Origin: Glandiceps talaboti | Lineage: Eukaryota; Hemichordata; Enteropneusta; Spengelidae | Length of the DNA stretch: 64,000 nucleotides | Assembly (NCBI RefSeq): GCF_964340395.1 | Contig: NC_135558.1 | Location: 2,909,501 to 2,973,500, forward strand | Reading direction: 5' to 3' | In this document: positions 1 to 64,000 of the stretch, one piece after another | Position numbering within the stretch: the first letter of the stretch is position 1 | How the letters are laid out: every line of letters starts with the position of its first letter | The notes under the pieces: model-generated | Seen by the model: the letters and a program-made list of their open reading frames with translations, nothing else | Told to the model about the DNA's origin: nothing | Databases searched by the model: none | Translations under genes and position numbers: made by a program

Positions 1-169
1 ACTTTAACTTCTCGTGACAGTCGGCAAAGTGTTAGAACTGCATTTGTAAAGATACACATTCGACGACGACAATCCATTCGAACGTGGAATATTCGTATGT
101 ACAAATGCGCACGTGGTTTTGGCGCGTTCATGCGTATGCAACGGCAAACGTGTGCATGTGCGCCGTGCT

Positions 170-353
170 GCTGCTGCTGCTGCTGGTGGTGGTGGTGGTG
201 GTGGTGGTGGTGGTGGTGGTGGTGGTGGTGGTGGTGGTGGTGGTGGTGGTGGTGGTGGTGGTGGTGGTGGTGGTGGTGGTGGTGGTGGTGGTGGTGGTGG
301 TGGTGGTGGTGGTGGTGGTGGTGGTGATGATGATGATGATGATGATGATGATG

Positions 354-418
<65 letters not shown>

Positions 419-506
419 AACAGAAAGACAGACAGACAGACAGACAGACCGACCGACCGACCGACCGACCGACCGACCGACCGACGGACGGACGGACGGA
501 CGGACG

Positions 507-568
<62 letters not shown>
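170..568. repeat. Compound microsatellite block
   Basis: Successive pure simple repeats abut one another: a short CTG run, about 140 bases of TGG/GTG, an ATG run, then ACAG, ACCG, ACGG and ACAG tetranucleotides. Each block differs from the next by one base of the unit, as expected when slippage arrays grow from point variants of each other. The long reading frames through this block (poly-Val, poly-Gly, poly-Trp) are artefacts of the repeats. Confidence 0.95.
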
Positions 569-1909
569 AAAACTTATATACATTGAATAGCGAACTTCAC
601 ATGCGCATGCACCGCGCACATATATATACACTTATATACACACATCTCAGACAAGCTAGCCCCGACAGTTTGGCTATGTGACCTGTGGGCACTTTTAAAG
701 TGGCCGTATGGATGAAACATGGACATTTATTTCTGATTTATAATTCGTAAAACAACTTTACATATACCAGGTCCTTGTTTGTAACTCAATAAATTGCAAG
801 AAGCTAAACAGCCTGTACGTACATATACAATAACAAACATCATTTTTTCACACATTTTTAACTTTACAAACAAGGAATTTCTCCTAGTCCTTATGTTGCC
901 TCACGCATTTTTCTTTTTGAAATAGAAAAACATAAAGTTTTTTTTTTATAAATTAAAAATCCAAATTATAAACACCAAATTCTTATCCATATGATGGCCA
1001 ATTTGAATTTAGTGAAAAAAAGGGCCTAGCAGCAAGACTATATATCTACCGAGGGGTTACAAAGTCGAATTACACATATGTAACTAAACTTAGTCTTTCT
1101 AACCACTCGATAGTGATGCACAGACTTACTGCTACAGAGTAGGTGTAATGTAGATTGAACGTGGCCATTGCTATTGTTTTGTTGTCACGTTCAAATGTGT
1201 GGAATAATATTTTATTTTCTATTGCCAACTATCATTTCGTCTGGTACTTGGTCGATGTTATTTGAATTAAGAATCAAACTTAGACAAAGTGAGTAGAGCG
1301 AGAGGATACGACATTACATAGTTATTTAGGAAAATGAAACGAAGGACTATATGCACGATGAATTCTGCGATTTCTTTTCATTCTGCATGTTCTATTGGTT
1401 GCATTCTCGCAAACCAGAGCTGTTTTTGCTTCCGAGACACTGCGAAATAAATTTGGCGGTGCGTCTTGGACGGTGCCGTAAAAGAGGGTGTGATTTACGA
1501 CGATGTTTTGATTGTTATAAATAGATGGCTTACATTCATTGACATTGCCCTTAATTATCTCTTTGCAATGGCGCAAATCAAATCCCATTGTGTTAAAATG
1601 ATTTACTTTGTTTCTCATCGTTGTAAACTACTGTCATGGTAACGCTATCCTACAAACTTGTTTGAATTTAACAAATGTTAACCTGTAATAGGTTGTAACT
1701 CCGAAAAATACAAAATACTACAGCCAGAATAAAAATAATACTTTTGGCCTTAACGGCTAGCCCTAAAATTTTATAAGTTTTTCTTAAGCCGAATACAAGA
1801 TAATTTGTGTATTGCATGCTATTATACATTTAACTGGATAAGACCCCCTAGGAAGTTATATTATTCAACATTTCCATGTACTTAGGGAGGCTTGAAAGAA
1901 GAAGACAAG
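569..1909. other. Intergenic DNA upstream of PIN1
   Basis: I see no recognisable gene here. A 98-codon open frame on the minus strand at 1322-1618 has no family I know and no supporting splice structure. The PIN1 promoter should lie at the right end, but no convincing TATA element is visible. Confidence 0.5.
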
Positions 1910-4015
1910 ATGGCCGAGTCTCTACCTTCCGGTTGGGAACTGAAATACAGTCGTAGTCACGATGGTAAGAACCTGCAAGCATGAACGATAATGTAGAAAT
2001 AGTTTGTAAAGACGGAAGACACTCAAGCTGTGTTGTTACACACAGTTAATTATACAACTATCAACTGCACATCATCCACATGTCACATGTCTCGTCCGGC
2101 GAAATGGACTAGTGCACTGTCATGCATGTGGTCAAGGCTAGTACTAGTAGTGTATTACATTGACAATGGAAAACTCTATGCATGCAGGACTTTGAACAGG
2201 GAGTGTTGCCCACTGTGTGATAAAGGCACTTGAATCAATCTGTACATATAAATAAACATAATATTCAATTGTTGCAGTGGGTTATACTTCCATGGTATAA
2301 TATAACAAATAAGATTCGATTGCCTGTGGTTGCACGTCTTGACTACACGCATTGACAGTTCATTAATTATCAACACGTTGATTGTTGTGTGTTGTTTTTA
2401 GGTAGCTGCAATACTTATATATAGCATTTAAACAATCCTAACCAATGCGACTTTGCTGTACAATCTATGAATAATGGACTGAGTATAATGTAGCATGGTT
2501 TGTACTAGCATTATAGCATTCATCTATTATAGCATTCATCTATTAATTGGATGATCCGAGTTTAAATCCCAGCCCTCTCCTCTATTACATTTGGTGACAA
2601 AGTAAAGTGGGGCCTGTGCTGGCATACAGTGCTTGTGGTATTATAGGGGAGTGCTCCTATTCAAAGAAGGGAACTATATGAACATCAACCTGAACTGATC
2701 TATAACGTGTGGTTGGGACGGACTTCTCAAAATAGAGAAGACAGAAGATCTAGGAGTGTAATAGTATGATTTGTAGTATATCTTGTCTAGTATAAGAGGG
2801 TCCTGGGTTTGAATTCAAGCCCTGGCCAGCCTTTCTCCTTCTCAACAACACCAATGCTACCAGTCTAGTTGACATCTGGTGTGTTTTCACTTTCAGGTAG
2901 GCCCTATTATCTAAATATCCATACCAAGCAGAGTCAATGGGAGAAACCAACACCGCCATCATCTGACACAGTGAGAGCATCCCACTTACTTGTAAAACAT
3001 CGTCAATCAAGACGACCATCTTCATGGAAAGAAGAAAACATAACACGAAGTAAAGAAGAAGCTTTGGAAATACTGAAAGGTACGTTTCTATGGTTACTAT
3101 GTAGTGTAGATGTAGACAATAGAAATGAAATAACACAAAGGAAAGGAGCTGAATGAAAATGGCAAATGTTATATTGCTGTTTTATGAATGCACAATGGGG
3201 TTACCGTTATAATGTTAAGCAGGGTTAGACATGTATATGATACAACTTAGAGGGCGCCCTTCTTGTTACTCATACACTCGCCATACAAAACACCCAGGTT
3301 GACTCACTGATAGATTTACATGTATATATCTGAGCACTGATTACAGTATCATACAGTTTGGTTAGAAAACTGACTTGCTGCTACATCATTTTACAACTAC
3401 AGAGGGGTACAGAGTAAAATCTTAATTTTTTGTGTGGAATTATTACTTGTTGTGTAGGTAATGACTCCTTTCAACAAGCTTATTACATATTGGCAAACAG
3501 AAAGATGTCACTGCAAAAACTGATTGACGCTAACAAATCAGTTTTACCAAGTCCACAGAAATACAGTCCACTGATCATGTATTAAAAGTAGCCTGTCAAT
3601 GGTTATGGATCTATGGTTAGCATTACACTGAAGTGCAGCAAAGTCACATATTCAACAACGTACGTAGACAGGCTGTAATAAAGTATTCAATAATAATAAA
3701 TTTTAGTCCATTTGATTACTTTCTACACAGAAATAAACTAAATAAAGTAAATACATTGTTCCTCAATTCATGTGTTGATATCATATTTGTACAGGACACC
3801 GTCAAGCCATTGCGACTGGTCAAGTAGACTTTAGTCAACTAGCATCAACAGAGAGTGATTGCAGTTCAGCTAAGAATGGCGGAGACTTGGGACCATTTAA
3901 AGCTGGACAAATGCAGAAACCATTTGAAGACGCAACGTTTGCTTTGAATATTGGAGAGCTTAGTCAACCAGTGTTCACAGACTCTGGTATTCATATTATA
4001 TTAAGAACTGGCTAG
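1910..4015 (+). CDS. PIN1: Peptidyl-prolyl cis-trans isomerase PIN1
   Basis: Three exons, 1910-1964, 2897-3079 and 3795-4015, join in phase 1 at both introns to give 152 aa (human PIN1 has 163). PIN1 isomerises phospho-Ser/Thr-Pro bonds in nuclear and cytoplasmic proteins. The N-terminal WW domain covers about residues 5-36, with both tryptophans (W9, W33) and the tyrosine pair Y22-Y23. S14 aligns with the regulatory Ser16 of human PIN1. The parvulin domain from about residue 44 keeps the catalytic and phosphate-binding residues: H48, K52, R57-R58, C102, Q120, F123, S143 and H146 (human H59, K63, R68-R69, C113, Q131, F134, S154, H157). The linker between the domains is several residues shorter than in human. 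Introns have GT-AG ends. The start is the only ATG that opens the WW domain. AIF1 follows on the same strand 5.9 kb downstream and is unrelated in function. Confidence 0.96.
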
Positions 4016-4492
4016 ATGTAAATCTTATGGATGTCACAAATTTACTAGTGTATGTAGATTTAAATCTTGTCGATGCAACATGTACTAGTGCGTGTAGATT
4101 TAAAATGTAGGGAACACGAGTGAATTAAGTATGCCCCTGCAGCAGGACTGAAGAAAGTGGTACTAAAACAAACAAGGTCTTTCATATTACTTCAGATCTT
4201 CTTTGGTACCACTGTAGTGTCAGTACATTTGCCACTTTCTTGTTCGTTTTGTAACTTTACAATTTTATCATATGTAGTTTACACTAACTAAGAAATAAAA
4301 AATGTTACCAACTAAAATCCTACAAACACACAGCAGTGTATCCACCCTTGTATCAAAGTAAACTTTTGTTCCAAACACAACATTCAAAATTGTTTCCTGA
4401 AATCTTTTACTTCACACTTCAGTCGTTGTAGATGCTATGTTTCTGAAACTTCTTTGTGTTTTTATGAAAGAAGTAGAATAAAAGAAGTTGAC

Positions 4493-4734
4493 AATAGGGA
4501 ACTTGCAAACCTGCCATGTTGAATGTTGCATCATGGGAAATGTGATCATAAATACTAATCAAATAGTATTGTAAACAGTATGTTACATTGTTTGTAACCA
4601 CAAATAATCAATTCATAGTCATTTTGAGAGGTTTATTTTATCGGTAGCTCCAGATTAGGTATTATGGTAACCACAGGTAATCCCATAGTCCTTTGCATCT
4701 GAGCATGCTCAGTCTGGATTACAAGTTCCCTATT
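4493..4734. mobile_element. MITE family A, copy 1 (GGGAACTTG termini)
   Basis: A 242-base element ends in inverted repeats AATAGGGAACTTGCAA and, on the other side, TTACAAGTTCCCTATT. It contains the palindrome CTGAGCATGCTCAG near its right end. A second copy at 16469-16711 matches along nearly its whole length. There is no coding capacity, so it is a non-autonomous DNA transposon. The target-site duplication is unclear, and the superfamily is not assigned. Confidence 0.8.
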
Positions 4735-5301
4735 ATAGAAAGGTGAAACTGAAATTATTTAAAATGATAGTATTAAAAGCAAAGAAAACATAAAATGTCT
4801 TAGTGAATTTGTATTGTAGTATTGTAACAAAACCATGTGTAATATTAGAATGCAATAATAGTGTTTTTATATGGAACTAAGACCAGTCCAACTACAGAGT
4901 GATGTGCACACTACACTGTGAAAAGCCGAGTCTTGAGGAAAGTAACAAGTTTGATAATGAACAAGACACAGGTTTCACATAGGATTAAGTAATATCTTTA
5001 ATTCAACATTTCGGCTTTACATGGAAATCCTTCTTCGGGAATCTAAAAATGAACAGAAGATATGGACAATTTATAACATAAGGTTGAAGGAAAGGAGAAT
5101 GACATACAGTTACAAGGGAATCGTGACAGTATGTGAGGTTGGAAAAGGTTAAAATAACACTGTAAACTAGAACTAGGAAGACTAAATACTAAAGTGGGTA
5201 AAAACCTAATTGTACTGGATTAGAAATGAAACAAGCTAAACATAATGTTTGCTGAACTGTCAGACAGTCTTTCCAAATTATTCTTTTAATTTTCTTCTAA
5301 A
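4735..5301. other. Intergenic DNA with a retroelement-tail-like motif
   Basis: No gene is seen. On the minus strand near 5000-5040 there is CGAAGAAGGATTTCC followed by GCCGAAATGTTG. This GAAGAAGG...CGAAAYGTTG pattern recurs in animal repeats, and I associate it with the 3' parts of some non-LTR or Penelope-like elements. That assignment is from memory and weak. Confidence 0.3.
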
Positions 5302-5990
5302 ATTTTGTGTATGGGACCATGCTAGAATCTATGTGGTGTCATACATTTTGTGTATGGGACCATGTTAGAATCTATGTGGTGTCATACATTTTGTGTATGG
5401 GACCATGTTAGAATCTATGTGGTGTCATACATTTTGTGTATGGGACCATGTTAGAATCTATGTGGTGTCATACATTTTGTGTATGGGATCATGTTAGAAT
5501 CTATGTGGTGTCATACATTTTGTGTATGGGATCATGTTAGAATCTATGTGGTGTCATACATTTTGTGTATGGGACCATGTTAGAATCTATGTGGTGTCAT
5601 ACATTTTGTGTATGGGACCATGTTAGAATCTATGTGGTGTCATAAATTTTGTGTATGGGATCATGTTAGAATCTATGTGGTGTCATACATTTTGTGTATG
5701 GGACCATGCTAGAATCTATGTGGTGTCATACATTTTGTGTATGGGACCATGTTAGAATCTATGTGGTGTCATAAATTTTGTGTATGGGATCATGTTAGAA
5801 TCTATGTGGTGTCATAAATTTTGTGTATGGGACCATGTTAGAATCTATGTGGTGTCATAAATTTTGTGTATGAGACCATGTTAGAATCTATGTGGTGTCA
5901 TAAATTTTGTGTATGGGATCATGTTAGAAGCCATGTGGTGTCATAAATTTTGTGTATGGGATCATGTTAGAAGCCATGTCGTGTCATAGT
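5302..5990. repeat. 43-bp minisatellite, about 16 copies
   Basis: The unit contains TTTTGTGTATGGGACCATG followed by TTAGAATCTATGTGGTGTC. The period is exactly 43 (successive TTTTGTG starts at 5302 and 5345). Copies vary at a few positions (GGACC or GGATC, CATAC or CATAA), and variants cluster towards the right, as expected for local slippage. It lies downstream of PIN1 and does not derive from any PIN1 exon. Confidence 0.95.
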
Positions 5991-8100
5991 CAGGCAGTAG
6001 CATTATATTTCTGTGTTTTTGCTTCTGTGGAATATTAACTTAGATTCCTACAAAAATTAAAGTAGGTTTAAAAGAAAAAAGGTAAACTGTAAGTGTTAGA
6101 AAGTGACCAACTATGTGTTTGTTGATGTGTGTAGGTGAGAGATAATAGCCAACAAAAGCTACTGTTGTCATTTTTCACCATTTTGTTGACCACTGTTAGT
6201 AGGTATCCATTGACTTGTAATGGCACTTTTCTGCCAAAGTGTTATTATCTTCTTCACCCTACAATGGCAGTATGTATTAATGATGCAGTGAACAGTGTTG
6301 ACTGTATGTGTTCCTGGCAATCATTTTTCACCAATGACTTTTCTGTTTGTGGCAATCAGGAATTAAACAAGTTTCTCATCAATGACTTCGCTTGTTTGTG
6401 GCCATCAAAAATTAGACTCATTTCATCCATCACTTTGTCTGTTTGTGGCAGTCAAGATAAGTTTCATACCAAGACATGATCAGTGTTATAATTGATGACA
6501 GCTAGCAAAATCATCAGGTATGCCAACAAATGTTCATTGTAGCCTAAAGTCAAGTTGTGTGCAGATTCTTGTTTACAGAATCCATAGATGTTATAACAAT
6601 TATACCAAAGTCAATGCTATTTGTTCCACAGTTGTAGTACAACAGAATCCATAGATGTTATAACAATTATACCAAAGTCAACGCTATTTGTTCCACAGTT
6701 GTAGTACAACAGAATCCATAGATGTTATAACAATTATACCAAAGTTAATAAATCTAGTTCTTGTGAAGAACGGTTGCAATACATGAATTAGTCTTGTATA
6801 ATTTCTTGTGTGTGTCTTTCCTGGTCAGAGAAATAATGAAAAGGATATATGGTGTGTTCAGATACTAGTAAATAACAAAAAAAAATTATGTTGGCTGTAT
6901 GATGCCATATTGTTCCACCTTTGTTGACCTTCTCTCTGAGATGTTGAGGACACCCAAATAGAGCAAATCGTAGAGGCTACAAATTATGTTGTTACACTAT
7001 ACATGTTTTGGTCATCTTTATATAATATACTATTGTGGCAGCCTCCTTTTTTGCAAACTTTGACCAGAGAATCACGAACTATATCCCATAATTTTATCCT
7101 GGCAATTCTAGTCAAAATTTCATTCTCCCTATCCTTAAAAAAAAATAAGTTGTCATCAATATTATTATATGACTACACACACTGCTACCATCGCAACTGC
7201 GATTCTGTTTCGAATCTGATAGCTGACTTCTTGAATACAATACATACCGTTAGACTACGTCAGCTTACCTCCGATTAATGAGTATACCGCCACCTTGAGG
7301 TCACAAAGGGAATTTATCTGACAAATGTGTCGACCGGAGCAGCAGGAAAGCTCAATATATGTATGGTTCTTTACCGAGTTTACACGTAACTGTCCGTGTC
7401 CCTTTGTAATTAGTTATTCTGTTGTATTAAAGAATCTCTCACATGCAATTATGGGTATTTAACTTTATTTTAGTTATTGTTACACCTTGTAACCATGGTA
7501 ACTTATCTCAAAATATGTTCATGAACAAGCTAAAAAAGATGAAGCAGGTGCAAAAAAGAAAACAACAGAAAACAATATTTGCAAATGAAGCGCCAACTTA
7601 CGGCCTACTAATAACTAAATATATTCTACAAGAAAAGCCAAAGTAACTTTTTTGAGAAAAGATACAAACGCAAAACAATATTTTCAATGAGAGAGTTTCA
7701 AAAGATATTTCGTTTTATGCCAGCGCCAGCTATAAGCTTACTTTAAAATAATTCTAAACGTCAATTTCTGAAATCATCCATCCCGGTACCAGCACAATAT
7801 GCATGTCATACAACCACATTGTATTTAGATTAGATTCCTTAGCATCCATCTTTACTGACTTAGTGTGATGAAGGCGAATTCCGAATAAAATGTTTTTGTT
7901 GTCAGGATCAAGGATGCAATAAACTTGCTCACCGGGCCCGTAGTGATAGTTTAACGTCTTAAAACTAAATAATCGATGCACGTAGGAAAGAAGAAACGTA
8001 ATTTACTGGGGATATAGGTTATTCAAATTGAAAGGATTGCTAAACTTTAATCTTTTTTTTTAATCACAATCGCATTCAGCAGATTTTTAGTACTCTGATA
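5991..8100. other. Intergenic DNA without a recognised gene
   Basis: Holds the 67-bp repeat described separately and several short open frames. The most protein-like is on the minus strand at 7754-7981 (75 codons, beginning MHRLFSFKTLNYHYGPGEQV). I do not recognise it and see no splice context. The others look like chance frames in AT-rich DNA. Confidence 0.4.
6575..6746. repeat. 67-bp tandem repeat, 2.6 copies
   Basis: The segment ACAGAATCCATAGATG...CCACAGTTGTAGTACA repeats at 6575, 6642 and 6709 with almost no divergence, which suggests recent duplication. Confidence 0.9.
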
Positions 8101-8815
8101 GCCTACCTGTAGACTTGAGAACGCCTACCGCTACACTATTCCGCTATCCCAACTGTAGCCTACCTGTAGACTTGAGAACGCCTACCGCTACACTATTCCG
8201 CTATCCTAACTGTAGCCTACCTGTAGACTTGAGAACGGCTATCCCTACACTATTCCGCTAGGTCAAAAAAAAATTATCTGGTTCTGGTCAGGGTAAACAT
8301 TCCAAAGTGGTGCGACGACGCGAATTTTTTTTTTCCTCTATTTTTTTTTTTTTTTTTTTTTGCAAATTAGTAAATACACATTTTTTTGATACTTTACATA
8401 CTCTGTTCTATCATATTTATCTCTTGAAAAACTTCCTTTTTCTTCGAAGCAGTTTAGGCTTTGTATTTAAACAGTCTTGGCATGTAGGGTAGATTTCAGC
8501 TGTTTGTTCTCCTGATATCAGGAATAAATAAGGAACGGGAAAGCAAAAATTATCGGAAAAAAAGGATCGACGCGAGGGTATTAACGGCATGCGCGCGCTG
8601 ACCAGAACCAGATATATTTTTTTCGGTCCTATCCTAACTGTATCCTACCTGTAGACTTGAGAACGCCTACCGCTACACTATTCCGCTATAATCCTAACTG
8701 TATCCTACCTGTAGACTTGAGAACGCCTACCGCTACACTATTCCGCTATCCTAACTGTAGCCTACCTGTAGACTTGAGAACGCCTACCGCTACACTATTC
8801 TGCTATCCTAACACA
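8101..8815. repeat. 57-bp tandem repeat split by a transposon
   Basis: Units contain GCCTACCTGTAGACTTGAGA and CTACACTATTCCGCTATCC with a 57-bp period (starts at 8101, 8158 and 8215). About three units lie left of the 8261-8629 element and about three right of it. The break falls inside the word CCGCTATCC, so one continuous array existed before the insertion. Confidence 0.93.
8261..8629. mobile_element. TA-flanked 369-bp MITE inserted in the 57-bp array
   Basis: The ends are inverted repeats sharing TATCTGGTTCTGGTCAG (left copy at about 8274, inverted right copy ending at about 8614), preceded outwardly by an A-rich stretch and GGTC or GGACC. The array word CCGC-TA-TCC is split so that TA lies on both sides (8259-8260 and 8630-8631), a clean TA duplication. 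TA targets with inverted termini are typical of Tc1/mariner-type elements. No transposase is present. The interior is A/T homopolymer-rich. Confidence 0.85.
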
Positions 8816-8817
8816 GG

Positions 8818-9070
8818 GCACTCAGACTTGGTTCGTTATGTTTACGAAAAACAAACAAACAAACAAACAAACAAACAAAATAAATAAATAAATAAATAAA
8901 TAAATAGATAGATAGATAAATAAATAAATAAATAAATAAATAAAAAAGCAAACAATTAATAAATAGATAGATAGATAAATAAATAAATAAATAAATAAAT
9001 AAATACTGACAATCATCAACAAGAGAGTAATTACAAATCATTATCAACAACAAGAGTTTTCCTATATGCG
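8818..9070. repeat. Dispersed element with (AAAC)n and (AAAT)n core
   Basis: A flank ending GTTATGTTTACGAAAAACA runs into AAAC, AAAT and AGAT arrays, then a second flank with ATCAACAAGAGAGTAATTAC and GAGTTTTCCTATATGC. The same two flanks occur around the repeats at 20085-20345, so this is a dispersed repeat family and not only a microsatellite. The class is unknown. Confidence 0.7.
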
Positions 9071-9871
9071 CGCGAAATGGCCACAATTGTACATACCCCA
9101 ACAATTGTAGCCATTTACATTCGATGACCCTCTTTCACATATATACCTATATATACGATCGTACACCTATTTAAACCTAATAGAATATATTGCGTGATAC
9201 ATGATGGTATCGGTTTTCCGGAGATGACTCCGCTCCAAGCCGCACAGTGCAGCGGAAGTCACGATTCCAACTTTCGGAGAATGGGTGAATAAGGGGTGAA
9301 GGGCACAAGTTATTTGAATTGTTGGGTTTTCATAATAGTATCCTTTCGATGATTCCATTGAACGACTGTTGTTCGCGGTTGACCTAATATGGTAAGCATC
9401 TATTTTAAGAAACAAAAAAGAAGGAACTAGACACAATGACAGAAGTACACGAATTAAGATTGTATAATCTTTGATGCGTGGGTGACATGACATCTCACCC
9501 CAGCAGCCACACTACAAGATAATGCAATGTTCAAGAACGCGTAACTTGATATGCGTGGTTATAGATTATTCTATTCTAATGGAGGAGTGTGTTTCTTTAA
9601 ATTCAAATCCTCCCAATTAATTAACCAAGTGTCATCTATAGTTTCAAGTACACATAATGTATAATTACTGATAAATCGAGCATAGCTGTTATCAGTTATC
9701 CCCTGATGAACTGTGAAATAGATACACTGTATACCAATGATGGGAAGTTACCCCATATAGGAATAGTTGCTTCCATTTCGAGGGAGTTAAATTACCTATC
9801 ATTATAGTAATCGTGTAGCACTCTGCAGGTCGTGAAGCTGAAACGAGGAACTCGTCAGTTACTGTGCAAAA
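9071..9871. other. Intergenic DNA upstream of AIF1
   Basis: A minus-strand open frame of 108 codons at 9167-9493 is not recognised. The AIF1 promoter and 5' untranslated region must lie at the right end, but no TATA box is evident. Confidence 0.4.
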
Positions 9872-16173
<6,302 letters not shown>

Positions 16174-16468
16174 TTTCTGTTTGATGTTATGCACTGTAAT
16201 TATCTCATTTTAGTTTAAAGCTTTGTAGTTGATAGTGATCATATTTGCTGACAAAGTCTTAATTTTTGTTTTAAAAAAACTTATCAAACGTTGAAAGTGA
16301 CACAAGCTGAAATTATACAGTTCTGGGTTAAGTTTGTTGCTGCATATTTTAAAAGTTACTCACAGAATTCTACTTACTGTAGCATACTTAAACCGTCACT
16401 AGCTTGGAATCCATGCAGATGGGGATTTAAAATTTTAGTTTCCCACATGGATTCCAGGCATTGCAATT
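16174..16468. other. AIF1 3' flank with an inverted repeat
   Basis: Probably AIF1 3' untranslated sequence. At about 16399-16459, TGGAATCCATG and CATGGATTCCA face each other across about 35 bases. The inverted repeat sits directly against MITE family A copy 2. Confidence 0.4.
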
Positions 16469-16711
16469 GGGAACTTGCAAACCCGCCATGTTGAATGTTG
16501 CATCATGGGAAATGTGATAATAAATACTAATCAATTAGTATTATAAACAACATTGATACATTGTTTGTAACCACAACTGATTATTCATAGTTACCCTGAC
16601 CATTGTGGGAGGTTTATTTTATTGGTAGTTCCAGATTAGGTATTACGATAATCTCAGATAGTCCCATACACCTTTGCATCTGAGCATGCTCAGTCTGGAT
16701 TGCAAGTTCCC
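16469..16711. mobile_element. MITE family A, copy 2
   Basis: The element starts GGGAACTTGCAAACC and ends GGATTGCAAGTTCCC. Its interior matches the copy at 4493-4734 (AATGTTGCATCATGGGAAAT, GAGGTTTATTTTAT, GAGCATGCTCAGTCTGGAT). Length is 243 bases with no coding capacity. Confidence 0.8.
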
Positions 16712-17405
16712 TATTGACTGAGCTCAAACCTAGTATTAGGATATAATGTAACTTATAAATGATGTGATGGTTGAGGAAATCCTTACTTGGCAATGAAGTG
16801 TTTTAACAATTACCAGAAGATAATTGTTCTGTCATAGTGTACATCAACATCATCATTAGATAACATTATATTACAGTAGTCTTAATCAAGGTTTTATGGG
16901 AGTATTTTTAATTGCGTTAAAAGTTCATAAACTCAGCTTTTTTCACTTTAACTATGTGATAGGTATTTCTAGTGAAGAATATTGACCTATATAGGAACTT
17001 TACTGTATAATACTCCATTGCATTTATAGTGATACTTACTTTGTAAGTTAACTTTAGTAATAGCATAGCTCAGAATTATCATAATGTTGCCGTCTTGAAA
17101 TATGGATAGATTTATGGTGTTTTCAATGACTGTTGATCAGTAAGTATAATTTGATTTTTTTGGAGAATATCTTTTGAGAATATTTCAATCTTGTGTACTA
17201 AATTTGGGTAATAAATGGTGTTGAAAATCTAAACCAATATTAAAGCAATTTTCATGAAGCAGAATGACAGAATATGGTATCTTACTAAACAGTCACTCTA
17301 CCAATACTTTGTTTTATAAATCTGTATTTGCCCAGTGTACATGTAATAGTACTAGAGAAGTTTGTTTGTTTTACTCTCTATTCGTTATGTAAGTGTGGAG
17401 AGCCT

Positions 17406-17650
17406 TAGAATCTCTCACAGTCCTCGGAGCATTGCATTGCTAAAAGGGCTGTTTTGTATGTACCGATATCTACTGCATAATTGTACTGTGGGCCCAGAGG
17501 GGCATCACAATAACATGTCAACAAATGACTAGCCCTACGTAGTTGATAAGGGCCCACAGTACAAGGATATTCTAGTACAATTATGTGGTAGATATCAGTA
17601 CATACAAAACAGCTAATAGTGATGCTCCCGAGGACTTGTGAGAGAGTCTA
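17406..17650. mobile_element. Long-TIR palindromic MITE B, copy 1 (9-bp TSD)
   Basis: Starts TAGAATCTCTCACAGTCCTC and ends with the imperfect inverse ACTTGTGAGAGAGTCTA. The arms continue inward through TTTTGTATGTAC and GATATCTAC, so almost the whole element folds back. It is flanked by GGAGAGCCT (17397-17405) and GGAGTGCCT (17651-17659), a 9-bp target duplication with one mismatch. Nine-base duplications with long inverted termini point to a Mutator-like (MULE) origin. Copy 2 is at 35553-35868. Confidence 0.88.
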
Positions 17651-17659
17651 GGAGTGCCT

Positions 17660-19205
17660 GCCTTTTTTTCTAATACCAAGAGAAACTAATTTTTTAAATG
17701 ACAAAATGAAGATAATTGAAGTATTCATTTTAATCTGTCTAAAATGTGAATTTTATATTTTGATGATTTCCTTTCAGTTTTTTTATTGATTATTTTTATA
17801 TGTGAAGTGTTTGAAATTGTTACCTCCATGTCATTTTTAACTCATGTCCAACATTGCAAAATACAGTAGATGGGTTGTCAACTATCTGAATGGTGTCATT
17901 TGCATTATAAACACAATTGTTGCATGTAGATGATTGTAGAGGTAATTTGTGAAAATGTGGGTCGGATTTAACAGTGATGAAATGTTTGTAGTATTTAGTA
18001 CACACTTGAAAGGGATGGGTATCAGTACTCCTATAGAACTAAGGGTATATAGTCATACGTATCATGGTTTTGACCCCCTTTTTCGACTCATGTAGACTTT
18101 TGATTCTTGACTTTTTAAGCATTTTTTAGAGGTTTGACTTCCTCCCTGAATGCATGTATGAACTTTGATTCCATATTGCACCCAACGTAGTTTCCAAGTT
18201 AAAAATTTCCACATTTTTCTGAGATTTTTGTGAAACATCACTTTTCAGGTTGCTAATTTTCAAATGTTTTCAAGAGTTAATTACTCTTTTCCGTCAGATT
18301 ATGTAGACATTTGACCTAAATTAGTTTCTGGCTGAAACCATGCAGAATTTTGATCCCTAGTTTTTGAATTTTTTGTAGTGTTTGTGCTTCCAGTCTGCCA
18401 GAGTACACCTGTAACCATTACCCAGCCAAGTACCCCACCCCCCACCCATACACAATCAACAAATGCAATATTGTCCAGTTGTCTACAGTTGTAGAAATGT
18501 AACATCTACCTTTATCGTTTCAAGGAACAATAAATGTCTTTTTAATGAAATGTACTCGTCTTTGCATTGTACAATTATTTTCCACAGTCTTGCTATCCAA
18601 AGCAGAACAACTCCACACAATATGTTTTGTTATAGAACTTGATTATTAGTTATAGAACTTGGTTATTTGTTATAGAACTTCATTATTTGTTCCTCACAAT
18701 TAATAATTCATGGTGATGCTTGACTTCTATTCCAAAGACATAAATACTCACACCTCCATAGCAGGCTGACCAGGAAATTGGACAAGTTCTTACCACACTT
18801 GCCAGATCAGCCCCCAGGATCAGCCACTCACATTTTTCTACAGTCTCAGGCTGATTGGTCATAAATTTCTAGCAAATACATATACAATATGATGTATCTA
18901 TTTAGTTGATTAAAATGTAAAACATAAAAAAACAACTAAAATTATCAAATGGATCAATTATAAATATATACATAGATACTTCCCTAAAAGGAACACCTAT
19001 TACTACTATAAAAATCACAAGAAATTTAATGGGATTGTATTCTTTTTTTGTTTGATCTTTCAAAAAGTAAACAAATAAAACATCACTGAGCAAGTTCTCT
19101 AAACTAATTCCTATAGATACAGCAAGAGGTTTTTTTTGTTGGGGGTGGGGGTTGGGGTGGAAATACATGTAGTGAAACTAATGGAGCGCCATCTACGGCA
19201 GGGCG
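17660..19205. other. Intergenic DNA before the DUF5054 gene
   Basis: No gene recognised. Contains a short repeat of TTATAGAACTTGATTATT near 18632-18690 and otherwise unique AT-rich DNA. AIF1 3' untranslated sequence may reach into it. Confidence 0.4.
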
Positions 19206-19212
19206 TATATAT
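19206..19212 (+). promoter_or_regulatory. Possible TATA box of the DUF5054 gene
   Basis: TATATAT lies about 64 bases before the start codon in otherwise mixed sequence (GGGCGTATATATCAGC). That would place the transcription start about 30 bases further down and leave a short 5' leader. Position is the only support. Confidence 0.3.
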
Positions 19213-19275
19213 CAGCTGATTAATTATCGTTACCGTAATATTCAATAAAACAGCAGACGCACTGACTAAGCTGAG

Positions 19276-21326
19276 ATGAAGGAACCGTTGACAGCGATTT
19301 GGACATTTATTTTTGTTATTCTGTGTTTGCCACTGACTGAAACTGTTCAGACCGGTCAAAAATCCGAGTTTGAAGCACAGCTATGTAAAAATAAGTTATC
19401 TGGTACTTGGCAACACAGAAATGCAACGGGCAATGGAACATGGTATGTGCGGTTGAGAAACATTCATGTGGCTGAATCAGACGACGGTAGTGCAGGTGCG
19501 AATCATAAATACACACAGTTGAAAGGGTCGGCTGTATTTTACAACCATGAAGAAGGGAGTGTTAAAGAAAGCAATGCCAAACTTGAATTACTTAGCGATA
19601 CCATCAAGGTAAGGGCTCTTCTATATAGACAAATGTTATCTTTAAAAAAAGAGTAATGTTTTGGTGTTCACATGATGAGCTGTAGGAAGTGATGATTCTT
19701 TGATAGTTTGATACAATGATAGCCAACGGGATCGTGTGAACGAACTTTAATTAAAAGAGTCCATTCGAAAGGTCATTCGAGTGTCGATTTTTTAAACTGG
19801 AGATTGGAAAAGGAATATTTTCTTATAATTATCAACTTTATATCATACACGTTTTAGTACGTAAGCATACGTTACGTTGTGATATTTGAACGTAATTTGA
19901 CGTTGACGTAATTTGAGATGATGAAAGTATCCATCTATAAATTATATTTGCATGTCAAAAACGTTATCGGCCTTACATTAATACTTAGCTCGTAACTCAG
20001 TATACGATGTATGTTGGGTTTATTGTAGCCTGTTCACTGCGCTTTCATGCTTTCGTACATCGGCAGCTGTTACTCAGCTGGCTCAGTTAGTTTGGTTTAT
20101 GAAAACAAACAAACAAACAAACAAACAAACAAACAAACACAAATAAATAAGTAAATTAATATGTCAAACATCAACAATAGAGTAATCACAAATCAGTTCG
20201 CAGTATCAAGAATTAGTATAAGTTTTCCTATATGCAAATTAATACAATTCCATGGGTATGTGGGTTTGTTTGTTTGTTTGTTTGTTTGTTTGTTTGTTTG
20301 TTTGTTTGTTTTCGTAAATATAACAAACTGAGCCTTAGTCTCTTGTGGTCATACCTCCTACAGTCGAGTGGTAGCCAAAGCTTGTTCTGAGAACCTTGAA
20401 TGTATGCCAAATAGTCTGATAGCTAGCAGTGTGCAGTGCCTAAAATATTCTATTCAAATAAAAGAGTAAAAAAAGCCTGGAGACTTGAGTATAATTCTAC
20501 TAACAATGTAACACTAATGCACAGTGAATAGGCTAGGTTTACTGGGACCATGGAGGTTGGAAGGATAAGAGAACATTTTATCGATGTTTCTACATCCATG
20601 CTGGAACCGCAGTCACATATTGAAACTGAGACTGGTCTCTGATTGAAGCTGATTGGTCCCAGATTGGAAGGATCGGTCACTTGCAGCTCAGACCACTAAC
20701 GAACTAACTTTTTAGTAGTCTGAGCTTGCAGTCAAAGATAGGGTTTTGGCAAAACTGGGCGTCCCAAGTTCATTGTGTCAGTTTGAGATTTGAGCTACAC
20801 ATATGCATACCTATACCTGTAAGCATATAATAGGACAGAGTACAATGTAAAATTGTGTTTATACCTTGTAGTGAAAACATTTCTCATTGATTTATATATA
20901 AAGTACTAGTGCAGAGCTTGATTAGAATATTATGTTTCCTCTATTCTTCCATTATGTTTTCTTATAGGATAGAAATCCTTAGAACAGTATGATTCTTCCA
21001 AAACTTTTGCTTGGTTGCATAATTCGTATATTAAGTCCCCCCCCCCTCCCGCACAACCCTGATGTAGCTATAGGAATGACCCATGTCTGTCCATTTATAT
21101 TATTTAAAATATAAATCAAATATTGATACGCCGTACAATTCCTGTAACTTTTGTCATTTTTTTCAGATAACTTATACTGACAAACGTTTCCATGGCAAGT
21201 TAGTCAACTGTAGCTATGCATCATGGGAGGATGGATCCTATTGGGTCAAAGTTCAAGATGTTAATTATGTTCATGTTGTGTACATGAATCACCTAGGTAA
21301 CTAGCGAATCACCTTTATTAAATCAT

Positions 21327-21364
<38 letters not shown>

Positions 21365-22081
21365 TTACTAATTCCAAGACTCAAACCCTAAAAGAAATTG
21401 AATTGAACTAAAGAATTATTATCTAATATAGCTGTGTCATTGTTTTTATATTTCTGTGTGACTGTTTCTTTCTACATTTTCATACAGGAAACCATTTTTT
21501 CATTTTAAACATAAAATATATTTCAAATTCTATATCCTATAGATGTTGGTTACAATGGGCTTATAGATGAAAGAGGATTTGTCAACAATGTCTTGAACAG
21601 ATATTTTAATATATATTTTCCAAGAGCCGTCAGAGTTGCTGAAAATCTTCGTCTTCTTGGAGGAAGGGAATCACTAGTCTACACTACCCATCCCTGGTTA
21701 GTCAGTCTGTATGTAGACTGCCCTCAACAGATGGTTCTGGCAGGAATAAAACTTAGAGTAAGTGCATGAGTTAGTTTGTGTGTAGACTGCCCTCAGCGAC
21801 TGAATCTTGCAGGAATACAACTTCAAGTAAATTAGTCATTATTATCTTAAGGGGGGGGGGGGGGTGTTGCAGGAATTGGTTAGGGCTAACTTTGTATGGC
21901 TGAGAAATCGTATCTTAAAAACTAACCTTCTCAGACACAATTGGTGCTCTGATGTTGGAATATAACTGTTTCAGATATAATGTTTGTATTGTATATTTGT
22001 TTTGACTCATTGCAGAAGTGAGTACATTTTTAAGTGTACTTAACAAATTACATGTATTCAGGCATAATAGTGATGTAGCCC

Positions 22082-22112
<31 letters not shown>

Positions 22113-25100
22113 ACACACGTTTCCTCAAATTCCAGTTGTACATATGAGAAACCGGACTGACAGACCAAGTGGGTTAATTGCAGTATCAATGATGCAGGTT
22201 TTATAAGACAGACATTTAATTATTACAACTATATGGTTTCAATTCTGACTTACTTTTTGTACAGTGTCCTACAAAGGAAGAAGTAGAAAACTTTGAACAG
22301 GCTGTATTGAGAGGTGATGTCACTTGGCATGCAGGTCCTATGAACTTACAAACAGATAATATTGATGACTCTTTATTTAATTATGCATTATCAATCAGTG
22401 AAGATTTAGACAAGAAATATGGTATCCAACGCAAACATAGAGGATTCAGTCAAAGAGATGTCCCTGGTATGTATTCCCTCAAATACTAATATTACAAAAT
22501 AGTAATCAATCACTTTAAGAGGTGAAAAAACGATGGACAAAAAGTACAAAAGGCATGTGTCAACAGTTTATTATACATTTGTTTATCAATTCATCCATTT
22601 ATCCATACATACATCCTTCCATTCATCCAAACCTTCATCGCTTCATTCCTTCCTTCCTTCATTTATTCATTCATCCATCCCTCCCTTCCTCCCTCCCCTC
22701 TCTCCCTCCCTCCCCTACCTCATTCATTCATTCATTCATTCATTCATTCATTCATTCATTCATTCATTCATATATTTATTTATGTATTTATTGACAGGTA
22801 TAACCCAGGCAGTAATTCCAACATTAGTGCAACATGGCATAGATGCAGTTTCTGTTGGTGTGAATACAATGAGCAGTCCTCCTGCTGTCCCTAACCCATT
22901 TGTATGGAAATATGGGAATGACTCCGTGTTAGCCATGTGGCATCCAGGTACGTAGTAAGAAATATACATTATAATATTATGTGAGAGAAAATGTTAAGGT
23001 TTTAATGGCTAGCAACAATAAAGGTGATATTTAGTGGCTTCTCCAGTGTATTCAAGTTTTTATTAAATTGATATATTTACAATCTTTGATATGATCATTT
23101 TCTAATAACTGATTGTATTACTACTACAGGTGGTTATCCTGATAGTCCTGGAATAGGGCCGAGATTTCCAGGTGGATTATCCCGGAAAGACTGTGTAATA
23201 GTGGATGGGTTAGATCATGTCCTGTGCTTTGCTTTTCGTTCTGATAACAGAGGACCACCAGAAGATGCTGTGGTGAGATGTCATTATCGTTAAATTCATA
23301 TAGCATTGCTTTAGAGGATTATATATTTTTTATTGCAGTAGATTTCAAATGAAAATCTCAGTTCAGTTGTGCCAAAAGTAGTCTCCTTCACTTGAAAAAT
23401 AGTCTGTAAATGAATTAAATTTTAGATGACAGTTACAAAATGTAGGAAATTTCAAACAATGGAAAATGTTAGGATATGTCTGGTACTCTTTTTCGACCAC
23501 TTCCTGTAATACTGGTTTTAGATTATTTTGAAGTGCTGGACAGTATTAAATGGAAATGATTTCATTGTAAAATAAAGTAGAATACATTATGAGTAAAACT
23601 AAATTTCACTTTACGAATAAATAGTGGTTAATAAATATTTAATGCACCAATGTAATATAACTACAGGAAGTCTGTACATTGATTTTGTTTTCAGGAAGTG
23701 AGTCGATATTACACTATTCTTGATGCTGAATATCCTGGAGCCACAATTCGTGGATCTACCTTTGAAGACTATATCTCACATTTACTGCAATTCAAAGACA
23801 AACTACCAGTTATCAAGAATGAGATTGGAGACACCTGGATACAAGGCATTATGTCAGACCCCAAGAAAATGGCACAGTATAGAACTATTAGTAGAGCACG
23901 CAGTGAATGCTTGGAATCAGGTAAGTTATAGTGAGTTACTGAATTATATACAAAATGGCAGAGTATAGAACTATTAGTAGAGCACGCAGTGAATGCTTGG
24001 AATCAGGTAAGTTATAGTGAGTTACTGAATTATATACAAAATGGCACAGTATAGAACTATTAGTAGAGCACGCAGTGAATGCTTGGAATCAGGTAAGGTA
24101 TAGTGAGTTACTGAATTATATACAAAATGGCAGAGTATAGAACTATTAGTAGAGCACGCAGTGAATGCTTGGAATCAGGTAAGGTATAGTGAGTTACTGA
24201 ATTATGTACAAAATGGCACAGTATAGAACTATTAGTAGAACACGCAGCGAATTCTTAGATCAGGTAATTTATTGTTTGTTTGTTTCATTTACTCCACCAC
24301 CACCATCAAATAATTTTTAAGATTTTAAGTCAGAAGATTCAGCGAAGCATGAATAATTAACAGTTCAAGCATGTAATATGTACTTCCTGGTGGCTTTACA
24401 TTTCTTGTATTTTTCAGGTCAATGTCAAAATTCTGATCCTAGGATGTCAAGGTTTAGTAGATATTTAGTGAAAATAGCAGAACATACCTATGGACTTAAT
24501 GGTGTTGATGATAGCAGACATTGGTCTAATGAAGATTTTGAAAGAGTTAGGAAAGGTAAAGGTATTATTATATCATTGCATCTCAGTATTAGAAGTAGAC
24601 ATTTAGAGTTGACAGAATGTTTGACATCATTGGTCACTGTCAGCCATTATTCAATCTGAGTTGATGCTTTTTCTGTCATGAAATGTACACAATAGCAATG
24701 CCTTGCAGACTAACAAGAAAGCTTGGTTGGTCAATCAAGTGATTTTTTCTGTCATGAAATACATTAAATGAGTCCAATATCATCAATGTCATCATCAACA
24801 TGTACCCTATAATTGCATACATCATCAACGTGTACCCTATCATTGCATACATCATCAACATGTACCCTATCATTGCATACATCATCAACATGTACCCTAT
24901 AATTGCATACATCATCAACATGTACCCTATAATTGCATACATCATCAACATGTACCCTATAATTGCATACATCATCAACATGTACCCTATAATTGCATAC
25001 ATCATCAACATGTACCCTATAATTGCATACATCATCAACATGTACCCTATGATTGCATACATCATCAACATGTACCCTATAATTACATACATCATCAACA

Positions 25101-28100
25101 TGTACCCTATAATTACATACATCATCAACATGTACCCTATAATTGCATACATCATCAACATGTACCCTGTAATTGCATACATCATCAACATGTACCCTAT
25201 AATTGCATACATCATCAACATGTACCCTATAATTACATACATCATCAACATGTACCCTATAATTGCATACATCATCAACATGTACCCTATAATTGCATAC
25301 ATCATCAACATGTACCCTGTAATTGCATACATCATCAACATGTACCCTATAATTGCATACATCATCAACATGTACCCTATAATTGCATACATCATCAACA
25401 TGTACCCTGTAATTACATACATCATCAACATGTACCCTATAATTGCATACATCATCAACATGTACCCTGTAATTACATACATCATCAACATGTACCCTAT
25501 AATTGCATACATCATCAACATGTACCCTATAATTGCATACATCATCAACACGTACCCTATAATTGCATACATCATCAACATGTACCCCATAATTGCATAC
25601 ATCATCAACATGTACCCCATAATTGCATACATCATCAACATGTACCCTATAATTGCATACATCATCAACATGTACCCTATAATTGCATACATCATCAACA
25701 TGTACCCTATAATTGCATACATCTGCAATATGTAACCAATAAATAAATAAATCAACATTTTTATTTGTAACAAACATTTCAGAGAAGACATTCCAGTTAT
25801 CAGAACTATCATGGAAAGAACAAAGAGATTTCCTACAACTAGGAATAGATGAATTGAAGGGTCATCCTTTATCAACAAAATTAGAGGAAAAGTTGAAAGA
25901 CCTGGAACCAAGTATTCCAGACACTTCTGGTAAGTTGTATGAGTTATTAGAATTAGCCATCATGATATACCGTAAGGTGTAGTTGATGACTTCAGGTTGC
26001 AATTTTTGCAACTTTATCAAACTGGTATAATTTTACACAAAGGGCGTTATGAATGTAAAAATCAGTCTGCTGTACACTCTTAAGATTAATAAAGATTTGT
26101 AACATGATAATAAATTTCTTTCTTTTGAGATTAAACCAGTCAAAGTTGTTTCTGCCTGAAGTACATTTCTGTTGATTACTGTTCAATCAATCAATCAATC
26201 AGCAAAGTTTATATAGCGCCAAAATCCAAAACATTGTTTTGCTCTATGACGCTCAATGGCTAAACCACACTGTATGCTTTGGAGAATAAGTGTGTTTTCA
26301 GTTTTCTTTTGAAAGTTTCCAAGTTTGGAGATTCTCTGATGTCGAGTGGTAGTACGTTCCATAGTTTAGGCGCAGCATATGAAAATGCACGGCCACCATA
26401 TGTGATGGTTTTGTAGGTTGTAGATGTTAAAAGTTTCTTGGTGGATGAACGGAGTGTACGAGTTGGAATATAGGGCTGGAGCAGATCACTGATGTACGCA
26501 GGAGTCTGGTTGTGAATGGCCTTGAAAGTTAACAGCAAAATTTTGTAGTCAATCCTGAGACGAACTGGTAACCAATGGAGATGGATGAGAACTGGGGTGA
26601 TCGGTGCAAATTTCCTGGTGCGTGTGATTATTCTTGCTGCAGTATTTTGAGCTCGTTGTAACAGGCCTATTGTGTTGTCTGGGAGTCCATAGAGAAGTGA
26701 ATTACAATAGTCAAGTTTGGCTGTCAAAGTTGCATGTATTAATGTTTGGCATGTTTCATTAGTGAGGTAGCGTCGTATGGATCCAATCCGGCGGAGGTGG
26801 CTGTAGATTGATTTGCAAGTGTATGTAATGTGCTGACTGAACATGTGATTGTCGTCAAAGATCATGCCGATATTGCGAGCAGATGAAACGGGTATGATGG
26901 AAGAAGAACCAATGTTGACACTGTTGAGTGGAGCAGGTGCACAGTTGAATTTGGAGCGGATCAAAAGGACTTCTGTTTTGTTGTCATTGAGCTGGAGTTT
27001 ATTGTGAGTCATCCATTCCTTGATGTCATGGATACATGTTTCGACTGAGGACAAGGCTACGGGAGAGTCACGATGAGAAAATGAAAGATAAAGTTCATGG
27101 TCATCTGCATACTGGTGAAAGTTAAGATCATGCTTGTGAATTAAATTTCCTAATGGAGCAATGTAGATAGTGAACAAAAGAGGGCCTAGGACAGAGCCCT
27201 GTGGCACTCCAAAACTGAGTTCTGATTGTTCACTGACGATATCGTTGATTTTGACAGATTGGTCCCTTTGCATTAAGTATGAGTTGAACCATTTGAGTAC
27301 AACATCATTGATACCAAGATGAGAGAGTCTCTGAAGTAATATCTTGTGATCAATAGTATCGAATGCAGCGGAGAGATTGAGGAGAATGAGTAGAACATAA
27401 TTGTTATCAACTTTGATATGATTTCAGGTGATAGTCTTCAAAGAAACTCTATGGCTCTTTATAAACATGTACTCAGCCATTTTGGGGATTTCCTCCGAGG
27501 GTAAAACCACTTGTGATTTGTTTTGACTTATAAATATATGCGCTGAAGTTATTCAGTGGAGATAAGCCCTGCAAGCACACTTTAAGTACATTATGCAAAT
27601 TAAATTGAGTTGTATTAATAAAGACAATTTTGTGGGCTGCCATGGCAATGTGAATTCACATACAAAACATGAACACAGTAGCAATTGTACAGAGGTACGT
27701 GGCATATATTTATAATAATCATTTGTTGTGAAAGCTTAAGGTGTCAAAAACAGTTGTACTGAATACGACAGGCTGACTGGAAGACATATTTATGGAGTAG
27801 TAGTACGTGTCTAAATGTCCATGGCCCCTTGCACTGTTTGCCAAATTAAAGTGCTGTCTGACATATCCTAAATTGGCACTCTGCTAAATTTTTCATGCAC
27901 CAAAATAAATACAACTGCTGTAGTCAATTTTTATATCTGTAGGTTACACCATGGTCAGCATACCGACACCAGAAAGGACCTGTAATAATGGAATAACCAT
28001 ACAGATTGGTAGGAATGGACAGATTACCAAATTAATAGACCCAAGTTCTAAGGTAGGAATTAATTTTAGTATGATTTTGGACAGATGGACAATTGCAAAT

Positions 28101-30822
28101 AGACCCAGATAATTATATTAAACAGTTTCTACATTACACAAAAAAACCCTAATTTTTATGCACAACATTATGTTTAAGGAAAGTCTGTGAGCTTTATTCA
28201 GCTGTATGATCATGTCCACAACATTAATTTAAGGTTTTCTTTTGATTTCAGATTGACTGGGCAAATAACTGTAGACTAATTGGTTTTATTACAAACTGAC
28301 TGGGCAGCCACTGTACATCAAATAACTGTAGACTTGGTTTTATTTCAGATTGACTGGGTAATGTGCACATCAAATAACTGTGGACTTGGTTTTATTACAG
28401 ATTGACTGGGCGATGTGCACATCAAATAACTGTGGACTTGATTTTATTACAGATTGACTGGGCAGCATGTACATCCAGTTACTGTGGACTTGGTTTAATG
28501 ATGTATAATAGTTACAATGAAACAGACGTTACTAATTTCAACCGTCAATATGACTACATTGGTTCAGCTGAGTTCCACAAACCAGGATTACAAGCATTTG
28601 CCAATCCTGATAGCAAGCAGTGGATTACTAAGACTATAGAAATATGGCAAAAACAAGGTGTGTATATATGTCATCAACTGGTCAAAGCCTATGGGTACCC
28701 CATCCCATTTGTGATCATTCCACTCAAAGTCACATAAAGTCACACAGTGTAATGGTTATTGACAATAATACACACAGACAGATGGACACTAGCTAACACA
28801 GTGCTCAGGTATGTAAGGTTACCTAACACATTAAACTGAGACCATGAACTGAGAGTCTCAGTTTGCAAAAATAGCCATCTGAGACCAGTCTCAGAAAGCA
28901 AAAAATAACCATGTGACACCAGTCTCAGAAGGCAAAAAATAACCATGTGACACCAGTCTCAGAAGGCAAAAAATAACCATGTGACACCAGTCTCAGAAGG
29001 CAAAAAATAACCATGTGACACCAGTCTCAGAATGCCAGACAAACCTGTCTAGCTGAGACTAATCTCAGTTTGCAAAAAATAGCCATCTGAGATCAGTCTC
29101 AGTTTGCCAGACAAACCTGTCTAGCTGAGAGTAGTCTCAGTTTGCAAAAAATCGTGATCTGAGACTACCCCATCACATATGGCAAAAACATTTATTATTT
29201 TAGGTACCCTTACATACCACCAGTACTGTAAGAAATAACTACATGAAAAAATTCACACACATAACAAATACAATATGCAATATATGATGATTAGCAAACC
29301 TCCAAAGCTGTTAACAATTAATGCATCACTGGTGATCAGTGATTTGTGAAAAATCTTATTTGTTGGTTTTAAAATTTCCATCATACATATGTTTGTAGAG
29401 ATAACATTTACAAGATGTTGGATTCAAGCATTTTTTCATGGTACTGTTCTGACATTCCAGTAATTGCCAACAGACTTGACAGTGTATATCATGTGTAATC
29501 TTTCAACTAGATATCTTCCAATTCTAAAATCTCCCTACTTTGTTTTTATTTTTTATCAGATTCCTCCTGTAGTTTCCTATCTAAGATAGCATTCACTGAT
29601 ACTGAAACTTGGGAGAAATATGGAGCTCCTCAGATATTATGGATCCAAACAGATGTCAATAATAAAAATAAACAAGTTGGTAAGTTTGTCATTTAGCTGG
29701 TTTGTAGTCTATGAGTGGTTCACCAAACCTTTAAAATTCTAAAGTTGGATAGGTTTAGAACTCCTTATAGATTTAGAGCCTCTTATAGATATAAATACGT
29801 AATATCTATAGAATCCGTTTTGTGTACCTCTTAAAAATATGATTCACACACCACTGGATGGGCATGGCAGTTCAGTATTTCCCAGAATTCATTCTGATAC
29901 TATGACATCATGTAATTTATTACAGGGGTGGATATGGCAATTCAGTATTTCCCAGAATGCATTATGATATTGGGACATCATGTAATTTATTACAGGGGTC
30001 GATATGACAGTTCAGTATTTCCCAGAATGCATTATGATATTATGACATCATGTATTTTATTACAGGGGTGGATATGACAGTTCAGTATTTCCCAGAATTC
30101 ATTCTGATATTACGACATCATGTAATTTATTACAGGGGTGGATGTAACAGTTCAGTATTTCCCAGAATTCATTCTGATATTATGACATCATTGTGATTTA
30201 TTACAGGGGTGGATATGACAGTTCAGTATTTCCCAGAATTCATTCTGATATTATGACATCATTGTAATTTATTACAGGGGTGGATATCACAGTTCAGTAT
30301 TTCAATAAGACGTCTACAAGAATCCCAGAGTCGTTGATGTTTAATTTCTTCCCTCCTTCCATGCCTGGTTACCAATGGCAACTGAATAAAATGGGTCGTC
30401 TTGTTGATCCCATGAATGTAGTCCTCAATGGTAGTCAAATGGTACATGGTAAGTGATTGCAGTTTCAAAGCATGTTGAAATATAAACGTTTAAACTTTTT
30501 TGCACATTTTTTATTCTTTTGCTTTGTCTTTTATCATATTTCTGATTTCCTCTCTCCAGGTATTCAGGATGGTATACAGTACACCAAACCTGGTTTCCAT
30601 GGTATCCAAATTACATCTCCAGATGTTCCTGTTGTTTCCATAGTAACCAAAGATCTTCCTGCTACACCATACACTGTACCTTTGAAACCATTATCAGCTC
30701 AACCAATAGGAATGGCTTATAATTTTGTCAACAATGTCTGGAATACTAATTATATATTCTGGTATCCATATATGGACGGTGATGAGAATTTTAAAGCTAG
30801 ATTTAGAATTAATTTACTATGA
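19276..30822 (+). CDS. Secreted DUF5054 (glycoside hydrolase 38-like) protein
   Basis: Fourteen exons (19276-19608, 21167-21296, 21543-21757, 22265-22466, 22798-22947, 23130-23272, 23695-23920, 24418-24555, 25783-25929, 27943-28052, 28453-28657, 29560-29679, 30278-30448, 30560-30822) join in frame to 850 aa. A signal peptide covers about residues 1-24. Residues 28-140 form an unrecognised N-terminal region with several Asn-X-Ser/Thr sites. VHVVYMNHLDVGYNG (146-160) carries the His-X-Asp pattern (H153, D155) that GH38-type barrels use for zinc. DUF5054 hallmarks follow: WHAGPMNLQTD (247-257), HRGFSQRDVPG, WHPGGYP, EIGDTWIQGIMSDPKK (434-449), EHTYGL (488-493), and NNVWNTNYIFWYP near the C-terminus. 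The reaction is unknown; a glycosidase-like role is an inference from the fold. Exons 3, 7, 11 and 13 have duplicated splice junctions, and intron 9 holds an antisense LINE. The family is my recognition from memory; the exon chain is firm because every phase agrees. Confidence 0.85.
20085..20345. repeat. Inverted pair of the AAAC/GTTT dispersed element
   Basis: TTAGTTTGGTTTATGAAAAC then (AAAC)n and ATCAACAATAGAGTAATCAC...AGTTTTCCTATATGC run forward. (GTTT)n then TTTTCGTAAATATAACAAAC runs inverted at about 20265-20330. The forward part matches the repeat at 8818-9070. Two copies face each other about 100 bases apart in DUF5054 intron 1 and could form a hairpin in the transcript. Confidence 0.65.
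21713..21836 (+). repeat. Duplicated exon 3 donor junction (DUF5054 gene)
   Basis: GTAGACTGCCCTCA...GCAGGAATAAAACTTAGA at the end of exon 3 is followed 69 bases later by a diverged copy, GTAGACTGCCCTCA...GCAGGAATACAACTTCAA, again followed by GTAAAT. The copy lies wholly in intron 3. Reading on past the true donor meets TGA within four codons, so the copy cannot extend the protein. Confidence 0.85.
22081..22790. repeat. Simple repeats in DUF5054 introns 3 and 4
   Basis: A C run followed by (AC)n at 22081-22117 lies in intron 3. Intron 4 has CATC, CTTC, CCCT and (CATT)n stretches at about 22590-22790 that reach to within a few bases of the exon 5 acceptor at 22797. Confidence 0.85.
23866..24262 (+). 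repeat. 86-bp array born from exon 7 donor junction (DUF5054)
   Basis: The last 50-odd bases of exon 7 (ATGGCACAGTATAGAACTAT, then GAATGCTTGGAATCAG) plus GTAAGTTATAGTGAGTTACT and the next intronic bases repeat with an exact 86-base period (23871, 23957, 24043, 24129, 24215), the last copy being truncated. Four copies lie in intron 7, of which three keep AG|GTAAG and the last has AG|GTAAT. The copies are nearly identical, so the expansion looks recent. Use of a downstream donor would add 86 bases and read TAG directly after the first donor. Confidence 0.93.
24796..25731. repeat. 30-bp satellite, about 31 copies, DUF5054 intron 8
   Basis: The unit CATCATCAACATGTACCC plus TATAATTGCATA repeats about 31 times with sparse single-base variants. 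Because 30 is a multiple of three, several frames on both strands stay open for more than 300 codons and encode repeated decapeptides. They have no splice or start context and are not genes. Intron 8 spans 24556-25782, so the array makes up three quarters of it. Confidence 0.95.
26183..27420 (-). mobile_element. 5'-truncated LINE, reverse transcriptase C-terminal half
   Basis: An antisense insert in DUF5054 intron 9. On the minus strand an open frame of about 386 codons runs from near 27418 to 26260 and covers RT motif A (LLNLSAAFDTIDH), motif B (GVPQGSVLGPLLF), motif C (YADDHELYL) and the downstream thumb (GLLQRAQNTAARI, LHWLPVRLRIDYKI). The 3' tail is GGCGCTATATAAACTTTG followed by TGAT repeats. 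This pattern fits the CR1/L2/Crack group of non-LTR elements. Endonuclease and ORF1 are missing, as in ordinary 5' truncation. The usual LLDLSAAFD of motif A reads LLNLSAAFD. The open frame suggests a fairly young copy. A target-site duplication was not found. Confidence 0.92.
28252..28495 (+). repeat. 52-bp array born from exon 11 acceptor junction (DUF5054)
   Basis: The sequence TTATTACAG|ATTGACTGGGC...TGTGGACTTGG occurs at 28252, about 28296, 28349, 28401 and 28453. The last is the true exon 11 start. Four copies therefore precede it in intron 10, three with an intact AG and one with AA instead (ACAAACTGAC). Copies still resemble the coding bases for IDWAxCTSxxCGLG. Use of an upstream acceptor shifts frame by one base per unit and soon reaches a stop. 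Confidence 0.92.
28835..29165. repeat. Tandem and shuffled repeats, DUF5054 intron 11
   Basis: A 36-bp unit (CCAGTCTCAGAAGGCAAAAA with TAACCATGTGACA) occurs about four times, flanked by related longer units with CTCAGTTTGCAAAAAATAGC and CCAGACAAACCTGTCTAGCTG. The region is a local mosaic, not a transposon. Confidence 0.85.
29865..30277 (+). repeat. 70-bp array born from exon 13 acceptor junction (DUF5054)
   Basis: TTTATTACAG|GGGTGGATAT then CAGTTCAGTATTTC repeats with acceptors ending at 29925, 29995, 30065, 30135, 30206 and 30277. The last opens exon 13 (GVDITVQYFNKT). The five upstream copies keep the polypyrimidine tract, AG and the first exon bases, then continue with CCCAGAATTCATTCTGAT instead of the exon. 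Spacing is 70 or 71 bases, so upstream acceptors would not keep the frame. Confidence 0.93.
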
Positions 30823-32616
30823 TCAGAAATAATTCATTATTCAAGAAAACCTGTCAAGAGAATACATCAAGAGATATAGCAAAAAAAAATTTTTTCTACA
30901 AATATGAGTGCCATTCAATAAAAAGTGATATGACCACCAAAATTAATCCTTACTGTGTATGTATTTCATTTCCTCTATATATTACATCATCATGTAAACA
31001 TGATTTAAAAGTAATTGGTAACAAAAAATACTACAGAGTGACTGTGACAGGCCAGAAATGGCTCCAATTTGATAAATGACAATCAAGGTCAAAGCTCTAA
31101 AAACGAAAGCCTACACCTCATACTATAGGAGTAGACACTTGATTGGCATCTTTATGTATTACATGTAAAGTTTTTTAGTTATGCAGTATTGATTTTTAAC
31201 TACTAAGTCAAATTTACATATGTTGTGAAACGAAATGACTTGCATCTGTCCTATATTAGTCATCTTTATGCCAGGTTTGATTGAAATCGGATACTGCATG
31301 TTTAAGATATAATGCATGAAGGACAGACAGACAGAGCCCACTACAATATAATAGTCCCCCTACTGTCATTGGGGACACTCTCACCAAAGACTAGTTCTTA
31401 CATAGTCCTGCTTGCAGACGGAGTAAGTTGGAACTCAATGCTGACATTGTCCATCTCTTGAGGGACATTGTCAGTATCGCATCCCGCAATTCCGTACGCC
31501 GTCTTCAAGCAGGACTACTTCTTACATTATGGTTATTTTACTTTGTCCAACATCGTAAGAACAATGAAAACACTGGAGACTTTTCAATGTGTTTCTTATT
31601 TATTTATTGAATGAACACATATAATTTTAATTCATAACCACACACCCTTTACTCATACTATTACTAACATTTCATAATTTCTTATAGTGTACATGATTGT
31701 GCAATGATGTACGTTTGAGCATTTTGATAAATCTAATGATCTCTGCAAGGTGCTAACCTAAAACATGCCCCTAAGTTGAACAGACCAGACAACAACTTCA
31801 AAGCAGTATCAGCTTTCATATGTCAAAAAACCTGTTCGCCATTACCATATTTCATGACATAAATCTTTCTTTGACTTTGACAAGATGTGAGTTGACTGAT
31901 ATCTGTACACTCTGATTAGCAGGAGGTAACGGGTACAATTTTAATCATTTTTATTTAATTTTTCTTTATATCTGATGTGAAATTACAAGAACATCAATGC
32001 ATAATTTCTATTGCCTTTACGTCTTGGAAATACATGTACTATCAAATCGTGTAACAAAGTGATAATTGACAATACTACATACAATATAAAATTAAAAAAC
32101 ATCCAATTCACATTAGATTTTACATCATCATGACCAACAGCCTAGCTTGTTTCTGGCACTGACTGCAACTCCATGACAACTATTGTAGTCACAGTCAGTT
32201 TCCAAAACATGCTACAAACAGCCATTCTTTCTGACAAAAAGCTTTCACAAAACAAAATTTCTAGAAATTAAATAAAAAAATGCTGGACATTAAATACATT
32301 TGTCTTCAAGCAATAATTGATAAGAAATCTGTAAATAATCCTAGTTTAGAGAAAAAGAAACAAAAAATCCATGGAGCTGTAGAAAAACTACACTTTTTTA
32401 ACACTACAATCACATCACATCACTTCACTTCACAAAATAATGACATCACATTGCACCACTTCACTTCACAAAATAATGACATCACACAATAAATACACTC
32501 TGTAATTACATACTCTATGACAGTCCTAACTTGAGAAAAAACTATTTTGGAATCTTACTGAAGCAATCATTTGACTGACTACTTTATGTAGGCCAATTTA
32601 ATAATAAACTTAGCTA
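30823..32616. other. 3' flank of the DUF5054 gene
   Basis: Presumably includes its 3' untranslated region; the polyadenylation site is not obvious. Contains the small foldback at 31404-31518 and a short repeat of CACTTCACTTCACAAAATAA near 32420-32480. No further gene is recognised. Confidence 0.45.
31404..31518. mobile_element. Small foldback element with 9-bp flanking repeat
   Basis: Arms AGTCCTGCTTGCAGACGG (31404-31421) and CCGTCTTCAAGCAGGACT (31499-31516) pair with one mismatch. An inner stem, CTGACATTGTCC with GGACATTGTCAG, also pairs with one mismatch. TTCTTACAT occurs at 31395-31403 and again at 31519-31527, consistent with a 9-bp target duplication. Confidence 0.65.
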
Positions 32617-33940
32617 TAGGTATATGTCCTTGATTTCTTTAAATAATCAACCCTAGGTATATGTACTTGTTTTCTTTAAATAATCAACCCTAGGTATATG
32701 TACTTGATTTCTTTAAATAATCAACCCTAGGTATATGTACTTGATTTCTTTAAATAATCAACCCTAGGTATATGTACTTGATTTCTTTAAATAATCAACC
32801 CAAGGTATATGTACTTGATTTCTTTAAATAATCAACCCAAGGTATATGTACTTGATTTCTTTAAATAATCAACCCAAGGTATATGTACTTGATTTCTTTA
32901 AATAATCAACCCTAGGTATATGTGTATATGTACGTGATTTCTTTAGATGACCAACCCTAGGTATATGTACTTGATTTCTTTAAATAATCAACCCTAGGTA
33001 TATGTACTTGATTTCTTTAAATAATCAACCCTAGGTATATGTACTTGATTTCTTTAAATAATCAACCCTAGGTATATGTACTTGATTTCTTTAAATAATC
33101 AACCCTAGGTATATGTACTTGATTTCTTTAAATAATCAACCCTAGGTATATGTACTTGATTTCTTTAAATAATCAACCCTAGGTATATGTACTTGATTTC
33201 TTTAAATAATCAACCCTAGGTATATGTACTTGATTTCTTTAAATAATCAACCCTAGGTATATGTACTTGATTTCTTTAAATAATCAACCCTAGGTATATG
33301 TACTTGATTTCTTTAAATAATCAACCCTAGGTATATGTACTTGATTTCTTTAAATAATCAACCCTAGGTATATGTGTATATGTACTTGATTTCTTTAAAT
33401 AATCAACCCTAGGTATATGTACTTGATTTCTTTAAATAATCAACCCTAGGTATATGTACTTGATTTCTTTAGATAATCAACCCTAGGTATATGTACTTGA
33501 TTTCTTTAAATAATCAACCCTAGGTATATGTACTTGATTTCTTTAAATAATCAACCCTAGGTATATGTACTTGATTTCTTTAAATAATCAACCCTAGGTA
33601 TATGTACTTGATTTCTTTAAATAATCAACCCTAGGTATATGTACTTGATTTCTTTAAATAATCAACCCTAGGTATATGTACTTGATTTCTTTAAATAATC
33701 AACCCAAGGTATATGTACTTGATTTCTTTAAATAATCAACCCTAGGTATATGTACTTGATTTCTTTAAATAATCAACCCAAGGTATATGTACTTGATTTC
33801 TTTAAATAATCAACCCTAGGTATATGTACTTGATTTCTTTAAATAATCAACCCTAGGTACATGTACTTGATTTCTTTAAATAATCAACCCTAGGTACATG
33901 TGTATATGTACGTGATTTCTTTAGATGACCAACCCTCCAT
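32617..33940. repeat. 37-bp satellite, about 34 copies, with a longer variant
   Basis: The unit is CCCTAGGTATATGTACTTGA followed by TTTCTTTAAATAATCAA. A longer variant with TATATGTGTATATGTAC appears near 32918, 33370 and 33900, and two of these are followed by TTTCTTTAGATGACCAACC, which hints at higher-order amplification. It lies between two convergent genes. Confidence 0.95.
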
Positions 33941-34289
33941 AACTCTTCTCTGCATATAAATATTGCACAACTGCCGCACTCCCATACATTGCATTGGCAT
34001 ATACCACAGAGAGATTGTGCATATACCTTCACACATACCCACATACAAATAATACATTTACCTTCACCTAGACAGTTTATCACTTCTACTTTGATTCACT
34101 TTTCTCATCAAAGATTTCACACTACTGCGATAATATACCTGTTTGCAACAATTCCCCTCCTCCCCCTCCCAAATGCTTATACATTAGGTACTACCGCTAC
34201 CATTATATCAATTTGTAAAGAAGACAACATTAAAAGGACCAATCACTGCTATCATATTATATAGTATTTTCCACAATATTCATTTTCTG

Positions 34290-34910
34290 TAACTAACCAA
34301 TCAGAAACCAGATAATGTGATTATCACCTGGCTGAGAGCTGACTTTGATACACTACTAAAACATAGTGTATACTTGCTGACCAATCAACAACTCATCTAC
34401 CAGAATACAACATTGTGACTTGTCAGCTTGTCAAATATAAACAATGTTAAAAAGACTTTACAGTGTCTTTATTGACCAATCAGGATTAAGGGCCCATACT
34501 GTGTATTATTGACCAATCAAGATTATGGGCACATACTGTGTATTTACTGACCAATCAGGATTAAGGGCCCATACTGTGTATATTTACTGACCAATCAGGG
34601 TTCACAGCCCACTGACCAATCAGGGTTCAGAGCCCATACTGTGTATTTACTGACCAATCAGGGTTCACAGCCCATACTGTGTATATTTACTGACCAATCA
34701 ATGTTAAAATGCCATACTGACCAATCAAAGACTGTGGCAGAATTTAGAGCACATACCAGACTCATCATAACAAGACCACTGGAAAATTGCATGTAACATT
34801 ATTTAGGGATGAGTTTATAATTACTCAATTCGTAATCTTTAAAAGTTTTCAAAGAGAGATCAGTTTAAACTACCCAATAAGAGTTAAGTTTAGAACCATC
34901 CAATCAGAGA
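34290..34910. repeat. CCAAT-rich irregular tandem repeat
   Basis: GACCAATCA or a close variant occurs about a dozen times, mostly as ACTGACCAATCAGG followed by CCCATACTGTGTAT. The core of about 34480-34720 is a tandem repeat of roughly 36 bases. Each unit carries a CCAAT box in the same orientation. Whether it binds NF-Y is unknown. Confidence 0.75.
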
Positions 34911-35543
34911 CAAGATTTGATACATTGACCTAATTGATTCGTGGCCATCATGTGAAACTTTATAAACTTAGAGACAAATTTAAGAAAAGCTGGCAAATAA
35001 AGACTATGATATTAAAGAAATATACAGAAATATTTAATGAGTACCGTATAGTAGAATTTAGGGTACATATTACTAGGTATTATATTGGACAAGCAGACCT
35101 TATAATCTTTTAGTAAATATATTATATATGATTGTGCAATAATAGTAATAACCCATTGGTGGTTATAATGCATAAACTGTACTACGGAACAAGCCGAGTT
35201 TAGTTTTCACTTGGATGACACAACACCTTGATTAAACTATTATAACGATGATGTTATAACTATGTCCCTATTCTTAACCCTTGCCCATGTTAAGTCAATG
35301 GCAATGTTGGTTTCAAGTCAATATCTTTGCTATTATCCAATTTTGGGGGAAATGTTTCTTCACTTTTCACACACAACAGGGCAAGCGATTGGAGCCACCA
35401 CCAAAAATTCCAAAGATTTTATTTCGTAATGCTTTCAATGGAATTTAAATTATCTTCTTGTATTACTAGCGCAGCTGATGACATACTAGAAGTCTCCTCA
35501 GCATCTTAACATACAACTATTGAATTAAGTAATCCAATGGTTT
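34911..35543. other. Intergenic DNA between convergent genes
   Basis: Unique AT-rich sequence with no recognised gene. The 3' end of the USP transcript (minus strand) may fall here or in the element to its right. Confidence 0.4.
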
Positions 35544-35552
35544 GTGTTTTGT

Positions 35553-35868
35553 TAGACTCTCTCACAGTCCTCGAAGCTTCGCATAAATAGCTAAAACTTG
35601 GGTTGTTTTGTATGTATCTACTGCATAATTGTACTCATAGGCTAGTATCCCAGTATCCCTAGCCCTGTACTGTGCGCCCTTAATCGATCACATAGGGCTA
35701 ACATTTTGTTGATGTGTTAGCCCTATGTGATCGATGAGGGCGCGCAGTACAGGGCTAGGGATACTGGGATACTAGTATACATGCAAGTACAATTATGAAG
35801 TAGATACATACAAAACAACCCAAGTTTTAGCTATTTATGCGAAGCTTCGAGGACTGTGAGAGAGTCTA
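35553..35868. mobile_element. Long-TIR palindromic MITE B, copy 2 (perfect 9-bp TSD)
   Basis: Starts TAGACTCTCTCACAGTCCTC and ends GAGGACTGTGAGAGAGTCTA, a perfect inverse. The arms run about 150 bases almost to the centre, where TTTTGTTGATG forms the loop. It is flanked by GTGTTTTGT at 35544-35552 and 35869-35877, a perfect 9-bp duplication. The outer arm matches copy 1 at 17406-17650, while the inner parts differ in length. It is non-autonomous and Mutator-like by its duplication length and long termini. Confidence 0.92.
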
Positions 35869-36003
35869 GTGTTTTGTCTGAATATCATACTTGCCTTCTG
35901 TCAATAGCAAAGGATGGTATTAAGTATATGTAGACTACTACTTACTATGTAACAAATATTACCCCAAAATCTTACAAACTCAGCCATAGGTCCTTTCAAT
36001 AAT

Positions 36004-38056
36004 CTATTCTTTCTCTTGTTCATCAATATATCCTTTCTCCTGATTCTCCTCTGTTGGTTCATCTCTTTCTTGAAGTTCAGTTTCCGGTGTTGTGTCACTT
36101 TCTGTATCAGATTCTTGGTGATGACGAGGCGGTATTTTGTTTTGGCGCTGCACTAATTCAGGTTCACCTCCATAGATGGAGTGTAGGTATGTCCACATAT
36201 CCTCTGAGATCTGACCACAGTCTCCATCTATGACAACAACAAACAATCAGACATATGTAAGAACAAACAAACAAACAGATATATGTAAGAACAGACAGTC
36301 AGTCAGACATGTATTAGTATTACAAATCAAGCCTACCAACACAGGGTAAGTTAAAACCCAAAATCTGAATCTCACTTGCTGGCAATAGTACTATCTTATC
36401 AGTAGGATTAGACAGAATCAATATTTTGTTAAAGGCTGTTCTTCTCATCCAAATATTAATCCTAATCTGACATAGCCAGCTGCAGGTATTTACCAGGGTT
36501 CCCTGCCAAGTTACAGTGTAAGGTATGAAAGTGTATGCATGACCACGTATTTCCCAGGGTTCCCTGCCAATTTACAGTGGAAGGTATGAAAGTGTATGCA
36601 TGGCCAGGTATCACTATCTGCCAGGGTTCCTTACCAAAGTTATAGTGCAAGGTATGAAAGTGTATGCATGGAAAGGTATCTACCAGGTTTCCCTACCAAG
36701 TTACAGTGCAAGGTATGGAAAAGTATGCATATTTTACCTGGCGAACCCCTTTGTAACTAGTGTTATCAAATCTTAGGAAGACCGTTGTAATATTGATACT
36801 TACCATTTTTACGATACCATTGTCCTCCTCTGTTGACAGCTATATCGGTGTTATCAATGGGACCAGGTGGTTCTGTCAAATAAATATATACATGTCTGTT
36901 ACTAGGTGTATGTGTCTCTTACAATGTATGCTTGTCTGTTACTATGTGTACATGTATGTTACAATTTCGACAGTCTTACAATGTAGACATATCTGTTACA
37001 ATGTAGACATGTCTGTTACAATGTACACATGTCTGTTACAATGTATACATGTCTGTTACAATGTAGACATATCTGTTACAATGTATACATGTCTGTTAAT
37101 ATGTAGACATGTCTGTTGCAATGTATGCATACATGTCTGTTACAATGTAGACATGTCTGTTACAATGTAGACATGTCTGTTACAATGTAGACATGTCTGT
37201 TACAATGTATACATGTCTGTTACAATGTAGACATATCTGTTACAATGTATACATGTCTGTTAATATGTAGACATGTCTGTTGCAATGTATGCATACATGT
37301 CTGTTACAATGTAGACATGTCTGTTACAATGTAGACATGTCTGTTACAATGTATACATGTCTGTTAATATGTAGACATGTCTGTTGCAATGTATACATAC
37401 ATGTCTGTTACAATGTAGAAATGTCTGTTACAATGTATACATGTCTGTACTATATACACATCTGTTGCAATGTATATAACTTACAATTGGCAAGTTGAGA
37501 ACATTTAATTCGTGTGTACAAGCTATACAAAAGTTTGTCTTTCTAATATCATTACATGTTGTGTATTTATTTCCTTATTACAAGTTAGCATAACTTACCA
37601 CGTTGCTTGGCTTTGACAAATGCCTCCCATTCTTTAAACCATGACATACTTAGAAAATAAATGACATTGGTGTCTTCTTCATGCTGGAAGATGTTGTTAA
37701 GCTATGGAGAGAAATGACAAGGTGTTATAGTATAGCATTGGTAATGCACACACACACATATGTACACATAGACAAACACACATGCAGACAGATATACATA
37801 TACACACCACACGTACGTATACAGACAGCTATGCAGACAGATATGCATACACACATATATACACACTCACCACATGTACATATACATACACACACATATG
37901 TACACATAGACAAACACACATGCAGACAGACATACATACGCACCACACATGAGTATACAGACACACATGCAGATACATATACACACACATATATACACAC
38001 TCCCCACATGTACATTACATACACATGTACAAGCTCAAGCACTCATACTTCAACAC

Positions 38057-38099
<43 letters not shown>

Positions 38100-38114
38100 T
38101 ATACATACACAATC

Positions 38115-38163
<49 letters not shown>

Positions 38164-39605
38164 TGCATGCAAACACTCCTAATAGGACATACACACATAA
38201 ATTCACTAACAGACAAAACTTCACTCACACACATGAAACGTACTTCACTTACAGACTACAAGACTATATGAAAAGTTCAAAATCATTCATGTCATTCCAT
38301 ACATGCTCTATTTGATGGAGTGAACCAAAGACATACAAATAAATCTTAAACAAACACTAAGCTGTAACATACTTGTTGCAAGGAATTACATGGTGTATGA
38401 AAACAATTGATAAAATACACATGCAAACTTAAAATTTGGCAACAATATTTTATTATTTGGAAGTTAGTAAGGAAAGACAAATGCTTTGAAAAGAAAGAAA
38501 AACAAAATACAAATGGAATCGAGAAAAATTTGAAGAAATTTATGGAGTAAAATTTAACAAAAACAAAAGAAAAATAACAAAAATCAGTGAAAATTAATGA
38601 AATTAAGTAACAGAAAAGGAGAACAAATTCTTAAATTCTCTAAATTCTGTAGACACTACCGGGGTACTAAAGATATTATATTTCATAAAATTGATGGCCT
38701 ATTTATTCATAATAATTTATCTTTCATTACACAAATAATTCATTTTTAATAAATAAAAATATATTCACTGGCAGTTATTTTATTTTCAAGCAATGAACAT
38801 TTACTGAAAATACTACTAACGATCTTTCTAGCATACTTTCTGTGATATGTCCTTTCCCTATGTCGCACTGTTCATCTATCTTGTAACAACCAATTCTATT
38901 TGCCACAAGGTCTTTAAAACAATGTTATTGATTGGTCAGATTGTAATGATGTCACTTTGAATAATTAATGTTCACGGATGAATATCTTCTATCCATATAA
39001 GTAATCAACCAAAAGACATCTTTGACAACAATGGAGAAATTACTCTGACTACAACTTAAGTTCATAAACCCCTTCAAATTTCCAAAAATTCATGTTATCA
39101 TTCTCAGTAAACAAACACAATCATTCCATGGCCACACAGAGTTTCTATTTCTACAATTTACTAGTTTTCACCTTGACAAATGTATCCAACTCTTCTTTAC
39201 GTCTTCTCTCTAGTTGTTCTAATTCAACCTGACAGGTTGGACAGATGTACAGATGATTAACAGCTGGACCACCTCCAAACCTAATGAAATATTGTAAACA
39301 ATTTATACAAATAAATATATACAAGTAAACAAATAAACAATAAACAAGACAACAAATAAGTCTTCATAGAAGACATAACACCCCACCGCCTAATACCTTT
39401 ATTTATGTGTCACTAAAGCATGGAATTTTTTTTCTAAAGTTGATGGGGCTAGTAAGTAAGTAAGTAAGTAAGTAAGTACCTACATACATAAGTACGTATG
39501 TACGTACGTACGTACGTACGTACGTACGTACGTACGTACCGTACATACGTACGTACATACATACATACATACATACATAGATACATACATACATACATGC
39601 ATGCA

Positions 39606-39637
<32 letters not shown>

Positions 39638-39665
39638 CACATACATACATACATACATACATACA

Positions 39666-39698
<33 letters not shown>

Positions 39699-42600
39699 AA
39701 ATAAAATCATTATATTTATCACCATACATCAAGCATTCTGACTGAGTAGTCACAGAGGGGTATGAAATAAAATAAAATAAACAATCCCCTTAATTTCTGT
39801 CATCTAACAATGTGTACTTCAGTTTACTGTAGAGGACCAATTATGTGTACTACAGAATACGATCCCATGTTGCTTCAAATTTTTTATATAAATATGCAAT
39901 CAATAAGTCAGTTTTTAGAACTTTGTGTTTACATACCAGTAATATTGTACATGAAAAACTCAATTTTTATCTCTTATTTCTATTTGTACTGTTTTTAATA
40001 TCAAACTGCAAATGTGGTGAGAATTTTTTTTTTAATATCTGGTCACTAAGGACATAATTCTGATGAATACATCTACTCACTTATTGTAGAGATATTCCCA
40101 AACTGGTTGTGGTAAAGAAATGACTAAATCATCCACATAGCTAGCTTTACTTGGTGGTACACCTAAATGGAATAAAATATAGTATATTACACAAAGGCCT
40201 TAAAGTATCGGTAGTAGTACAAAGGCCTTGTAGTATCGGTAGTAGTATATATAGTATATCAGGGAAGAGTCATAGTCAAAAATGCAATAAGGAACTTTTA
40301 AAAACAAGGGAAAATACAGTTTTGCATTTGTTGGATGTGCATTCACAAAAGCAATTGTATTTAGTATTTTGGGCAAATGACATTTTGTAGAGCCTCGGTA
40401 CTTCATTTGCATACCTGGTACATGTTTGTTGTACAACATTTTCTTTTACTAACACTGACTTTTGAACATTGATGATTCATTCTCAGTATCTTGCATAATA
40501 ACAACTTACAAGAAATCATAAACAAAATACAAAATTTAATATAAATCTTACCTCCATGTTTACAAAGGAAGTCGTTATTTGTAATTGGACCTGGTTCTGA
40601 AAAAGTGTTGAATTTGTTCAACCACTGTCTTGACACAAAGAACTGAAGTAAACTTGGCTGAAACAAAGAAAATACAAAATAGGTAGTGTTACTTGAATGG
40701 TGATTAATGAAGACCTCATACTGTTAATCAATATTTAATAGACTATGTCTAGATATGGAAGCCAATACTAGCAATACTAAAGACTGTATGGGATTATGAG
40801 ACGAGACTATCTTTAGAAATGGAGCCAACACTAGCAATACATACAGTGCACTCTTGGATATGCCAAACATTTCTGCCACTTATTATCACTTTAAATATCA
40901 AAATTATCATGCCACATTTGACATATTTTGATTAAAGTTAAATGTGTGAGTAAAAGATCATATTATTGTTATGCTTTAACAGAACAGATCACCAGGCTTA
41001 CCTCCTCTGTGTTCTGCATGCCTACCACTTTCTGCCTTTCTTTCAGAGCTTCAGGGGAATTCTTTCTGAAATTAAAACAAAACAAAACAGAGATATTAAT
41101 TTAGAGTGGATAATATGCTGACAAATATTAACTTAAAGATATTCTTTAAACTCCAGTAATTTATATACCATCAAACTTACACCTGTCAACTTACCAATAG
41201 ACATAGACCTTGTCATTGGTTACCATAGTCATGGACTTCAGAGATTTACATATCATTACAGTTACACCTGTCAACCTACCTATAGAACAGGACATAGGCC
41301 TCAGCATTGGATACTGTTGAGTCATGGACTTCAGTGACATACATATCATCAAACTCGTACCATTCTCCACCTATAAAGTTCTGACAGTAAGCTGTGTAGT
41401 GACCACCTGTACAAACAGACCACAGATTAGTATTATATATGGCATTGACTCAAGATAGTCAAATGGTTAGAGTGACTGACTCACAATTTGTAACCATAAC
41501 TTGGCCAATGAGATGACATGTTATTTCAAGCAATACATTACAGGAAACCTCAATGTACGAGATGATAGGGTTTATCCAATGAGATGACAGGATGGATTAA
41601 CCAATGAAATAATAAGGCTTATCAACCAATCAGATGACATACATGATGGATTAACCAATGAGATGACAAATAGTTTCCACCGATGAAAGGTTGTGTACTT
41701 ACCACCAGCAGTTCCATGGTGACAGATAACACTGACTAAATCATAGGTAGTGCACTTGGACCCACTCTCTAAAAATACATCAAAACATGTACACAGTTAG
41801 ACAATGTGGATTAAAGTGCAAATAAATATAGCTGAGCTCATGACATCATCTTTTATTACCAAAAGCTGTTTAAAATGTTTTAAACATAATCTTCTTAGCG
41901 TAAGTATATAAATATATAAATACTATTCTTGTGGTGTTGTTGTTGTTCGATTCAATATTTTGTACATGATTATCCTGATTTTTTCCATTGGAGGATTTGC
42001 AAAATCAAGTATATAAAACTATTTTTTCTTGACATCCCAGAGAAAATGCATCATCAAAACTTGTGTTCTTTTGACCTATCAGTAATATTTCTGTCAGTCT
42101 GCAGTTACAAAAAATCTTTATATAAACCATAACACCAAAGTAAAGCGTTTTCTGTATGTACCATACGTGTTTATAGCATCCATATCAAGTATAAAAGTAC
42201 ACTGTTTCATTTACTAATTCACCACATTAGAAAGGCCACATGCTAGGCCTGTAAATAAACCAATTGAAACAGTATACTTTTATACTTCATATGAATGCAA
42301 TAAAGGGGGGTAGCACATAGAGAAAGTGCTTTACTTCAGCGTTACTTGTTGTAATTTCAGTCTTTGAAGTGTACGTATTTCCTGACGGGATACAGTTTCA
42401 GTATAATGTAAAAACACAGATTAAATTCAGAAAACTTACCTGGTGAAAGGAATGGTTTCATATCCAATCCTTCCATTGGGAATGACACAAAACTACTAAT
42501 TTTCGAGGAATACATCATTTCATGCCGGAATCTCTTCAGATGGATACATAGTATCTCAGGTAACTCCATGACTTGGGACATTTTGACGCCATTACGTAAC

Positions 42601-45600
42601 CTGGATGGAAAATTACCACAACTTATTAATCATATTTCAACTCATAACTTCAACAATTTAATTGCTCATCTCATTTCAAATTCAACAGAATCACTCAAAT
42701 TTTTAAAACTATTTTTTTTACACTACATTTTGTCAAATCATCAACATTTCTAAAATTACATGTCAAACAAAGGAAACACATGATATAGAACAGTGTTCAT
42801 CCAGAGTAGATAACACATACTAGTATGAGGTTTATGCTGCAGAATCCCATTCTATTCATATCCAAAACCTAACTCTACAACTCATTAGTATGAATACAAA
42901 ATGTGTATGTATGGACTAGGGAGGGGGGGGGGCAGGGGGAAGGGGTCTGACACTGATCACTGAGAGGTGATGTTGATAGAAAACTAGGCACTAACACATG
43001 TATACATGGATTATTACTAGTTTAAACAGATCAATTTTGCATGGGAAAAATTGTCATGTCTTTGAACAATGAAACTAGAACACAATAAATCATGAAATGA
43101 CTTACTTATTACACTTCTAGGGCTACATATTAGTGTTCATACTTTGTTTAATAAGCTTACATACCATGACATATTACCCTGGCAGTTGATATCAAGCCTT
43201 TGGTTTTCTAAGATAGACACAAACTAAACTATTGTTGCAACATGTTCATACAACAGTGATATAAGCTATTGACTGAATGTTGGTTTAATTACAGTCTCAG
43301 TAGGGAGGTGTCTCTGAAAACTAGTTTATTTAGAGTTCCATGAATTTGCAATGCTGTTTTGGGACTTCCAATGTTTACACTACGTTGATCACAATGGCAC
43401 AACAGAGGAACTGCTATCACCCACTTTTGTAAGCTTCCACATTGAAGAACAATAGATTTAGTTTGTGTCTATCTTATTCTTAGTAAATGTGAAGGCTGGA
43501 ATACCAGTGTTGTAATAATATCTATTTTATATAGGGTTTGGAAGGTGGAAAACAATAAATTATGAAGTAAACTTACTTTTTACATTTCTCACAGCTGTAC
43601 ATATTGTCTCCTTTCAAATCATCCGCTGCAAAGAATGCTGCCAGACAGTCTTCTAATGTAACATGTGGACCCCATATCCATCTAATCAAATAAACATCAA
43701 ATATTACTGGATCAAAGTCTCTTAATCTCCTTTCTTCATATTCCATTTTGATATGCATATTTTTGAAATAAAAATTACCATCTTACAGTCTTGATTCACC
43801 ATATGTCGAAAGAAGTAATATCTGGTATTGTTACCAGCTATGTATATTCAAGCATAACATAATTTGGTCTTATAATCTCAAAAGTTTCATCGTGGTCACT
43901 GATTGTGACCTTTGACACCAACACTGCTGAAAAATATAACAACTTTGTGTTCAGAATGGAAATCTTCTTTTCTAGGTATATAGGTAAATACAAGGCTATT
44001 TTATATACTCGGGTAGAATCTAAAATCAGACTGTCGTCGTCCATGAAATGCATTGAGTGCATGTTGATGTCTAAAGTGGTTGTTAAGAGTCAATATTATG
44101 GTAATTCCTCCTAGAGTTTATCAAGTCATCGTTCAAATGACTGAATACTAAAACCGTAGACTGTGGCAGACTGTTCCAAGTATTCTGTACAACACTTACC
44201 CTTTAAACCAGTCAAACATCCATGAAAACCAACCCTGTGTGTTATATGCATCTGTACAACTGCCAACCTTCATTGGTGTATTCTGTACAGCATGTATACG
44301 TGCTAAATCATCTTTGCCTGTAAAAGTTTTTTAAAAAAACATCAAAGTATAACATTATAAGTAAGAAACAGACCTTTCAGATTTAATATATAGATAGATT
44401 ATTCTCATTGACACAAAGGATAAAGAAAACTTTATTTCTATCAAAGTTAATTTTTTTTCCAAACACAAAGTTGAAAATATTATTTATACCTGAAATGTTT
44501 GACAACACAATTCAGTCTTCATTATTCAACAGATTGACCCACAATTCGGAGTTCATGACCTTACTAACATGTGAGCATAATAAGGGGTCAAATGTCAAAG
44601 GTACTTGATTGTTATAGCAATATTTCACCATACAGAAGTTGTTCCAGGATGTTGCCTTTCTCCAAACAGATATACTAACCGTGGCACATTTATCAACATA
44701 TGTTACATTGTGGCAATCTTAAAATAAACAGCAAGATTGCCACAATGTAACATATGTTGATAAATGTGTTAGTATATCTGTCTGGTGATGCTATTCAAAA
44801 ACAAATACTACAGGTTGCTATATACAATATTTTCAGGATAGCTCATTTTAAGTTTAACTACAGAATATCATTTCCTTCCATCTGGTAGACATTTTTGATG
44901 AATGATTTCCTTATTTCATCTGCTGTGCAGCTTTGAAACAATGCCTTTTATAGGTAGCTATGTATTCTTACCTGGTATAGGCAGTGAAAGATAGCTGTGT
45001 ATTCTTACCTGGTATAGGCAGTGAAAGATAAGTATGTATTCTTACCTGGTATGGGCAGTGAAAGATCTTGAAAAGTTTCTTTGGTACTTGATAACTGAAA
45101 GGAATAACACATGACTTATTTGAATGATTCCTAAAATGATGGTGCAATGATGCAAGAAGGTCTGAAGTACCTAACTTTAGACTACTAAGTTTCTATGTTA
45201 TTCAGTCCTCAGTTACTTTTTTACATTAACATATTAGACAGATCAGAGGGTGGGAGGGGGTTGAGAGTGGGGGAGAGGCTCAGACTGGGGTTGAATACTT
45301 AACTGGTAGAAGTACATGCTAATACAATACAACAATCCTCTACCTATAATCCCCAAGTCTCCACATCAACTCAGTCCAATGGTTTCTACATTACTTTTTA
45401 AATATTTTTTTGCCAACTTGATATCTTACAGAAAGTTTGAGAAGACAGACATTTACAAGAAAAAACTGTGGAAGACACCTAGTGATTAGACACAGAGTTA
45501 TTTGTACTCACTGTATCACATGTCAGACATTGCACTGAACTAAGTATCTTTCCATCAAACACATCAGATATAATGCTTCTATATGTGATCGGCTTTTTCT

Positions 45601-46812
45601 TCTTCCGGTTTCCTATAATTGAGATCAAAAGACAAATTGAAAATATCAACTCTCTATGAAAGATGTAGAACAATATCTATGAATCGGTATATCTTAAAAT
45701 ATACTTTATTACACATTTTATTTTCATTTTTACATTATAAATAATAACATCTCACTTGGTTATTTTATGTCCATACATGACTAAAATGTTAGTCCAAGGA
45801 TGAAGCATATTATGCTATATTTAAGTTACAAAGGATACAAAATTTATCCAGAAAAGTTTGAATTTTACAAAATGGATCAAAATATCAAGTTATATGATTG
45901 ATAAATATGACAATGGTGGGTGGGTGGGTGGGTGGATGGATAGATGGGTGGGTAGGTAGGTGGGTGATGGATGGATGGATGGATGGATAGATGGGTGGAT
46001 AGGTAGGTAGGTAGGTAGGTGGGTGATGGATGGATGGATGGATAGATGGGTGGATAGGTACCGGTAGGTAGGTAGGTGGGTGATGGATGTGTGATGGAAT
46101 TGATATGTGTTTTATATAAAGGACTAACAGACATACACAATTAAACACTGATAAACTAACCTTGTTCCATTCTGTTCACAATGCCATCCCTTGCCGGACT
46201 TATACTGTTTTTTTCATCCATAGTTTTCACAGATTCTGTAGATTTGAGTGGTTTCTTCACATCACTGGCCTCAGTTACATTCTTCATGTCACAACTACAT
46301 TTCTCACACAGAACTCGCTCCCCTGATCCCCCTGGCAACGCACCATCACATTCCACAGCATCCTTCACTTCTGATTTACTTTTTTTGCCTTTACTTTTCT
46401 TGTTGTTTTTCTTAGCTGGGCTGCTAGCTTTGGGACATGCTCTGTCATTGATACAATGTTCACATATGTAAATATCAGATGGATTGATGACATCATGGAC
46501 ACCACTGAGGTCATGTGATCTTGCATCATCATCTGATAGGGTGGCTGAATCACGTGACCTTTGCCTTCTATGACTTTGAGGTGGTACATGTATTTGTGAG
46601 TCATCATCATCCTTTTCACTGTCTTTCAAGAAAACTGGTTCCTTCAGCTCCTCATGCATTCTATCCATTAAACATCTCAAGAATTCTTGCGTATCCTGCA
46701 AACAGCAAATTATTGATTATTTTCTCAAGCAAAGATTCCTGTAAACTTTTTGGGGGCTGAACAAAATTTAGCTAATTAATATACACATACGTTTGCTAAA
46801 TGTGAGACAGAC

Positions 46813-46847
<35 letters not shown>

Positions 46848-46914
46848 TACAGACAGATGGACAGACAGACAGACAGACAGATCAGAGTAAACTGATAAAT
46901 ATACAAATATGACC

Positions 46915-46993
<79 letters not shown>

Positions 46994-49900
46994 CTTTTAG
47001 CCAACAGGAGTAAAAAAAAATGTACTTCACAAGAAAAGAAATGACTAACTAGACACAGTAAGTTGAGGAAAGACAAATGAAGGCAAGTGAAATGTTAGTA
47101 GTCACTGTATACAGTAACCTACCTGTTGTGCAAATCCTCTAAACATTGGGTAGACAAGTTTCATACCATGAACCAGAGTTGAAGGTACCACATAGCTTGG
47201 TCTGAGAAAAGAATGTTACATTTTACATTAAGTTAAATCTTTGAACTCAATATTAATGATCTTCACATTGTATATAAAATCTGTCTAGTTGATGTAATAA
47301 ATTATTGGCAAAAATAAATTGTATGCAAACATTGTTTTGCTGACCTTGTTATTAATACTGGTAATAGGTTTTATTCATTCTGAAATTTGTTGACTGGTCG
47401 CCACTGATGAGCACTCAAGTGCCTCAGTTTTAGAGCAGGGAGAAATGGGAGTATCCAGGGTAAATCTTTGTTGTTTGGTAGGTCAAACTAAGCATTACCC
47501 TTCTTACATACAGCCCTGGTCATTTTTTTATAATCAAACCAATCCTGAAGAGGTAAGAGGCAAATGAGCTAACTGCTTCATCACCAACAACCCTTTAATA
47601 TCAAACTATAGAACAACCTACCAATTCTATTTAACACTGTCTCAATTCACATTTACATTGTCAACTTACCTTCTACTATCCCACATTTCCATTGTCAACT
47701 TACCTTCTACTATCCCACATTTCCATTGTCAACTTACCTTCTACTATCCCACATTTCCATTGTCAACTTACCTTCTACTATCCCACATTTCCATTGTCAA
47801 CTTACCTTCTACTATCCCACATTTCCATTGTCAACTTATCTTCTACTATCCCACATTTCCATTGTCAACTTACCTTCTACTATCCCACATTTCCATTGTC
47901 AACTTACCTTCTACTATCCCACATTTCCATTGTCAACTTACCTTCTACTATCCCACGTTTCCATTGTCAACTTACCTTCTACTATCCCAATTTCCATTGT
48001 CAACTTACCGTCTTCTATCCCACATTTCCATTGTCAACTTACCTTCTACTATCCCACATTTCCATTGTCAACTTACCTTCTACTATCCCACATTTCCATT
48101 GTCAACTTACCTTCTACTATCCCAATTTCCATTGTCAACTTACCGTCTTCTATCCCACATTTCCATTGTCAACTTACCTTCTACTATCCCACATTTCCAT
48201 TGTCAACTTATCTTCTACTATCCCACATTTCCATTGTCAACTTACCTTCTACTATCCCACATTTCCATTGTCAACTTACCGTCTTCTATCCCACATTTCC
48301 ATTGTCAACTTACCTTCTACTATCCCAATTTCCATTGTCAACTTACCGTCTTCTATCCCACATTTCCATTGTCAACTTACCTTCTACTATCCCACATTTC
48401 CATTGTCAACTTACCTTCTACTATCCCACATTTCCATTGTCAACTTACCTTCTACTATCCCACGTTTCCATTGTCAACTTACCTTCTACTATCCCAATTT
48501 CCATTGTCAACTTACCGTCTTCTATCCCACATTTCCATTGTCAACTTACCTTCTACTATCCCACATTTCCATTGTCAACTTACCTTCTACTATCCCACAT
48601 TTCCATTGTCAACTTACCGTCTTCTATCCCACATTTCCATTGTCAACTTACCGTCTACTATCCCACATTTCCATTGTCAACTTACCTTCTACTATCCCAC
48701 ATTTCCATTGTCAACTTACCGTCTTCTATCCCACATTTCCATTGTCAACTTACCTTCTACTATCCCACATTTCCATTGTCAACTTACCTTCTACTATCCC
48801 ACATTTCCATTGTCAACTTACCTTCTACTATCCCACATTTCCATTGTCAACTTACCTTCTACTATCCCACATTTCCATTGTCAACTTACCTTCTACTATC
48901 CCACATTTCCATTGTCAACTTACCTTCTACTATCCCACATTTCCATTGTCAACTTACCTTCTTCTATCCCACATTTCCATTGTCAACTTACCGTCTTCTA
49001 TCCCACATTTCCATCGTCAACTTATCTTCTACTATCCCACGTTTCCATTGTCAACTTATCTTCTACTATCCCACATTTCCATTGTCAACTTACCTTCTAC
49101 TATCCCAATTCCCATTGTCAACTTACCTTCTACTATCCCACATTTCCATTGTCAACTTACCTTCTACTATCCCACGTTTCCATTGTCAACTTACCTTCTA
49201 CTATCCCACATTTCCATTGTCAACTTATCTTCTACTATCCCACGTTTCCATTGTCAACTTATCTTCTACTATCCCACATTTCCATTGTCAACTTACCTTC
49301 TACTATCCCACATTTCCATTGTCAACTTACCTTCTACTATCCCACATTTCCATTGTCAACTTACCTTCTACTATCCCACATTTCCATTGTCAACTTACCT
49401 TCTACTATCCCACATTTCCATTGTCAACTTACCTTCTACTATCCCACATTTCCATTGTCAACTTACCTTCTACTATCCCACATTTCCATTGTCAACTTAT
49501 CTTCTACTATCCCACATTTCCATTGTCAACTTACCTTCTACTATCCCACATTTCCATTGTCAACTTACCTTCTACTATCCCACATTTCCATTGTCAACTT
49601 ATCTTCTACTATCCCACATTTCCATTGTCAACTTACCGTCTTCTATCCCACATTTCCATTGTCAACTTACCGTCTTCTATCCCACATTTCCATTGTCAAC
49701 TTATCTTCTACTATCCCACATTTCCATTGTCAACTTACCGTCTTCTATCCCACATTTCCATTGTCAACTTATCTTCTACTATCCCACATTTCCATTGTCA
49801 ACTTACCTTCTACTATCCCACATTTCCATTGTCAACTTATCTTCTACTATCCCACATTTCCATTGTCAACTTACCGTCTTCTATCCCACATTTCCATTGT

Positions 49901-51803
49901 CAACTTATCTTCTACTATCCCACATTTCCATTGTCAACTTACCTTCTACTATCCCACATTTCCATTGTCAACTTATCTTCTACTATCCCACATTTCCATT
50001 GTCAACTTATCTTCTACTATCCCAATTCCCATTGTCAACTTACCTTCTACTATCCCACATTTCCATTGTCAACTTACCGTCTTCTATCCCACATTTCCAT
50101 CGTCAACTTATCTTCTACTATCCCACATTTCCATCGTCAACTTATCTTCTACTATCCCACATTTCCATTGTCAACTTATCTTCTACTATCCCACATTTCC
50201 ATTGTCAACTTACCTTCTACTATCCCAATTCCCATTGTCAACTTACCTTCTTCTATCCCACATTTCCATTGTCAACTTCTGATAACTTTTACAGACTGCT
50301 GGTTTGGAGTCCGTCTTGACAAAACCACCACAGTCCAGAAAGAAATGACACAAAGGAGGACTGCAAAATACAATGTTAAAATAAACTATTATGATATGCT
50401 CTTATCTTATGTATTTGTCCTATTTGTAATATTCTTAAGGAGGTCTGAGTACTATAAATTTACTGTCACTATGTTGTCAAAAAACTTTTACTTTTACCAA
50501 TGTTCAGCCATTAAGTTCAAAGGTCGTCAGGTATGCAGATGTTGGTGAAATGCTGTTTGTACATTGACAAACATGATATGCCAAGTCACCTTCACTATAT
50601 ATCTATCCCAAGTTACAACCATCATGTTAAATCTATCTTACATGCATGACTTCACAGTTCACCTGATGAAAAAAGTCTTTGTAAATCAAGTAAATTTCTG
50701 ATCAGAAGCAAAATATTTCTTCCCACTGATACAAATTCTTGAAACTTTAAGTGCATGAGTACCAGGAAGCAAGGTGAGAGGTATGTCTCTGTACATCCAT
50801 TGATGCTCACTGCAATCATGGGATATGTTGCTTGAACATGTCTAGTTTTTGAAAGCATGCGACCCTGAGATTCCAGTGTGTGCACATGAATCAGATGCCT
50901 TGCTAATGCAATACAGTAATAATGCAATGACTAGATATACATACCAGTTGGAGAGTGCTTGCAGGGCTGCATTAAGGTAACATGTATTTCCCATATTCTT
51001 CAATCCAGTAAGTCCTACAAACACAATACAGAGCAAATGAGGACAATAATAATAATAATAATAATAATCTTTATCTATACTGGATAGTTCTTTAAGCATA
51101 TAAACACTTGTCTCCCAAGAAGTTCTTGGGAGACAAGTGTTTATATGATTAAAGAACTATCCAGTGTCCAGTGAGGGCCATCCCTCATGGGTTCATGTTA
51201 ATGCAGGAGGAAACCGGAGTACCCAAGGAAAACCTGCATTGTTTGGTAGAGTCAAACTGAACGACACTCTTCTTACTTACAGCGTGGTAAATTTAATCGA
51301 ATCCTGAATGGGGTTCGAACCCCGACCGCAGTGGTAAGAGGCAAGTTGTTTAACCACTCGGCCACCGACAACCCTCATTGAATTCAAAACATCTGGTTAT
51401 CTAACAAATCACAGTGAACAACTCTATACATTACCAGTGTATATCAATACCAATCGATCATTTGTCACTAGACTATGTATCAGTAATGAATTATTGCAGA
51501 CATCAAACTATGAGTAAACATGACAAAGGCAAGTATATGTACAACTGTGGACTCACCTCGTGGTTTAATGTTGTCATTGTCATCTAAATCAGAATCATCA
51601 TCATTATCCACTGTTGATGGAGGAGGAAGAGGTGGCGGCAGTGATCTATACCTGATAGCGAAATAATAGCATATATGTCATGTTTTATCTTGAAATTCTA
51701 AATTGTCAGTTTTGGTTAAAAGATTTGTTTTATCAACTATAACAATACAATGCAATGTCCAAGTGTCTGTGTGTCTGTCTGTGCATGTTTGTCTGTCCAT
51801 CCA

Positions 51804-51865
<62 letters not shown>

Positions 51866-54800
51866 TATGTGTCTCTCCATCTGTCTGTCTCTGTAAATAG
51901 CTGTCCTTTCTTTCTGTCTGTATTCCAATCAATGTTTATTCGTAATCTCTCCGTATGTCCCTGTCTCTTACTCTGGCTTGCTGTCTCATTTCTCTGTATA
52001 TACACATACTTTTTTATACCATTGACAGGTCATTATAGGGATTACTATCTTACCTGACTGTTGTTTGCTTTCTCTGTTCCAAGACAGTCTTAAAATCTGG
52101 GTAGTTATTCCTAGGAAACACTTCAGTTTCACATTCATAACACCACACTCTCATTGTGGTCAGATTAATGGTCAATGGATGGTCAGTTTTCTATGGACAA
52201 AACATAACTTGTCAGATTAATGGTCAATGGACAAAACATTGGAACAATAAGTAACACCTTCAAAGTAACATAACAGTAAAGGTTACTCTAACTACAATGA
52301 TTTAATGTGATTACCACACAGTGGCAGGCTCACCATGGCAACAATTTAACATCATATTTACTAACAACAAACTAGCAACTGTTTGTTTTGTTTATATAAT
52401 AATTAATCCTATTATGAAAACCTGTGCAGGCATTTATGGCCACATAAGTACAAATGTAATATCATATATTAAAGAAGCTAACACAACCTGAACAGTTTGA
52501 GTATACAACAATATGCAGTCTTTGATGATGATAATATCATAGCATTGATACTATTTACACAGTCAGCAGAACATCAAGGTAGAATGCACCTATCGATAAT
52601 CTTTCATTTTCCCATAGAGTTAACATAATATTCGGCGGCCATATTGGATTCTAAAATGATTAAATTTTGATATCATTTTGATCTCTTTTTGAAAATTTGT
52701 ATGATGACCCCTGACCTTTTCCCTTGACTTAAATCAGAATGGCTTGGATTATTATTGTACAAGGTAACAGCAACATTTTATGGCTTCATATCTTATTCAC
52801 ATACTAAGTTCACATTACATCATTTTACACATACTTTTTATGAAGCTTACCTTTGTATGGTCAGTGCTGTGATCAACAGCTGATTCCCCACACCCAACAT
52901 ATCCACATCCATCCTAATGAAAAGAAGAGGAAATGAAACTTCTTCAGCAACAACAAATATTTATTGTTTCCAGAATATGACTGTGAAAGTGGTTAGATGT
53001 TGCACAATGACAATAACAATAACAATAACAATAACAACAATAACAATAACAATAACAATAACAACAACAACATATCAACGTTGCAAACTCATTGTGAGAA
53101 AGGGTGTCACAAAAGTCAACAATAAATAAAATACATGAGTTCTTAGCCTACAGACTTAGCTATTTGGCCTGACAATGGCGATCACCTGAACAGCAAGTAT
53201 GTTGTGTCAGATATCCAAGTCTCTGGGCTAACAAGATCTCTTGTACTACCACTTGGGATTTAGAAACAGACATGTTTACATTTGTAAAACAAATCACTTG
53301 TCCTTCAATCCTTTAATGAGCACAATGAGATTAGTAGTGTGGACACTAAAGAAGGCAAGTGAATTCAAATGAAAACTTATACTCACAGAATCACAAATTT
53401 GCTCTAAGCAAATCCCACATTTTCACAAACATCTCGTGAGCATCGCCAGGGGTGTACTACAATGGGCTATTCTCAAGTGTAGAAGTCTTATCAGCTGTAG
53501 TAATTTACAGCTGGGATTTTGATGCAAGAAAATTGATTTGTTTGAAACAAATCTCTGTTTCTACACCCCACATGCTTCCATGATGAACATACAAAATGTG
53601 AACTAGTATTTTTCATTAAACCATGGAAGATATTTTGTTTATAAAAAATATCAATCAACCTGTCCTAGTCAGTCTAAAGATAAAATGATAACGTATCAAT
53701 CACCCTGTCATTGACAGTGTAATAAATGAATATCATACCTGTAAACAGGCCCATAGATTTGGTCCTCCAGCATCACATGATTTGCAGCTACCCTGTGGGA
53801 TTGTAAAAAGACACGATAGGTTACAGTATTCATAGTAACTGTCTGTCTTGACACTATGAATACAAACTATGCTAAATAACACCTAAATAGAATCGTTTGT
53901 ATTCTAAAACTGTTTTTGTGAATACTGTAATATTTTGTACAATCAATTAACCAAACATGTAATGTTTTATATGAAATATTGCATTTATAACAATATACGT
54001 AGTGCAATGTGGTAAACACTTGTCTTTAGTCTACTGAAGTTATTGACAGGATCGAACTGAATTATAATGAGAAATTGTTTGCTGTATTGACCATAATATT
54101 GATGGGACCTCGTAACAATGAACACCTCTTTCTCAAACTTTGACAATAATTTCAACAACAAAAGCTATCTCCTATATGTACATCTGTTTAGTAATTATAC
54201 ATACAATTGTTGTTAGTTGTTTTCTGACTGTGTAATCAGTGTTAATTTGAGCAACTACAGTCACAACATTTTTTATGATATGCAATTCGATCCTTTTGAA
54301 ATTGAGTGGCTAGACTCGATTAGTTTTCCAAAAACTATTTTCTAGTCTCTCACCCACAACTTGAAATCGTTTTCCTTTTGGATGTTATCATTTATTTCTT
54401 TTCTGTATGTTTATTTCTTGTGGGGAATAAATTTCAATTCAATAATTAGATATGCATCACACAACATATAAAGTTGTAAAATACTATCTTCTCTAAATGG
54501 TTTATTTCTATGCTCAACCTAGCTGTGTTGACATGTTATAAATTATATACATTATATTGTATGCATATAAACTGTGCATTCTGCCATTGCCTCAGTGAAG
54601 ACACACAATTGACATTTCATGTTGAAATATTCATATATTTGTACAACAATTAGATATTCCTTGGTATTTTCCTTCATTTGGGTATCTTTACAGCAATTAG
54701 ATATTCCTTGATATTTTCCTTCACTGGGTGCGGAAAATGAGGAAAACACAAGTGGTGTACATGCAAGGGGAATTATTACTATGAGTCAAAGATGAGTGGT

Positions 54801-55030
54801 GACAAATCCCTTATGCCAAATATATTTTCTGGCTTAATGAAGAAAAACATTAGGAATTATATAGTTATACCCGCACAAGCATAATTCATGGAAAATTGGG
54901 AAGAGTTAGGACATTCTCACTTTGGACATTTTTTAGCACCTCAAAATAAATGACATAGCATTATTCTTTGTCATGACATAGAACATCCACTTTATTAATC
55001 CTATATTTTTACTCAATGCATTCAACTTGG

Positions 55031-55103
<73 letters not shown>

Positions 55104-55203
55104 TAAAATTCCTATTAATCCTTACCTCAGCTTTCTGTTTGAAATCATCTTCAGTTATTTCACCAACTGTTGTTACATGGGGACAGTTACTATGTCCACT
55201 CAT
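36004..55203 (-). CDS. Ubiquitin carboxyl-terminal hydrolase, USP20/USP33 type
   Basis: Twenty-three coding exons from 55203 down to 36004 give 902 aa (USP20 914, USP33 942). They start at 55203, 53792, 52913, 52190, 51651, 51014, 50360, 47201, 46695, 45612, 45094, 44317, 43681, 42600, 41768, 41406, 41065, 40657, 40162, 39280, 37701, 36872 and 36227, and end at 55126, 53739, 52851, 52054, 51557, 50945, 50247, 47123, 46161, 45512, 45046, 44200, 43577, 42440, 41703, 41280, 41002, 40552, 40081, 39172, 37599, 36804 and 36004. Residues 7-85 are a ZnF-UBP with its Cys/His ligands. The USP domain starts [15 protein letters not shown], with catalytic C154 at the USP20 number. H611 lies in GHYTAYC, and acidic D628-D629 follow. 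Exon 9 (231-408) carries an acidic and Lys-rich insert with CEHC and CEKC pairs. Two DUSP domains follow from about 673 and 772. An acceptor at 55223 shows an upstream non-coding exon. It removes ubiquitin from substrate proteins. One gene stands for both vertebrate paralogues. Confidence 0.95.
36490..36735. repeat. About 60-bp tandem repeat, 4 copies, USP last intron
   Basis: CCAGGGTTCCCTGCCAA, TTACAGTG and AAGGTATGAAAGTGTATGCA recur four times with moderate divergence. The unit does not match a USP exon. Confidence 0.85.
36890..37485. repeat. 20-bp ACATGTCTGTTACAATGTAG array
   Basis: A 20-bp unit (or 19 to 24 in variants) repeats about 28 times in USP intron 21, with a longer block (containing GTATGCATACATGTCTG) duplicated at about 37120 and 37287. 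Open frames through it are repeat artefacts. Confidence 0.93.
37738..38166. repeat. CA-rich cryptic repeat block, USP intron 20
   Basis: ACAC, ACATAC and CAGACA stretches ending in a purer (ACACAT)n array at about 38050-38165. Confidence 0.9.
38167..39171. other. USP intron 20, AT-rich remainder
   Basis: Strongly A-rich unique DNA with no feature that I can name before exon 20 at 39172. Confidence 0.5.
39450..39696. repeat. Compound tetranucleotide block, USP intron 19
   Basis: TAAG, GTAC, CATA, CACG, CACA, CATA and AAAT runs follow one another, each differing by one base from its neighbour, as in the block at the left edge of the window. Confidence 0.95.
41165..41262 (-). repeat. Diverged copy of the exon 16 donor junction (USP gene)
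   Basis: On the minus strand, exon 16 ends GAAGTCCATGACTCAACAGT...GTCCTGTTCTATAG|GTAGGTTGACAGGTGTAA. About 85-93 bases further into the intron the same order returns: GAAGTCCATGACTATGGTAA...GTCTATGTCTATTG|GTAAGTTGACAGGTGTAA. The exon part has drifted more than the donor and the intronic bases. The copy carries a better donor consensus (GTAAGT) than the true site (GTAGGT). Confidence 0.8.
42131..42343. mobile_element. Foldback family C, complete palindromic copy
   Basis: The left arm begins AACACCAAAGTAAAGCGTTT. The right arm ends AAAGTGCTTTACTTCAGCGTT, an imperfect inverse. Inward the arms share CATATCAAGTATAAAAGTA with its inverse and AATTCACCACATTAG with the loop edge. It matches the solo arm at 13579-13706. 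It lies in USP intron 14. No duplication of the target was resolved. Confidence 0.8.
43082..43141 (-). repeat. Decayed copy of the exon 13 donor junction (USP gene)
   Basis: The minus strand reads ACTAATATGTAGCCCTAGAA, then GTGTAATAAGTAAGTCATTT and CATGATTTATTGTG. This parallels the end of exon 13, ACAATATGTACAGCTGTGAG, then AAATGTAAAAAGTAAGTTTA and CATAATTTATTGTT (43553-43612). The copy is about 470 bases downstream in the intron, has in-frame stops and keeps a GTAAGT donor. Confidence 0.6.
43208..43483. repeat. Inverted repeat in USP intron 13
   Basis: CTAAGATAGACACAAACTAA (43208 on) and its inverse TTAGTTTGTGTCTATCTTA (about 43458-43476) form arms of about 29-36 bases around a 210-base interior. 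It may be a foldback transposon, but only one copy is seen. Confidence 0.6.
44666..44781. repeat. 116-bp near-perfect hairpin, USP intron 11
   Basis: ACAGATATACTAAC, ACATTTATCAACATATGTTA and CATTGTGGCAATCTT are followed, after about ten bases, by their inverse, ending GTTAGTATATCTGT. Arms are about 50 bases. A target duplication is not seen. Confidence 0.8.
44967..45045 (-). repeat. Exon 11 donor junction in three copies (USP gene)
   Basis: On the minus strand, exon 11 ends ATCTTTCACTGCCCATACCAG|GTAAGAATACATAC. The block TCTTTCACTGCCTATACCAG|GTAAGAATACA recurs twice in the intron with a 37-base period (donor complements at 45041, 45004 and 44967). Only the first, at exon end 45046, gives the conserved QDLSLPIPG frame. 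The extra donors would add 37 or 74 bases. Confidence 0.93.
45915..46085. repeat. GTGG/ATGG/TAGG repeat block, USP intron 9
   Basis: GGTGGGTG, GGATGGAT and GGTAGGTA runs with a duplicated block of about 60 bases (GATGGATGGATGGATAGATG at about 45967 and 46027). Confidence 0.92.
46806..46990. repeat. (ACAG)n and (AC)n microsatellites, USP intron 8
   Basis: ACAG repeats at about 46806-46880 and a pure AC run at 46919-46990 lie between exons 9 and 8 of the USP gene. Confidence 0.95.
47390..47595 (-). mobile_element. Worn tRNA-type SINE copy, USP intron 7
   Basis: The minus strand matches the SINE at 51045-51375 in order: AGGGTTGTTGGTG, TTTGCCTCTTACC, CAGGATTGGTTTGATTA, GCTGTATGTAAGAAGGGTAA, AGTTTGACCTACCAAACAA, ACCCTGGATACTCCCATTT. 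The B-box region is missing. It is diverged and probably old. Confidence 0.75.
47657..50246 (-). repeat. Splice-donor satellite: about 76 copies of a 34-bp exon 7 junction
   Basis: On the minus strand, USP exon 7 ends with 29 bases TTGACAATGGAAATGTGGGA then TAGAAGAAG at 50247, followed by GTAAG. From there to 47657 the same 34-base unit (TTGACAATGG, AAATGTGGGATAG, AGAAGGTAAG) repeats head to tail. About four in five units keep AAG|GTAAGT. The others read AAGATAAG and have lost the donor. Some units are 32 bases. The first donor joins D-R-R to PSYVVP of exon 8 in the conserved frame; reading past it meets TAA at once. The three plus-strand frames stay open for about 870 codons or more, which is an artefact of the unit. 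The array fills most of the 3,045-base intron 7. Confidence 0.95.
51045..51375 (-). mobile_element. tRNA-derived SINE with terminal hairpin and (ATT)n tail
   Basis: The minus strand starts AGGGTTGTCGG, then A box TGGCCGAGTGG (51354-51364) and B box GGGGTTCGAACCCC (51311-51324), as in a Leu- or Ser-type tRNA head. A body follows with GGTACTCCGGTTTCC and GGGATGGCCCTCACTGG. It then has a hairpin at 51080-51164, with 42-base arms CTGGATAGTTCTTTAA...CTCCCAAGAA and one base between them, and ends in ATT repeats at 51045-51068. It inserted in USP intron 5 in the gene's orientation. A worn relative is at 47390-47595. Confidence 0.85.
51806..51866. repeat. (GT)n microsatellite, USP intron 4
   Basis: Pure GT run with TCTG and TCCA variants on both sides. 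Confidence 0.95.
52206..52240 (-). repeat. Partial copy of the exon 4 acceptor junction (USP gene)
   Basis: On the minus strand, GTTTTGTCCATTGACCATTA then ATCTGAC lies just upstream of the true acceptor GTTTTGTCCATAG|AAAACTGACC. It joins the acceptor tract directly to the exon word CCATTGACCATTAATCTGAC, with the bases between them missing. It has no AG of its own. Confidence 0.65.
53007..53071. repeat. (AACAAT)n repeat, USP intron 2
   Basis: ACAATA and ACAACA hexamers; nothing else is recognised in this intron apart from unique AT-rich DNA. Confidence 0.9.
53793..55125. other. USP intron 1 (first coding intron)
   Basis: Contains a 54-bp near-duplicate around 54645-54725 (TTAGATATTCCTTGRTATTTT) and a (GT)n run at 55035-55101 ending about 25 bases before exon 1's donor. 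No other gene is seen. Confidence 0.6.
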
Positions 55204-55222
55204 TCTTCTATGCCAATATTAG

Positions 55223-57636
55223 CTGTAAGAACAAAACAATATTTCCATTGTTATTATAAATTTACCTACTTTGGCTAAAGGCCTAAGTAAGATTAGGATT
55301 AGGATTAACATTTGAGAGAGATAAAAAAAAACACTTGTCTTGCTGAACTTACTGGTCCCATCACAGGGGACAGCCAGCATGTAATTGATTCACCAATCAA
55401 TCTATTAATTGACTGATTATTTGGTTGAACAATAGATTGACAGAATGATTAATTTTTGTGGGGAAATAAAAAAAAAATGTGTGTGATATTGATCAACCGA
55501 CTGGTTGATTTTTGTGGTGATATAAAACATTTCTTCCTTCTTTCCCTGGCTACCTTTCTCTCTTTCAGCTGTATCTCAGACCACTCTTTTCAGTGGTCTG
55601 AGGCTGTATCTCTCTTTATTGACTAAATAAAGTCATCTTGTCCATTCTTCTCCTCTTATCTGAATTAAAACATCCCTAATCTCAAAATTACAAGTGAGAT
55701 CAGTTACTGCAACAATTTGCTTTTTTATCTCTTATCTTCTTGTAGATTATCTAAACAAACACTTTATGGTGTGTAAACTAGTATTAACTCCCCCTCCCCC
55801 TTGGGAGGGGGGGGGTCATTGCACATGCATTGAATCATCGGGCTATGACTATACACCTTTGAGTTCACTCCAAATACTAGAAGCTTCTTCATGGTGCTGA
55901 TATGTGCTAATTATCTACTATTTAATAATATAATTATGCTTTGTGAGGTGCACCTAATGTTTCATTTTTAGAATCTTGAAAAACATACTTTTAACAGCGC
56001 GGAATGATCCCTGTGACTTAGACATTTGTGTAATTTTATCACATTAATACTATTTTATTTTAAATTTAATAGAATAAATTAATACGGCCAAGTAAATAAA
56101 ACAAAATAATATAAAATGTAATATTACATGTGTACATCTGAGATATAATTGAATTTAGTTTTGCTCTGTATCGAGTCTATTTGTCCTTTGTGATAGGATA
56201 ATGGCTGAATTTTTAATTATGGAAAAATATACCATCATATGTTAATATATCTCTTCATTAACATAACTATAAGGTTTTTAAAGTTATAATCCAGAAAAAA
56301 TAAAACTTCGATGTTGAGGTGACATGAATATTGCTATGTTTATCAATATGACTGGTAAAATCACACACAATAACATTGATACGTTGTATCGTTACATTGC
56401 ATATACATGTGTGTATGATGACGTATCATTCTGTTCTGGATCATTCGATGAATACGACGTTCACTTTCACAGACAATGAAGGTTCAAGGTTCAAGGTGAA
56501 ATAACGAACTCTGCGATACTTTGGTTTAGATGTTTCCTATATTATTTGGTGACAAACAATACCTGACTCGGGCTTTGAAAAAAAAAATAATTTCTGCCGT
56601 TTCCGTAGAGAAAATATGGAAGGAGGTACGTTTTAATGAAATATCCATGTTCGTCACGTTCATTGTACAGATATGGAATAAACTCACCTCTGGAAGCCGT
56701 ACTAATTTTCACACGATTATCAAGACCCGTGGAATACTCCTAAATACAGCGAATTATAAGAACAGCTTCATAATCATTCGAGTCATGCCAACAATCATGG
56801 CGAATTTCCTGAATTTGAAGTCACCGGTCGAAGGTCATATAAAACGCCCTCACATTCACAAGCACGAATCTCGTAAAAACAAAAGAAACAAAAAGGCGAT
56901 AAATGAACACTAGTGATCAAGGCTATGTGAACAATGACTTTTCATTTGTTTTTGTTTGTTTTAGTACATATATAATATATTGAGTAATTTAAAGGAGATG
57001 GGGAGGGGGGGGGGGGCACACTACTCCAGGAAATACTAGTAAAGGTATTTTTTATTAAAGTTATTCACCTAGTTCTCGCTCGATTGCCAAGTAGCACCAA
57101 ATTTTATAACGCCATTTTATAAACTCCTTTTCACATCTGAAAGCGGAGGAAATCCTTACTATACGTGCAATCTAAATCCAGAAGACAATTCGTTGGAAAG
57201 GCGTTCGCCCAGGAAAAAAAAACTAACGTAAAAGACGCAATAACGATGGAATAAAGGTAAATACAGGAAAAACAGCCTATCTAACATCAGATTTTAATCA
57301 GATTGCGTCGTGCCGTTCCTATCCGCCCTCATCGACCTCCTCGCACCTACTCTTCTCAAGAACTGTGACGCCAACTTCAACTTCAAAAGATTTAGGCCCA
57401 TACTGTATTCGTGGGAGGGGTTGACCGATATGTGTGGGGACGCCCACCACGATATGTAACTTACAGACTACGAGGTTTCATAATAGTCTTAAAGCTTGTG
57501 CCATTTTTTAATTAACTTGAATACATTGGTCCATTTCACATACTGTACTAACAAGTACGTGTGTGAGTGTCTGAACCCAAGCCAAACTCTCATTTCGAGA
57601 TTCTTATCTATATTGTCTGTGTCAGAACAACATCGA
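55223..57636. other. USP 5' region and intergenic DNA
   Basis: The acceptor CTTACAG abutting 55222 implies a non-coding first exon of the USP gene somewhere here; I cannot locate it. A plus-strand open frame of 127 codons at 56530-56913, ending in a Lys/His-rich tail, is unrecognised and may be chance. A perfect 11-bp stem, CTCAGACCACT and AGTGGTCTGAG, lies near 55575-55605. Confidence 0.4.
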
Positions 57637-57647
57637 ACATGTATGTA

Positions 57648-57750
57648 GTCTAGTTCCTATATATCATGCGTTACGATTGCTACCATCATCTGAGTGGAGA
57701 TGATGGTATACTTATCGAAACGTGTTGTGTAGGATATAGGAACTAGACTA
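57648..57750. mobile_element. Nested-hairpin element with 11-bp flanking repeat
   Basis: Outer arms GTCTAGTTCCTATAT (57648-57662) and ATATAGGAACTAGAC (57734-57748) are perfect inverses. Inside, TACCATCATCT and AGATGATGGTA are perfect inverses across six bases, followed by ATCGAAACGTGTTG. ACATGTATGTA lies at 57637-57647 and 57751-57761, consistent with an 11-bp target duplication. Confidence 0.7.
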
Positions 57751-57761
57751 ACATGTATGTA

Positions 57762-58582
57762 TATGGGGTATCAAATATTAACAACCGTTACTAAGTATAT
57801 GATGTATTGCTGTGACCTCTGGCAACTCAAAGCTATGACTTATTAGTATCAGTAAGGACTGTCCTCACATGATCTGTAGGCCAGCTGCACCAATTCCCAC
57901 ACTCCTGCACCTTTGATGGGGCATGTCAACGATAAAAGCTGTATTCTGTGGGGATCAAACAAGTTTATAATACCAGTACAGTACCTACGTTCGTCAATTC
58001 ATACAAAATATTATAATATAAACACATCGTCGTAATATCAAGATTTATTTAGTTCCATGCCCTTCCATGATAATGATTGTCTCAAGTTGTTTGTTCCATG
58101 GTCGGAAAAAAAACACCCTTATTATATCAAACCATTTGAAGCTAATAGCGCAAACTAATCACACATAAATTTAAAATAAAAACTCGAAACTAAAGCAATT
58201 TTGATCAATAGCTATATACAATGATTGAGCAAAAGTAAGCTAATTTTTTCTGAAAGAAAAATCGTAAGGTAATACAACCTGAAAATAGGTTTTCCCGTCA
58301 TAGGTATCAAAGTAGATAGCATCTCGTAAACTAAACATTATCATGCGTGTATAACTAAATAGTCATGCATTGGATGAATAAATATGAATTTACACAAGAT
58401 AAGATAATTTGTTCATCGACAATTCCATCAATGAATTGACTACACGTGGACCAGTCATTTTACACACAGTGTAGTTCGTTGTTCTTCTTCTAGAATTCTA
58501 CCATCACAGCAGTCGTCGTTGCTTCACGTACCAGTACACCAATCTTATGTTTTCTTGACGAATACATCATCAAATCAACACG
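57762..58582. other. Upstream region of the fibrinogen-domain gene
   Basis: Unique AT-rich DNA. The promoter must lie near the right end; no TATA box or repeat stands out. Confidence 0.4.
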
Positions 58583-59361
58583 ATGTTCCAAACACACTTT
58601 ATCTTAGTTTCTCTGGTTATTGTCAGCTTTCACTTAACGGAGTGTTTTCAAAGACCTCCTCCAGAAAAAGAAGATCCTTACAAATATAGAGCAAAGGGTA
58701 AGAAATGCAATCTTTACATAATAATAATACAACTTCACTCGTTTTTTGTTTCATTTATTTTCCTAATGATATTTTTTTTACATGACATTATGTATTATAT
58801 CTATACACTACTAACAGTAATATGAAATTACATGTAATCATATCAAAGCTATTCTGATATCGATATAATTTCTTTCTTTTTTAAAAACAAACAAACAAAC
58901 AAACCGACGTTCATTAGTAAGATGTGTATTAAAAGAAGTACCTTTAAGTAAACATATATATGCAAGGTATCTTACAAAATTGGACAATTAATGTAATGAA
59001 TTAATAAAACCCATATGGCATAATGTAAACACAACTAACAAATATGATTTCTCCAGCTGTTACAAGTAACCATAATATGGTAGTCATTAGTACAAAATGT
59101 ATCGGTAATTAATGGATTCTAGTTATTGATCTGTAAGGTTTCTAACAACACACATACACAGACACAGACACAGGCACAGACACAGACACAGACACAGACA
59201 CAGACACAGACACAGACACAGGCATAGACACAGATACAGACACAGACACATACAGACACAGACACAGACACAAACACACACACACACAAACAAACAAACA
59301 AACAAACAAACAAACAAACAAACAAACAAAGACAAACACGCACAAACAAACAAACAAACAC

Positions 59362-59404
<43 letters not shown>

Positions 59405-61164
59405 AACAGACAAACAAACAAACAAACAAACAAACAAACAAATAAAAATACAGAAAAACAAACACAAACACAAACACAAACACAAACACAAACACAAACA
59501 CAAATACAAACACAAACACAAACACAAACACAAACACAAACACAGACACAGACACAGACACAGACAGACAGGCAGTTGAAAAAAAATTGAGTACAAGACT
59601 ACGAGAGACGTAAATAGTCAACCTGACCTTATTGCCGTGTGGATGATTTTATTGTTTGATTTAAATCTATCAATTTTTTATGTCTTAATATTTACTATTG
59701 GGATTATTACAATGACCCACAATCTTTGACATACATTCATGCATATAATTCTACACACATGGCTGTTTCAAAATTACATCTTAGTACACGCTGATAAACT
59801 CACATTTATTATTTAGAGACTCTTGGGTTATAAAATTGCAAAAATTGACAATTTATATCTTTAGATAAACAACTCAATCTACTATGTTTCTTTGTTTGTC
59901 CTTTCAGGTCATATACTGACATCGAAAGATTTGAAGAAGATTCAAGAAGATGATATTTCATTCTGGTCGGGGGTCAGAGGTGAATATGCAAATACAATGT
60001 AATTTCTGTTTGCCAACTGAGGATATCATGACATTTGTTTGTCTATGTGTATGTGTGTGTGTGTAATTGTATGTATGTATGTATGTATGTATGTATGTAT
60101 GTATGTATGTATGTATGTATGTATGTATGTATGTATGTATGTTGTATTGTATTGTATTTTGAGATCGTAATCTGTACAGTTAAAGTTTATAAATGTTCTG
60201 TAATCATAGATATGTCCGGTTTCCTCATGCACTAACACTAAATCCTCCACCTATATATGAATTGGGCAATGCCTGTGGGGATGGAAAATTTAATTTAAAA
60301 AAAGTTATAATTGAAATACATAATCTATTATATTAGATTCTGTTAGAGGTGGACTTCCAACAAAATCTTGAGACAGTATATGGAAAATGTGGTTATGAGA
60401 TTATTAATTTTAAGAATAGAAATGCAGTTAATTTTCACACAATTCTTCTTCACTCAGATTGCCAAGATGTGTACGACTCAGGTCACCACGAAAGTGGAGT
60501 TTATGCCATCACACCAAGATTCAAAACTGGATCTTTGCTAGTGTATTGTGAGATGGATACAATCCATGGACATGGGTGGTTGGTGATTCAACGGAGAACA
60601 GATGGATCAACAGACTTCAATGCACCATGGCTTGATTATATGGGAGGATTTGGTGATATACTCAGTAATTTGTGGTTGGGAAATGAAAATTTGTACGCCA
60701 TCACGAACGCAAATAGACGACAATATGAACTTTTAGTCGATTTGAGTGAATGGGAGGAGGACGGAGGGGAAGATCTTGAAGCTCGGTATAGTTCATTTCG
60801 TATTAGCCATGAACGGTACAGGTACAAGTTAAGATTAGGCAAATTCCTTGGCGGGGCTGCAAATGATTCACTAAGTTTTCATAGTGGCGGTTATTTCTCA
60901 ACTAAAGATGCTGATTACGACGATTCGGACAAACACTGCGCTGAAAGATACCAAGGTGGTTGGTGGTTTAGATCGTGTATTGAATCCAATCTGAATGGAG
61001 TTTATCATGACGATTCCAACGCAGAAAGTGGTCGAGGTGTTTATTGGTATTGGCGCAAAAGTCGCTACAATTATTCCTTCAAATATTCCGCAATGAAACT
61101 GCGACCAGTTAAAAAATCCAGAAAATCACAAAAGAAGCGGAAAGATAAAAAGGTATCAGAGTGA
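58583..61164 (+). CDS. Secreted fibrinogen C-terminal domain protein (ficolin/angiopoietin-like)
   Basis: Three exons, 58583-58697, 59908-59979 and 60347-61164, join in phase 1 to 334 aa. Residues 1-20 are a signal peptide ([17 protein letters not shown]). Residues 21-76 are a charged stalk without collagen or clear heptads. The fibrinogen domain runs from about 100 to 318: C101 and C130 ([16 protein letters not shown]), [29 protein letters not shown], the calcium-loop segment [12 protein letters not shown] (249-260), GGWWFRSC (266-273), NLNGVY and YSAMKLRPV. Such domains bind acetylated or other glycans in innate immunity or act as signalling ligands. The tail is very basic ([14 protein letters not shown]). 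Exon 3 needs the acceptor ending at 60346; the AG at 60334-60335 would give a frame with an early stop. The divergent USP gene is unrelated in function. The exact subfamily cannot be told. Confidence 0.92.
59150..59575. repeat. ACAG/ACAA compound repeat, intron 1
   Basis: Long stretches of ACACAG, AAAC, ACAG and AAACAC units in the first intron of the fibrinogen-domain gene. A (GTAT)n run at about 60063-60142 lies in its second intron. Open frames of about 100-160 codons through them are artefacts. Confidence 0.95.
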
Positions 61165-62280
61165 ATTTAAGAGAACACATTTGCTGGTTGGATAAAGCAG
61201 TCTCATCGTGCAACCCCATTGAGCAAATCAAACTTTCAGATTTTGTTATATTAGAATATGTTTGAGTTGACAGCTTTTTCCTGATTTGGGAATCTACGAT
61301 AGAATAGAACGAATAAAACTCTGAACTGTGTGTATGGCGGTGTGGGGCGGGGAGGGGAGGGGAGGGATGGGGAGGGGGAGACGACTCAAAATCCAATCAA
61401 GTTGGCTAAGCTCTAGAAATTAGGGTATTGCATTAAAATTGCAAAAAGTAGTTGAAACTCGTAAACTGAGTGAGTTGATAGTCTTCATCACTGTATGTGT
61501 ATGCACGTCAGTGTTTTTTTTTACCCGAAAGGCAAGTTCAAGTTCCATCGCGTGTGTGAGTAAGTATGTATTTGTATATATCACTATGTTTGCAAACTAT
61601 TTGAGCAGATTTCCCCTTTCAGTTCAAATCCTACTCTACTCTACTCTACTCTACTCTACTCTACTCTACTCTACTCTACTCTACTCTACTCTACTCTACT
61701 CTACTCTACTCTACTCTACTCTACTCTAAATAAATACATAACCCATACATGGATGGAGGAAGGGATGGATGGATGGATGGATGGATGGATGGATGGATGG
61801 ATGGATGAATGAATGAATGAATGAATGAATGAATGAATGAATGAATGAATGAATGAATGAATGAAAACATTAATTTGCTGAATTGTGTATGCTAGCAGTT
61901 ACAATATATACAACATTGATGAAAACGTTTTCATCTGAATATATTTATTATATTTTTGTTAAAGAAAACGAAATTTCTCATAGTTATTACTAAGTTGTAC
62001 ATCAATTTTTAAATGTTATATAATAGAACCAAACTTCACCACACATTCATTTTGATAATATAATGATATGACAGTTCTTAAAATTTGAAAAAATAATTTC
62101 GCTATTGGTGGCAGAACTAAAAACAACGACAATAATCTGGTATATACATCATCACATACATATCGGCACAGACACTGGGTGATCACGAACCCTTGAAAGT
62201 CGAGCGCAGAGTCGAGCGTATATTGATCATGTATATTGATTGTTGAGCGCCCTCACATCATCACTTGGGATATCTCGGGT
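61165..62280. other. 3' flank with (CTACT)n, (ATGG)n and (AATG)n arrays
   Basis: Includes AATAAA at 61312-61317, a plausible polyadenylation signal for the fibrinogen-domain gene about 150 bases after its stop, then G-rich DNA, a pure CTACT array at about 61629-61726, and GGAT and GAAT arrays at 61755-61864. No further gene is recognised. Confidence 0.6.
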
Positions 62281-64000
62281 CAAAGGTTAATCAATACACG
62301 CTCAAATGAAAAGGAATGGAAAAGTACCTGCACCGTGATAGCTCGATTTGTGTGAAGTACTCACTACACGAAAAGTCGGCTCGCTGATCCCCTGTCTGGT
62401 AGATTCGCTTTGCATTAACAACGGTAAGTTCTTTGGTAATTTTTAAAAAACTTTTCCTTGTACATGTAAGCCGTTTGTGTCCGACATCCAGGGATTGTCG
62501 GAAGTAAAAGTGTATTTTATCCGCACAACTTTGCAACAACACGACGTGGCTTTCCGTTCGCTTGCAATGTCCTAACAGCCACGATATTTCACTCGCATGT
62601 CAGTTTTGTGCCGTGCATGCATGCAAGTGAGTGTATTGAGTCTGTGGAAGTTTAGCAGTGTGATATACATTTTCCCGATAGCAGCATCGGACGTGTACAT
62701 GAAAAATGATAGGCGCACCATTTGCTTCATCTATTTGTCAACGTTACATCGAAAGACACTCTGTCAATATTACATTTTCGAACTCTAAATATTCGCATGA
62801 ATCAAATTGAATTACGAAAAGGCCATACTATCATGTTCGAAGTGTGTACTTGTTACAGTCCAACATCGATGTCGAACGTTATTGATTTTTACTTAGACAC
62901 TTGCTAGTAATATTATAACTTCGAGAAAGTGATTTTTGATATGCGATTGGGAAGGATAGAGAGTATAATTAATTTCATTTGCTGTTTTTGTAAGATTTTG
63001 ACAAGGGTTTAGTAACACGTTTAGAGTACATTTACATGTAACACGTGGACAGATCCAAAAGTATCTTTCCGTTACATTACATTACAATTTTTACACTGTC
63101 GAAGTGCTTAAATTTAACACAGTGGTAACAAACGATTTCGAAATGACAATTTTAATGATTTATCATATTAAACTTACTGGCATGAAACCGTTAGATTTGT
63201 CCTTATGATTGTAAGTGACAGATTGTATAATAAAACAATAGACAGGCCAGCATTATCAGTAATCATAAGTTTATATCTCTTGTAACTTTTGCAAGGTTAC
63301 ACAATTTCTGGCATTGAAATACTAGACAATAGACAAACAAAATGAATAAAATCTCAGACGTTTGATCGTATTTGAAGGCTAAAGCTTCTGTAAGTTGTAA
63401 CCGTTGAGTTCAGTTTCAAATGCAGATAACACTGACTTTTTTACACAACTAGAACTAGGTCAAAACTAATGGTACAGGTATTAAAACATAAGCCATTGGC
63501 ACTAGATCTAAAACCAATTTGTAAAACTCAGGTGCTATCCCTACCTTTACCTTATGCAGTCCACAAAGTCAGCCTTGTAATGGGAATACAAATATGTCTT
63601 GTTAATAGTCAGTCCATTTTTCTGCTTTTTTTTTTTTTTTTTAAAAACCACCTCATTGAAGATGGGGACAGTCTGATTCAGGAATTGGCTAGATTTCGTA
63701 ATTCACCCATGTTTAGTTCATTTATTGTTTTAAAAAAAATGTTGTTTGGGTTCTTGTCAATGACATGAAAACAAAATACAATACGACAATAAACGAAATC
63801 TAGCCAATTTCTACATCAAATTTTACATTGTAAAGAGTCTGAACTTCGCACTTTTGTTCTGTTCAATTTTACTTTTGACAAGTTTTAGTACAGTGATGTA
63901 TGATTTTCACTTGGCGCTACTTGAGCTTTGACTTAGTTTTCACATTTCTTTGCACATGAAAAAAAGTGCTATTCTGGTAAAAGCCATCCTGCTTTAGTTA
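62281..64000. other. Unrecognised right end of the window
   Basis: No gene can be supported. There are unrecognised short open frames, for example 62291-62542 on the minus strand and 63469-63768 on the plus strand. The latter has a stretch, GIQICLVNSQSIF...NHLIEDGDSL, that faintly recalls the start of a LINE endonuclease. An inverted pair ATTGGCTAGATTTCGT and ACGAAATCTAGCCAAT lies at about 63685 and 63796. Confidence 0.35.

Follow-up and report, generated by a model that had tools for sequence, protein, structure and literature searches.

How is the correct 5' splice site chosen when a gene carries dozens of near-identical ones in a row? The question is raised by a 64-kb stretch of DNA (the window, analysed here in full) from the acorn worm Glandiceps talaboti, an enteropneust hemichordate, in which a 34-bp tandem array covers the end of an exon and fills most of the intron behind it. 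Tandem repeats at exon/intron boundaries have been termed mirages in amphioxus, where the available portion of PMC3087553 describes them for Adh3 and for the globins BflGb6 and BflGb9. Arrays of near-identical splice sites in natural genes are rare test objects; here, 60 GT donors in one gene and arrays of acceptors in its neighbour make the choice rule readable from RNA, the candidate rules among equal sites being use of the site nearest to the exon, of the one transcribed first, or of the one nearest across the intron.

The host gene lies on the minus strand. Joining its exons by splice sites and reading frame gave a model of 23 coding exons that is identical over 902/902 residues to NCBI P0001, 'ubiquitin carboxyl-terminal hydrolase 20-like [Glandiceps talaboti]', so that the earlier assignment of the array to exon 7 of a USP gene was correct. 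The Pfam domains UCH, UCH_1, zf-UBP and DUSP were found in a 706-aa part of the model, and a 590-aa query matched 105 PDB sequences, with ubiquitin hydrolases on top; neither PDB (at E 0.001) nor NCBIfam was matched by a 63-aa query, whose UCH match stayed under the Pfam cut-off. The neighbour, on the plus strand, has 14 exons and encodes a DUF5054 domain. NCBI P0123 (511 aa, Glandiceps talaboti) is contained unbroken in our model of this gene, without the first 339 residues of the model (22798-22947). Relatives of 849-850 aa from Ptychodera flava appear to carry these N-terminal residues, and the public gene model behind P0123 looks truncated. A possible extra exon at 22136-22197 was dropped, its inclusion breaking the frame. 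P0001 and P0123 are both placed on a contig of 25,083,287 bases and the P. flava relatives P0002, P0121 and P0122 all on a contig of 40,999,305 bases; conservation of the USP20-like/DUF5054 neighbourhood between the two species fits these placements but is not proven.

As judged by eye, intron 9 of the DUF5054 gene contains a reverse-transcriptase-like open frame of 387 codons (26263-27423, minus strand), apparently a LINE, USP intron 5 contains a tRNA-like stretch with a GGTTCGAACCCC box (51290-51380, minus strand), perhaps a SINE, and a long inverted repeat directly downstream of the USP gene (35554-35867) is perhaps a MITE. A search of the 64-kb window against Rfam returned no family at gathering score.

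In the USP20-like gene, coding exon 7 (50247..50360, minus strand, 114 nt) is followed by intron 7 (47202..50246, 3,045 nt) and coding exon 8 (47123..47201), whose product begins with PSYVVP and which the protein shows spliced to the first donor. TRF analysis revealed a head-to-tail array of 34-bp units at 47648-50278 on the minus strand, with 77.6 copies and 95% matches. All 46 occurrences of the motif AAGGTAAGT in the window fall within the array, compared with 0.75 on average and 3 at most in 100 shuffles; the array is real, as the sequence-only reading had held, and far above chance. Splitting the minus strand at a fixed point yielded 77 units, unit 1 starting from 50275, in one haplotype whose exact copy number is uncertain; 70 units measure 34 bp and seven 33 bp. 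Unit 1 consists of the last 29 nt of exon 7 itself followed by GTAAG, and the other 76 units are intronic. The array does not start exactly at the end of the exon, as had been stated: by TRF it begins 32 nt inside it, slightly less than one period. On the plus strand, 47648-50278 is devoid of stop codons in all three frames (0/877, 0/876 and 0/876 codons), and the open frames of 904, 978 and 894 codons running over it are an effect of the repeat and not genes.

The units fall into 12 sequence types, the commonest comprising 35/77. Each unit had been described as the last 29 exonic bases plus GTAAG, which is true of unit 1; as exact copies the others fail, T replacing A at donor position -6 in 62/77 units and the exon-copy type recurring in just one of the 76 intronic units (unit 39). 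With the slash marking the cut, the donor stretch reads AAG/GTAAGT in 46, ACG/GTAAGT in 14 and AAG/ATAAGT in 17 of the 77 units. GTAAGT is kept in 60/77 units (78%), 14 of these being ACG/GTAAGT, and 17 units have AT in place of GT; the complete AAG/GTAAGT is found in 46/77 (60%) and not in four fifths. Among the intronic units, 59/76 carry GT (45 as AAG/GT, 14 as ACG/GT) and 17/76 lack it. Seven columns of the 34-bp unit are variable, two of the nine in the donor and five of the 25 elsewhere, revealing no enrichment of variable sites in donor columns.

The order of unit types is irregular, the longest run that recurs at a distance being eight units. Variation of this kind (12 types, seven variable columns, distant recurring runs of up to eight) is that of tandem repeats and supports the mirage reading preferred below. 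It also argues against an array expanded or misjoined during assembly, as does the 25-Mb length of the contig encoding P0001. Tandem arrays are error-prone, and one globin mirage of amphioxus is reported, in the portion of PMC3087553 available, to be apparently aberrant (misassembled) in a draft assembly; we nevertheless regard an artefact as hardly credible here.

Further arrays were found to straddle junctions in both genes. In the USP gene (minus strand), a second donor array at the end of exon 11 (44955..45066; 37 bp x 3, CAG/GTAAGA) reaches 21 of 37 nt into the exon, and the end of exon 16 shows a decayed donor pair (41150..41286), with two copies 85 bp apart that are 81% identical over 52 nt and score 19 of 36; this pair is absent from the TRF rows. 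In the DUF5054 gene (plus strand), donor arrays lie at the end of exon 3 (21700..21830; 69 bp x 1.9, 80% matches, 58 of 69 nt into the exon) and at the end of exon 7 (23866..24272; 86 bp x 4.7, CAG/GTAAGT with weaker copies, 55 of 86 nt into the exon). Acceptor arrays lie at the start of exon 11 (28262..28496; 52 bp x 4.4, 44 of 52 nt into the exon) and of exon 13 (29864..30303; 70 bp x 6.3, 26 of 70 nt into the exon). The exonic overhang is shorter than one period at all six straddling arrays.

Other repeats were noted close to USP junctions. The donor of exon 13 has a weak intronic copy (43075-43577, minus strand) that scores 17 of 36, the best of 100 shuffles scoring 14; by eye, the copy lies near 43100 and may be a mirage that has decayed and been displaced. 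At exon 22, 29 copies of a 20-bp unit (36883-37474) come within 10 bp of the acceptor but do not extend across it.

The authentic donor of intron 7, AAG/GTAAGT at 50241..50249 on the minus strand, is cut between 50247 and 50246 and is the sole in-frame GT donor of the array. P0001 uses this donor, NCBI models being possibly predictions and not read-supported. Translation of the exon with each decoy matching the pattern, at the six arrays and the USP exon 16 pair and leaving copies without GT or AG uncounted, gave a stop codon in 75/75 cases. The decoys tested at donors numbered 45 + 14 for USP exon 7, two for USP exon 11, one for USP exon 16, and one and four for DUF5054 exons 3 and 7, respectively; those at acceptors numbered three for DUF5054 exon 11 and five for exon 13. 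At USP exon 7, 59/59 GT decoys lead to a stop at the same place, since TAA lies directly beyond the first donor. Translation confirmed both earlier claims, namely that the frame is restored by the first donor alone and that TAA follows at once when this donor is read through.

This uniform outcome could be read as regulation by unproductive splicing, in which use of a decoy leads to an immediate stop and nonsense-mediated decay, with the length of the array tuning gene output. Besides the 59/59 stops, the AAG/GTAAGT decoys equal the true site. The stop itself, however, requires no selection, because any extension of exon 7 runs into the TAA behind its donor, and we consider such a role improbable.

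At every site examined, the in-frame splice site is the exon-proximal one, that is, the first donor or the last acceptor. In the acceptor arrays, it is the last of four matching sites at DUF5054 exon 11 and the last of six at exon 13. The problem of choosing the first of dozens of donors, as posed earlier, is real but belongs to a wider one, since the acceptor arrays need their last site. A rule by which the first site transcribed wins fails for the same reason, and a rule by which the shortest intron wins is rejected, as it fails at all arrays. Exon definition, with selection of the site nearest to the exon, would fit every array as far as the productive transcript is concerned. P0123 crosses three of the four DUF5054 arrays unbroken via exon-proximal sites, the site at exon 3 being assigned by frame alone.

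The strength of the decoys counts against so simple a solution. With a matrix built from the same 35 donors of the two genes that it ranks, AAG/GTAAGT outscores 32/35 and ACG/GTAAGT 15/35 of them. When identical 5' splice sites are duplicated in test constructs, the intron-proximal site is often preferred, which is the opposite of what is needed here. If that preference holds, something would have to mark the exon-proximal donor, the simplest candidate being bridging from the exon's own acceptor. According to the available part of PMC5389562, occupancy of several 5' sites by U1 alters their choice and not splicing efficiency, barring a clash of sites, whereas simultaneous occupancy is possible for a pair of alternative 3' sites and inhibits splicing. 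On this view, the DUF5054 acceptor arrays pose the harder puzzle.

Why arrays should include junctions at all was addressed with the intronic TRF arrays of the two main genes that have a period of at least 20 (n = 14), leaving out shorter periods, re-descriptions of microsatellites (e.g., 45917-46089 and 22594-22648) and the row at 47622-47662, whose coordinates run into those of the main array. Of these 14 arrays, six straddle a junction, four at donors (USP exons 7 and 11, DUF5054 exons 3 and 7) and two at acceptors (DUF5054 exons 11 and 13). Random placement within their own introns, allowing an overhang of one period, predicts 3.4 straddling arrays (P = 0.087 for six or more). Together, 26 arrays with a period of at least 20, hand-picked from the TRF output, cover 9,575 bp, so that roughly 15% of the window is minisatellite. 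Because the window is this rich in minisatellites and the excess of six over 3.4 reaches only P = 0.087, chance overlap suffices to explain the inclusion of junctions.

The same excess could speak for a process directed at junctions, such as DNA breaks at donors linked to transcription or U1, which would make junctions hot spots for mirages. It is not borne out by the P value, and acceptors are affected as well. A strong copy nearby (score at least 20 of 36) was found at 5/70 junctions, against 263/1320 random intronic 36-mers (218/1240 without low-complexity ones), a control rate that is inflated because the 36-mers often fall inside long arrays. Weak copies scoring more than 2 above the best of 100 shuffles were present at three more junctions, namely the donors of USP exons 13 and 16 and of DUF5054 exon 3. 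With these inflated controls, the 36-mer copy test gave no sign of a junction hot spot among the 70 junctions of the two genes. A junction-directed origin is, accordingly, quite improbable, somewhat more so than regulation by decoy splicing.

Along the USP exon 7 array, donor decay is uneven. Dead donors (AT) occupy 15/38 units of the exon-near half and 2/38 of the far half (4/76 circular shifts equally extreme), and intact AAG/GTAAGT shows the reverse, with 17/38 and 28/38 (3/76 shifts equally extreme). In units 2-20, AAG/GTAAGT is kept in 4/19 cases, compared with 41/57 beyond; 2/76 shifts are as low, for a 19-unit window that was the best of four tried. Across these four windows, the shifts as low as observed number 14 of 76 (first 8 intronic units), 12 (first 11), 8 (first 15) and 2 (first 19). 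The pattern is only suggestive of selection against exon-near decoys. Pruning near the exon would be expected under exon definition, because only near decoys yield an exon of plausible length. Patchy turnover of a tandem array can, by itself, produce such clusters, and the decay signal is weak. The crowding of dead donors near the exon is not predicted by pure neutrality, but given patchy turnover, the objection carries little weight. The broader proposition that mirages are general in acorn-worm genes, outside lancelets, and that selection prunes their most competitive decoys is one we hold to be unlikely, though worth keeping in view. If it were true, the array would be a unit-by-unit record of the range over which equal splice sites compete.

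The number of donors also invites a role in binding U1, with the array serving as a platform that, for example, shields intron 7 from premature polyadenylation, or sequestering U1 along the intron. The 3,045-nt intron 7 holds 60 GTAAGT together with AATAAA or ATTAAA hexamers at +2647 and +2871. Against this stand the sibling donor arrays, with merely one to four decoys, and the acceptor arrays, which are of another kind. For sequestration, decoy RNA comparable in amount to total U1 would be required, which nascent RNA from a single gene is unlikely to provide. The sequestration suggested in the sequence-only reading received no support in this analysis, and a U1-related function appears very improbable.

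Starting from what was established directly (the array, its gene, the frame effects, and the six arrays that straddle junctions in the two genes, with a placement that chance could account for), we prefer, with a probability of about 0.78, to regard the array as a mirage. On this reading, a minisatellite with a unit that spans the junction by chance grew by slippage or unequal exchange, is tolerated through exon definition and is likely functionless. A short tandem duplication over the end of exon 7 would have placed 29 exonic bases plus GTAAG in intron 7, and slippage or unequal exchange may then have expanded the array to 77 units. The acceptor of exon 7 would pair with the nearest downstream donor, which is the first, and the intronic copies would be spliced out with intron 7. 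Growth of the array would be tolerated because exon definition selects the first donor and the intron removes the other copies. Most likely, the array itself evolved neutrally and is without function.

An amphioxus Adh3 mirage was reportedly described by Canestro et al. in 2002. In the available portion of PMC3087553, amphioxus mirages are stated to hit 5' and 3' boundaries alike, with units of 10-72 bp in Adh3 and 150-160 bp in the globins, and to be unstable in length, two haplotypes of one globin gene having 6 and 3 units; Adh3 together with RT-PCR data suggests that regular splicing is undisturbed. Further amphioxus mirages in PGBD5 (2 to 7 units depending on the assembly) and troponin C are given in the accessible part of PMC3902484. 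The USP exon 7 array resembles these in that it includes the boundary, has a unit of minisatellite size (34 bp, against 10-160 bp) and carries splice signals in many but not all copies. By its type counts, it also has a homogenised interior from which the boundary copy is excluded, 35/77 units being of one type and the exon copy of another. It differs in its host, a hemichordate and not a cephalochordate, and in its size: its 77 units compare with 3 and 6 for one globin gene and 2 to 7 for PGBD5 in the portions of these sources available, Adh3 being outside the comparison. That no case of this size had been described may thus hold for the size, which may be new, but not for the kind, which is known from amphioxus (PMC3087553, PMC3902484, as far as available).

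No hemichordate mirage was found in the open-licence literature, which is weak evidence of absence, and the accessible part of PMC12783039, on intronic minisatellites of an earthworm metallothionein gene, describes no repeat at a splice junction. As far as searched, the Glandiceps array is a very large instance of the amphioxus kind in another phylum. Its occurrence in a hemichordate suggests that mirages are a consequence of minisatellite-rich genomes and not a peculiarity of lancelets. Ordinary intronic minisatellites of the same window have similar unit sizes and identities but, unlike the mirage, no splice junction in the unit. The Rogers model of intron gain across AG/GT, as discussed in the available portion of PMC3087553, likewise starts from a duplicated stretch that contains a splice signal; in that model a new intron arises from the copies, whereas here an intron is made longer.
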